Shown here: one piece after another, positions 1-46,056 of the stretch
How positions within the stretch are numbered: position 1 is the first letter of the stretch
How the letters are laid out: every line of letters begins with the position of its first letter
From: Ignavibacteria bacterium
Lineage (GTDB): Bacteria; Bacteroidota; Ignavibacteria; Ignavibacteriales; Ignavibacteriaceae
Reading direction: 5' to 3'
Assembly (NCBI GenBank): GCA_021286645.1
Contig: JAJTBZ010000056.1
Coordinates: 1-46,056, forward strand
DNA length: 46,056 nt
Translations under genes and position numbers: made by a program
Notes under the pieces: model-generated
Database searches by the model: none
What the model was told of the DNA's origin: nothing
Seen by the model: the letters and a program-made list of their open reading frames with translations, nothing else

Positions 1-12
1 CAAATATTCTGC

Positions 13-780
13 ATGAAACCAATATTATTAGATTTTGATGGTGTTTTAGCCATTGGCACTTCATACGCCCGCGATTTACAGGGCTTTTTCGATTTTACAT
101 CTTCGCACGATGTTCCTGTTTTAATACTAAGTAATTCAACGCTTCGTACAGGAAAGGATATACGCTTTATGCTCCAGAGCGCGGGTGTAAAGAATATCCC
201 ACCGTCCATCACCACCATTGATGCTGCAATGTATTTTTTGCGAAGAAAAAATCTGAAGGTAAAAATATATTGCGATACAGCCACCCGTACAAATTTTAAG
301 GAATTCGAGGATAATGAGAGCCCCGACGCTGTTGTAGTTGGAGATCTCGGTCCACACTGGACATTCGAAGCACTCAATGAAATTTTCCGGCTGGTGCACT
401 CCGGCGTACAACTCATCGCGCTGCATCACAACAAATTTTGGTATCCTGACGGAAAAACTATTACACTAGATGTCGGCGCTTTTATTAAAGGCATAGAATA
501 CTCTACCGGCACTACTTCTACATTAATTGGGAAACCTTCACCCGTCTATTTTGAAACGGCGTTACAAAGCCTTGGATATGCTGTCGATAATGGATTTATC
601 ATGATTGGCGATGATCTGGAAAACGATATAGTCGCCGCACAGAAAATCGGTGGAACAGGAATATTGGTAGGCACCGGGAAAGAACGTCTCCCTCTCCCCA
701 AGGCTCAGGCTGCAATTCCCAATGAGATTGTTCAGGAGTTGATTGATGTTATCCCTATCCTGGAAAAGAAATACTTATGA
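13..780 (+). CDS. HAD superfamily (subclass IIA) phosphatase
   Basis: Cytoplasmic HAD-fold hydrolase of the IIA subclass (NagD/HDHD2-like), expected to remove phosphate from small phosphorylated metabolites; the substrate cannot be told from sequence. Motif I is DFDGVL at residues 7-12 (Asp7 nucleophile, Asp9 acid/base), motif II is LSNS near residue 40, the lysine lies in GKPSP near residue 173, and motif IV is MIGDDLENDI near residue 196. The region between motifs II and III matches the large IIA cap. At 255 residues it is full length for the family. No clear Shine-Dalgarno precedes the ATG and the frame stays open to the left edge, but MKPILLDFDG is the usual family start. A strong hairpin terminator follows directly. 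Confidence 0.85.
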   Translation: MKPILLDFDGVLAIGTSYARDLQGFFDFTSSHDVPVLILSNSTLRTGKDIRFMLQSAGVKNIPPSITTIDAAMYFLRRKNLKVKIYCDTATRTNFKEFEDNESPDAVVVGDLGPHWTFEALNEIFRLVHSGVQLIALHHNKFWYPDGKTITLDVGAFIKGIEYSTGTTSTLIGKPSPVYFETALQSLGYAVDNGFIMIGDDLENDIVAAQKIGGTGILVGTGKERLPLPKAQAAIPNEIVQELIDVIPILEKKYL

Positions 781-785
781 TAACG

Positions 786-812
786 AGCTCCCGCAAGGGA
801 GCTTTTTCATTT
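786..812 (+). terminator. Intrinsic terminator after the HAD gene
   Basis: Seven-base perfect stem (786-792 with 797-803) closed by a GCAA tetraloop and followed by a run of five T. It begins six bases past the HAD stop codon. Confidence 0.85.
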
Positions 813-852
813 TAACCGGGCAATACGTTCCCGCTGCGAGATAAAAATATTA

Positions 853-881
853 TCATCAGCCAAAAAAAAATTGTATCTTTG
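853..881 (+). promoter_or_regulatory. Candidate Bacteroidota-type promoter for the sensor kinase
   Basis: TATCTTTG at 874-881 matches the Bacteroidota -7 consensus TAnnTTTG exactly and is followed by C. The upstream -33 TTG element is poor. It lies 26 bases before the kinase ATG and just after the preceding terminator, so it is well placed to start a new transcript. Confidence 0.55.
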
Positions 882-907
882 CAGGTTAATCAGATCTCAA
901 ATAGCTT

Positions 908-3577
908 ATGCAAAAAACGATACGTATATTGATATTCGATGAAACAGATCAATTGAGCCGGGAACTGCAACAATTGCAGGTTAAGTTCCCTGAGATTGAT
1001 ATACACCATGCATCGCATATCAACGATTTGATACTCAGCCTCGATGATTTTCAACCTCATATTGTCGTTGTTAACGATAAACTTTCCACATACGAAAGTT
1101 TAACCGCACTTGCTTTGTTGAAAAGAAGACGCCCCGGTGTTCCCCATATTCTCTACTACGACAGAACTCAATCGATTCGCGAAATCAGACAAATACAACT
1201 GGATTTTAATTCCGGAGTTCCTAACCTGGCTCCTTTGGTGCACGCGGTTGATGAGATAATTGAGCAGTTATCCGAGCAGCAGTTTTCTCAATCTCCGGTA
1301 ACATTTGAATCGCTCCACGAAGCAAAAGCACTCGAAGCTGCAATATTAAAAGAATATTGTGATCTGTATTTTATTCTTACCTCAGAACAAACCATTGAGT
1401 CCTGGGGCAGGAATGAATTTTCACCAATTCAACTTCCCAAGATCGATATAATCGAATTACATATTGGCAGAATATTACCCTCTTTTCTTGAAAAGCAGGG
1501 TACTGAAGAAACTCTTAATTCTCTACTATCCAGGAGCGCCAAGGAGTTTGAGATACACGGTGATGATGAAAAAAAAGGTGTCTATTCAGTAAAAATAATC
1601 CCGCTACAAAACGGGAGAAGAATACTTACATTCCAGGATCTTTCTGCTGTAAGGCAAACAGAAATTGCGCTGATTGAACGAACCCGGCTTCTGGAAGTTC
1701 TGCCCTGGGCAATTGTAACGCTAAACCTCGATGATAAAATCGTGTTCATCAATCGGGAAGGCGTTGCTCTTACGGGGAAACAGAAAGAATATGTAACCGG
1801 AAAATCTTTTGAAGAAGCTTTTCCCGTGGTATTCCCGAACGAAAACCCCTTCGAAATAAAAAGGACCGTGTTTACAGAAGGAAGCTGGTCCGGAGCCGTT
1901 TATCTCGCGAAGCCCGATCTGACAAAAGAATTATATACTCTTCGGGTAATCCAATTAAAAAATCTGCATGATAAGGTAACCGGATTGATATTTATTATGC
2001 AGAAAAATACTGAAAACAGAACCGTAAACTATCAGCAGATTATTGAGAACATAGCCGAAGCTTTATTTATATTAGCAAACGACAAAATTGTATATGCTAA
2101 CGAAACATTTGGGAAATTGCTTGGCTACACAATTGATGAACTGCTTGATCAATCGATATTCTACTTCCTCGACAAGGAAGACGTAGCCTCATTTACTGAG
2201 AAATATTCTGAAATAAAGGAATTTTTAGAACCTGAGCATTTGCTCGAAACAAAATTTGTTCACAAAAATGGAATTAACCGGGTCTACTGCGATCTTCGGC
2301 TAAACGTAATGCAAAATCCTTCGGGCATGAGCATACTGGGAGTTGCGAGAGATGTAACAGAAAAAAAATTACACGATCTATTATTTCAAAATGAATCGAA
2401 ACCCGCTGCACCTGTTCTCGGAACAAATACGCAAGATTTAAAAGACCATGACTTCAGAACATACCTCAACGCGATTCTGGGTTTTGCCGATATACTCCGT
2501 GACCGATTTCGCGAATACTACGATGATCAGAATCTATTCTTGTATGCAGAGCAAATACACTCAGCCGGGCAAAGGATGCTCCGTTTAATGGAAGATAATC
2601 CTGCTGTTACTGAATTAGCTGCTTCTCGGGCCGGAGTTGTATTGAATTCATTAAGCCTCCCGGAATTTGTTAATGAGTCACTCGGCTTTATCAATGAGAG
2701 TACTGCCGGTGTAAAATTTTCTGTTCAGCACCATACGAAATTCAAAGCAATGGCAGATAAACGATTCCTTCAGGAAGCTTTTCAACTACTCATCGCCAAT
2801 TCTGCCGAAAATTCACGAGGTGGATTCATTTTAATCGATTCGGGTTACGATATGCTCAAAAATATGGTTTTTCTGCGGATAAAAGACAGCAGCGAAGGAA
2901 TCGATGAAAATGTTTTGCCCCTTTTGTTTAATCCTATTATTGATAACCCGTCGATAATTTCAGATGCCCTTAAGGCAACAGCCGAAACATTTGTTAAAGC
3001 AAAACGACTAATGCACATTATGAGCGGTAGGCTGGAGGTTCAATCATCACGTATGAAGGGTGTAAATATGACACTTTTTCTCCCCTGTGACGAGCAATCT
3101 AAATCTACTGAAACACAAGACCAGAAGAGCAGTGTATTCTATACTGTTTCACCCGAGCTCTTATATCTTAATGAATTGCGTCCCTATTTCCTCATCATTG
3201 AAGATGATCCGGGTAGCAGCAAAATGCTCGAGATTACCCTAAAATCGATATCCCGCCTGGATATTGCGTCGAACGGGTACGAAGCATTGGAGTTAATTGA
3301 GAAGAATCATCTGCGCGGAGTTCATTATGATCTGTTGCTGCTTGATATCGGGCTGCCCGACCCTTGGGACGGGATGTCTCTTCGAAAGCACATTATCGAA
3401 ACGTATCCTGTATACCGGCAGATACCTTTTATTGCTGAAACGGCGTTCGTAACACGTACAGAAAAAGAAAAAATTATTGAATCCGGTTTTGATGGTTTTA
3501 TATCTAAACCTATAGACAGACGATTTTTAATAAAAACCCTCACTTCAACTCTGAAAAGAGTTCGGGGTGAACAATAA
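908..3577 (+). CDS. PAS-domain hybrid sensor kinase-like protein with two receiver-type domains
   Basis: Multi-domain signalling protein of 889 residues with no obvious membrane segment. In order: an N-terminal receiver-like domain (about 5-120) without the usual Asp pocket; two or three PAS-type domains (about 140-250, 260-370, 375-490, the last ending in the PAC-like GVARDVTEKK); a HisKA-like helix with DHDFRTYLNAILGF and candidate His514; a HATPase-like domain (about 615-727); and an intact C-terminal receiver (about 760-885) with Asp766/Asp767, phospho-acceptor Asp813, Thr845 and Lys867. The ATPase domain is eroded: the N box keeps Asn631, but the G1 box reads DSSEGI and the glycine-rich G2 box is absent. 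It may therefore not autophosphorylate. The next gene starts 14 bases downstream and is probably co-transcribed. Confidence 0.8.
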   Translation: MQKTIRILIFDETDQLSRELQQLQVKFPEIDIHHASHINDLILSLDDFQPHIVVVNDKLSTYESLTALALLKRRRPGVPHILYYDRTQSIREIRQIQLDFNSGVPNLAPLVHAVDEIIEQLSEQQFSQSPVTFESLHEAKALEAAILKEYCDLYFILTSEQTIESWGRNEFSPIQLPKIDIIELHIGRILPSFLEKQGTEETLNSLLSRSAKEFEIHGDDEKKGVYSVKIIPLQNGRRILTFQDLSAVRQTEIALIERTRLLEVLPWAIVTLNLDDKIVFINREGVALTGKQKEYVTGKSFEEAFPVVFPNENPFEIKRTVFTEGSWSGAVYLAKPDLTKELYTLRVIQLKNLHDKVTGLIFIMQKNTENRTVNYQQIIENIAEALFILANDKIVYANETFGKLLGYTIDELLDQSIFYFLDKEDVASFTEKYSEIKEFLEPEHLLETKFVHKNGINRVYCDLRLNVMQNPSGMSILGVARDVTEKKLHDLLFQNESKPAAPVLGTNTQDLKDHDFRTYLNAILGFADILRDRFREYYDDQNLFLYAEQIHSAGQRMLRLMEDNPAVTELAASRAGVVLNSLSLPEFVNESLGFINESTAGVKFSVQHHTKFKAMADKRFLQEAFQLLIANSAENSRGGFILIDSGYDMLKNMVFLRIKDSSEGIDENVLPLLFNPIIDNPSIISDALKATAETFVKAKRLMHIMSGRLEVQSSRMKGVNMTLFLPCDEQSKSTETQDQKSSVFYTVSPELLYLNELRPYFLIIEDDPGSSKMLEITLKSISRLDIASNGYEALELIEKNHLRGVHYDLLLLDIGLPDPWDGMSLRKHIIETYPVYRQIPFIAETAFVTRTEKEKIIESGFDGFISKPIDRRFLIKTLTSTLKRVRGEQ

Positions 3578-3591
3578 ATAAAGGACCTATT

Positions 3592-4398
3592 ATGGTAGAT
3601 TTCGAAATCCAGGATTTTCAAAATGATATCGTAGAAGCCAGTTATACTGTACCGGTAGTGGTAGATTTCTGGGCTCCATGGTGCGGGCCTTGTAAAATTA
3701 TTGGTCCTGTTCTGGAGAAATTGGCTCAGAGTGCCAACGGCGCCTGGAAGTTGGTAAAAATTAACACCGACGAGAACCAGGAACTCGCTGCACAATTTGG
3801 CATACGCAGTATTCCAATGGTAATGATATTTGAGAACGGTGAAAAAAAAGATGAATTCATTGGTGCCCTGCCGCAACCACAAATTGAAGCCTGGTTGAAA
3901 AAGAATGTTTCAACCAAACAGGCTTCTGCTGTCGATACGGCTCTCGAATTACTTGCTAATGGAGATTATAAATCAGCCGTAGCAATGTTATCTGAGTTAT
4001 CCCAAAACCCGGAAGATAAGCGTGCCCGCATTCATTATGCAAGTATTGTGTTGTTTGAAGATTTGCAATTGGCTGCCCGGCTACTTGAAGGCATAGAACC
4101 TGACAAGGCAGAATTTGAATTATTCACCGCTTTAAACACCCTTATCTCAGTTCTTTCACCTGTAAAACCCTTGCCGGACGGCGCGATTAAGGAAAAATAT
4201 TCCGGAGCAATTGAGAAGTTAAAACTTGGGGAGTTTGAATCAACGCTTGCAGATCTTATTGAATGTATTCGTGAAGATCGATATTATCATGACGACAGCG
4301 CGCGTTCAGTCTGCATAGCCATTTTTAAGTACCTGGGAGAAGAACATCCCATAACTGTAAAATACCGGCGCCCGTTTGGCAGCGCCCTCTATATATAA
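3592..4398 (+). CDS. CnoX/YbbN-like thioredoxin-TPR protein
   Basis: Cytoplasmic thioredoxin fused to a TPR-like helical region, as in the chaperedoxin CnoX (YbbN), which protects substrates from oxidation and hands them to GroEL or DnaK. The thioredoxin domain (about 1-108) has the active site WCGPC (Cys31, Cys34) and the cis-Pro in RSIPM. Residues 115-245 are helical repeats, and the C-terminus KYRRPFGSALY matches the conserved end of the YbbN family. Unlike E. coli CnoX, which lacks the classical redox motif, this protein should be redox active. A Shine-Dalgarno AGGA precedes the ATG. It sits 14 bases after the sensor kinase and 12 bases before the methyltransferase, suggesting one operon. 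Confidence 0.85.
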   Translation: MVDFEIQDFQNDIVEASYTVPVVVDFWAPWCGPCKIIGPVLEKLAQSANGAWKLVKINTDENQELAAQFGIRSIPMVMIFENGEKKDEFIGALPQPQIEAWLKKNVSTKQASAVDTALELLANGDYKSAVAMLSELSQNPEDKRARIHYASIVLFEDLQLAARLLEGIEPDKAEFELFTALNTLISVLSPVKPLPDGAIKEKYSGAIEKLKLGEFESTLADLIECIREDRYYHDDSARSVCIAIFKYLGEEHPITVKYRRPFGSALYI

Positions 4399-4410
4399 AC
4401 CGGAGATTGG

Positions 4411-5205
4411 ATGGCAAATCCTGAATTCTATAAACTCGCCGAAGCTTACGACATAGCTTTTTCAGACAGAAACTTTGAGGATGAATGCAATTATTACGAG
4501 TGGTGCTACAATAATATTGGCAAACCGAGAAAACGGGTAAAGACCCGCTCTTTTATGGAACTTGCCTGCGGCCCGGCCAACCATAGCAGGGTATTTGCCC
4601 GGCGCGGATGGAAAACATCGGCACTTGACCTTTCTGAAGCAATGCTGGAATATGCGGCTGATAAAGACTCTGCACTAAATGTAAAGACAAAGTATTTCTG
4701 TATGGATATGGTTCGTTTCCAAACAGGTGAGAAATACGATCTTATGGTAACGCCTCTGGAAAGTATTTCGCATATTCTTACCAATGACGATATCATTACC
4801 CATTTGAACCACGCTGCCGATCATTTACATGAAGGCGGTGTGTACATTATTGAAAGCACTCACCCCCGTTTCTTTTTTCCGGATGACGAACCTAATTCAT
4901 GGTCCATTAAACATGGTAACAAGCGTATTGAAGTATTGTTCGGGAACCCGGATGACGCTTATAATACCGTAACCCATGTTTGGGATGTTTCAACGGGTAT
5001 AAAAGTTTTTGAAAAAGGGAAATTGGTCACAAACGTTGAAACTATCAGCAAACATCGTTGGTACCTTAATCAGGAAATGCTCCTCTTTATTCAGCTTGTT
5101 AACCGATTTTCGGATTGTAAAATATTCGGAAACTATAGAATTCCACCCGACCCGATTGATGATACGGAAAACTGTGATTCACTTATTGTTGTTTTACGGA
5201 AATAA
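4411..5205 (+). CDS. Class I SAM-dependent methyltransferase
   Basis: Rossmann-fold methyltransferase of 264 residues; substrate unknown. Motif I is MELACGPANHSR (residues 49-60), an acidic residue ends strand 2 at Asp73 (ALDLSEAML), and a motif II-like segment (YDLMVTPLESISHI) is near 110. The start follows GGAG at good spacing, 12 bases behind the CnoX-like gene, so it is probably the last gene of that operon and ends at a strong hairpin. The C-terminal half is rich in beta strands, as in small-molecule methyltransferases. No target-recognition domain for DNA or RNA is visible. Confidence 0.8.
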   Translation: MANPEFYKLAEAYDIAFSDRNFEDECNYYEWCYNNIGKPRKRVKTRSFMELACGPANHSRVFARRGWKTSALDLSEAMLEYAADKDSALNVKTKYFCMDMVRFQTGEKYDLMVTPLESISHILTNDDIITHLNHAADHLHEGGVYIIESTHPRFFFPDDEPNSWSIKHGNKRIEVLFGNPDDAYNTVTHVWDVSTGIKVFEKGKLVTNVETISKHRWYLNQEMLLFIQLVNRFSDCKIFGNYRIPPDPIDDTENCDSLIVVLRK

Positions 5206-5227
5206 AAGTAGATGAAAAATTGAAAGG

Positions 5228-5262
5228 AGCAGTACCGGCTTATAAAACCGGTACTGCTTTTT
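5228..5262 (+). terminator. Intrinsic terminator between convergent genes
   Basis: Perfect 11-base stem (5228-5238 with 5248-5258), nine-base loop, then five T. It ends the methyltransferase operon. The minus-strand T tract is weak, so it probably works mainly on the plus strand. Confidence 0.85.
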
Positions 5263-5263
5263 A

Positions 5264-6232
5264 TTATAATTCTTTATAGAATGTATCGCGGAATAAACCT
5301 CTTGCACCGAAGTTTTCTTTAAACCTGCCCAATCCCCAGTTCGGTTCCATATTAACAGTAAAGATACCAAAATCGAGATACTTGAATCCTTCCTGGCGAT
5401 ATCTTTTCATGATTTCGAAAAACAACAGATTTACGGGCCTATACTGCTGATACTCTTCGTCATGACTGATATAAAAGGCCAGCACAACATCTTTATTCGC
5501 GCTAAAATTACAAACCCCTGCCATGAGGGTGTCACCCTTGAAAGCTCCAAAAAGTCGGATTTTTGTAGGGAACAACAATTTCAATTTCAGTAATTCTTCC
5601 AGGGTGTGAGTCGGATTTACATTATGACGCATTTTTAGGTTTTTCTTCAGAATATCATAATAATCGCCGAAGCGTTCCGTTTCAACGATCTCAACTCCCT
5701 GATGGATTGATTTTTTTACAGAAGTACGGGCTTCAGCACGATAGGTCGAAAGCAGTTGCTCATCTGTTTTATCTAAAGGTACCACGCTGGAAATTTCGCG
5801 TTTCATATACGTGAAACCATTGCGGTACATAGCAAAATCCATATAGTTGGAATACTTGCTCTGGTAAATCATCGGGGCATGGGTAATTTGAATAGCATCG
5901 CATTTCAACGCCTTTGCATACTTAATGAGCCCTGTTGTAATATCATGGGCATCTTTAATGTTCAGGTCCTGATAAACCACACCGCCATACGAGGCGCCGG
6001 AGTGGGATGAAAGGATTTTTTTACCATTCCGTTCTACAAGTACCGCGGGCAAAAGTGCATTCAACTTCCCTTCTTTAGTAATTACCGCGCTTACATCATG
6101 AAAGCGATCTTTGGGGTGATAGGAAAGGAAACGACGTTTTTGAAACATTGTGCCATTGTCTGATTCTTCAACGAAAGTATCCCAGGCTTCGTCGGCTAAT
6201 TTAAATTCGGAGTTTAAATGGAATTCGATCAT
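5264..6232 (-). CDS. FemAB/GNAT-fold acyltransferase-like protein
   Basis: 322-residue protein of the GNAT/FemAB-like acyltransferase type (PF13480-like), whose members transfer aminoacyl or acyl groups to peptidoglycan precursors or surface polymers. Recognisable features are the N-terminal MFQKRRFLSYHP segment, the central RAEARTSVKKSIHQGVE helix typical of Fem proteins, and a C-terminal half (about 220-320) with the second GNAT core ending in YLDFGIF and WGLGRFKENFG. No signal peptide or membrane segment. AAGGA lies seven bases before the ATG. In a Gram-negative background the acceptor is more likely a polysaccharide or lipid intermediate than a staphylococcal-type interpeptide bridge, but this is inference. 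Confidence 0.75.
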   Translation of the reverse strand: MIEFHLNSEFKLADEAWDTFVEESDNGTMFQKRRFLSYHPKDRFHDVSAVITKEGKLNALLPAVLVERNGKKILSSHSGASYGGVVYQDLNIKDAHDITTGLIKYAKALKCDAIQITHAPMIYQSKYSNYMDFAMYRNGFTYMKREISSVVPLDKTDEQLLSTYRAEARTSVKKSIHQGVEIVETERFGDYYDILKKNLKMRHNVNPTHTLEELLKLKLLFPTKIRLFGAFKGDTLMAGVCNFSANKDVVLAFYISHDEEYQQYRPVNLLFFEIMKRYRQEGFKYLDFGIFTVNMEPNWGLGRFKENFGARGLFRDTFYKEL

Positions 6233-6367
6233 TCACGTATCCTTAAAAATCTTAGGTAAAAAGTAAAATTACAGCTTTTATTCATTAATGAAAAGATACT
6301 TTTATAGTATGCGATCGTTCTCAGTGAAAAAATTGAATAAACAGCAGGCAGATTGAATCAGTCGAGG

Positions 6368-6404
6368 TAAAAAAAGAGGGATGCAGATAGTCGAACTGCA
6401 TCCC
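6368..6404 (-). terminator. Intrinsic terminator of the peptidase gene
   Basis: Nine-base perfect stem (6378-6386 with 6396-6404). Read on the minus strand, a T-rich run (complement of 6369-6375) follows. It sits ten bases past the stop of the DPP IV gene. Confidence 0.85.
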
Positions 6405-6414
6405 TTGGATAATA

Positions 6415-8583
6415 CTACAATTCTTTGAGAATAAATTCTGTAATCATGGTAAAAAGTTGTTGCCGGGTACTACCGCCATAGATACTGTGTTCTTTTTCAG
6501 GGTAATACATAACACGAAACTGCTTTTTTGCATCGATAAGTTTTTCCACCAAAGCAACTGAATTTTGGAAATGTACATTATCGTCTGCAGTACCATGAAT
6601 AATAAACAGTTTGCCTTTTAGACGATCGGCATATTGCAATAGTGAGCTTGCTTTATAACCTTCGGGATTGAGTGCCGGTAAAGACATGAAGCGCTCGGTA
6701 TAAATATCGTCATAATACCGCCAATCCGTTACCGGAGCAACTGCCACGGCAACTTTAAAATACTCGGAACCGCGAAGAATTGCCGAAGCGGCGGCATACC
6801 CGCCATAGCTCCAGCCCCAGATACCAATGCGGTTTTTATCCACATACGGTAAGTTCTGAAGATATTTCGCGCCTTCAACCAAATCGTTAACTTCCCAATA
6901 ACCAAGATTTTTGTAAACCACTCGTTCAAAATTCCTGCCTCTTCCACCGGTACCCCGATTATCCATTATGAAAATGATGTAACCCTTCTGGGCAAGAAGG
7001 TTATGCCATATTCCCTGCCTGTCCCATTGATCTTTTACCGATTGAGAACCGGGACCGCTATAATTATAGAATAATACCGGATATTTTTTATCAGGAGAAA
7101 AACCAACCGGTTTAATCATCATGGCCTGTAGTTCCACGCCATCAGAAGTTGTAAACCGGAGAAAATTTGTCTCGCCGAAATCAAATTTATCCTGAGGCAA
7201 ATTACTTATTGAGGTTAAATCTCTTAGTTTTTTTCCATCAATGGCATTTAAGGATTTGATAGCCGGTGTACGGATATTTGAGAATTCATCAGTAAAAAAA
7301 CGGTTATCCGCGGATATAGAGATTGAATGAGTCCCAATTGCTTCAGTAAGTCTTTTCTTGTTTTTACTGTTAAACCCAACGGAATACAAATCGCTATACA
7401 ACACTCCCCGCTCGTTTGAGGTAAAGTAGACTTTTTTCTCTTTTTCATCAACAGCAAGAAGCTTACTGACTTCATAATCTCCACTCGTCAATTGCATATC
7501 CAGGGTACCATCCATATTATATAAATATAAATGAGCGAAATTATCCCTTTCAGACTGCCAAATGAACTTTTTACCGTTGCTAAGAAAATACCAGTTGTCG
7601 GTAATATTTAACCAGGCTGTGTCTTTCTCGGTTAAGATGCAATTTGTTTTCCCGGTTTTTCTTTCTGCAAATAATAAATCCAGTTTGTGTTGCAGCCTGT
7701 CCAGCCGCTGAATAGCCAAAATTTCAGGATTACCGGTAAACTGAATACGAGGAATATAAATATCGGTATCATTTCCTAAGTCTGCCCAAACTAATTTTCC
7801 GGTCGCAATATCAGCCATACCAATTTTCACAAGAGAGTTAGGGGCACCGGGTTTGGGGTAATGGTAAGTGTAAACGTATGGATAGAGTGAATCATACTTT
7901 TGCAGAGGCACAACGGGAACAGAACTCTGATCCAGATGCCAGAAGGCTACTGTTTTACTATCAGGCGACCATTCAATGGATTTGATAACAGAAAATTCTT
8001 CTTCGTAAACCCAGTCGAATTTACCGTTGATAATTTCCGGATTAGTATCGAATGTTAACTGGGTAATTTTATCTGAGGCAATATCATAAACAAACAGGTT
8101 ATTACCACGAACGAAGGCCACGTATTTCCCGTCCGGTGATAAATGTACATTCGATTGGTCATCCTTCGATTCAATCAATCGGGTAGTTTTCTGCTGAGCG
8201 AAATCATATATCGAAAAATTACCTCCTGTTTTTAATTTACGGGCGGGTAAAACTCCGGTAAACAAAATGTAACTGCCATCGGGGGCCCATTGATAATCGC
8301 CGGGGTCTGCCTGCCCCCAGGCAGTATGTTTAAGCTGCTCGGCATCTATAATCACCCGACGCGTTCCGGTAATTATATCCTCCCGCCATATCTCCGGCAC
8401 TTTAGTTTCGGGATTCATTTGAACAAATGAATATGCCTGCCCGCCGGGAATCCATTTAAACGAATTCACCCTTGTCGAGGTATAAATCTTGTTCTTATAG
8501 ATATCCTCGATGCTATAGCTCTTATTCTGCGCCCAAAGAATGGCGCTGGTGAATAACAGAACCAGAAGTATTTTTCTTCCCAT
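6415..8583 (-). CDS. Dipeptidyl peptidase IV (family S9B), exported
   Basis: Exported serine exopeptidase that releases Xaa-Pro/Xaa-Ala dipeptides. With the chosen start it has 722 residues: signal peptide (about 1-19), beta-propeller (about 35-470) holding the DPP IV signature DWVYEEEF with Glu194/Glu195 that bind the substrate N-terminus, then an alpha/beta hydrolase domain with Ser592 in GWSYGGY, Asp667 in HGTADDNV and His699 in EKEHS. All catalytic residues are present. The reading frame opens earlier at a GTG (8601), but the ATG at 8583 is preceded directly by GGAAGGA and gives a clean signal peptide, so I use it. It lies about 50 bases downstream of the SDR gene, probably in the same operon. 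Confidence 0.95.
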   Translation of the reverse strand: MGRKILLVLLFTSAILWAQNKSYSIEDIYKNKIYTSTRVNSFKWIPGGQAYSFVQMNPETKVPEIWREDIITGTRRVIIDAEQLKHTAWGQADPGDYQWAPDGSYILFTGVLPARKLKTGGNFSIYDFAQQKTTRLIESKDDQSNVHLSPDGKYVAFVRGNNLFVYDIASDKITQLTFDTNPEIINGKFDWVYEEEFSVIKSIEWSPDSKTVAFWHLDQSSVPVVPLQKYDSLYPYVYTYHYPKPGAPNSLVKIGMADIATGKLVWADLGNDTDIYIPRIQFTGNPEILAIQRLDRLQHKLDLLFAERKTGKTNCILTEKDTAWLNITDNWYFLSNGKKFIWQSERDNFAHLYLYNMDGTLDMQLTSGDYEVSKLLAVDEKEKKVYFTSNERGVLYSDLYSVGFNSKNKKRLTEAIGTHSISISADNRFFTDEFSNIRTPAIKSLNAIDGKKLRDLTSISNLPQDKFDFGETNFLRFTTSDGVELQAMMIKPVGFSPDKKYPVLFYNYSGPGSQSVKDQWDRQGIWHNLLAQKGYIIFIMDNRGTGGRGRNFERVVYKNLGYWEVNDLVEGAKYLQNLPYVDKNRIGIWGWSYGGYAAASAILRGSEYFKVAVAVAPVTDWRYYDDIYTERFMSLPALNPEGYKASSLLQYADRLKGKLFIIHGTADDNVHFQNSVALVEKLIDAKKQFRVMYYPEKEHSIYGGSTRQQLFTMITEFILKEL

Positions 8584-8632
8584 ATCCTTCCTTTCTTCCA
8601 CTGCGTAAAAGACTTTCTTTTACCCTACTAAA

Positions 8633-9403
8633 TTACTTTCGAAAAACATTTGTGGCTGATCCCTGTGCAACGGGGGTAACAATTACTTCGTTAATATTTA
8701 CATGCGACTTACGCGTTGCAGTATATAAAATAATATCGGCAATATCTTCGGCAACTAACGGATCAATTCCTTTATAAACTGCTTTTGCCTTTTCCACGTC
8801 ACCATCAAAACGTATTACACTAAAATTAGTTTCTACCAATCCCGGGTCAATGCTTGTTACTTTTATACCGTATTCCAATAAGTCGAAACGCAATCCTTTA
8901 CTTAAGGCATTAACGGCAAACTTTGTTGCACAATACACTGCTCCTTTGGGATATACTTCATGCCCTGCAAGTGATCCTAAATTAATTATATGCCCGCCTT
9001 TTTTTTGCATCATCCCTTGTACAAAAACTTTTGTTACGTAAAGCAGCCCTTTCACATTCGTATCAATCATTTCGTTATAGGCATCAACAGAAAGCCCCTG
9101 TACCGGTTCCATTCCTCTGGCCAATCCGGCATTATTTATCAAAATATCTATTTGCTGCAACTCTTCGGGGAGTTCATTGTAAAACTTAACAACAGCGTCA
9201 TAATCGCGGACATCTAACTGACCGGCATAGACATTAATACCATATTTTTCGCATAAATTGGCTGCTAACCTCTGTAATTTTTCATCATTCCTTGCGGTTA
9301 AAATAAGTGTCGACCCTTCAGCAGCAAACTGATGAGCACAAGCTTCTCCAATACCCGATGAAGCTCCCGTAATAAGCGTAATTTTATTTTCTAATTTTTT
9401 CAT
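8633..9403 (-). CDS. Short-chain dehydrogenase/reductase (YdfG-like)
   Basis: Classical SDR of 256 residues, cytoplasmic, NAD(P)H dependent. Cofactor motif TGASSGIG at residues 12-19, NNAG at 90-93, and catalytic Ser144, Tyr157 and Lys161 (YCATK). The whole sequence resembles the YdfG group, which oxidises L-allo-threonine, serine and 3-hydroxy acids; the true substrate is not provable here. AAGGAAAG precedes the ATG. Its first 20 bases overlap the end of the upstream membrane-protein gene, so translation is probably coupled. Confidence 0.9.
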   Translation of the reverse strand: MKKLENKITLITGASSGIGEACAHQFAAEGSTLILTARNDEKLQRLAANLCEKYGINVYAGQLDVRDYDAVVKFYNELPEELQQIDILINNAGLARGMEPVQGLSVDAYNEMIDTNVKGLLYVTKVFVQGMMQKKGGHIINLGSLAGHEVYPKGAVYCATKFAVNALSKGLRFDLLEYGIKVTSIDPGLVETNFSVIRFDGDVEKAKAVYKGIDPLVAEDIADIILYTATRKSHVNINEVIVTPVAQGSATNVFRK

Positions 9404-9980
9404 GTACTTTCCTTTTATTCTCTGGTTCTGATGATGAAAAGTGATTTTTCAAACGTGCCAGCACGAGGCTTTGATATCCAAATATAACAAACGTAATTAA
9501 GAACATTACCAGCCCCTTTTTTTGCAGTCCCCAATCCAGCTTCCTGAACAGCAATTGCCACTCCATACTAATAGAAAGATCGAAAACGGCTGTGAGAATG
9601 AATAACACGAGACTGAAAATTAAGAAGGTAACAAATGACAGCTGAGTGAATAAAAAATACGACCGCCAGGGCTGCTGCGAGTACTTTTTTATTAAAAATG
9701 TCAGAATTTCAACCGTAACTATTGTAAAAATATATGGGTACATTATAGCATATACATGTGACCTGACTGAAATCTCCATCAGGTTATCAATTGTTATGGC
9801 CGGAAAAACTGCAACGAATTGCAATGATGCATGGACTGAAGAGTCTAATTGTAGCAGCGCGAATCTGCCAATCTGGAAAATAAAAGCAATTAATGCTACT
9901 GAACTCAGAAATCCCGCGAATGCTACGACTGCAGGCTTTGAAAAGAAACTATTAGATTTTGTTGTTTTAGCACTATTCAT
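9384..9980 (-). CDS. Four-helix integral membrane protein of unknown function
   Basis: 198-residue hydrophobic protein not recognised as a known family. Four likely membrane helices lie at about 14-42, 73-94, 104-133 and 152-173, with polar ends of both signs. The first periplasmic loop (about 43-70) is the longest. The C-terminus (SSSEPENKRKVHEKIRK) is strongly basic and probably cytoplasmic. The start is the first ATG after AGAGG, but the spacing is long, so initiation is not certain. It overlaps the SDR gene by 20 bases. Confidence 0.65.
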   Translation of the reverse strand: MNSAKTTKSNSFFSKPAVVAFAGFLSSVALIAFIFQIGRFALLQLDSSVHASLQFVAVFPAITIDNLMEISVRSHVYAIMYPYIFTIVTVEILTFLIKKYSQQPWRSYFLFTQLSFVTFLIFSLVLFILTAVFDLSISMEWQLLFRKLDWGLQKKGLVMFLITFVIFGYQSLVLARLKNHFSSSEPENKRKVHEKIRK

Positions 9981-10126
9981 GCAGAATATATTACCTCTAC
10001 CCGGTTTACCGACTACTGTTCAAAATTGTTGGACGAAAAATTCGGTAAAATTTCCGGGATTACAAAATTATCGTTAACATTGTCAGGTTTCTATGAAACG
10101 GAACTACCATAATGAGGGTAATCGAC

Positions 10127-11734
10127 TTACAACTCCGACACAATACGCCTGCCAATAAATAACTGTTGATAGAGTGAAGTTTTTTTATTCATTCGTAATT
10201 GATTGCCGAAAGTATCCACAGCCTTTAATAAACGTGTTTTATCAAAAAATGGCGAGTCAGTATAAAAATGCAGTTGCCCGAAATTACCGGATAGAATAAA
10301 GCTTAGCATCATAGCATCAAAGAATTTTTCATTTTGCAGCGATTGTTGTAAATCGTTGAACAGAGCCGCGGCTGAACGAAATGCTTCTTTTTTATAATAC
10401 ACATCCGTTATGGAATTAATTATTGTATCGGTAACAGTGAAATGCTGTACAATATATTTTGCAGTCGTATCCGCCTGTTGCATTCTGCCAGTGTTAACAT
10501 TGTACTGTAGCAGCCCTTGATATCCGGCACATTGAGTAGGAGTTGCCTCTATAACCGAGTGCCAAAAATGTTCTCCTTTTTCATATTGCATTCCCTGAAA
10601 GATCATTAATACAGCTAAACCACCTACCACGGTAAGTGCAATCGGCGAAGCGAACTGCCGGATTTTATCGTAGAATAATTCAAACATCGTGGCCAATGGA
10701 AAAATAAACCCCATTAGCGGAACATAAGAGCGACAGTCAAAATACCGTAGTTCACCAAAAACCATAGGGGCCGCAAATATACCGGGCAGGAAAAATGTAA
10801 AAAACCAGATTAATGCGATAAAAAACGTAATTACATGATTTTTTTTATACAAGAAAAACCCCAACAGGGGCAAAATTATTAAAAATGAACATCCTGTAAG
10901 TACCTGTACGTAATCTGCTACCGGAAGAGTATATTGCTGAATTGGCACGAAGAATCGGGCAATAGTTTCCGGTATCTCGTGTACATTGCGAAAGCCATTC
11001 CAGAGTGAAATAGGCGGGGCACCTTCCGAAGTAATGCCAAATACCCGTAAAACAGAGTATAAAAACAACGGGATGGATAATACTATTGCGCCCCACAATA
11101 AAATGTGAAAATTCTGTTTAAACTTTAACCGAACTCCTAAGTATAAAAACATAATCGCGGGCAACAGTATCATTTGCTCTTTGGCCAATAAGCTGAAAAG
11201 AATCGGCAATGTTGCAATAATGAGTATATATATCTTCTTGGTACGTAAGTATGAAATGAATAATAGCAGTGATATCATGGCAAAAAAGCCTGCAAGTAAA
11301 TCTGCCCTGCCCGCTATCCACCCGACGGCATTCATATGAATAGGATGCAAAGCAAAAATTAAGGTACACCAAAATGAGACTTCCACAATAATTCCCAGCA
11401 TACAGAGGAGGTAGAACAACCCGACACATACGAACCCGTGCAGAAGTATATTGGTAATATGAAAAGTTGCTATGTTTCCGCTTCCGGCAAAATAATCCAC
11501 TATATATGAAAGAGCCGTTACGGGGCGGTAGTAGAAGTCGGGATAATAAGCTTGTGAGAAGACCCGTGTAAAAGGCGTATCGCCCTGAACTACTTTTGAA
11601 GCCGACTCAATATATTGATGATCGAATAAATAAAATACATCACTGTTCCACAAAGGGGCATAAATTGCCACGACGGTAATCAGAATAAGTATCGCCGCAG
11701 GATGCTTAAAACGCTCTAACATGTTTTCGGCCAT
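10127..11734 (-). CDS. GT-C fold membrane glycosyltransferase (TMTC/PMT-like)
   Basis: Polytopic membrane protein of 535 residues with about nine to eleven helices. It resembles the GT-C family that includes eukaryotic TMTC O-mannosyltransferases and bacterial relatives: RPVTALSYIVDYFAG (about 69-83), FHITNILLHGF (about 91), and ALHPIHMNAVGWIAGRADLL (about 127-146), a family hallmark. An acidic residue in the first extracytoplasmic loop (FDHQYIES, near 37) is in the position of the catalytic Asp, but the tandem DD/DE is not obvious. The soluble C-terminal 130 residues look like a short TPR-type helical domain. It probably transfers sugar from a lipid-linked donor on the periplasmic side. It is divergent from dapF with 75 bases between them. 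Confidence 0.75.
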   Translation of the reverse strand: MAENMLERFKHPAAILILITVVAIYAPLWNSDVFYLFDHQYIESASKVVQGDTPFTRVFSQAYYPDFYYRPVTALSYIVDYFAGSGNIATFHITNILLHGFVCVGLFYLLCMLGIIVEVSFWCTLIFALHPIHMNAVGWIAGRADLLAGFFAMISLLLFISYLRTKKIYILIIATLPILFSLLAKEQMILLPAIMFLYLGVRLKFKQNFHILLWGAIVLSIPLFLYSVLRVFGITSEGAPPISLWNGFRNVHEIPETIARFFVPIQQYTLPVADYVQVLTGCSFLIILPLLGFFLYKKNHVITFFIALIWFFTFFLPGIFAAPMVFGELRYFDCRSYVPLMGFIFPLATMFELFYDKIRQFASPIALTVVGGLAVLMIFQGMQYEKGEHFWHSVIEATPTQCAGYQGLLQYNVNTGRMQQADTTAKYIVQHFTVTDTIINSITDVYYKKEAFRSAAALFNDLQQSLQNEKFFDAMMLSFILSGNFGQLHFYTDSPFFDKTRLLKAVDTFGNQLRMNKKTSLYQQLFIGRRIVSEL

Positions 11735-11809
11735 ATTTTCTCACAAAAATCGAAAAATCATGATATTTTAATTGAAAAGAAAATAAGTTTCAAGTAAATT
11801 ACATAAGTT
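11735..11809. promoter_or_regulatory. Divergent promoter region between the GT-C gene and dapF
   Basis: A 75-base, very AT-rich spacer between two divergent starts. It must carry promoters in both directions. A TTG at 11773 followed about 20 bases later by TAAATTAC is a weak Bacteroidota-like plus-strand match. No exact TAnnTTTG is seen on either strand. Confidence 0.4.
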
Positions 11810-12682
11810 ATGATAAAATATTCTTTTACAAAAATGAACGGGGCGGGAAACGACTTTATCGCTCTCGATTATGATGAGAATCCCCCGCTTCAGGTTACAC
11901 CGGAGCTAATTCGTCAATGGTGTGACCGGCGCTTTGGTATTGGCGCCGATGGTGTTATTACCATTCGGCAAACACCCGGGTATGATTTTGCAATGGAGTA
12001 TTTTAATGCCGATGGTTCAGGTGGTACCTTATGCGGAAACGGAGCACGATGCGCAACACGATTCGCGGTTCTGCAGCAGAAAGGGGCACACAAACTGAAA
12101 TTCACCAGTAATGGTGTCGAATATCGGGCAGAGGAAGTTGAAAATAACGAAATTCGTTTCTACTTACCTCCCCCGGCAACCATTGAAACATCCGGTGTAA
12201 TTGAAACAGCGGAGTATATAATAACTTCGCATTATTCGCATACGGGATCGCCCCATGTAGTGATCTTTCTCGATGACATTCGTTCCCGTGCCACAGGAAG
12301 CCCTGCGTTTACATCGATCAATGATGTACCGGTAAAATCCCTGGGCAGAGAAATTCGCTATATGGAAAGATTTCCGCATGGTACAAATGTAAATTTTGTT
12401 GCTATAACGGATATAGAAATTTTAATACGCACGTACGAACGCGGCGTAGAGGATGAAACCCTTGCTTGTGGTACCGGCAGCACTGCGGCTGCAGTTTTGT
12501 TACATATAGTTAAGGGGATATCCTCACCGGTTTGCTTAAAAACACGAAGCGGGTGCTTATTGAATGTTGCTTTCGAAAGCAAAGATGGCTTATTCAAAGA
12601 GCTTAGCCTGCAAGGCCCGGCAGAGGTCAATTTTCGTGGAGAGATCGAATTTAATCAGAAATACAAAATAATGGAGAAGTAA
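11810..12682 (+). CDS. dapF: Diaminopimelate epimerase
   Basis: Converts LL- to meso-diaminopimelate for lysine and peptidoglycan synthesis. The 290-residue protein has the two-fold DapF architecture with both catalytic cysteines: Cys75 in CGNGARC and Cys220 in ACGTGS. The N-terminal MNGAGNDFI motif and RRFGIGADG near residue 41 are also intact. No other dap gene is nearby. The stop codon overlaps the next start by one base (TAATG), so the following small gene is translationally coupled. No convincing Shine-Dalgarno precedes the ATG. Confidence 0.97.
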   Translation: MIKYSFTKMNGAGNDFIALDYDENPPLQVTPELIRQWCDRRFGIGADGVITIRQTPGYDFAMEYFNADGSGGTLCGNGARCATRFAVLQQKGAHKLKFTSNGVEYRAEEVENNEIRFYLPPPATIETSGVIETAEYIITSHYSHTGSPHVVIFLDDIRSRATGSPAFTSINDVPVKSLGREIRYMERFPHGTNVNFVAITDIEILIRTYERGVEDETLACGTGSTAAAVLLHIVKGISSPVCLKTRSGCLLNVAFESKDGLFKELSLQGPAEVNFRGEIEFNQKYKIMEK

Positions 12683-12978
12683 TGGCAAAAGTATTATTTA
12701 CCGTACAATACGAAGTCCTGCCGGAGAAGCGTAATGATTTCCTTTCGTCAATGAATGAATTAAAATCATTAATCAGCGCCGACGGTCTGGAAAGTTATTC
12801 CCTTTTTGAGGTTAAAGGAAAAAACAATACCTTTAGCGAAGTATACATATTCAGTTCTGCAGATGCCTACGAAGCATTTGATGACGCTGAAAACGAACGC
12901 GTGAACATCCTCATTTCGAAAATTGAAGGATATAAAGTTCACGGCTCAACAAAATATACTACTCTTTCAGAAATGTAA
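12682..12978 (+). CDS. Small ABM/dimeric alpha-beta barrel-like protein
   Basis: 98-residue protein whose pattern (a strand starting KVLFTVQYEVLPEKRNDFLSSM, a helix, then a second strand/helix unit with FSEVYIFSSADAYEAFDDAE) resembles antibiotic biosynthesis monooxygenase-like dimeric ferredoxin barrels. No catalytic residues can be assigned. Its GGAG Shine-Dalgarno lies inside the end of dapF and the ATG overlaps the dapF stop, so expression should follow dapF. Function unknown. Confidence 0.7.
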   Translation: MAKVLFTVQYEVLPEKRNDFLSSMNELKSLISADGLESYSLFEVKGKNNTFSEVYIFSSADAYEAFDDAENERVNILISKIEGYKVHGSTKYTTLSEM

Positions 12979-13023
12979 TAGTTCTTTGTGCGCCTTGCGC
13001 ATATAGAATTATTTGTATGTTAG

Positions 13024-13061
13024 TGCTCTTGTCGGTTATTTCAGGCAAGAGCATTTTATTT
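13024..13061 (+). terminator. Intrinsic terminator after the dapF operon
   Basis: Eight-base stem (13024-13031 with 13046-13053) and 14-base loop, followed by a T-rich run. It is 45 bases past the stop of the ABM-like gene. The remaining bases to 13254 show no supported gene. Confidence 0.7.
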
Positions 13062-13254
13062 TACTGTTCTATTTTTACTTTTACGCCCGATAAAAATTCA
13101 GAACTGGGCAATCAAACCACAAACGTACCGGAACTGAATTACGAGTGCAATTGTTTCGAAATTATTGATATGTACTTTTCGCCTGGCAGCTCGTTGAAGA
13201 ATTAATCCGGTGCTTCCGGGTTCCAAAAGAAATGATTTTTGAAAGGATAATTAA

Positions 13255-13860
13255 ATGAAACTTAACAAACTTACTATTTACGCGATAGTAATTGTAATAT
13301 TCGTTGCCGCGCTCATTATCGGAGTGATGCTTAATAAGAATAGTAGTAAAGAAGCTCCCGGTAACTTAGCACAAAAAGAAATGCCAAACGATGAAGTACA
13401 TAAAGGGCTGAAAAATGGCGCTGCAATGCCTCAACCGGGCAAACAGACTGAAGAGATGAAACACCAGATCGCGATGATCCAAAAAACAGTTGAAGATAAC
13501 CCGAATGATACCATGAAAATTCGCCAGTTCGCGGATGTTCTTGCCCAGGGGCATCAGCCAGAGGAAGCTATTAAGTATTATGAAATGATACTGAAAAAAG
13601 ATCCCAAACGTGCCGATATTCTCTTTTCACTGAGCTATATTTATTATATTAAAACGGATCTGAACAAATCTGCCGACTATCTGTTACGCATTCTCAAATT
13701 TGATAAATCTAACTTGAATGCCGTATACAACCTCGGACTCGTTGAAGCCACCCGTGGAAATAACACCGAAGCAAGAAAATACTGGGAAAGTATTGTAAAA
13801 CAATCCCCATCCTCAGAACTGGGAAAACTTGCCGCGGATGCCCTAAAAAAACTGCAATGA
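13255..13860 (+). CDS. Membrane-anchored TPR protein
   Basis: 201-residue protein with one N-terminal membrane segment (about 7-27) acting as a signal anchor, a polar linker (28-75), and about three TPR units (about 77-195; ADVLAQGHQPEEAIKYYEMIL, LSYIYYIKTDLNKSADYLLRIL, LGLVEATRGNNTEARKYWESIV). The TPR part should lie in the periplasm as a protein-protein scaffold. Partner unknown. The ATG follows GAAAGGA. A GC-rich hairpin ends the transcript, so it looks monocistronic. Confidence 0.8.
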   Translation: MKLNKLTIYAIVIVIFVAALIIGVMLNKNSSKEAPGNLAQKEMPNDEVHKGLKNGAAMPQPGKQTEEMKHQIAMIQKTVEDNPNDTMKIRQFADVLAQGHQPEEAIKYYEMILKKDPKRADILFSLSYIYYIKTDLNKSADYLLRILKFDKSNLNAVYNLGLVEATRGNNTEARKYWESIVKQSPSSELGKLAADALKKLQ

Positions 13861-13872
13861 CCGGATTTTACC

Positions 13873-13910
13873 CTCCCGCGGCGATTATTATATTTCCCGC
13901 GGGAGCATTT
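13873..13910 (+). terminator. GC-rich hairpin, probable terminator
   Basis: Perfect nine-base stem (13873-13881 with 13897-13905) around a 15-base AT-rich loop. Only a short T stretch follows, so it is a moderate intrinsic terminator. The sequence from here to 14064 shows no gene. Confidence 0.6.
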
Positions 13911-14064
13911 CTTACCCTTGCTTAGAATTCCTGCTAACCGTGCTGCCTTTATAATTCTCCGGTAATTTAGTATAATAAGTATTGTATTTTTTTAGTTTTT
14001 CAATATTCATGGTTACGAGCCAGCACCGCTCAGTAGAAATTACAGGTATAAGGATAAGCCGCCT

Positions 14065-15135
14065 ATGAGTCATATGACATACAATGCTCATGAATACATT
14101 GGGGCTATCCATATCCATTCACATTATTCTGATGGCACCGGATCGGTTGAAGAAATTGCCCGGGCAGCTTCGGAATTAGGTCTGGATTACATAATACTCA
14201 CCGATCACAACACCCTGCGAGCTAAAGACGAGGGAGCGGAAAAATTCTACGATGGAACGCTGCTCATAGTCGGCTATGAGATTAACGATAAAAAAAACCA
14301 GAACCATTACCTGGCACTACGCGTAGATAAAACGCTTCCAACCCGTTTAAATGCTTCAGAATATGTTCAGAAAATTGCAGAAGCCGGCGGATTCGGTTTT
14401 ATTGCTCATCCCCACGAGAAACGTGACAGTATGAAAGAGCACCCCCCCTACCCATGGACTGCCTGGGACTGCCCGAATATTACGGGGATTGAAATTTGGA
14501 ACCATATGTCCGAATGGATGGAAAACCTTACTGAACAAAACAAGTATGAGGCATTTCTGCATCCGCTTCGAACAATAGAAAGCCCGGCTGCAGAAACCCT
14601 GCAAAAATGGGATGAATTAAGCCTGTCCCACAGGGTTGTTGGTATAGGCGGAGTTGATGCACATGCCCATAAAGTAAACGTAATGGGCATTTTTGAGGTT
14701 GAAGTTTTTCCCTACAAAGTATTGTTCAAATCGATAAGAACCCATATTTTAACAGATTTGAAATTTGTAATTACGGATAAACCGGAGGACATCTTTCAGG
14801 CCCGATCAATTTTGCTGAATAGCCTTGAATCGGGGAATTGTTTTGTCGCCAATGATTACCTGTATAACTCGTATGGATTTCGCTTTTATGCCCGTGTAGA
14901 TACCAAGTTTTATTCCATGGGCTGTAGTTTACCGTTGCAAAACGGAATACGATTTTTTGTGGAAGTTCCGGCAGGTAGTATTACGATAAAGTTGATAAGG
15001 AATGGCAAAATTACGGCTGTCTCAGAACAGCGATCATACGTGTTCGAATGTACAGAAGCAGGTGTTTACCGAATTGAAGTTTACTACATGAATAAACCCT
15101 GGATTTTTTCGAACCACATTCATATTGAAGAATAA
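14065..15135 (+). CDS. PHP-domain metal-dependent hydrolase
   Basis: 356-residue protein with an N-terminal PHP domain (about 10-260), the trinuclear-metal phosphoesterase fold. Metal ligands are visible in order: His16 and His18 (IHIHSHYSDGTG), TDHN near 47, AHPHE near 115 and the closing DAHAH near 197. The C-terminal ~100 residues form a beta-rich domain often seen behind PHP domains in Bacteroidota. Likely a phosphatase or nucleotide/phosphate-ester hydrolase; the substrate is unknown. There is no signal peptide. AGGA lies about 11 bases before the first ATG; Met4 (14074) is an alternative start. It is followed 34 bases later by a membrane TPR gene. Confidence 0.85.
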   Translation: MSHMTYNAHEYIGAIHIHSHYSDGTGSVEEIARAASELGLDYIILTDHNTLRAKDEGAEKFYDGTLLIVGYEINDKKNQNHYLALRVDKTLPTRLNASEYVQKIAEAGGFGFIAHPHEKRDSMKEHPPYPWTAWDCPNITGIEIWNHMSEWMENLTEQNKYEAFLHPLRTIESPAAETLQKWDELSLSHRVVGIGGVDAHAHKVNVMGIFEVEVFPYKVLFKSIRTHILTDLKFVITDKPEDIFQARSILLNSLESGNCFVANDYLYNSYGFRFYARVDTKFYSMGCSLPLQNGIRFFVEVPAGSITIKLIRNGKITAVSEQRSYVFECTEAGVYRIEVYYMNKPWIFSNHIHIEE

Positions 15136-15169
15136 TTGAATCAGAAAATAAATATTAAGGAAACTTTTA

Positions 15170-15856
15170 ATGCTGCAGAACAATAAGAAGATTTCACGTA
15201 AAGAAATCCGCCAGGATAAACTGGTAACCTTCTACTATAAGGCGTTGGCATTTATTGAAGAGAAGAAAAACATTCTTCTTTCAGTAGTAGGCGGCGCAAT
15301 AGTTGTTATTTTGGTTGTAGTATTTTTAAACTATAGACAAAATAAAAATAATGATGCTGCCAGTTTTGCTTTTTCACAAGTAATGAAAATTTATGAAGTG
15401 GGTGCATATCAGGAAGCTATCGATGGCCAACCGGGTACAAAAATAATGGGCCTGAAAAAAATCGTTGATGATTTCGGTTCAACTGATTTCGGCCAGGTTG
15501 CTAAAATTTATCTGGGGCACAGCTATTATAACTTAAGAAAATTCGACCTCGCCTTGAAAGCTTATGAAGATTTTAGCGGCGGTAATGATTACTTAAAAGC
15601 TGCTGCATATGCAGGCGAAGCTGCTAGCTACGAAGCCCTGAATAATCCTGAAAAAGCTGCCGGTTTATATGTTAAAGCTGCTAAAGTAAGCAGTAATAAT
15701 GTATTGAATCCGCAGTACCTTATTAATGCAGGCATCAATTATATTGCATTAGGTAAAAAGGATGACGCGAAAGAAATATTCGAAACCGTAAAAAGAGATT
15801 ATTCAAAATCACCTTATTCACGTGAAGTCGATCGTTATATGGCTCAGGTTGAATAA
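15170..15856 (+). CDS. Membrane-anchored TPR protein (YfgM/TPR_21-like)
   Basis: 228-residue protein with a basic N-terminus, one membrane helix (about 36-54) and a TPR-like domain covering the rest (IYLGHSYYNLRKFDLALKAYEDF, YAGEAASYEALNNPEKAAGLYVKAA, INAGINYIALGKKDDAKEIFETV). The layout matches YfgM-type ancillary proteins of the Sec translocon, which face the periplasm and bind chaperones or secreted clients. This link is by architecture only. AAGGAA precedes the ATG and a strong terminator follows. Confidence 0.75.
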   Translation: MLQNNKKISRKEIRQDKLVTFYYKALAFIEEKKNILLSVVGGAIVVILVVVFLNYRQNKNNDAASFAFSQVMKIYEVGAYQEAIDGQPGTKIMGLKKIVDDFGSTDFGQVAKIYLGHSYYNLRKFDLALKAYEDFSGGNDYLKAAAYAGEAASYEALNNPEKAAGLYVKAAKVSSNNVLNPQYLINAGINYIALGKKDDAKEIFETVKRDYSKSPYSREVDRYMAQVE

Positions 15857-15873
15857 CCAGTATGATTTTTATG

Positions 15874-15901
15874 AAAACCGCCTCTCTGGCGGTTTTTTTT
15901 T
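15874..15901 (+). terminator. Strong intrinsic terminator
   Basis: Nine-base stem (15874-15882 with 15888-15896) with a five-base loop, running into nine consecutive T. It ends the PHP/TPR transcript. The following stretch to 16092 contains no supported gene. Confidence 0.9.
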
Positions 15902-16092
15902 GCCCGAAAATTAAATACCGTGTTATTAGTAAATACATTTATCTCTTCATTGACATCATGAATGATATACAGGCCTACGGTATAAACCCGTACCCTATTC
16001 CTTTCAGGCTTAAAAAATTCCATAATCCATTAATTCCCCAAAAGCCTTACTATGCCATGACTTTCTGTTTCCTATCGGATTCTGATTTAATA

Positions 16093-16129
16093 TAAAAAAA
16101 AGAGGCTGCCCATTTTGAAGGCAACCTCT
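16093..16129 (-). terminator. Intrinsic terminator of sppA
   Basis: Ten-base stem with one mismatch (16101-16110 with 16120-16129). On the minus strand it is followed by eight T (complement of 16093-16100). It is 23 bases past the sppA stop. Confidence 0.85.
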
Positions 16130-16152
16130 CTACAAAAAATTTCATTTGCGGA

Positions 16153-18546
16153 TTATTTAACTTCCCAATCCATCGGTAACATAAACAAAGGTCTGTTGTT
16201 ATACTGCATTCTGAATTTAATTTCCTGAATGGCTTTATCTTCCGTAACAACGGAGAAGTTAAATAACTTTGGCATGAGTTGCGAAAAATCGAATAGACCG
16301 GGAGTGGGCATTTCAACTAATTGATAATCTCCTTTTTTCAGCCGGGCTTTCTCGACAGCGATATTGATAGCCGTTTCCAACCCGCCAAGTTTATCCACCA
16401 ATCCATTTTTCAAACCATCGTATCCGCTCCACACCCTACCCTGAGCAATGTCGTGAATCTGATCATGCGTTTTATGCCGGCCTAAGGCAACTTTATCAAC
16501 GAACTCCGAATACATGCCGGTAATCATAACCTCAACTTTGCTCCTTTCATACTGAGTCAGTTGTCTATCAGGAATACCCAAATTGAGCAAAGGTAAAACA
16601 ATACCTGTTCCTATATCGGCATGCTCACCCTGTTGCACTTTATCAGTCGAGAACCCGATCATATTTTTGAATCCATTATCGTAGAAGAAACCGCCTATAA
16701 CCCCAATCGAGCCGGTAATAGTAGAAGGTGCGGCAACAATTGTATCCGCGTACATTGATAACCAATAGCCACCTGAAGCAGCTACCATACCCTGAGATAC
16801 AATAATTGGTTTCTTCCCTTTTGCCCGCAATAGCACAGCGGCGATATAATCCGAGGCAAGTGCATCACCACCCGGAGAGTCGACTCGTAAAACAATTGCT
16901 TTTACGTTATTATCATCTACAGCTGCCTGTACATCTCTTCTAAGATTGTAGGCATTAATTCCTGATTCCATAGCGCATTCACCCAGCGCGTAAATTACCG
17001 CTACTTTTGGCTTTTCGCCCCAATAATTATCATGAGGCAGCATATTGGATAGCAGCAAATTACTTTCTATTAGCCCGACATGATCTTTGCCGAACCGCTC
17101 TTTCAGTTCATCCCAACGCACAATTTCATCTATTAAATTGTATTTTTTTGCATCAGAAGCTGTAAACATCATTATGTCATTCACCAACGAATCGAATACT
17201 ACACCGGTAATATTCCTGCTTTCCGTAATTTCATTTTTGGCAAGCTTATACCAATCATCTACCAACTTTTGCCGCTGCTCTCGGTCTGCTTCGCTCATTT
17301 TATCACGTGAAAAACTCTCAGCAGCTGATTTATATTTAAAGAATCTGAATTCATCATAACCAATGCCTAGTTTTTGCAAAGCGCCTTTATAATACGTACG
17401 GCGATTTAAAAAGCCTTCAAGAGCTATGGTTCCAAGCGGATCCATATACACTTTATTAGCTACCGATGCGAAATGATACTCGTTTATACCGGCCCGATCG
17501 AGGAAAATATGGATTTTCTTACCGGATTCTTTCAGTTCACGTAGTTTTTCACGTACCTCCCATAACATTTCTCTGCTTCCGGAAATACTTGTCATATTCA
17601 CAAAAACACCGGAAACCGAAGGATCTGCCTTCGCAGCATCCAAATCCTGAAGCAGTTCCATTAAAGTCAGGTGATTATCGAAATACCGAAACTTTAAGTA
17701 TTCAACCCCGCGTGACATGCGCACGTAGTACATATTGGATTCATTCCCTGTTCGCATAGATTCCAATATATTTCTGTCGTACGCGCCCAAACGAATACCA
17801 TAAGAGTTATACGAATATTTCTGATCCGTATTAAAATAACTTTGCGTAGAAACTCCGATATTGCCCAATTCAAGTCGTACCCCGGCGGTAACCGTTTTGT
17901 TTTCAAAATACCTGCCGGTAATACACACTCCGGGCAGGGCTTCCATACTGGCGCCAGCCGACCACTTTGAATCCAGCGGGCTGTATTCTTTTAACCCCAA
18001 ATACTGCCCAAATAACGCAATCGTTTCATTTTTAAATGGCCGGATCGAAAGCTCAGCTACCGATTCAATGTTACCATTGGATGAAGGCACGTATTCGGTT
18101 AAGCCAAAACTTGTATATGGATTTGGCCGCAACAACATACCAAAAGTCCACAACGAGGAATAGTCAGGATATAGATCCCCTTTCATCCAGGAATACCCGA
18201 CACCGAAAGCAGCAGACTGAGTACCTTCGGATAGCATAACTGAGTATTCAGTTGCCGTAATTCCATTCTGCCGTTCATTCCGAATTGAAACCCCGAAGCC
18301 TGGAGCCGCGAAATGGATTCCGATCTTTTTATCATCACCCTGCTTCTTATTGTACGTTGTCCAATTGATTAGTAAATCAGGGCTCTCAAGAAATTGCAAA
18401 ATCGCCGGGTTATCATATCCATATAGTCCGTATTTCATTGTTCCGGCCGGGGCCTGCCCCATATCGGAATGAAGTGTATAACGGGATTGACCTAATCCGC
18501 AGGCGGTGATGAAAAAAACAATTATCGCAAGTAACCGAAGTCTCAT
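16153..18546 (-). CDS. sppA: Signal peptide peptidase SppA with a beta-rich N-terminal domain
   Basis: Membrane-associated Ser/Lys protease that degrades cleaved signal peptides. With the chosen start it has 797 residues. Residues 1-16 form a lipoprotein-type signal with lipobox ITAC (Cys16). Residues 20-260 are a strand-rich segment absent from E. coli SppA that resembles an outer-membrane beta-barrel-like domain (MKYGLYGYDNPAIL and following strands). Two SppA (S49) repeats follow, with the general-base Lys406 in FKYKSAAESF and nucleophile Ser591 in AASGGYW. The frame opens upstream at 18609, but the ATG at 18546 has GAGGA at ideal spacing and a clean signal sequence. It is divergent from lolD and ends at its own terminator. 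Confidence 0.93.
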   Translation of the reverse strand: MRLRLLAIIVFFITACGLGQSRYTLHSDMGQAPAGTMKYGLYGYDNPAILQFLESPDLLINWTTYNKKQGDDKKIGIHFAAPGFGVSIRNERQNGITATEYSVMLSEGTQSAAFGVGYSWMKGDLYPDYSSLWTFGMLLRPNPYTSFGLTEYVPSSNGNIESVAELSIRPFKNETIALFGQYLGLKEYSPLDSKWSAGASMEALPGVCITGRYFENKTVTAGVRLELGNIGVSTQSYFNTDQKYSYNSYGIRLGAYDRNILESMRTGNESNMYYVRMSRGVEYLKFRYFDNHLTLMELLQDLDAAKADPSVSGVFVNMTSISGSREMLWEVREKLRELKESGKKIHIFLDRAGINEYHFASVANKVYMDPLGTIALEGFLNRRTYYKGALQKLGIGYDEFRFFKYKSAAESFSRDKMSEADREQRQKLVDDWYKLAKNEITESRNITGVVFDSLVNDIMMFTASDAKKYNLIDEIVRWDELKERFGKDHVGLIESNLLLSNMLPHDNYWGEKPKVAVIYALGECAMESGINAYNLRRDVQAAVDDNNVKAIVLRVDSPGGDALASDYIAAVLLRAKGKKPIIVSQGMVAASGGYWLSMYADTIVAAPSTITGSIGVIGGFFYDNGFKNMIGFSTDKVQQGEHADIGTGIVLPLLNLGIPDRQLTQYERSKVEVMITGMYSEFVDKVALGRHKTHDQIHDIAQGRVWSGYDGLKNGLVDKLGGLETAINIAVEKARLKKGDYQLVEMPTPGLFDFSQLMPKLFNFSVVTEDKAIQEIKFRMQYNNRPLFMLPMDWEVK

Positions 18547-18723
18547 ATTGTCCTCTACTATTGGTATGTAAAATACATCGGTGATAATAAGGAAAAATAT
18601 TGGTTTCATCGGCTATTTCCTATGCTTTTCTGAACAAACGGTTAAAATCCATGACAGCCTGTAAAAGGATTATGTAACTAGAGTTTTTTTCGTATTTTAG
18701 ATTTTATTTATTGTGCTTTATCT

Positions 18724-19428
18724 ATGATTATAACAGCTGACAACATCCATAAATCGTACAACACCGGGAAACAGGAAGTACGGGTCTTAAAAGGGGTTTC
18801 CTTACAGATACCACGTGCAAAAGTTTCTGTGATAGTTGGAGCATCGGGCGCCGGTAAGAGTACGCTTCTACACATACTAAGCGGGCTGGACAAACCGGAT
18901 TCAGGGTTAATCCGGGTAAATGATACAACGATAAGCGCGATGAATGATAAACAGCTCTCTAACTTCCGCTCAAAAGTAACGGGCTTTGTATTCCAATTTC
19001 ATCATCTTTTACCTGAATTCAGCGCTCTGGAAAATGTGGCCATACCTTTGATGATCGGTGGAGTACATAAAAAGAATGCACTGAAGCGTGCAGCTGAATT
19101 GCTCGATATTGTAGAGTTGTCACATAGAGAATCGCATCGCCCGTCAGAGCTTTCCGGTGGCGAGCAACAAAGAGTAGCTATCGCGAGAGCTTTAGCAAAC
19201 GATCCGCTGATAATTTTCGCTGATGAACCTACAGGGAACCTTGATTCCGGCAACAGCGAAGCGATTCATCATTTATTTCTTGAACTCCGGGATAAATTAC
19301 AAAAGACTTTCGTTATTGTAACTCATAACCCCAGCCTTATGCAGCTGGCAGATCATATTTTTGAAATTCAGGATGGTGCTATTCTTCTTGAGAAGAATCA
19401 GGAGCTGGTACCTCACCCCGCGAGTTAA
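18724..19428 (+). CDS. lolD: LolD-like ABC transporter ATPase
   Basis: ATP-binding subunit of a MacB/LolD-type transporter, which extracts lipoproteins from the inner membrane or drives mechanotransmission. All ABC motifs are present: Walker A GASGAGKST (residues 39-47), Q loop near FQFHH, signature LSGGEQQR (143-150), Walker B IIFADEPTGNLD (Asp167, Glu168) and H-loop VTHN. The length of 234 residues is standard. The LolC/E permease is not in the window, so the assignment could also be another MacB-family ATPase. No Shine-Dalgarno is visible. Its last 50 bases overlap the end of the convergent AddB-like gene. Confidence 0.85.
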   Translation: MIITADNIHKSYNTGKQEVRVLKGVSLQIPRAKVSVIVGASGAGKSTLLHILSGLDKPDSGLIRVNDTTISAMNDKQLSNFRSKVTGFVFQFHHLLPEFSALENVAIPLMIGGVHKKNALKRAAELLDIVELSHRESHRPSELSGGEQQRVAIARALANDPLIIFADEPTGNLDSGNSEAIHHLFLELRDKLQKTFVIVTHNPSLMQLADHIFEIQDGAILLEKNQELVPHPAS

Positions 19429-22400
19429 ATTCAGATACCCTACAAACGGAGCCCAGTTCACAAAATGTACAGGCAAATTGAGTATTTAAAGTACCGCTTA
19501 GTGAAGTATGTGCAAAGTTACCCGAAATAATAGCATCAACATAACTTCGTATGTACTTTGCCGTTTGAAGTATCATTTTTTCTGTCTTGGCGGCATGTTC
19601 AGCATTTATCTCTCCTGAAATCATTTCATTGGGTTTGGCAATAATACTATTCCAACCAAAATTTTTCTTCTGATATGCCAACGAAAAAATTATAGGATAT
19701 AATGGTAAATAACTGGAAAAGTCCGGATTAGCTTCTGCCAACAACGTGCGAACAACAGCCATATAAACAGGTAATTGCAATTGCAGACCCTGATTAACTG
19801 CATTTTTAGTGTATTTGTTCTTTCCGGTCTTATAGTCCAATACATTAAAGGAGCGATTCACACTATCGATATCTACCCTGTCAATTTTCCCCCGTAGTTT
19901 TACCCCTTCGATTTCAATAGCTCCTACAGAATGGAAACTGCTGCTTGCTGCTGCCTGCGGTGTAAGTGTACCAAAAGAAGCCTCGAATAAGTATGGCGAA
20001 AATGGATTAGCAAATTCAATTTCTAAAAATTTACTGAGAATTGAAGCATCTCTGCTGCCCTCAATACCAAGCAACAATTCCTTATCCCATTCGGTTAAAG
20101 CTTTGCCAGTAGGAGTAAACTCGATAAGTTCCTCAGCTATAGAAAACAGCTTTGCAGAAACAGTATTTTTTAAGGAATCATTTGCCTGAAACAATCGGAT
20201 ATTTTCCTGCTTTACCCAAACCATGAACTGAAAAAGTATTTTATGCAACAACGATCCAAATTCCATACGAGTTGCATCCTCTTCCGGTTCCTGTTGAATC
20301 TGAATTCCCATAATTCGCTCTAAGAAGAAGCGCATTGGGCATGCAGCGTAGGTTTCCAATTGCGATATAGAATATTCCTTTGAATAATAGTCGGCAAGTG
20401 TTTCTCGTGATTTGTCATCGAGCCGTTCCAAGTTCAGGATACCATTATATTCCTGAGCCGAGGGCTGCCGATTTATTCTGATAAAATCGGTCAGAAAATC
20501 ATTTCTAAGCTGTTCTGATGTAAACGAGAAAAAATCTTCCGGTATAGCAGCATTAGAACAATCATCGTTGCCATATGAAAGAGATGAAATAATATCCAAT
20601 TTATCGGTAACAACCGCACTGTTTACCATTGATTCCCTGGCAGTTATTTCAGCAATATGCGTGAGCGATGAAAATAAATGCGAGGCATTCAGGTATTTTT
20701 CACCATCGCTTTGAGGTATGCTGAAATATAAAAATTTTCCGCAGCACAATGCCTGGTAGAACAGGTATTGCTGCTCAGCTATGTAGCGTTTTTCATCACG
20801 CGATAATGCTTCAGGAGAAAAAATCTCGGGGCTATAGCGAAATGGGAAATTGCCGTCATACAACCCGCCGATAAAAACATGTTTATACGATAGGCCTCTT
20901 ACTTCCTCGGGAGTAGTAACTAACACCGTATCATAGGGCTGCCCTGGCAGAGTATAGCGGGTATTGCCGACAGTTGACAGTATTTCATTGATTATATGCC
21001 CTGACCGGAAAGTTGTTGCGGGGCCCCTTTCCGCTTCCAGGATACTGCAAACCTCCTGCACTGTATCCACAAGTGCATTAACCGCACTGACTATCAATTG
21101 AAGTTCATGAAGACTTTGCCTGTTTACACCAGCCTGCAATTGCAGGCTGCTGACAAATTTCACGAAATGAGTTAAAAATTGTGCAGGTGTAAGATTTTGA
21201 TGAAAAACCTGCAATTCAAGATGAACGCGCTCTATCTCTTTGGAGCATCTTACCGCTGCCTGAATTACTTCATCGGATAAGAAATCATCATCATCATACG
21301 GTTCCCTGTCATGAGCCGTAATCCACTCATTGAGTCCGCCGGTAATACGGTAATTTGAGGCGGTTAACAATATATCATCAAATGAACAGAATTGAGGCTG
21401 TATAAAAGACGTTGAAAATGCCCTCAGAACATGGCGAAAATAATAGTCGCTATTTTCTAGCTGCAAATAATTAATAATTGCATTTACTACTACCGAAGAG
21501 CTTAATAACGGCCTGTCGGTAAGATTGAAAGGGATTCCGTAACGGGGAAAAATTTCGCGTACTAAAGGAGCGTATTCTCCAATACCTTGAAAAAGAACAC
21601 AAATATCGGCTGCAGAATTTTGCTTATCTTTTAACAGCGTTCTAATCTGCATTGCCAGGTGTTTAACTTCCTCTTCGGCGTTTGCAACCTGAGATACATG
21701 CAAATAGTCCGAAAACCTTCGATCTTTTTGGCCTTTACCCCGGTATAAAAATAAATTATTCCGAAGGAATTCAATGAACGAATGCAATTCCGGTGGCTTA
21801 ACCGGAGCTGATATTGAAAACCCCTTGTTCTTTAACTCAGTTACACCATCCTGCAAATGACCAAATAAAACTACATTATTTTCATGATAGTCCATTTCAA
21901 TAAACATTTGCCTGTTGGTTTGTTCAGCGCAATAATTCAACAGCTCGATCTCGGGAGAGGAAAATTCCGAATACCCGGTGATAACTATAGTTTTTGTTGA
22001 GCTAAAAGCCCTGTCAAAAGCGAAAAGAAATTTCTCCTTATTGTTCAATACTGCCTGATAAGCGTCACCGGTTTCATATCGGTGAAGTGATGCCAGTTTC
22101 TCACAATACAGGCTATATATCTGAATTATTTCTGTTGCTTTTACATGCTCAAAAACTGCTACATTCGTATTAAGTTGTGCTTCGATTTGCTCAGCAGACA
22201 ACAATTGTCGTTTCCACTCAGTAAACATAGCTCTCAGAATACGAAGAAATCCTTCGGGCAAATAATCTTTGTATCTGCTGAAATATCGCAGATCATGTAA
22301 TTCTCTGAAACACTGTTTTAACAGCAGCACCCCGGCAGGTTCGGTTATTAAGGGTGTAACATCACCCATTTCAGTTAGTAGTGCCCGGCTTAAAGTGAGC

Positions 22401-22588
22401 AGTGTTTTTATGTGCAGCGGGTGAATAGCCCTGTTCGGGGCATTTTGAAGAATTTCCAATTTAAGTTGGTGTGCCCTGCGGTTTGTCGGAACGATAAATA
22501 AAAACTCACCCAATGTGTTTTCGGACAATGCCTTCCAAATCAATTCGGAAAGATCAACTGAATCCACTGCCGGTTTCGATAAAATCAT
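19379..22588 (-). CDS. AddB-like exonuclease with PD-(D/E)XK domain and Fe-S cluster
   Basis: 1069-residue RecB/AddB-type protein for processing double-strand breaks. The N-terminal helicase-like region (FLFIVPTNRRAHQLK at 30-44) has no Walker A GKT, so that half is probably structural. The C-terminal nuclease has QLETYAACPMRFFLE (Cys750), His782 in GSLLHKIL, Asp903 in GKIDRVD, Asp918 and Lys920 in LDYKTG. Cys1040, Cys1043 and Cys1049 (CTFCELGSVC) complete the four-cysteine Fe-S staple known from AddB. The AddA partner is not adjacent. The start overlaps the CYTH-gene stop by four bases (ATGA), so they are coupled. Confidence 0.88.
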   Translation of the reverse strand: MILSKPAVDSVDLSELIWKALSENTLGEFLFIVPTNRRAHQLKLEILQNAPNRAIHPLHIKTLLTLSRALLTEMGDVTPLITEPAGVLLLKQCFRELHDLRYFSRYKDYLPEGFLRILRAMFTEWKRQLLSAEQIEAQLNTNVAVFEHVKATEIIQIYSLYCEKLASLHRYETGDAYQAVLNNKEKFLFAFDRAFSSTKTIVITGYSEFSSPEIELLNYCAEQTNRQMFIEMDYHENNVVLFGHLQDGVTELKNKGFSISAPVKPPELHSFIEFLRNNLFLYRGKGQKDRRFSDYLHVSQVANAEEEVKHLAMQIRTLLKDKQNSAADICVLFQGIGEYAPLVREIFPRYGIPFNLTDRPLLSSSVVVNAIINYLQLENSDYYFRHVLRAFSTSFIQPQFCSFDDILLTASNYRITGGLNEWITAHDREPYDDDDFLSDEVIQAAVRCSKEIERVHLELQVFHQNLTPAQFLTHFVKFVSSLQLQAGVNRQSLHELQLIVSAVNALVDTVQEVCSILEAERGPATTFRSGHIINEILSTVGNTRYTLPGQPYDTVLVTTPEEVRGLSYKHVFIGGLYDGNFPFRYSPEIFSPEALSRDEKRYIAEQQYLFYQALCCGKFLYFSIPQSDGEKYLNASHLFSSLTHIAEITARESMVNSAVVTDKLDIISSLSYGNDDCSNAAIPEDFFSFTSEQLRNDFLTDFIRINRQPSAQEYNGILNLERLDDKSRETLADYYSKEYSISQLETYAACPMRFFLERIMGIQIQQEPEEDATRMEFGSLLHKILFQFMVWVKQENIRLFQANDSLKNTVSAKLFSIAEELIEFTPTGKALTEWDKELLLGIEGSRDASILSKFLEIEFANPFSPYLFEASFGTLTPQAAASSSFHSVGAIEIEGVKLRGKIDRVDIDSVNRSFNVLDYKTGKNKYTKNAVNQGLQLQLPVYMAVVRTLLAEANPDFSSYLPLYPIIFSLAYQKKNFGWNSIIAKPNEMISGEINAEHAAKTEKMILQTAKYIRSYVDAIISGNFAHTSLSGTLNTQFACTFCELGSVCRVSEFNSRGEVPAPDSSQEE

Positions 22589-23094
22589 CGGGGAAGGCCT
22601 TTAAGCATTAAATCACGATAGGACGTGCGTAATTCAACCTCGTCATCGAGTCCCAGCATAGATTTTACTGTCGCGAATTCTTTTTCTGCCTGCTTTCGTG
22701 AGCCTTTAACCACTGATTCCAATTCAATAAATGTGCCCAGGCCTTTAACAGTATCAAGATGAATACGGGTATTTTTATACATATAAAGGACCCTTCGTTT
22801 TTGCACAACGGTTTCCACCGGGAAAATCCCGCGGAAAAATTTTTCAGAAGATTTATCTATTATGGGCAAAACATAATATTCAGACCATCTTTTGGCTGAA
22901 TTTTCCGGCCTTTGATAATGAATCATTTCCTGATGATCATTCACAATTCGCAGTTTTAGCAAACCTTGCTGTGCAGTAAAATACACATCCTTTTGAATAA
23001 GAATCGCTGTTTTAACCGCCTGAAGTTTTTTCAAACGCGCGTAGATTCGTTGTAACCGAGGATAGAGTACTTTTATTTCTAAATTTACCGGCAT
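22585..23094 (-). CDS. CYTH-domain protein
   Basis: 169-residue protein covering a single CYTH (class IV adenylate cyclase/thiamine triphosphatase-like) tunnel fold, which binds triphosphate compounds. It begins VNLEIKV, continues with a KDVYF strand, LLKLRI, HYQRPENSAKRWSEYY, the IHLDTVKGLGTFIELE strand typical of CYTH, and ends with a YRDLMLKG element. The usual ExExK start motif is partly degraded (Asn4, Glu6, Lys8). The frame is open further upstream to 23169, but MPVNLEIK is the normal beginning; Met two codons earlier is an alternative. No Shine-Dalgarno is seen. It is coupled to the AddB-like gene by a four-base overlap. Confidence 0.75.
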   Translation of the reverse strand: MPVNLEIKVLYPRLQRIYARLKKLQAVKTAILIQKDVYFTAQQGLLKLRIVNDHQEMIHYQRPENSAKRWSEYYVLPIIDKSSEKFFRGIFPVETVVQKRRVLYMYKNTRIHLDTVKGLGTFIELESVVKGSRKQAEKEFATVKSMLGLDDEVELRTSYRDLMLKGLPR

Positions 23095-23195
23095 AATCAT
23101 CCATTGAATATAAGAAACTACAAATTTACGGATAAATAATAAAAGAAGATTCTTTTCAGATTTAGGCAAACGTTCTTACCAGTAAAACAGTAATA

Positions 23196-24404
23196 CTACT
23201 CCGCGCGCTCAATCACCAATAAAGAAATATCATCAGAAAAAGCTGTATGACCACGCCAGTCTGTCAACTCGGCCTGAAGCAGAAAAACTACGTTTTTCAG
23301 TGGCATGGAAATATTCTTAAGGAAGAAATCTTTTAAGCGTGCTTCACCGAATACTTCACCTGAAGGATTCTGCGCTTCAGTAATACCATCTGAATATACA
23401 TACAACCGATCCCCGACTTCTAATGAGCAAGCTGTATTCTGGTAAGTAGCATGTTGAATAATGCCGATAGGAACACCTTTGAGATTTACCAATTCACTGC
23501 TACCGTCATTTCTGATCAGCATAGGATACGGGTGGCCTGCCCGGCTAAGTTTCAATTCATGTGTTTTCAAGTTAAGAGCGCCAACACAGATGGTAAAAAA
23601 CTGCATGGCATCACTTTCTGTATAGAACATTTCGTTCAATCTATCGAGAATAACTGAGGGGCTGTTCATATAACTGACACTACTCAATTCACCCGAGAGC
23701 AGCAGATTATGATTCCCGAGGTGCGGACTAAGAAACTTGCTTAATGTATATGAAAGCATTGCCGATGCTATACCGTGACCGGCAACATCAAGCTGATAGA
23801 AAATCAAGTGATCCTCATCCGGCTGAAAATAGTTAAAAATATCTCCCGCAACTACCTGAGAAGGCTCGAATAACCAATATACATTATATCCGTTGCAGTG
23901 CATAAAATCGGAAGGAAGCAGCTCTTTTTGGAGAATTGCTGCCGCTTCAAGATCGCGGGTAATAATACTAAGGGCGCGTTGCAGAATTGCCTGGTTTTCC
24001 TCTAACGCCCTGTTTTTGTCTTCAAGCTTACGTTCCAGTGCTAAAATTCTGGCACCGGTTGTAATTCGGCTTTTTAATTCAAGTGGAATAAACGGTTTAG
24101 CAAGAAAATCATCGGCGCCCGCGTCAAGTCCCTCAATAATTTCGTCTCGTCCGCTGCGGGCAGTAAGCAAAATAATATAAACATACCGATCGAAAGGATA
24201 ACTTCTAATTTTTTTACATAGATCTACCCCGCTCAAATTCGGCATCATCCAATCTGTAATCAGAAAGCTGATCTCGCTGTTCACCAGGGTTTCAAAAGCC
24301 TGGTCACCATCTTCCACAGAGGTAACCTGATGCCCCAGTTGACGAAGATATCCTTCCAATAACAATCTGCCTTCTATCAGATCATCGGCAATTAAAATAT
24401 GCAT
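23196..24404 (-). CDS. Response regulator with PP2C-type (RsbU/SpoIIE) phosphatase output
   Basis: Cytoplasmic signalling protein of about 402 residues: receiver domain (1-120) with Asp7/Asp8, phospho-acceptor Asp51 (FLITDWMMP) and Lys in FLAKPF; a coiled-coil linker (about 120-160; ALERKLEDKNRALEENQAIL); then a SpoIIE/RsbU PP2C domain (about 165-400) with VVAGDIF, DVAGHGIASAML, SRAGHPYPML, YSDGITEAQN and the closing DDISLLV metal site. Such proteins dephosphorylate anti-sigma-factor antagonists on receiver activation. The matching antagonist/anti-sigma pair is not in the window. I chose ATG 24404 (GAGGG just upstream); a GTG at 24413 would add three residues. Confidence 0.92.
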   Translation of the reverse strand: MHILIADDLIEGRLLLEGYLRQLGHQVTSVEDGDQAFETLVNSEISFLITDWMMPNLSGVDLCKKIRSYPFDRYVYIILLTARSGRDEIIEGLDAGADDFLAKPFIPLELKSRITTGARILALERKLEDKNRALEENQAILQRALSIITRDLEAAAILQKELLPSDFMHCNGYNVYWLFEPSQVVAGDIFNYFQPDEDHLIFYQLDVAGHGIASAMLSYTLSKFLSPHLGNHNLLLSGELSSVSYMNSPSVILDRLNEMFYTESDAMQFFTICVGALNLKTHELKLSRAGHPYPMLIRNDGSSELVNLKGVPIGIIQHATYQNTACSLEVGDRLYVYSDGITEAQNPSGEVFGEARLKDFFLKNISMPLKNVVFLLQAELTDWRGHTAFSDDISLLVIERAE

Positions 24405-24413
24405 ATCCCTCAC

Positions 24414-24776
24414 AACCCTTTAATTTTGCACCCAAAAACAAAACTCAACACTTAAATAATTTATAAATAATACGATAATAAGACAAGGGCTAAGATCATT
24501 CTCTTACATTAGCTCTCAACGCCGGGAAATGCCGGCATTACTTCGCAGGGCAAGATTAATAGTACCGTAACACAAAAAGTACTAAAAACAACACATATGA
24601 AACGTGATTAAGCGAACAACATTCTCCGGATTGAAAAAAAATTACTGTTTCTTCTCAACAATGAGATCGGGTAAGTAAAAACACGCGCAATATTTTACAG
24701 TTAGCAACATTTACACGATGGCACTATTTTTGATGAATTTTTCAACACTTACTAATAAACAAATGGGTAAAAACCT
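24414..24776. other. 363-base intergenic region before the cytochrome cluster
   Basis: No supported gene on either strand. It contains an AT-rich half near the PP2C gene, a 12-base perfect palindrome AATGCCGGCATT at 24528-24539, and a candidate promoter at 24701-24732 for the cytochrome cluster. Only trivial ORFs of under 15 codons occur. Confidence 0.6.
24701..24732 (+). promoter_or_regulatory. Candidate Bacteroidota-type promoter of the cytochrome cluster
   Basis: TATTTTTG at 24725-24732 matches TAnnTTTG exactly, with a TTAG-type -33 element ending 20 bases upstream. It would give a leader of about 35-40 bases before the ATG at 24777. Confidence 0.5.
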
Positions 24777-25130
24777 ATGAAAAACGTCCTCTTATACCTT
24801 CTGACAGCAGTCATGATTGTCGCTCTTTACGGAGCAGCTTTTGCCAACACCCCCGATGAACCTGCTGGCAAAAAAGTATTTACTGATGCAAAATGCAGTG
24901 CCTGCCACAGCGTGCAAACAGCTGGAATTGAAGCAAAGATGAAGAAAAAAGATACTCCTGATTTAGGTGGTATAGTAACCAAGAAGAATGCTGAATTGGT
25001 TAAGAAATACCTGGTAAAACAGGAAAAGATCAATGATAAGAATCATCCTGCTCAATTCAAGGGCACACCGGAAGAACTCGCTAAATTAGTTGAGTGGTTA
25101 GGAACTGTAAAAGAGGCTCCTAAGAAATAA
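24777..25130 (+). CDS. Exported monohaem cytochrome c
   Basis: 117-residue small cytochrome with a signal peptide (about 1-23, cut after AFA) and a single CSACH haem site at residues 40-44. The mature part is about 94 residues, lysine rich and helical, like class I cytochromes c. The usual distal Met near the C-terminus is missing; Met54 or the His in KNHPAQF near 86 could supply the sixth ligand. As the first gene of the cluster and a soluble periplasmic protein it could shuttle electrons between the membrane oxidases encoded downstream and other carriers. It is 25 bases from the next gene, in the same direction. Confidence 0.88.
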   Translation: MKNVLLYLLTAVMIVALYGAAFANTPDEPAGKKVFTDAKCSACHSVQTAGIEAKMKKKDTPDLGGIVTKKNAELVKKYLVKQEKINDKNHPAQFKGTPEELAKLVEWLGTVKEAPKK

Positions 25131-25155
25131 CTTATTAACTTCAAAAAAAAATGCT

Positions 25156-27315
25156 ATGGCAGTGAACAATCTAAAAAATCCCCTCCCTCTCAAATGGTTA
25201 GTGATAATAACCTCAATTATTATATATATTGTAGCACCAACAATATCTGCTCAAACGAAAGAAGATTGCTTAACCTGCCATAGCGATAATACTTTAACAA
25301 TGGAGAAGAAAGGGAAGCAGGTTTCCCTTTTCGCCGATGATAAAGTGCTTTCAGCTTCTGCTCACCGAAAATTACAGTGCACCGCCTGCCATACAGGTTT
25401 CGATGCCGAGAATGTGCCGCATAAAGAAAACATTCAACCGATTAACTGCCTTACTTGTCATAAAAATGCACCGGTTAAACACTTATTTCACCCACAAATG
25501 TTCAAGAATGCCGGCAAAGATGGCCGCGATGTGAACTGTAAAGGCTGTCATGGTACGCACGATGTTAAAAATGTCCGCCATTCGGCCTCAACAGGTGATG
25601 GAACCGCCTGTGCACAGTGTCATAATCAGCAGTCTGCCAGGTATTCTAATTCAGCTCATGCCGCCGCGAGAGAAAATGGAATTAAAGATGCTCCTGCCTG
25701 TATTAACTGCCATAAAGAACAGGTCAGTTTTAAGAGTTTTCAACAGGATACGGTAAAAGCAAAATTAGCACAGGAAAAGTTATGCCTGAGCTGTCATTTA
25801 AATTCACCGGAAGTACGTGAACGCTTTTCATTTACCCGGTCATTCATTGATGCTTTTGAAAATAGCGTTCACGGCCAGGCCCTGAGAAAAGGCAACACGA
25901 AAGCCCCGGGCTGCCCCGATTGCCATGATGCACACATGGTACAGTCAAAAATGGATAGATCTTCCAGGATTTTCAAAGCTAACATTCCGCAGACCTGCGC
26001 GAAATGCCATCCGAAGATAGCAGCTGAATATAATGAAAGTATTCACGGTGCCGCGATAAAAAAAGGAAATTTTGACAGCCCTGTATGTACCGATTGCCAC
26101 GGCGAACATAATATTTTACGGCATAATGACCCCAATTCACCTGTTTCTTATAAAAACGTATCGGAAAAAGTTTGCGCACAGTGCCATTCATCGGTTAAGT
26201 TATCGCAGAAATATGGAATAGCTTCAGACAGAATTAGTACATTTAAGGATTCCTACCACGGGCTGGCTCTAAAAGGCGGCTCGGCAGCAGTTGCAAACTG
26301 TGGCAGCTGCCATGGTGTGCATAATATTAAGTCATCATCGGATTCCTCTTCAACGGTATTCAAGGGCAATCTGGCAAAAACATGCGGTAAATGCCATCCC
26401 GGTGCGAACAGCAATTTTGCAGTTGGTAAAATCCATGTGCAAATAACAGAAAAAGAAGAGCCTCTCCTCTATTGGATTTCAAACAGCTACATAATCCTCA
26501 TTTTCCTTACACTTGGTGGTATGTTCCTGCATAATCTGCTGGACTTTATCAAAAAAGCCAAGATAAGAAAAATGAAACAGCGCGGTTTGATTGCGCATGA
26601 ACAACATGGACATAAACTCTATCTGCGTATGACCCTTGCTGAACGAATTCAGCACTTTTTATTGCTCAGCAGTTTCTTCACTCTGGTCATAACCGGATTC
26701 ATGCTCCGTTTCCCCGATGCATGGTGGGTACGCCATATTAGAGAATTTAGTGAAAGCGCTTTTGTTTTGCGCAGCATCCTCCACCGTGTTGCGGCAGTTG
26801 TTATGGTTTCTGCAAGTTTATTTCATATGTGGTACCTGGCTGCTACAAAACGTGGTCGTCAGTTATTTATTGACCTTTTACCACGATTAAAAGATGCAAC
26901 AGATGCAATTGGCGTATTAAAGTTTAATATCGGATTATCAAATGAAAAACCAAAATTAGATCGTTTCAGTTATGTAGAAAAAGCTGAATACTGGGCGCTG
27001 ATTTGGGGTACGTTTGTTATGACCGCAACCGGTATTGCAATGTGGTTCGATAATACTTTTATTGGGATGTTTACAAAACTCGGATGGGATGTAGCCCGCA
27101 CAGTTCACTACTATGAAGCCTGGCTGGCATTTTTATCCATTCTTATCTGGCATTTTTACTTTGTTTTGTTTAACCCGGATATTTATCCCATGAGTCTCGC
27201 GTGGATCAAAGGAACAATTACTGAAGAGGAAATGGCCGAAGAGCATCCTCTGGAATTAGAACGAATCAAAAAACAGCAGAGCAGCCGAGAAGAGGGCGAA
27301 AAAGAACATAAATAA
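25156..27315 (+). CDS. 13-haem cytochrome c fused to a cytochrome b membrane domain (CbcL-like)
   Basis: 719-residue quinol-to-multihaem fusion. After a signal anchor (about 12-32), residues 35-420 carry thirteen CXXCH sites, from CLTCH to CGKCHPGAN. A membrane helix (about 438-458) follows, then a HydC/FdnI-type cytochrome b domain (about 490-690) with helix histidines in RIQHFLLL, ILHRVAA, LFHMWYL, VHYYEAW and IWHFYF, enough for two b haems. Geobacter CbcL has the same c-plus-b plan with fewer c haems and oxidises menaquinol for metal reduction. The C-terminal tail is rich in Glu and Lys. No Shine-Dalgarno is seen. A paralogous but split version is encoded directly downstream. Confidence 0.9.
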   Translation: MAVNNLKNPLPLKWLVIITSIIIYIVAPTISAQTKEDCLTCHSDNTLTMEKKGKQVSLFADDKVLSASAHRKLQCTACHTGFDAENVPHKENIQPINCLTCHKNAPVKHLFHPQMFKNAGKDGRDVNCKGCHGTHDVKNVRHSASTGDGTACAQCHNQQSARYSNSAHAAARENGIKDAPACINCHKEQVSFKSFQQDTVKAKLAQEKLCLSCHLNSPEVRERFSFTRSFIDAFENSVHGQALRKGNTKAPGCPDCHDAHMVQSKMDRSSRIFKANIPQTCAKCHPKIAAEYNESIHGAAIKKGNFDSPVCTDCHGEHNILRHNDPNSPVSYKNVSEKVCAQCHSSVKLSQKYGIASDRISTFKDSYHGLALKGGSAAVANCGSCHGVHNIKSSSDSSSTVFKGNLAKTCGKCHPGANSNFAVGKIHVQITEKEEPLLYWISNSYIILIFLTLGGMFLHNLLDFIKKAKIRKMKQRGLIAHEQHGHKLYLRMTLAERIQHFLLLSSFFTLVITGFMLRFPDAWWVRHIREFSESAFVLRSILHRVAAVVMVSASLFHMWYLAATKRGRQLFIDLLPRLKDATDAIGVLKFNIGLSNEKPKLDRFSYVEKAEYWALIWGTFVMTATGIAMWFDNTFIGMFTKLGWDVARTVHYYEAWLAFLSILIWHFYFVLFNPDIYPMSLAWIKGTITEEEMAEEHPLELERIKKQQSSREEGEKEHK

Positions 27316-27340
27316 AATAACCCAATTTACTTATGGAATT

Positions 27341-27368
27341 CAGGCAGGGAGTACATCTCACCTGCCTG
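27341..27368 (+). terminator. Hairpin after the fused cytochrome gene
   Basis: Perfect eight-base stem (27341-27348 with 27361-27368) with a 12-base loop, 25 bases past the stop. The T run behind it is broken, so it may only partly terminate or may mark a processing point within the cluster. Confidence 0.5.
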
Positions 27369-27486
27369 ATTCTGTTTTCTGCGGGTATGTTCCGGCTGCT
27401 ATAATCAAATAAATATTCTGGTTTTTAAAGGATATTATTTCTATTTTCCCGAAAGCCAGTAAAGTGTACTCTCAATTAGTTTAAGT

Positions 27487-27513
27487 TTCCCGGTAGAATG
27501 CAATTACCGGGAA
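27487..27513 (+). promoter_or_regulatory. Perfect inverted repeat ahead of the 19-haem cytochrome gene
   Basis: Nine-base perfect inverted repeat TTCCCGGTA/TACCGGGAA (27487-27495 with 27505-27513) with a nine-base spacer, ending 19 bases before the ATG at 27533. There is no T run, so it is not a terminator. It could be an operator or an mRNA hairpin controlling translation. Confidence 0.5.
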
Positions 27514-27532
27514 TAAAAGAAAGTGAGACTAT

Positions 27533-29512
27533 ATGAGGCGGTTACTATTTATTCTCTTTCTGATTCTCACATACGCAACCGGGCATTCACAGGATAACTC
27601 TGACTGCCTTGCCTGCCATGAGGATAAAACTGCAAAAACTACAAAAGACGGCAAGACCATTTCGCTTTTTGTTGAACAGAAAAGGCTTTCTGCTTCAGTT
27701 CATGCAAAACAGAAATGCATAGATTGCCACGTGGATCTCAAAGGTTCCGATTTTCCTCATACAGAAAACCCAAAACCGGCGCAGTGTCTAAGCTGCCACC
27801 CTGATGCGGTAAAACAGTATTCAGAAAGCCTTCATGGCAGGGCCAAGGCTAAAGGTGACCCGTTAGCTCCAACCTGCAAAGATTGCCATGGCAACCATGA
27901 TATCCTAAAGAAAAAAGATATTCACTCTGCAACCTTCCCCCTAAAAGTACCATTCCTTTGTGGAAAGTGCCACAAAGAAGGGTCCCCTGTGCAATTACAG
28001 AGGAACATCCCTCAATCACATATTTTCGAAAATTATTCAGAAAGTATTCATGGTGAAGGTTTACTAAAAAAAGGTCTCACGGTAGCCGCAACATGTGCTT
28101 CATGCCATACTCCTCATTTAGTTTTGCCTCATACCGATCCCCGATCGAGTATTGCACGGAAAAATATTGCTGCAACCTGTACACAGTGTCACATGGGTAT
28201 CGAAAACGTTCATCGGAAAATTATTAAAGGCGAACTTTGGGAAAAAGAAGCACATGTGCTGCCTGCCTGCGTCGATTGTCATCAGCCACATAAGGCACGA
28301 AAAGTATTCTATGACCAAGGCATGGCTGACAGCGATTGTATGAAATGTCATTCGAAATCCATTAAATCCTCCCGGGATGGCCATGTAATCCAGGTTGACC
28401 AGTCGGAATTGAAAGATTCACGTCATGCCAAAGTGGCTTGCAGCCAATGCCATGCAGCTGTTAATCCTTCAAAGGTGCGCCCATGCGAGTCAATTACTAA
28501 AAATGTTGATTGCGCTTCCTGCCATGCAGCCGTAGGCGAAGAATACAAAATGAGTACGCATGGTAAATTATTCGCTAAAAATGATAAAAACGCTCCCTTC
28601 TGCGCCGAGTGTCACGGGACCCATCATATTATGGGCAAAAAAGATTCGCGTTCGCCTATTTTCCCGACAAATATTCCAATATTATGCGCTCAATGCCACG
28701 AGAAGGATCAACCTGCCGCCCGCAGAATTCGGTATAACGATGCCAAGCTTATTGAACATTACTCTGAAAGTATTCATGGAAAAGGCCTATTGAAAAGCGG
28801 GCTGACTGTTACAGCAACCTGCACCGACTGCCATTCATCGCATAGAGAATTGCCTGCAAGTGATCCGAATTCGAGTATTAATCCGCAAAACATTGCAACC
28901 ACATGCGGCAATTGCCATAGTGGAATAAAAGAAAAATTCATGAAGAGCGTTCACTCTCCGGATATAACAAAGACAACAAAGCAATTACCGATATGCAATG
29001 ATTGTCACTCATCTCATCTAATTAAGAGAACAGATCAGAATGAATTTAAATTAGGTGTAATGACCACCTGTGGTAAGTGCCATGAAGAAATTACAAAAAC
29101 CTATTTTGAAACTTATCATGGTAAAGTTTCGCAGTTGGGGTATACGAAAACTGCAAAGTGTTATGACTGTCATGGTTCACATGAGATTTTACCGGTGAAT
29201 AATCCCGCTTCATTGTTGAGCAGGCAAAATGTTGTGAAGACCTGTCAGAAATGCCATCCGGGAGCAAATCGTCGATTTGCCGGATATTTAACTCATGCCA
29301 CACATCATGACCCGCAAAAATACCCCTGGTTATTTTTTGTATTCTGGGGTATGACTATACTTCTGGTAGGAACATTTATTGTAGCTGGAACCCACACACT
29401 GCTCTGGCTGCCACGCTCGCTGCAATGGAAAAAGCAATTACGCGAAATGGAAGCTAAAGCCGAGGAAGAAGAAAAAAACAATGAAAATACCAACGATACG
29501 GGAAAGGAATAG
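27533..29512 (+). CDS. 19-haem cytochrome c with C-terminal membrane anchor
   Basis: 659-residue exported multihaem cytochrome: signal peptide (about 1-19), nineteen CXXCH sites between residue 25 and about 570, then one membrane helix (about 600-622) and an acidic, Glu-rich tail that should face the cytoplasm. The first 90 residues and the last haem segment (CQKCHPGANRRFA) match the fused cytochrome upstream, so they are paralogues. Two internal blocks of about 120 residues (about 95-215 and 340-465) repeat each other, each with YSESIHG-type segments. With the next gene, three bases away, it probably forms a c-plus-b complex equivalent to the fused protein. A hairpin precedes its start. Confidence 0.9.
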   Translation: MRRLLFILFLILTYATGHSQDNSDCLACHEDKTAKTTKDGKTISLFVEQKRLSASVHAKQKCIDCHVDLKGSDFPHTENPKPAQCLSCHPDAVKQYSESLHGRAKAKGDPLAPTCKDCHGNHDILKKKDIHSATFPLKVPFLCGKCHKEGSPVQLQRNIPQSHIFENYSESIHGEGLLKKGLTVAATCASCHTPHLVLPHTDPRSSIARKNIAATCTQCHMGIENVHRKIIKGELWEKEAHVLPACVDCHQPHKARKVFYDQGMADSDCMKCHSKSIKSSRDGHVIQVDQSELKDSRHAKVACSQCHAAVNPSKVRPCESITKNVDCASCHAAVGEEYKMSTHGKLFAKNDKNAPFCAECHGTHHIMGKKDSRSPIFPTNIPILCAQCHEKDQPAARRIRYNDAKLIEHYSESIHGKGLLKSGLTVTATCTDCHSSHRELPASDPNSSINPQNIATTCGNCHSGIKEKFMKSVHSPDITKTTKQLPICNDCHSSHLIKRTDQNEFKLGVMTTCGKCHEEITKTYFETYHGKVSQLGYTKTAKCYDCHGSHEILPVNNPASLLSRQNVVKTCQKCHPGANRRFAGYLTHATHHDPQKYPWLFFVFWGMTILLVGTFIVAGTHTLLWLPRSLQWKKQLREMEAKAEEEEKNNENTNDTGKE

Positions 29513-29515
29513 GAA

Positions 29516-30355
29516 ATGAGTAACAAAGTAAAATTACAGTTCCAACGTTTTACCCGTACACAACGAGTGTTGCATATACTCATGATTGTTAGTTTTATCA
29601 GCCTTGCACTAACCGGTATGACCTTAAAATTCGCATATACCAGCTGGGCAGTTTTTCTCTCACACCTACTGGGAGGCTTTGAAACCGCCGGCAATATACA
29701 TCGTTTCGCTGCAACTATTATGGTAGGCATTTTTATAACTCATTTGGCCGACCTGATCCGAATGAAAAAACATGAATTGCATTCGTGGAAGGCACTTCTT
29801 ATCGGGCCGGATGCTATGATGTTTAATAAAAAGGACTGGGAGGACCTGGTAGCTTCGCTGAAATGGTTCCTGGGTAAGGGACCGCGCCCCGAATACGGCA
29901 GGTGGACATATTGGGAAAAATTCGACTACTTCGCGGTGTTTTGGGGTATCTTTGTTATTGGTTCAACAGGAGCTACCTTATGGTTTCCTGAAATCTTTAC
30001 CCGCGTTTTACCGGGATGGGCGCTTAACGTGGCAACAATTATTCATAGCGATGAGGCATTGCTTGCTACAGGATTTATATTCACCGTGCATTTCTTCAAC
30101 ACTCATTTACGGCCGGAAAAGTTTCCTATGGATATTGTAATTTTCACCGGTCGTATGTCACTTGAAGAATTCAAACTCGACCGCCCTCTGGAATATAAGG
30201 CTCTGGTCGATTCAGGTGAGTTAGAAAAATATTTAGTCGAACCATACCAACCAATTGTAATTCAGGCAATTCAGGTTTTCGGCTGGGGAGCATTATCATT
30301 AGGATTTTTCATTGTTATTTGGATCATTTACGCAATGATATTCGCGTATAGGTAA
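29516..30355 (+). CDS. Cytochrome b membrane subunit (HydC/FdnI-like)
   Basis: 279-residue membrane protein with four core helices plus one at the C-terminus (about 250-275). Helix histidines that can bind two b haems are visible in QRVLHILMIV, GNIHRFAAT, GIFITHLADL, TIIHSDEALL and TVHFFNTH. It aligns well by eye with the C-terminal domain of the fused cytochrome (for example YWEKFDYFAVFWGIFVIGSTG against YVEKAEYWALIWGTFVMTATG). It probably oxidises menaquinol and feeds the 19-haem subunit encoded three bases upstream. The NapC-like gene starts 10 bases downstream, so the three are one translational block. Confidence 0.9.
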   Translation: MSNKVKLQFQRFTRTQRVLHILMIVSFISLALTGMTLKFAYTSWAVFLSHLLGGFETAGNIHRFAATIMVGIFITHLADLIRMKKHELHSWKALLIGPDAMMFNKKDWEDLVASLKWFLGKGPRPEYGRWTYWEKFDYFAVFWGIFVIGSTGATLWFPEIFTRVLPGWALNVATIIHSDEALLATGFIFTVHFFNTHLRPEKFPMDIVIFTGRMSLEEFKLDRPLEYKALVDSGELEKYLVEPYQPIVIQAIQVFGWGALSLGFFIVIWIIYAMIFAYR

Positions 30356-30365
30356 GAGGTATTCT

Positions 30366-31859
30366 ATGAAGAAAAGATTTCCCGATATTGTCTATAACTC
30401 TGTTTCACTCATCGGTGCAATTATAGCCCTGATAGCCGCCGAATTAATATTTTTTCTCACGGTAATCGAGTTCTTTGCACGAAATCAAAAACCGTATATG
30501 GGCATAGTGACATTCATTATACTTCCGGGGATTTTGATATTTGGACTATTATTAATTGCATACGGCATCTTCAGAGAGTACAAAAAGAAAAAAGCCGGAA
30601 AAGCTACGGGAAAGCAGCTCCCCATTATTGATTTGAATAATCCGCGCCAACGTACAGCAGTTACATTTTTCGCATTTGGAACAGTTATTTTACTTGCTGC
30701 CTCGGCAGTTGGAAGTTTTAAGGCTTATGAGTACACCGATTCAGATGAATTTTGCGGTACACTCTGCCACACAGTTATGAAACCTGAATATACTGCCTAT
30801 AAACACTCTCCCCACTCCAAAGTTGGTTGTGTACAATGCCATATTGGGTCAGGAGCAGGTTGGTTTGTCCGTTCTAAAATTTCAGGTTCTTATCAGGTGT
30901 ACTCTGTTCTATTCAATAAGTACTCTCGGCCAATTCCAACTCCGATAGAGAACCTTCGCCCGGCTCAGGAAACTTGCGAACAATGCCATTGGCCAAAACA
31001 CTTTTATAGTGAAAAGCTGGTTAAGGTAAATCACTTTCTTCCCGATGAAAACAATACCAGATCGGGTATTTCAATGCTTTTAAAAGTTGGCGGCGGTAAC
31101 AGTCAAACCGGCAATACTTATGGAATTCACTGGCAAATGAATATCGCGAACGATGTTTGGTATTATGCTTCAGACGAATCCCGGCAGACAATTCCCTATG
31201 TTAAATTTATCAACAAGGAAACAAAAAAGGTAAAAGAGTTTATTACTGATGGCTTCACTCTGACACCCGATAAAGAAAAGCAATTACGCAAAATGGATTG
31301 CATCGACTGCCACAATAGGCCCTCGCATATTTACAATCCACCCGATAAGATGATTAATCTCTCGATGTCTAATGGCACTATAGATACCTCTCTTCCTTAT
31401 ATGAAATCTATGGCGGTACAGGTTCTTGAAGAAAAGTATTTGAATACAGGCGAAGCTATGAGCAGAATTCCGGTGCTTATCAAAGATTTTTATTCGAATC
31501 ATTACCCTGAGCTACTACGTCAAAAGAGTTCAGATATAGATAAAAGTATTGATGCAATAAAAAATATCTACGCGAATAACTATTTTCCTGAAATGAATGT
31601 CAGTTGGAAACAGTTTCCAAACAATTTGGGCCATACATATTCCGATGGCTGCTTCCGCTGCCATGACAACAAGCATTTCGATAAAGAAAAAAAATCGATA
31701 ACCAATGATTGCAATAGTTGTCACACTATTCTAGAGCAATACACACCTGAATCAGGCTCCCAGGTATCAATGAAAGGCCTCGCGTATGCTCACCCTGGAG
31801 GATTGACCGGCAATATTCGAAATCAGAAATGCAGCGATTGTCATAGCCACACTAAATGA
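30366..31859 (+). CDS. NapC/NirT-type multihaem cytochrome, three-helix and seven-haem (ImcH-like)
   Basis: 497-residue inner-membrane cytochrome. Three membrane helices (about 9-38, 46-68 and 97-117) come before the haem region. Six CXXCH sites are visible (CVQCH 155-159, CEQCH 204-208, then CIDCH, CFRCH, CNSCH, CSDCH) plus a CX3CH site, CGTLCH at 130-135, in the place of NapC haem 1. NapC/NirT proteins oxidise menaquinol. Three helices and seven haems match Geobacter ImcH, needed for high-potential extracellular acceptors. AGAGG precedes the ATG and a strong terminator follows, so this closes the cluster. Whether the CX3CH site carries haem is not certain. Confidence 0.88.
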   Translation: MKKRFPDIVYNSVSLIGAIIALIAAELIFFLTVIEFFARNQKPYMGIVTFIILPGILIFGLLLIAYGIFREYKKKKAGKATGKQLPIIDLNNPRQRTAVTFFAFGTVILLAASAVGSFKAYEYTDSDEFCGTLCHTVMKPEYTAYKHSPHSKVGCVQCHIGSGAGWFVRSKISGSYQVYSVLFNKYSRPIPTPIENLRPAQETCEQCHWPKHFYSEKLVKVNHFLPDENNTRSGISMLLKVGGGNSQTGNTYGIHWQMNIANDVWYYASDESRQTIPYVKFINKETKKVKEFITDGFTLTPDKEKQLRKMDCIDCHNRPSHIYNPPDKMINLSMSNGTIDTSLPYMKSMAVQVLEEKYLNTGEAMSRIPVLIKDFYSNHYPELLRQKSSDIDKSIDAIKNIYANNYFPEMNVSWKQFPNNLGHTYSDGCFRCHDNKHFDKEKKSITNDCNSCHTILEQYTPESGSQVSMKGLAYAHPGGLTGNIRNQKCSDCHSHTK

Positions 31860-31902
31860 TATGAGAACCGTTACAAAGACTCTTTTTAAAAATCATCTTT
31901 AT

Positions 31903-31927
31903 GAGGCCCCCGGGGCCTCTTTTTTTG
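31903..31927 (+). terminator. Strong intrinsic terminator of the cytochrome cluster
   Basis: GC-only core palindrome (GAGGCCC with GGGCCTC, 31903-31919) directly followed by eight T. A second small hairpin (GTCACC/GGTGAC, 31927-31944) abuts it. The rest of the gap up to 32120 holds no gene. Confidence 0.9.
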
Positions 31928-32120
31928 TCACCCTTCAAGGTGACATTAATATGGACATTCATTCAGAAAATGACTATATTAGAAAAGAATTGCTTATCAA
32001 CTTCTGTAATTACGTGGCTGCCATCCAATAATAATATTTATGCTATTAATGCACCGCGTTGAATAACGAAGTGTTGATAACTTTTCTCGTATTTCTTAAT
32101 AAAAAATATATGGCACTGAT

Positions 32121-34220
32121 ATGTTTAATACTACTTTAACAAATTTCAATGAATCCGGTTCAGTAGTGAGCATGGAATCATCGCAGAGTTCGACTCATGG
32201 TTTACGAGGCATTTTTTGGGGATCTCTCATGTTCATATTTTGCATCGTTGCTTCTCCGGCAGCGTATGCTCAAAACTGGCTTGCTGTAGATTCAGTTTTT
32301 CATCCTACGGGTATATCTCCAAAAAACTTTTCATCTCCATTTTTTGCCGATATCGATAACGATGGGCTACCCGATTTATTTCTGGGTGGTAATGGTGATA
32401 TCCTGGAGTATTATAAAAATGTAAGTACCGCCCAAACACCTATGTTCAGACGGGATACATCTCTGCTTGCATCGATTTATGCAAACGGTACGCAATATAC
32501 AAACCATGATTATCCGGTGCTTTGTGATTTGGACGGTGATGGTGATCTGGATTTAATTATCGGCGGGTTCAATGGACTTCTCTATTACGAAAATATCGGC
32601 TCTGTTTCTAAGGCTGAATTTAAATTAGTGGATACAATGTTTACCGCAATAAATGCAATAATCGGCAATGATGCCCGCCCTGCATTTGTTGATATAGACG
32701 GTGATGGTGACCTTGATTTATTTCTTGGCATTGGTGAATCGTTGCTTGGCGGCCCCACAGCGGGAATTACCATGGCCTTTAGAAACGTCGGCACAAAAAC
32801 ACATCCCTATTTCGTACAGGATGATGCCCTGGTTGCCGGAGTTGCTGATATTGGCATGAATTCTTTTCCCGCGTTTGCAGATATAGACGGCGATGGTGAT
32901 TATGACATGCTTCTGGGAAGAGACCTGACAAATTTTGTTTTTTATAGGAATGTAGGCACAAAGACAGCCCCGGTATGGCAGGATAACTCGTCCATTTTCC
33001 AGGCAGCTAACACGGCCAACTACTGGAAAGTGCCGGTTTTATTCGATTACAATAAGGACGGTAAGGTAGATCTAATTTTTGGAACTGATGATGGAACGCT
33101 TTACTACTACCAAAATGTTGGCTCAACAGCCGTACCGGCATGGCAGCAAAATTCCTCGTTATTTTACGTGATAAAAACAAGTGGGAATTCTCCTACAGTT
33201 TCTTTGGGTGACTTTGATAAAGATGGCGATTTGGATATGTTGTGTGGAAACTGGCTGGGGAAATTTGAGTATTTTAAGAATGAAGGGACAAATAAGAAAC
33301 CCCTCTTCAGGCCAACAACTGCTTCTTTTTCCAATATCAGCGTAAGTTCATATTGCAGTCCTATCTTTGTTGATATTGATAAAGACGGGGATTTGGACAT
33401 TCTTACCGGCGGGTTAAATGGCAAACTTCGGTTGTTCATCAACAACAATGGGTCTTTCGCAGAAGACGGAACAATTTTTTCTGCAATAAATGTAAATGGT
33501 TCAAGTATGCCTGCCATGGCCGATATAGATGGTGATGGAGATCTCGATTTACTTGTTGGAGCAGAAAACAGTACGGACACCCATTTTTATGAGAATAAAG
33601 GGAACAATGTTTTTGTACAAAATGATACTTTAATGACAGGAGTTACCTTCCAAAATGATGCCCGCCCTACATTTTACGATGTTGATAATGACGGCGATTA
33701 TGATCTGGTAATCGGTGGACGTTTCGGCGATATTTATTACTATGAGAATATAGGTACCGCTAAAAAACCGGTGTGGAAAGAAAATACCACATTATTTGCC
33801 GGTATAAGCGCCGGTCAAAGCCCCTCGGTAGGATTTGGAGATCTTGACGGCGATAAACGCCCCGATATGATATTGGCACAGTACAATGGCAGTCTTGGTT
33901 TTTATAAGAACATGTTTGCCCCGGTAAGTGTACTGAATTCCGGCGCATCACGGAAAGCTTCCTATGTGCTTCATCAGAACTACCCGAACCCATTCAACCC
34001 CAGTACAACAATACGTTATTCTCTTCAGGCGAATGAGCGCGTTCAGGTAAAGATTTTTAATGCTTTGGGTAAACAGGTAGCGGAAGTTGTTAATGAAGAA
34101 CAAGCGGCCGGCGAGCATTCTATTATCTGGAATGCAGGTAAGTTTGCTTCAGGTGTATATTATTATCACCTGATTACCCCTTCGCATCAGGAATCGAAAA
34201 AAATGGTGCTAATAAAGTAA
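32121..34220 (+). CDS. FG-GAP/VCBS repeat protein with T9SS sorting domain
   Basis: Secreted protein of up to 699 residues. A signal-like segment lies at about 33-51 (FWGSLMFIFCIVASPAAYAQ); the true start could be a later Met such as Met18. Ten FG-GAP/VCBS repeats follow, each with a calcium-type DxDxDG loop (for example DIDGDGDLDLFLG), forming a beta-propeller. The last ~85 residues are a type IX secretion C-terminal domain (NYPNPFNPSTTIRY ... SKKMVLIK), so the protein is probably exported and attached to the cell surface. Role likely adhesion or ligand binding. It lies just after the cytochrome cluster but behind a strong terminator, so any link is unproven. Confidence 0.92.
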   Translation: MFNTTLTNFNESGSVVSMESSQSSTHGLRGIFWGSLMFIFCIVASPAAYAQNWLAVDSVFHPTGISPKNFSSPFFADIDNDGLPDLFLGGNGDILEYYKNVSTAQTPMFRRDTSLLASIYANGTQYTNHDYPVLCDLDGDGDLDLIIGGFNGLLYYENIGSVSKAEFKLVDTMFTAINAIIGNDARPAFVDIDGDGDLDLFLGIGESLLGGPTAGITMAFRNVGTKTHPYFVQDDALVAGVADIGMNSFPAFADIDGDGDYDMLLGRDLTNFVFYRNVGTKTAPVWQDNSSIFQAANTANYWKVPVLFDYNKDGKVDLIFGTDDGTLYYYQNVGSTAVPAWQQNSSLFYVIKTSGNSPTVSLGDFDKDGDLDMLCGNWLGKFEYFKNEGTNKKPLFRPTTASFSNISVSSYCSPIFVDIDKDGDLDILTGGLNGKLRLFINNNGSFAEDGTIFSAINVNGSSMPAMADIDGDGDLDLLVGAENSTDTHFYENKGNNVFVQNDTLMTGVTFQNDARPTFYDVDNDGDYDLVIGGRFGDIYYYENIGTAKKPVWKENTTLFAGISAGQSPSVGFGDLDGDKRPDMILAQYNGSLGFYKNMFAPVSVLNSGASRKASYVLHQNYPNPFNPSTTIRYSLQANERVQVKIFNALGKQVAEVVNEEQAAGEHSIIWNAGKFASGVYYYHLITPSHQESKKMVLIK

Positions 34221-34238
34221 TTTCAGCGAATTAATAAA

Positions 34239-34276
34239 ATAAGGCGGCATCAGTTTCTTCACCGATGCCGCCTTAT
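34239..34276. terminator. Bidirectional hairpin terminator between convergent genes
   Basis: Perfect 13-base stem (34239-34251 with 34264-34276) with a 12-base loop, between the FG-GAP gene and the convergent Wzi-like gene. T-rich tracts follow on both strands, better on the minus strand. Confidence 0.75.
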
Positions 34277-34321
34277 CCATTTTAAATGGTGTAAAGTTCT
34301 GTTGAATATTTATTCTTATGG

Positions 34322-35968
34322 CTATAACAATACTGTCAAACTCCCCCAACCAACCCAGTATTTTTGTTCCTGGTTATTATGCAGAGAGTTATTTTTATTA
34401 ATTATCTGTACGTGAATTATATAATTAATAATCGGTTCGTATGATGCTGCAAACTGAAAGGTTCGGTAATACTCCCTGTCACCATCCATAAAATGAAGAT
34501 GATCAGCATCCATTGTACGCTGACCGAGTTGAATATCACCTCCAACATTAATTATCCTGTTCGTATTCCGGTCGAATGGATTAGCACCATGCAGCCTGTA
34601 TGTGTATGTAGCATTCAACACGAGTCGCGAGGTGCATTGATACTGTATATCAGCAGTAAGGATCGCGCTGTTCGGATCTGTATCCATACCCATATTATAC
34701 CCGGCGTTTGTAAAATTAGATTCCGGTAACCGATGAGTAAAAACATAAGGTTCTATATGTGTGTACTGAAGTGAAACCCGGATAGGAGCAATCGGATATA
34801 GCTGATAATTATCCATACAGAAAGACCACAATGTTTGGTTGCCAATCCAGCCGGTACCAATCTTACTATAGTCAATATCATCAAAAAGAAGGAACCCGCT
34901 TAATTTAACTCCCGGGAAAGTATTATTTGCAGCATCAAAAAACAACATAGAATTATCTCTATCCTGTCCATTATGCTCAACGGTTTTATAGAATGCAAAA
35001 GGATTTAAGTATCCAAAATCTACCGGCCTGTTCGCGTATATTATCAATTCACCCGCACCAAAAGAAAAATCCCTGGAGACATGAAACCCAAGTCGGTGAT
35101 AACCAACATATTTTTCCTCCACCACATTAATTCCTCCGGTTATACTATCGGATAATTGGGATTTTCTCCCCTGGATTTTTCCATGCATGAATGAATACTC
35201 AAATCGCCCGAACTGAATATGTAAGGAGAGATAATCAAACATCGGTGAATTTTCACCGAGTACAAATTTATCTATGCCTCTGCCGGTAATGTACCGGTCA
35301 CGTCCAAATTTACATTGTATAGCATCAAAATCAAGAGTTGCATATCCCATTGTTTCATCGAAGAATGTTTCTTCGGGTTTTTCGTTCAACTTCCAGTTCT
35401 GCTCGAACCGGTGAAAGAGCAAAGCCGCATTTTTATCGCCTTTCAACACTCCGTTATCGGCTTGCAGGTAAAATCCTAAATGATTTAACAGAGTACCACG
35501 AACCACACCCCCGAAGCCTGTATAGAATGCACGGTAATTATTATCCTGCTGACGTGATATAATACTTCCGCCCTCACCGATAAAATTTATAAAGACCGAG
35601 TTTTTCAGAGAATCTGTATACGTGTATAAATAATGAAGTGAATCTTCCAAAAGATTATATTTAGCGCCACCAAATAATTGCTGTGCTCCGGGTAATCCTT
35701 TTATCTCAAAATTGAATTCTGTGAGTAAATCTTTTAGCATAGCAACATCGGTAATTGATAATCCTTCCTTCCCCGATAAAGATTGCAGGTAGCCGGCTAT
35801 TTGTTTTCGTGGTAAGGGAATTTCAAAAGGGTCATAATCGGGTAAATAATGAAGTGCACTCATCCTTTCGAGGAAACCGTAAACCTTATGATTTACCGGA
35901 ACATGCTCAGCCTGAGCCAGAAGGAATATGTTGATTAAAATAACAAGGGAAATACAAATTCGTTTCAT
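34322..35968 (-). CDS. Wzi-like outer-membrane capsule assembly protein
   Basis: 548-residue protein with signal peptide (about 1-20) and a strand-rich body that resembles the Wzi capsule-assembly family: an N-terminal helical segment (VYGFLERMSALHYLPDYDPFEIPLPRK), then GRDRYITGRGIDKFVLGENSPMFDYL, a hallmark-like stretch where Wzi proteins have GR...WG...LS.NA. The rest fits an 18-strand-type barrel. The expected role is anchoring surface polysaccharide in the outer membrane. The frame opens earlier at 35995, but ATG 35968 is preceded by GGAG at eight bases and gives a clean signal peptide. No capsule genes are adjacent. Confidence 0.75.
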   Translation of the reverse strand: MKRICISLVILINIFLLAQAEHVPVNHKVYGFLERMSALHYLPDYDPFEIPLPRKQIAGYLQSLSGKEGLSITDVAMLKDLLTEFNFEIKGLPGAQQLFGGAKYNLLEDSLHYLYTYTDSLKNSVFINFIGEGGSIISRQQDNNYRAFYTGFGGVVRGTLLNHLGFYLQADNGVLKGDKNAALLFHRFEQNWKLNEKPEETFFDETMGYATLDFDAIQCKFGRDRYITGRGIDKFVLGENSPMFDYLSLHIQFGRFEYSFMHGKIQGRKSQLSDSITGGINVVEEKYVGYHRLGFHVSRDFSFGAGELIIYANRPVDFGYLNPFAFYKTVEHNGQDRDNSMLFFDAANNTFPGVKLSGFLLFDDIDYSKIGTGWIGNQTLWSFCMDNYQLYPIAPIRVSLQYTHIEPYVFTHRLPESNFTNAGYNMGMDTDPNSAILTADIQYQCTSRLVLNATYTYRLHGANPFDRNTNRIINVGGDIQLGQRTMDADHLHFMDGDREYYRTFQFAASYEPIINYIIHVQIINKNNSLHNNQEQKYWVGWGSLTVLL

Positions 35969-36118
35969 TCGATAACTCCATGGGTCAATAGGCACTATTT
36001 GTCACCCTGCATTCTTGCTATACGGGCAAGGAAAAACAGGAAGAATCGCGAATGAAATTACAAATATTTTTCGTTTTTTCTGCCAAATATCCGGTGGGTA
36101 ATAATAAGTATATCATGT

Positions 36119-36140
36119 GGGGATGCACTCCTGCATCCCC
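36119..36140. repeat. Hairpin downstream of cysK
   Basis: Perfect nine-base stem (36119-36127 with 36132-36140) with a four-base loop, 18 bases past the cysK stop. No T run follows on the minus strand, so termination strength is doubtful; it may protect the mRNA 3' end. Confidence 0.5.
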
Positions 36141-36158
36141 ATCCCTTCAAGAATCGGA

Positions 36159-37070
36159 TTAAAATAATCCTTCAACTGAAAGGTACCTCTCTCCCGTATC
36201 GTAATTGAATGTAAGAATCCTGCTGCCGGCTGGTACTTCGGGAAGCAATTTTGCAACTGCCGCCAATGATGCGCCGGAAGATATGCCAATAAATAATCCC
36301 TCTTCTGTTGCCGCGCGGCGCGTATATTCGAAAGCCTCATCCTTACCAACTTTTATTATGCCGTCAATCAATTCTCTTTGTAAAATTGAAGGAACGAACC
36401 CGGCACCAATTCCTTGTAAAGGATGTGGCGCGGGGCTGCCGCCGCTTAACACGGGCGAGAGTTCCGGCTCTACCGCAAATACTTTCAAGGCGGGGAATTT
36501 TTCTTTTAAAAGATCCGCAACACCGGAAATATGTCCGCCGGTACCAACACCGGTAACCAAATAATCAATGCCCTCGGGGAAATCCGCATAAATTTCAGCA
36601 GCTGTTGTTGCTCGGTGTACAGCGCTATTAGCGAGATTATCAAATTGCATTGGTATCCATACTTTTTCATTCTGTGCTGCAATTTCCCGTGCTTTTTCAA
36701 TTGCTCCCTTCATTCCTTTCTCCCTCGGCGTCAATTCCAGTTTAGCGCCATAGGCAGCCATTAAGCGCCTACGTTCAATAGACATGGACTCCGGCATCAC
36801 CAGAATAAGTTCGTACCCTTTTACTGCTGCTACCATTGCTAAACCAATTCCGGTATTCCCTGAAGTCGGTTCAACAATAATACTATCGGGTTTTAGTACT
36901 CCTTTTTTTTCTGCATCTTCTATCATTGCCAGTGCAATGCGGTCTTTTATACTTCCGCCCGGATTAGATTTTTCGAGTTTCACCCATACTTCGCTGCCAC
37001 CTTGAAATAATTTCTGTAACCGCAAGTGTGGTGTATTTCCTATACCTTCGAGAATCGATTGAATTTTCAT
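36159..37070 (-). CDS. cysK: Cysteine synthase (O-acetylserine sulfhydrylase)
   Basis: PLP enzyme that makes L-cysteine from O-acetylserine and sulfide. The 303-residue protein has the Schiff-base Lys42 in NPGGSIKDR, the substrate loop PTSGNTG at 68-74, the phosphate-binding GTGGH loop near 174, and the C-terminal serine in GISSGAS near 262. Full length, no anomalies. AAGGAG lies four bases before the ATG. The 180 bases upstream encode a Cys-rich leader ORF and an intrinsic terminator with an alternative antiterminator fold, so transcription into cysK is very probably controlled by cysteine supply. Two PLP enzymes of sulfur amino acid metabolism lie divergently. Confidence 0.96.
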
Positions 37071-37107
37071 AATACTCCTTGTATTGTTTGTTTATTGAAT
37101 AATCAGC

Positions 37108-37141
37108 AAAAAAAAAGCCCTTCCTGTAACGGAAGGGCTTT
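37108..37141 (-). terminator. Attenuator terminator in the cysK leader
   Basis: Perfect 11-base stem AAAGCCCTTCC/GGAAGGGCTTT (37141-37131 with 37124-37114 read on the minus strand), six-base loop, then nine T. It lies between the Cys-rich leader ORF (31 bases behind its stop) and the cysK start (about 40 bases ahead), so it stops transcription before cysK unless broken. Confidence 0.9.
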
Positions 37142-37194
37142 AGTAATAAATATAATATATGTAAATACTATTTAGATACAGGCCTCCCGTTCAG
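37124..37194 (-). promoter_or_regulatory. Antiterminator pairing of the cysK attenuator
   Basis: On the minus-strand RNA, CUGAACGGGAGG (37194-37183, leader codons 19-23) can pair with CCUUCCGUUACAG (37136-37124): 12 pairs, one of them G-U, with one bulged A. This uses six bases of the terminator's 5' arm, its loop and the first base of its 3' arm, so the two folds exclude each other. A small stem GACU/AGUC (37205-37202 with 37197-37194) sits between the Cys codons and the antiterminator arm. Confidence 0.7.
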
Positions 37195-37249
37195 ACTGGC
37201 AAGTCTTACAACAGCAACAACAATTTGCCATAAAGTGAGCAGGGGTCAT
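37172..37249 (-). CDS. Cys-rich leader peptide of cysK
   Basis: A 25-codon ORF. It starts at ATG 37249 after AAGGA at nine bases spacing and ends with TAA at 37172. Cysteines are residues 10-14 (five in a row, codons TGT TGT TGC TGT TGT), 17 and 24: seven in 25. There is no signal or domain. The position, the Cys run and the downstream terminator/antiterminator pair fit a ribosome-stalling leader peptide: scarce Cys-tRNA would stall the ribosome on the Cys codons, leave 37194-37183 free, form the antiterminator and allow cysK transcription. With ample cysteine the ribosome reaches the stop codon, covers that arm, and the terminator forms. A metal-binding microprotein is an alternative reading but does not explain the RNA pairing. 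Confidence 0.8.
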   Translation of the reverse strand: MTPAHFMANCCCCCKTCQSEREACI

Positions 37250-37389
37250 TATTTTTTATCCTTATTTCTTGGTTTACATTAATAAAATAAATTATTTTAC
37301 GCAAAAATCAAATTTAAATTGATTTAATAATGGAACATAATAACTTCCAATTTGGTTCCACATATAAATAGAAATCATGCGGCTATACC
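37250..37389. promoter_or_regulatory. Divergent promoter region, cysK leader / PLP gene
   Basis: AT-rich spacer between the divergent cysK leader and PLP gene. On the minus strand TAAATTTG (37316-37309) matches the TAnnTTTG -7 consensus exactly and would start the leader transcript about 50 bases before the leader ATG; no good -33 TTG is seen at the usual distance. No equally clear plus-strand promoter is visible. Confidence 0.45.
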
Positions 37390-38535
37390 ATGCACTTACA
37401 AACACTTTTATCGGGACATATACATAATCCTGAATTACCGGACCCATTTGGGGCCACACATTTTCCTATATATCAATCGGCTACATTCGATCTAAAGAAG
37501 CAGGAAAGCGACTCGCCTTTCGACTATTCCCGCACCTCAAACCCGACACGCGCGGCACTTGAAAACATCCTGGCAGTCGCAGAACAGGGTTGCGGTGCTG
37601 TATGCACCAATACGGGCCTTTCAGCTATTGCTCTGGTTCTTGAATCAATTATTGCCAGCGGAGACAGCATCCTTACAGATTTTGATCTATATGGAGGAAG
37701 CAATCGTTTATTAGGAGTACTTTCTTCCCGCTATAATGTTTCAATTATTCGTGCAGATTTAAGCGATGCAGAAAAAGTGCAAAGTATATTACGAGATAAA
37801 AAAATCTCTATTGTGTTATGCGAGTCGCCAACCAATCCGGGACTAAAAATAATTGATATACAGGCCCTTGCTTCACTGTGTCACCAATACGGAACTCTTC
37901 TTGCAGTGGATAACAGCCTTGCTACTTTTGCTTCGCAAAAGCCACTTAACCTGGGGGCCGATTTCAGCATTCTTTCAACTACAAAATATGTTTCCGGGCA
38001 CGGGGCTACAGTTGCAGGCGCGGCAATAGCGAAACTGCCTAAACATCTGGAAGCACTTCGTTTTTACGCGAACGCCCAGGGACGCACACAAGCGCCCATG
38101 GAAGCCTTTTTGGTTTCACTGGGCCTGCCAACCCTTGAGTTACGGATGAAGGCACAGGAGGCTTCCGCGAGCCAAATAGCAGACTTTTTAGCAACACTGC
38201 CAGCTGTTCACAATTTGCGGTTCCCATTTTCGAATTTGCACCCTCAATCAGCTCTGGCAAAACGACAAATGAAAATTTGTCCTTCCGTCATTACATTTGA
38301 GCTGGAGTCGGCTGAAAAAGCCGGCAACTTTGTTTCGCGCACAAAATTATTTGGAGAGAAAGTTTCTTTTGGCAATGCAGATTCTCGTATTGAACAACCA
38401 TCAAAACTCAGCCACGCATCAATGAATAAAGAGCAACTTAGCCAGGCAGGTATTTCGCAAGCCACAATACGACTGGCAATTGGTTTGGAACACCCGGATG
38501 ATTTGCAGGAGGATATCGCGAATGCACTTAAATAA
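37390..38535 (+). CDS. Cys/Met metabolism PLP-dependent enzyme (trans-sulfuration type)
   Basis: 381-residue fold-type I PLP enzyme of the cystathionine gamma-synthase / beta-lyase / gamma-lyase / O-acylhomoserine sulfhydrylase family. It has YSRTSNPTRAALE near 46-58, the aromatic stacking Tyr101 in DLYGGSNRL, Asp174 in LLAVDNSLAT, and Schiff-base Lys199 in STTKYVSGHGA. Which reaction it catalyses cannot be decided from sequence alone. It is divergent from cysK and overlaps the next PLP gene, so a role in the cysteine-homocysteine-methionine branch is likely. No Shine-Dalgarno precedes the ATG. Confidence 0.9.
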   Translation: MHLQTLLSGHIHNPELPDPFGATHFPIYQSATFDLKKQESDSPFDYSRTSNPTRAALENILAVAEQGCGAVCTNTGLSAIALVLESIIASGDSILTDFDLYGGSNRLLGVLSSRYNVSIIRADLSDAEKVQSILRDKKISIVLCESPTNPGLKIIDIQALASLCHQYGTLLAVDNSLATFASQKPLNLGADFSILSTTKYVSGHGATVAGAAIAKLPKHLEALRFYANAQGRTQAPMEAFLVSLGLPTLELRMKAQEASASQIADFLATLPAVHNLRFPFSNLHPQSALAKRQMKICPSVITFELESAEKAGNFVSRTKLFGEKVSFGNADSRIEQPSKLSHASMNKEQLSQAGISQATIRLAIGLEHPDDLQEDIANALK

Positions 38536-40018
38536 TAGCTCTCTACCTTTTACTTTACAGCATATCCCTTGCGGGCAGGCAGTACCTCCGGGGAACCCTC
38601 ATGCAATAACAGTTTCATTACCCACACTCAGCGATGTAATTGGATACGAAGAGAAGCACCCTCATATAATGCGTAATTTACAGTCCGGGTACCCTCGTTT
38701 TTTTACGAATGGGTTGGTTAGCAGGGCAACAGAAGTACTCAGCAGTCAGTTGAATTTGCAGCCGAACCTCTGTTTTGTACCAGTTTCATCTCGAACTGCC
38801 TTTTTCGGTATATCACGTATACTTTCTGGTACTGAATATCAAATTATTGAGGGTGAATTTCCCGGAATTATCATCCGCAACGACAGCCCCAATTTTCAAC
38901 GTCTAAAAACATATTTACAAAATACGGGATTTATTCCTTCTTCCAGACAGGCAGAAGATTTCCTTATTAAGACAGGCGAACTTGAAATACCATATCCGGA
39001 AGAACGCGCTCCGTTGTATTCAGCCGAAAAAACAATTATAGCACAATTGGCAGAAGCATACTCGGTTACTTTTCCTGACTCTATATTATTGGCATGTAAC
39101 GGGATGAACGCTATACAGGCTGTAGTGCAAGCAATTACCAATGAATTGTGTAGTAAGCAAAAGAAAAAAATACTTCAATTCGGTTGGCTTTATCTCGATA
39201 CAATGGCACTACTGCATAATACCGATAATTGTACAACAATCATAAATTGCCAGGACTTTGAAGAAATCGAAAAGTATATTACCGGCAATTATCAATCGAT
39301 AGCGGCTGTAGTTACCGAGCTGCCAACAAACCCGTTGTTGCAGGTACCGGATATTCCCCGACTTTCAAAAATTTTACGACAATATGATATACCCCTGATA
39401 GTTGATAGCAGTTGTGGAACAGGCTGGTGCTTTAATTTGTCTCCATACGCGGATATAATAATAGAAAGCCTTACAAAATTTGCTTGCGGGCATGCAGATT
39501 CAATGATGGGAGCAATAGTATTTCCCGAGAATTCATTAGTGTTTTCGCTGCGTAAAAAAGTTAGGCAATTTGTTTCCGCGCCTCATTTTTCTGATGTTCA
39601 GCGGGTTGCCCATACAATACAGTCATATAAGCAAAGAGTTATGATTAGCAGCCAAACCGCCAACAATTTCATTGAATATTGCAACAGTATACCAGGCATT
39701 GCAAAAGTTTTCTACGCTGATATTCGCGGCATTTATGATAAAAGCTTCATGAAATATACTCCACCGATCTGTAGTGTGGTTTTCCAAAAACCTCTCGCGC
39801 AGGTGTATGAGAGGCTGCATATTGTAAAGGGGCCCAGTTTTGGAACACAATTTACTTTGGGTATGGCTTACGTTTACCTTGCACATTATGATTTATTACA
39901 AACACCAGCCGGGCGTACACGCTTAAATGAAGCGGGGCTTGATGAAGGATTGCTTCGCGTTTCCATTGGGACAGAACCAATTGATGATTTGGTGCGTGTA
40001 TTCAACGCAGCTTTGTAA
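38522..40018 (+). CDS. Second, longer Cys/Met-type PLP enzyme (STR2-like)
   Basis: 498-residue fold-type I PLP enzyme related to, but distant from, the gene before it. Lys319 in IIESLTKFACGHADSMMGA lines up with the Schiff-base Lys of the Cys/Met family; VDSSCGTGW near 294 holds the cofactor Asp, and ELPTNPLLQVPDI matches the ESPTNP segment. The extra N-terminal ~150 residues (including SGYPRFFTN) recall the long fungal-type cystathionine gamma-synthases. The start is ATG 38522, inside the previous gene: AGGAGG lies nine bases upstream and the two genes overlap by 14 bases, giving tight translational coupling. The two proteins may form a hetero-oligomer or do consecutive steps. Confidence 0.8.
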   Translation: MHLNNSSLPFTLQHIPCGQAVPPGNPHAITVSLPTLSDVIGYEEKHPHIMRNLQSGYPRFFTNGLVSRATEVLSSQLNLQPNLCFVPVSSRTAFFGISRILSGTEYQIIEGEFPGIIIRNDSPNFQRLKTYLQNTGFIPSSRQAEDFLIKTGELEIPYPEERAPLYSAEKTIIAQLAEAYSVTFPDSILLACNGMNAIQAVVQAITNELCSKQKKKILQFGWLYLDTMALLHNTDNCTTIINCQDFEEIEKYITGNYQSIAAVVTELPTNPLLQVPDIPRLSKILRQYDIPLIVDSSCGTGWCFNLSPYADIIIESLTKFACGHADSMMGAIVFPENSLVFSLRKKVRQFVSAPHFSDVQRVAHTIQSYKQRVMISSQTANNFIEYCNSIPGIAKVFYADIRGIYDKSFMKYTPPICSVVFQKPLAQVYERLHIVKGPSFGTQFTLGMAYVYLAHYDLLQTPAGRTRLNEAGLDEGLLRVSIGTEPIDDLVRVFNAAL

Positions 40019-40023
40019 AAATA

Positions 40024-40875
40024 CTATTTGGTGTTAGAACAATCATAATCTATGGATTCCAAATTACCGGAAAAATAGATTAGCCTTCCGGCAGGAAGTT
40101 TCCATTCAGCAGTAACGGATCCGGGAATCTTTCTTCCATTGTAATCCCGATATTCACCAACAGCAGCACGCCACGGATACTTCACCGGAACACCATTACC
40201 ATCATCCATATACCGATCCCCGGTGTCGAAAGAAATCATTTCTCCTTTATCTGATATGGTAAATACGCCCTGTACAGTAATTCCATTATCATCAATTCTT
40301 GCCAACACATGAGAGTCATCTATCTGCTCCCACGTAATATATGGTTGCAGGCAAACTGAAGGAAGGAACAGCGCCTCGGATAGAAATGTAACTAATCCTG
40401 AATGATTGATTTCTTCATTCTTCACATCAAACAGAGTAAATGATTTTAACAACATGCCTTTCATGTTCCCTTTACCTTCCCTATATAGGTCACGCCCCTG
40501 AAAAGGCATACCTAAAAAGCTGGCATCAATAAATGCTATTCGGGCAGGCGGCATTACACTATTATATTGCTCGTATGTAATTTGCATGAAGTCTTTATCA
40601 GGGCGTAGTTTTATTTTCGCATTACTATAACGCATTCTACAATTTGCCGGTATCGGTTTTCCAATCATACCGCAAAAATGCAGGTAGCGCCGAACCGGTT
40701 CCGGTAGAGTTGCGATATCTGCTTCACGAAGAATTTTTGGTTGTAAGTCACTAGTCTTTAAAATCCGAGCCGTTTCGGCTTTATATAATGCCTGTATTGG
40801 CGAAGGTTTACAATAGATGTACAGGCAGACCGTAACCAGAATGGAAATAACAAGGAGTAAAATCTTCAGTAACAT
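40024..40875 (-). CDS. DUF6544-like membrane-anchored protein
   Basis: 283-residue protein with one N-terminal membrane helix (about 3-22) and a strand-rich remainder. The stretch LPEPVRRYLHFCGMIGKPIP near residue 57 is characteristic of the DUF6544 family (PVxRYL followed by G-IGKP). Function of the family is unknown. The rest has repeated short strands (SFTLFDVKNEEINHSGLVTFLSEALFLP, YMDDGNGVPVKYPWRA, PGSVTAEWKLPAGRLIYF). It converges on the second PLP gene with only five bases between the stops and no terminator. Confidence 0.7.
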   Translation of the reverse strand: MLLKILLLVISILVTVCLYIYCKPSPIQALYKAETARILKTSDLQPKILREADIATLPEPVRRYLHFCGMIGKPIPANCRMRYSNAKIKLRPDKDFMQITYEQYNSVMPPARIAFIDASFLGMPFQGRDLYREGKGNMKGMLLKSFTLFDVKNEEINHSGLVTFLSEALFLPSVCLQPYITWEQIDDSHVLARIDDNGITVQGVFTISDKGEMISFDTGDRYMDDGNGVPVKYPWRAAVGEYRDYNGRKIPGSVTAEWKLPAGRLIYFSGNLESIDYDCSNTK

Positions 40876-41043
40876 AATATGTGTCGAATTTTATTATCTG
40901 TATTCCGAAAAATACAGAGAAGGATTGACTATAATGAAGATTTTTCATAAATGGCCAGGAGGCACAACGCACGGCTAAAAAGCCTGATAAGTTGTATAAT
41001 CAGTACTGTTCTTCCAACAGAATTTTATGAAAATGAAAGTTAC

Positions 41044-41074
41044 TTGACTGAATGGCAGAACAAATGTATTTTAG
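41044..41074 (+). promoter_or_regulatory. Candidate promoter of the NlpC/P60-like gene
   Basis: TTGAC at 41044-41048 and TATTTTAG at 41067-41074, about 20 bases apart, resemble the Bacteroidota -33/-7 pair with one mismatch in the -7 box. It is 28 bases before the ATG. Confidence 0.4.
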
Positions 41075-41102
41075 TGTATATTTAATTACAATTCAATAGA
41101 CA

Positions 41103-41744
41103 ATGAAAACAAAAATATTTTTTCTTCTACTTGTCCTTTCAATATCTCTGCGTTGCCAGGAACTGCAAAGCGTTAATGAGAATGGAAAAAAATTGAGAGA
41201 CTATTATGAAAGTCTGCAAGTAACCAAATATTGGCTTGCCGGGCATCATGTCGATTGGGAATCCGGTGTACGCGATGACCCCGGAGCAGAACATGGAATC
41301 AGTACACACTGCAGTGCTTTTGCTGCAGCAGCATGTTCACGTATGGGCATTTACATCTTACGTCCCCCCAAGCATAAGCAATTATTACTTGCGAATGCAC
41401 AATTTGAATGGTTACAAACACCTGAAGCTCAAAAGGAAGGGTGGCTGCGAATTAATGAGGAGAGCTGGATTGAAACATTCGTAACCGCTCAAAATATGGC
41501 CAATACCGGATACGCCGTTGTTGCAGTGTGTCAAAACCCTGACCCCAAATCGCCCGGACATATAGCACTAATAATGCCCTCAGACGAAACTTTCGAAAAT
41601 ATCTCAGAAATGGGTCCGGCAGTTATTCAGGCGGGCAGGCAAAACAGTGACTCATTTCATTTACGGCAAGGATTTTCGAATCATATAATCGAATGGCCCG
41701 AACCGGGAATTTGGTTTTACTACAATATTCAGCGATACGAATAA
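41103..41744 (+). CDS. Exported NlpC/P60-like papain-fold protein
   Basis: 213-residue secreted protein with a hydrophobic signal (about 3-18; Cys18 follows but the lipobox is poor). The core resembles NlpC/P60 or CHAP amidases: candidate nucleophile Cys70 in THCSAFAAAACSRMGI, comparable to the DCSGFV motif, and candidate catalytic His153 in SPGHIALIM, comparable to PGHVGIY, with a polar residue such as Asn181 (AGRQN) behind. This predicts cleavage of peptide bonds in cell-wall material, but the family is not certain and the substrate could differ. It stands alone behind its own promoter and ends at a shared terminator. Confidence 0.65.
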   Translation: MKTKIFFLLLVLSISLRCQELQSVNENGKKLRDYYESLQVTKYWLAGHHVDWESGVRDDPGAEHGISTHCSAFAAAACSRMGIYILRPPKHKQLLLANAQFEWLQTPEAQKEGWLRINEESWIETFVTAQNMANTGYAVVAVCQNPDPKSPGHIALIMPSDETFENISEMGPAVIQAGRQNSDSFHLRQGFSNHIIEWPEPGIWFYYNIQRYE

Positions 41745-41763
41745 GTGACGTTTAAAACAATAA

Positions 41764-41786
41764 AAGCCGCGAGTGCGGCTTCTATT
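41764..41786. terminator. Bidirectional terminator between convergent genes
   Basis: Perfect seven-base stem (41764-41770 with 41775-41781) with a GAGT loop, located between the NlpC-like gene and the RNA-binding protein gene. T-rich sequence follows on both strands, better on the minus strand. Confidence 0.75.
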
Positions 41787-41805
41787 GTTCATTAGCAATA
41801 TAATA

Positions 41806-42168
41806 TTATCTTCTGAATCCAGGTCTTCCGCCACCGCTGCGGTTACCATCAAAATTACCACCACGGCTGTTTCCGCCTGGTCTTCCACCAGGTCTTCCAC
41901 CGCCACGATTATTTCCATGGCTATCGGTTTTAGGACGCGCTACGTTTACAACCAACTTTCTACCATTTACTTCTTTGGCATTTAAGTTCTTGATTGCTTC
42001 TTCAGCCTCTGCATCCACCGGCATATCAACAAACGCGAATCCCTTAGATTCTCCGCTCATCATATCTTTAATAACTTTAACGTTGCTTACTTTACCAAAG
42101 GCTGCAAATTCATTTGTCAACTCTTCAGCAGAGGTTTCTTTTGCGAGGTTTCCTACATAGATGTTCAT
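41806..42168 (-). CDS. RRM RNA-binding protein with Gly/Arg-rich tail
   Basis: 120-residue single-RRM protein, the type often induced by cold in cyanobacteria and Bacteroidota. RNP2 is IYVGNL (3-8) and RNP1 is KGFAFVDM (42-49), with three aromatic RNA-contacting positions intact. After residue 85 comes a low-complexity tail of GGRPGG/RGG-like repeats (GNNRGGGRPGGRPGG...), which adds non-specific RNA binding. GGAG lies six bases before the ATG. A 350-base spacer lies upstream. Confidence 0.95.
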   Translation of the reverse strand: MNIYVGNLAKETSAEELTNEFAAFGKVSNVKVIKDMMSGESKGFAFVDMPVDAEAEEAIKNLNAKEVNGRKLVVNVARPKTDSHGNNRGGGRPGGRPGGNSRGGNFDGNRSGGGRPGFRR

Positions 42169-42522
42169 TATAGCTCCAATTAAATGGTAGAAAAAAAAAA
42201 TAATTATTGAGTACAGTACAAATCAGCTCAATAAATGTAAAATAATTTATGACCGAAACGGAAAACACCAATATGAATTGATAATCAGAATTTGGGGCTA
42301 TAGTGTCTCATAGTAATCACTTCGTGAGGTGTATCCAATAAGAAAACAGCGTTTGCCCTCCGCTTCAAAAGTCAGTAGAAAACTTAGTACAAATCTTGAA
42401 ATTATACAATAGGTTGTAAAAATATTTTTTTTACTGTGTATCACGGAGCACATGAGCAAAATGATGCTTCAAAATACATTCCACCACGGCAGAGGGGTAT
42501 TTTCTGCCGTGGTGTGGTAATA
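42169..42522. other. 354-base intergenic region upstream of the RRM gene
   Basis: No supported gene. It holds an eight-base inverted repeat TTATTGAG/CTCAATAA (42204-42211 with 42227-42234) in the presumed RRM leader and a 12-base hairpin at 42482-42514 near the stop of the HD gene. The length leaves room for a long 5' UTR, but none can be proven. A 22-codon plus-strand ORF at 42452-42520 is not convincing. Confidence 0.5.
42482..42514 (-). terminator. Hairpin downstream of the HD-domain gene
   Basis: Perfect 12-base stem (42482-42493 with 42503-42514) with a nine-base loop, eight bases past the HD-gene stop. The minus-strand T run behind it is weak, so termination is only probable. Confidence 0.6.
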
Positions 42523-43701
42523 TTATAATTTTGGGTAGTCGAGAAGTAATTCATTCGCGTATTCACGAACGCAGGGCCACTCGGAATTCTGAAGTTTCAC
42601 GATGTTAGCCTCATACGCTTTTTCCATGTGGACAATACGGCTGCCCTGCCTGCGCTCGAACAGGCATTCTAATACCAATGCCATCTGATCACATGTACGA
42701 ACCAATGAATCCACAGAGAAAAGATCCCTGTCATTAAAATCGACGAGGAGATTTAACCGAACCAGTTCTTTGCGGACAGGCTCAGGCACGGTTGCGATAA
42801 ATTCAGCGACAAGTTTTTCTTCGACTAATTCAATAGTATTTGGCCGCTTTTTATCGATAATTTCTTTTACCGGAGTAATAATATCTCCCGTGAGGCTTTC
42901 GGGTACATCGTGAAATAAAGCACGAAGCAACGCACTATAGATGAATTCATTATCCAATTCAGCAGCTTTTTGTTCCCTGCTGAGATGCGAAAACAGAAGC
43001 GCGAATACTGCAACTACGAATGTGTGTCCCATAACCGTACTTTCAATAGACCGGTTAATGGTATTCCATCTTCTCAGGTATTTCAGATGCCGTATAGTAT
43101 CAAAATAATCTTTGAGTGAGTTGAACGATTTTTCAAATCGAATCAGGTAGTCCGGGTTAATTTTGTTGATTTCGTCCTGTAAATCTGCATATATTTTTTT
43201 ATAACGGGGAGTATTAAATACTACCATATTATAGGAACATTCTTCCATTGCAACCTTGTACTGACAATAGGAAATTAATTCCTCAATTAAGTCTTTTGTT
43301 TCAAGGCTTACCCCGGAATTAAGCGACTCATAATGGCCTTCATAGGTAAGATATTTTTCCAGTGTCCCGGAAATAAGACGGGGGAACAAGGCAGCAGAAT
43401 GGCGCGCAGTTTCATTTATCAGATGTTTCCACAAATCCGAATCAATTTGACGGATAATATTTCTTGAGGAAACAGATACATCGGAAAGTGTATGCTTACT
43501 GAAGGATTTTAGCAAACAGCGGGTAAGAAGTATTTCAATTTCACTATTTGTTAAATTCAATTCATCTTTTGCAATTGCAAAAGCAATATGCGTATAATAC
43601 GCAATATTTTCCGATTCCATCCAGGTTTCAACCTGAGGCATTAAATTCCACCGCTTAAGGCTCATTATTGTGGCGAGCGCTTCTAATAAAGTAGTAGCCA
43701 T
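42523..43701 (-). CDS. HD-domain (YfbR-like) protein with a second, degenerate HD repeat
   Basis: 392-residue protein. The C-terminal half (about 205-350) is an HD domain like YfbR-type 5'-nucleotidases: RRWNTINRS, His226 in MGHTF, His264-Asp265 in FHDVPES, and Asp338 in TCDQM. The N-terminal region (about 12-90) starts with a similar LKRWNLMPQVETW and appears to be a second copy in which the metal ligands are lost (Tyr36 in place of the first His; no HD pair). Such enzymes act on deoxynucleoside monophosphates or related substrates. The frame opens earlier at 43761, but ATG 43701 has AGGAG at five bases. Confidence 0.8.
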   Translation of the reverse strand: MATTLLEALATIMSLKRWNLMPQVETWMESENIAYYTHIAFAIAKDELNLTNSEIEILLTRCLLKSFSKHTLSDVSVSSRNIIRQIDSDLWKHLINETARHSAALFPRLISGTLEKYLTYEGHYESLNSGVSLETKDLIEELISYCQYKVAMEECSYNMVVFNTPRYKKIYADLQDEINKINPDYLIRFEKSFNSLKDYFDTIRHLKYLRRWNTINRSIESTVMGHTFVVAVFALLFSHLSREQKAAELDNEFIYSALLRALFHDVPESLTGDIITPVKEIIDKKRPNTIELVEEKLVAEFIATVPEPVRKELVRLNLLVDFNDRDLFSVDSLVRTCDQMALVLECLFERRQGSRIVHMEKAYEANIVKLQNSEWPCVREYANELLLDYPKL

Positions 43702-43767
43702 CGTGCTCCTTGATATTATTAAAAAAAATCTATCCCGGTTCCGAAGAAAAACGGAATGCAAATATAA

Positions 43768-44712
43768 TTAATTTGTGAGAATTACCTTACCCCGAATCCC
43801 ACCTTTTTCCAACAGTGTAAATGCTTCCCTGGCCTTGCTCATCGGAAGTTCCAAACCTATATGCGGCCGCACAGTTTTTGAGAGCCAGAGATTTTCTATC
43901 CGGGTATAATCTTCGGCTTTGCCTCTCATATTAGCCGCTGCCAGCCGGTATTTTCCAAAAATTTTCTGCCGGAACGACTCCAGAATTAATCCGGGCATAA
44001 ATAACGTACTAAGAAATAAGCCACCTTCTACGAGTGACGGCCTAACCTGATTAAAACGCGCGGATCCATGAGCATCGAATACAACATCGTACCGCATCTC
44101 ACCGCCAAACACATCAACCGTCCGATAATCAAGAACAGTATGCGCGCCCAACTCGATCGCGAAAGGGGCATTGGCCATACTGCAAACACCAGTTACCTCA
44201 GCACCGGCATGGCGCGCAATCTGAATTGCAAAATGCCCGACTCCACCCGAGGCCCCGGTTACAAGGATTTTCTTATTGTGCAGGTCCCCACTTAACCGAA
44301 CAGCATTTAGTGCTGTTAGCCCGGCTACCGGCAGGGATGCTGCCTCGGTAAAAGACATACCCTCCGGAATCATGTGAAGAGCAGATGGTTCAACAGTAAT
44401 AAAATCGGCAAAAGCGCCGGGTTTTCGAAATACCGTATTTATAAAACCATACACCCGATCACCAGGCTTAAAACCACTGACTTGCTTGTCGACCTCTTGC
44501 ACTACTCCCGCGAAATCGCCGCCAAGTATTTTGGGGAATCGATTTCCGGTTAACAATTTCATTTGGCCCGCCCGTATTTTATAATCCAAAGGATTCAACG
44601 ATACAGCCTTAACCTCAATAAATACTTTCTTTTTTATCAGTACAGGATCACCGATTTCTCCATATTCAAGAACTTCGGGGCCACCATATTTTTGTATATA
44701 TACAGCTTTCAT
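43768..44712 (-). CDS. Zinc-free MDR oxidoreductase (quinone reductase-like)
   Basis: 314-residue medium-chain dehydrogenase/reductase. N-terminal GroES-like half (KYGGPEVLEYGEIGDPV, then GGDFAGVV and PGDRVYGF), then a Rossmann half with VTGASGGVGHFAIQ at 151-164. The catalytic-zinc Cys/His pattern of alcohol dehydrogenases is missing, which places it with NADPH:quinone oxidoreductases and related enone reductases. Substrate unknown. The stop lies 66 bases before the HD gene start, so the two may share a transcript. Confidence 0.88.
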   Translation of the reverse strand: MKAVYIQKYGGPEVLEYGEIGDPVLIKKKVFIEVKAVSLNPLDYKIRAGQMKLLTGNRFPKILGGDFAGVVQEVDKQVSGFKPGDRVYGFINTVFRKPGAFADFITVEPSALHMIPEGMSFTEAASLPVAGLTALNAVRLSGDLHNKKILVTGASGGVGHFAIQIARHAGAEVTGVCSMANAPFAIELGAHTVLDYRTVDVFGGEMRYDVVFDAHGSARFNQVRPSLVEGGLFLSTLFMPGLILESFRQKIFGKYRLAAANMRGKAEDYTRIENLWLSKTVRPHIGLELPMSKAREAFTLLEKGGIRGKVILTN

Positions 44713-44782
44713 TTGTTATCCGGCAAAATGGAACATACTTTCTAAAAATACGGAATGAACCGCGGGTAACAATGCGGTTCAA

Positions 44783-44823
44783 AAATAAAAAAAACGCTGT
44801 CCGGAAATACCAGACAGCGTTTT
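44783..44823 (-). terminator. Strong intrinsic terminator of the C10 peptidase gene
   Basis: Perfect 11-base stem (44791-44801 with 44813-44823) with an 11-base loop. Read on the minus strand it runs into eight T (the last four from the stem). It lies 22 bases past the peptidase stop. Confidence 0.9.
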
Positions 44824-44844
44824 CAAATTACCTGTGCTTTATAA

Positions 44845-46056
44845 TCATTTGAGTAAAATGATTTTTACACTTTGTACTGCACCCTGATATTGTACGCGCA
44901 CAAAATAAACCCCGGAAGCCAGACTTTGCCCGTTAATCTGCAGATCATGCTGCCCGGCAGACTGCACGCTGCCGGTAACTACATTTTTAACCAAACTCCC
45001 CCGCGAATCATACATGTTAACTGTTACAACACCCGGTGAAGGTAAAGTATAGGAAATACGCGTTTCAGGATTAAACGGATTGGGATAGCAGTCCGAAACC
45101 CGGAAACCGGCTTTCGCTACTCCCCGTGCACCTGTTACCGAGGATGGGTTAGCGCATACGGTATCGATTTGCAAGACATAGGCCCCAATGCTATCGCCTG
45201 GAACTTTAACCGGGGCATCCGAAGCCCCTGCCACCCGTAAGAAATACATCCCTGAATCTTTAACACTAAATACGATACGGGGACGCGTATGGGAAAAGGA
45301 AGTGTCATCGCATGCTATATGGTTACCCGCCCGAATATCGGCACCGTCAGGTGAGCATGGGCCGTACAGCCAAAATTTTAAAGACGGGTGAAACGCTGCA
45401 AAGTCTTCTGCATGTAAAGTAATCGTTGTTCCCTGTTTTAGTGCGAACTTATACCAGTCAACATCACCAGCCGGGAATATTGAATTTTCATAACTCTTAA
45501 CCGGTAAAGTTAATACCTGGGCTCTGGCCGGGGCATCATTATCATCCTGTAACGAGTAGCCTGGATTGATATCCACGATCACTCCCTCAATTTTTGTCAG
45601 GTTATAAGGAATTTGAGCAGGCAGTTTATACCAGCCATTATATACACCACCCCACCCCATATTGAGATGAAAATAGTTTTCAGAGTTGAAGCCATCGACA
45701 ACAAAGTTGTGCCCTGCGGTTTCATCTTGAGTAAGTGATGCAAAATGTACGGGCATTTTATTCATTACATTTATTGCAATATGCTGCAAAAGGAGTGAAT
45801 CTCCGGGCCACAAAAGAGTAGCATCGCAAAAATGAAAACGTTTGTACGCGGCTAATGCCTGTGTAACACCGAAAGTACCGGAAGCCTCTGATGTAAACAC
45901 CTGTTTGGCCGCAACAGCACAACCGAAAACCAGCGCGGCCTTTTCATCATTACTAACCGGTGCCGCTGTTACATAATGACGCAAAAGTGAATCGAGATAC
46001 ACATTGAGTTGCCTGAATGACGGGAAGCCGACGGTTGCATAATCATCATCAATACG
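44845..46056 (-). CDS. C10 (streptopain-like) peptidase with PPC and T9SS domains, 5' end outside the window
   Basis: The C-terminal part of a secreted cysteine peptidase. The frame stays open to the right edge (a GTG at 46002 is not a true start); the signal, propeptide and probably the catalytic Cys lie outside. The visible catalytic segment has the C10 His region AGHNFVVDGF and the YFHLNMGWGGVYNGWY stretch. It is followed by a PPC-like beta domain (about 160-285 counted from 46002; DDNDAPARAQVL ... DVDWYKFAL ... SGMYFLRVAG) and a type IX sorting domain (DCYPNPFNPETRISY ... VKIILLK). The protein should be exported through T9SS and act as a surface or released protease. Confidence 0.88.
   Translation of the reverse strand, partial: RIDDDYATVGFPSFRQLNVYLDSLLRHYVTAAPVSNDEKAALVFGCAVAAKQVFTSEASGTFGVTQALAAYKRFHFCDATLLWPGDSLLLQHIAINVMNKMPVHFASLTQDETAGHNFVVDGFNSENYFHLNMGWGGVYNGWYKLPAQIPYNLTKIEGVIVDINPGYSLQDDNDAPARAQVLTLPVKSYENSIFPAGDVDWYKFALKQGTTITLHAEDFAAFHPSLKFWLYGPCSPDGADIRAGNHIACDDTSFSHTRPRIVFSVKDSGMYFLRVAGASDAPVKVPGDSIGAYVLQIDTVCANPSSVTGARGVAKAGFRVSDCYPNPFNPETRISYTLPSPGVVTVNMYDSRGSLVKNVVTGSVQSAGQHDLQINGQSLASGVYFVRVQYQGAVQSVKIILLK

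What the first reader, a model, noticed from the sequence alone, without database searches (positions are those of the whole stretch)
37108..37249. Cysteine attenuator: unannotated seven-Cys leader peptide plus terminator/antiterminator switch ahead of cysK
Seen in the sequence: a 25-codon ORF with a good Shine-Dalgarno and five consecutive Cys codons; 31 bases later an 11-base terminator stem with a nine-T tail; and a 12-pair alternative duplex between leader codons 19-23 (37194-37183) and the terminator's 5' arm and loop (37136-37124). The geometry fits ribosome control: a ribosome stalled on Cys codons 10-14 would cover bases only down to about 37196, leaving the antiterminator arm free, while one at the stop codon would cover that arm. 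Established: amino-acid leader attenuators (his, trp, leu) work this way, and poly-Cys leader ORFs are known for sulfur genes in mycobacteria. A cysteine attenuator for cysK in this phylum is, to my knowledge, not commonly described.
Basis: partly seen in the sequence, partly recalled or inferred. Interest (0 to 1): 0.93.

Follow-up and report, generated by a model that had tools for sequence, protein, structure and literature searches.

The report
Cysteine-sensing switch before cysteine synthase gene
Ahead of a bacterial cysteine-making gene lies a tiny gene packed with cysteine codons and a transcription stop signal that should let the cell make the enzyme only when cysteine runs short; some relatives carry similar switches before other sulfur genes.

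Summary
Of 158 regions upstream of cysK or cysE-cysK operons, 48 hold a short ORF with a CCC run; the reverse strand has none, shuffles 0.2 on average. In 28 leader-plus-terminator elements, antiterminator and terminator change together (own pairing beats swapped, 0 of 20,000 permutations); 13 further elements agree as a set. I conclude: a four-segment, ribosome-mediated, cysteine-responsive transcription attenuator. Beyond the finding: similar leaders precede sulfite reductase and sulfate genes in relatives; many cysE-cysK operons carry a second design (Cys run at the leader's end, no terminator before cysE); metY-like genes have Met or mixed Met/Cys leaders, some in tandem. Cys leader ORFs are known in mycobacteria, and a terminator type is predicted for cysS in Rhodobacterales: a new member of a known kind. 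Most sampled orthologues (115 of 165) fit neither design, and no expression data exist.

The parts
37291..37318 (-). weak sigma-70-like promoter candidate (TTTAAA, 16 nt, AATAAT; 9 of 12)
   Evidence: a consensus match only. The 28 design I leaders as a set score only slightly above shuffles (8.0 against 7.3)
37259..37263 (-). Shine-Dalgarno-like AAGGA, 9 nt before the leader ATG
   Evidence: read in the sequence
37172..37249 (-). leader ORF, 25 codons, MTPAHFMANCCCCCKTCQSEREACI
   Evidence: counterparts with Cys runs ahead of cysK/cysE in relatives
37208..37222 (-). regulatory run of five Cys codons (TGT TGT TGC TGT TGT), the proposed stall site
   Evidence: Across relatives 37 of 57 Cys runs mix TGT and TGC, so the residue rather than a DNA repeat is kept
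37235..37246 (-). segment 1: protector arm inside the leader, pairs with the antiterminator arm when no ribosome is in the way
   Evidence: minimum-energy fold of the leader; over 27 elements own pairing z -0.92 against 0.05 for swapped, p 0.007: moderate support
37183..37194 (-). segment 2: antiterminator arm (leader codons 19-23)
   Evidence: 12-pair duplex with 37136-37124; covariation in 28 + 13 elements
37124..37141 (-). segment 3: terminator 5' arm and loop; its part 37136-37124 pairs with segment 2
37114..37141 (-). segments 3:4: intrinsic terminator hairpin, 11 bp, loop 6
   Evidence: -19.0 kcal/mol, z -6.4
37108..37116 (-). nine-T tract of the terminator (three Ts are also in the stem)
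37075..37080 (-). AAGGAG ribosome-binding site of cysK, downstream of the terminator and outside the switch
36159..37070 (-). cysK, cysteine synthase A, 303 aa: the controlled gene
   Evidence: TIGR01139 400.2 bits, cut-off 350.95; PF00291

Best explanation
The region is a ribosome-mediated, cysteine-responsive transcription attenuator of cysK with the four segments of trp/his-type attenuators. Transcription starts just upstream of the leader ORF, and a ribosome follows RNA polymerase. If Cys-tRNA is plentiful, the ribosome runs through the five Cys codons to the stop codon, covers or outruns the antiterminator arm, the terminator folds, and transcription ends near 37108 before cysK. If Cys-tRNA is short, the ribosome stalls on codons 10-14. 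That disrupts the protector hairpin, leaves 37194-37183 free to pair with the terminator's 5' half (37136-37124) as soon as it is made, and polymerase reads on into cysK. If the leader is not translated, the protector hairpin favours termination. Shown here by sequence: every part, its recurrence in relatives, the Cys specificity and the co-variation of antiterminator with terminator. Inferred: transcription start, ribosome stalling, termination in vivo and the response to cysteine.
For: Parts confirmed at the stated coordinates. The neighbouring gene on the far side is divergent (37390-38535, +), so the terminator can only act on transcripts coming through the leader. CCC-run ORFs: 48 of 158 upstream regions, 0 of 158 on the reverse strand, 0.2 +- 0.4 in shuffles; shuffles were made for six residues, and Leu comes next with 12 against 5.5. 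Antiterminator: own pairing -13.3 kcal/mol against -10.2 when partners are swapped, 0 of 20,000 permutations reach it; with composition removed, own z -2.25 against -1.0 for swaps, again 0 of 20,000. A further 13 elements give mean z -2.5 and 0 of 20,000. Terminator stem: 8 cells changed on both sides against 2.3 in shuffles. When the RNA ends at the loop (polymerase just past it), the predicted minimum-energy fold is the antiterminator, -19.6 kcal/mol. Leaders of this kind also precede sulfur genes in relatives: sulfite reductase, a sulfate-binding protein, DUF2061-cysH, metY. No Rfam family reaches its threshold in the window.
Against: No RNA or reporter data. The promoter of the window's leader is weak by consensus. 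In the finished RNA the terminator (-19.0) is more stable than the antiterminator (-15.7), so the switch must act kinetically, as in trp. In 5 of the 28 elements (L005, L073, L135, L155, L162) the own pairing is weaker than the mean swapped pairing of the same arm, and in four the z against shuffles is near zero (L073 -0.5, L095 -0.6, L144 -0.7, L155 -0.6); L264 shows none. Most orthologues sampled fit neither design: 53 of 91 in the class sample and 62 of 74 in the named set (a few of these still have CCC ORFs). Cys leaders L266 and L267 precede genes I could not assign to sulfur metabolism. The protector hairpin has only moderate set-wide support.
Confidence: 0.9

Rival explanations
1. The Cys-run peptide is itself a functional small protein (metal or redox binding) made from its own short mRNA, and the hairpin is just that mRNA's terminator, with cysK expressed from another promoter.
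For: CCCCC-K-T-C could bind metal; the terminator would serve a monocistronic small gene; cysK has its own AAGGAG.
Against: Outside the Cys run the peptides look unlike each other in sequence, length and Cys spacing (by eye); the run-to-terminator distance is kept (median 67.5 nt); the antiterminator co-varies with the terminator, which a plain terminator does not need; Cys runs are tied to cysteine operons.
Confidence: 0.04
2. A protein- or metabolite-sensing 5' UTR (riboswitch, T-box or RNA-binding repressor) controls the terminator, and the ORF is incidental.
For: Terminator/antiterminator pairs are shared by riboswitches, and in one relative a SAM riboswitch lies beside a Met/Cys leader (L264).
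Against: No family reaches its Rfam threshold in the window; rescanning 551 bases at E <= 1 gave 16 matches, all well below their cut-offs (highest score PyrR 28.7 of 54; lowest E 0.015, suhB 23.2 of 41). The RNA between the Cys run and the terminator is short and not conserved apart from the antiterminator. A Cys run ahead of cysteine genes is unexplained by this reading.
Confidence: 0.03
3. Chance: a Cys-rich reading frame and an unrelated terminator happen to lie ahead of cysK in this one genome.
For: CCCC-type frames do arise by chance: L192 (MCCCCCC...) lies out of frame inside an HlyD-like gene of the same genome.
Against: as above.
Confidence: 0.01

Closest known systems
Four-segment amino-acid leader attenuators (trp, his, leu, thr, phe operons)
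   Same: Short ORF with a run of codons for the product of the controlled pathway; protector, antiterminator and terminator in the same order and overlap; intrinsic terminator before the structural gene.
   Different: Senses cysteine; ahead of cysK/cysE and sulfite reductase in Ignavibacteria and other Bacteroidota; no Rfam leader family reaches its threshold. The trp/his details are recalled general knowledge.
Polycysteine leaderless short ORFs of mycobacteria (Canestrari et al. 2020)
   Same: Cys-codon runs in short ORFs ahead of cysteine and sulfur genes, proposed to respond to cysteine.
   Different: The mycobacterial system is described as translation attenuation (PMC13236596, passages read), and no terminator was seen there (PMC1262725, passages read). 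The window has an intrinsic terminator and antiterminator. Canestrari 2020 itself was not held, so its details are recalled or second-hand. The second design found here (Cys run at the leader's end) resembles it more.
uORFC-8-2 motif ahead of cysS in Rhodobacterales (PMC8632094)
   Same: Predicted ribosome-mediated attenuation with tandem Cys codons and a terminator (passages read).
   Different: Controls cysteinyl-tRNA synthetase in Alphaproteobacteria; two Cys codons, usually at positions 14-15, inside the first stem; not cysteine biosynthesis.
Leader-peptide clues in Flavobacterium psychrophilum (PMC9723704)
   Same: Bacteroidota; leader attenuation suspected ahead of amino-acid operons (passages read).
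   Different: The passages seen name no cysteine operon; its supplements could not be consulted.
tna operon of E. coli (TnaC, Rho-dependent)
   Same: Possible model for the second design: a stalled ribosome at the end of the leader would mask a Rho site.
   Different: Recalled comparison; not tested.

Membership tests
Ribosome-mediated transcription attenuator (trp/his type) | Leader ORF with codons for the amino acid made by the controlled gene | tested here: met
   CCCCC ahead of cysK; Cys-specific across relatives
Ribosome-mediated transcription attenuator (trp/his type) | Intrinsic terminator between leader and structural gene | tested here: met
   37141-37108
Ribosome-mediated transcription attenuator (trp/his type) | Antiterminator exclusive with the terminator, its arm within reach of the stalled ribosome | tested here: met
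   37194-37183 with 37136-37124; covariation. Ribosome footprint assumed from general knowledge
Ribosome-mediated transcription attenuator (trp/his type) | Protector (1:2) hairpin in the leader | tested here: inconclusive
   Present in the window's predicted fold; set-wide support moderate
Ribosome-mediated transcription attenuator (trp/his type) | Read-through rises when the cognate charged tRNA is scarce | not testable with these tools
   needs RNA or reporter experiments
Mycobacterial polycysteine attenuators | Run of Cys codons in a short ORF ahead of cysteine/sulfur genes | tested here: met
Mycobacterial polycysteine attenuators | No intrinsic terminator between leader and gene (second-hand) | tested here: not met
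   The window has one
Mycobacterial polycysteine attenuators | Control of translation of the next gene (second-hand) | not testable with these tools
   The cysK ribosome-binding site lies outside the hairpins, which speaks against it but is no test
uORFC-8-2 (cysS, Rhodobacterales) | Located ahead of cysS, two tandem Cys codons inside the first stem | tested here: not met
   The window's element is ahead of cysK with five Cys codons; definition
Riboswitch or T-box | Match to a described Rfam family at its threshold | tested here: not met
   0 matches in the window; region rescanned at E <= 1, all below cut-off

The most novel reading that the evidence does not exclude
In Ignavibacteria, with relatives in other Bacteroidota, sulfur amino-acid genes are controlled by a whole family of leader-peptide switches that read Cys, Met or both. 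Design I has an internal run before an antiterminator-controlled terminator: Cys runs for cysK, cysE-cysK and sulfite reductase; Met or mixed Met/Cys runs (MMMAMCMCM, MMCMMM, MAMRMMMRM), some in tandem, for metY-like and sulfate genes; and in one genome a Met/Cys leader followed by a SAM riboswitch. Design II has the Cys run within 0-7 codons of the stop codon, no terminator before the gene, and an unstructured C-rich, G-poor tract; there a ribosome stalled at the leader's end would mask a Rho-loading site or otherwise open the next gene. In three sulfate gene clusters a design I leader stands directly before a design II leader. Orthologous cysE-cysK operons carry one design or the other.
Probability: 0.55. 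Interest if true: 0.8.

Novelty: new member of a known kind. Interest (0 to 1): 0.66.

Why it matters
The paper searches made here turned up no account of how Ignavibacteria or related Bacteroidota control cysteine synthesis; this gives a direct, testable answer and a recurring set of small leader genes. Within those ten searches I saw no intrinsic-terminator attenuator proposed for cysteine biosynthesis itself; subscription papers are mostly not held. The two designs ahead of orthologous operons offer a natural comparison of two ways of reading the same signal.

Tried and rejected
Other attenuators in the same genome: TGY x4 gave 57 places. The 30 with loci were scanned: only the window's combines a Cys-run ORF with a terminator after it. 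L192 MCCCCCC is out of frame inside an HlyD-like gene; L206 has a CCCC frame and no terminator; L215 has a TTG-start CCCC frame with a hairpin overlapping its stop; none was counted. The other 27 places were not read. Model R1 found the window at 73.6 bits in its own genome, the next match at 34.3. Of the 23 further loci (two of the 25 are the window itself) L227 has a short QCC frame with a weak hairpin (-8.5) and L228/L230/L244 share one CCSC frame without a terminator. CCC leaders elsewhere in that genome are not excluded. No cysH-like match at E <= 1e-30 and no SATase_N match in the own genome.

Model R1 in relatives: of the 29 loci other than the window's, 8 hold a Cys leader by the scan (L247 and L249 are known cysK elements; L248, L252, L256, L264, L266, L267); many others are plain terminators. 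Of 17 regions fetched at R1 matches away from cysH (L286-L302), L302 has a Cys leader, L286, L288 and L299 have Met or Met/Cys leaders, and L301 a CC..C frame; most of the rest have no such leader. L250 and L251 hold a related CCLL frame ahead of a gene not identified. One search includes L266, whose gene was not identified.

Second design: tested for occlusion of the cysE start by leader pairing (mean z -0.45, p 0.13) and for structure (mean z about -0.2); neither supported. C minus G after the stop is 0.106 per nt in 21 loci against 0.008 in 114 control regions, p 1.4e-5, so Rho is the guess, untested. L117, L157 and L178 are ambiguous and were left out of that test. Ten of the 21 have a terminator upstream of the leader; in the eight I looked at it ends a gene that looks like a cold-shock protein in seven, and was not explained in L061 (by eye), so it was not taken as part of the element.

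Swapped-partner tests could reflect shared base composition; one search repeats them with shuffles per pair, and the effect stays. Relatedness among loci was not modelled. One search is not fully independent: L256, L283, L284 and L302 are alike.

Rows dropped: 191 loci were held; 171 passed identity >= 60% and a matched start, 165 after removing duplicates; 7 more lacked 250 nt upstream. Design I was defined as CCC run, terminator <= -10 kcal/mol, 45-95 nt after the run, so the tight spacing is partly set by that filter. Among the 115 'neither' loci, L082, L083, L086, L090, L117, L148, L157 and L171 have CCC frames; L148 and L171 look like chance, and the first four belong to metY-cysK operons.

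cysE was confirmed by profile only for L007 (EpsC-type serine O-acetyltransferase, NF041874 161 bits, cut-off 150; TIGR01172 below cut-off); elsewhere 'cysE' rests on position, length and visible likeness. metY was confirmed for L083 (TIGR01326) and as a family for L264 (PF01053); L253, L257, L286, L288 and L299 rest on a shared N-terminus.

Full report
WHAT IS THERE. On the minus strand, cysK (36159-37070; TIGR01139 400.2 bits against a cut-off of 350.95) is preceded by a 25-codon ORF (37249-37172) with five consecutive Cys codons, an 11-bp terminator (37141-37114) and nine Ts ending at 37108. The terminator folds at -19.0 kcal/mol, z -6.4. The gene on the other side (37390-38535) is divergent, so nothing but the leader transcript can use this terminator.

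FOUR SEGMENTS. When the RNA is cut at the terminator loop, as it would be while polymerase is just past it, the antiterminator is the predicted fold (-19.6 kcal/mol). With the 3' arm present the terminator wins. In the free leader, ACCCCTGCTCAC (37246-37235) folds onto the antiterminator arm, giving the 1:2 hairpin of trp-type attenuators. A ribosome halted on codons 10-14 would break this hairpin yet leave 37194 onwards free; one at the stop codon would cover part of the arm. Ribosome footprints are assumed from general knowledge.

RELATIVES. cysK was searched in 59 relatives (54 with a match) and in 391 genomes drawn from the class (92 with a match at E <= 1e-90); 60 regions at matches from these two searches were fetched by place; 80 named loci, the cap of that tool, came from the genome collection. 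The genome itself is unnamed. Two contigs placed in its family by the tool have the contig lengths of records titled Ignavibacteriales bacterium UBA1304 and Ignavibacteriaceae bacterium BA9, so it is most likely in Ignavibacteriales (inference; lineage of the neighbouring Melioribacter).

CYS SPECIFICITY. In 158 loci with 250 nt ahead of the first gene (cysK, or the ORF directly before it, usually cysE-like), 48 have an ATG-ORF of 7-70 codons with CCC. The reverse strand has 0 of 158, shuffles average 0.2, and 5 of 2468 other tiles have one. Leu is next with 12; its shuffles average 5.5, maximum 11; six residues were shuffled. Cys runs mix TGT and TGC in 37 of 57 cases.

DESIGN I (the window's). 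28 elements meet the definition CCC run, terminator <= -10 kcal/mol, 45-95 nt away. They include the same-genus genome (L004), same-family genomes, Prolixibacteraceae, Flavobacterium luminosum and, with a poor T tract, the myxobacterium Pyxidicoccus fallax (names). The run-to-terminator distance has a median of 67.5 nt. Own antiterminator pairing is -13.3 kcal/mol against -10.2 with swapped partners, 0 of 20,000 permutations. With each pair corrected by shuffles the z is -2.25 against -1.0, again 0 of 20,000. Thirteen more elements give -14.8 against -11.1, 0 of 20,000. Cases where the terminator has changed are telling: L004 CCCGTT with AACGGG, L101 TTCACCTC with GAGGTGAA, L165 TGGTAATA with TATTACCA. 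Against: in L005, L073, L135, L155 and L162 the own pairing is weaker than the mean swap, and L073, L095, L144, L155 and L264 show little or no signal against shuffles.

DESIGN II. Of 62 class-sample loci with an ORF directly before cysK (cysE-like), 20 have a leader whose last Cys pair lies 0-7 codons from the stop, with no terminator between it and that ORF, usually 47-77 nt before it. Design I has 9-18 codons, so the two do not overlap. The RNA after the stop is unstructured and C-rich, G-poor (0.106 C minus G per nt in 21 loci against 0.008 in 114 controls, p 1.4e-5), and occlusion of the start codon is not supported. I read this as a possible Rho-dependent counterpart; it is untested.

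OTHER SULFUR GENES. A covariance model of design I was run on 197 class genomes. Its loci led to leaders ahead of a nitrite/sulfite reductase (L256), DUF2061-cysH (L252), a sulfate ABC transporter substrate-binding protein (L248; NF008022 542.7 bits, cut-off 288) and metY (L264, CMCCMC, with a SAM riboswitch of 87.9 bits behind it). Two more (L266, L267) precede genes I could not assign. A separate cysH search found 7 of 197 genomes with cysH at E <= 1e-30. In all 7 a Cys leader precedes a sulfate-assimilation gene (L248, L252, L256, L283, L284, L285, L302), although in several it is on a gene other than cysH, and in G152 on another contig. The window's own genome showed no cysH, and cysK is the only strong model match there.

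TANDEMS AND METHIONINE. On re-reading the model matches, L248, L252 and L285 turned out to be tandems: a design I-like leader (MMMAMCMCM; MICCNNCMM; CMCMM) with terminator, then about 25 nt later a design II leader. Ahead of metY-like genes the model also found Met or mixed leaders with terminators: L253 MAMRMMMRM, L257 MMMCMM, L286 and L288 two each, L299 MMIMC. Over ten such leaders the antiterminator pairing has mean z -3.5 (range -0.9 to -6.4), for example TGTTTGTGAAGGG with CCCTTCACAAAC in L253. They were picked by a model that knows the terminator, so only the pairing is independent of the choice. Trp-type leaders (WAWWW, WAWFW) also appeared (L268, L274).

LOSSES AND LIMITS. Neither design was assigned in 53 of 91 class-sample loci and 62 of 74 named loci; six of these have weaker Cys-rich leaders with terminators (L041, L101, L146, L154, L164, L184) and a few more have CCC frames. 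Promoters are weakly supported. No transcript data were available.

WHAT IS KNOWN. Cys leader peptides without terminators were proposed in Actinobacteria in 2005 (PMC1262725, passages), and translation attenuation by polycysteine ORFs was reported in mycobacteria (Canestrari 2020, not held; cited in PMC13236596 and PMC9094748, passages). uORFC-8-2, ahead of cysS in Rhodobacterales, is a predicted Cys attenuator with a terminator (PMC8632094, passages). Leader attenuation was suspected in F. psychrophilum without naming cysteine in the passages seen (PMC9723704), and leader-like sORFs were noted in Bacteroides thetaiotaomicron (PMC7366714, passages). A 2010 terminator survey names no cysteine leader in the passages seen (PMC2965389). 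My ten searches showed no Cys attenuator for cysK, cysE or sulfite reductase in Bacteroidota or Ignavibacteria; their listings were capped and subscription papers are mostly not held. So the mechanism is a known kind, and this family of it appears to be new.

Noticed in passing
L006-L010, L020, L024, L033-L035, L038, L039, L043, L045, L052, L061, L063, L071, L072, L074 (ahead of cysE-like genes); L066 (ahead of solo cysK): Second leader design: Cys run at the end of the ORF, no terminator between leader and gene, C-rich G-poor unstructured tract.
   Followed up: partly
L253, L257, L286, L288, L299 (ahead of metY-like genes): Met or mixed Met/Cys leader ORFs with terminators and mostly strong antiterminator pairing, two in a row in L286 and L288: possible methionine-reading attenuators.
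   Followed up: partly
L248:1501-1781, L252:1501-1741, L285 (about 817-1078): Tandem switches in sulfate gene clusters: a design I-like Met/Cys or Cys leader with terminator, then a design II leader.
   Followed up: partly
L264:1402-1725: Met/Cys leader and terminator directly followed by a SAM riboswitch (RF00162, 87.9 bits) ahead of metY: a possible two-input stack; the antiterminator signal is absent there.
   Followed up: partly
L083:893-1030, with counterparts in L082 and L086: Between a poly-Cys leader and a terminator ahead of metY-cysK lies a structured ~93-nt RNA (-39.8 kcal/mol, z -4.8) containing GAGGGTTCAAACC; no Rfam match and no tRNA found. It sits where L264 has a SAM riboswitch, so it may be an undescribed riboswitch.
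   Followed up: partly
L256, L283, L284, L302: Leaders ahead of sulfite reductase share a peptide stretch (LCFREGV / RCFREGV) that encodes the antiterminator: peptide conservation here probably reflects RNA pairing.
   Followed up: partly
L268, L274: Leader ORFs with Trp runs (WAWWW, WAWFW) and terminators ahead of genes whose N-terminus looks like anthranilate synthase (by eye).
   Followed up: no
L122 (Pyxidicoccus fallax): A myxobacterium has a cysK 73% identical to the window's, with a CCCCC leader and a terminator-like hairpin with a poor T tract, which suggests transfer of the gene with its switch.
   Followed up: no
window 37390-40018, +: Two PLP enzymes of the Cys/Met metabolism family lie divergent to cysK; their ORFs overlap as listed; the second resembles BesB only far below that model's cut-off (295 of 800 bits).
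   Followed up: no
window 25156-29512, +: Two proteins with CxxCH motifs near their N-terminus (CLTCH, CLACH) that look like cytochromes c lie some kilobases from cysK; not analysed.
   Followed up: no
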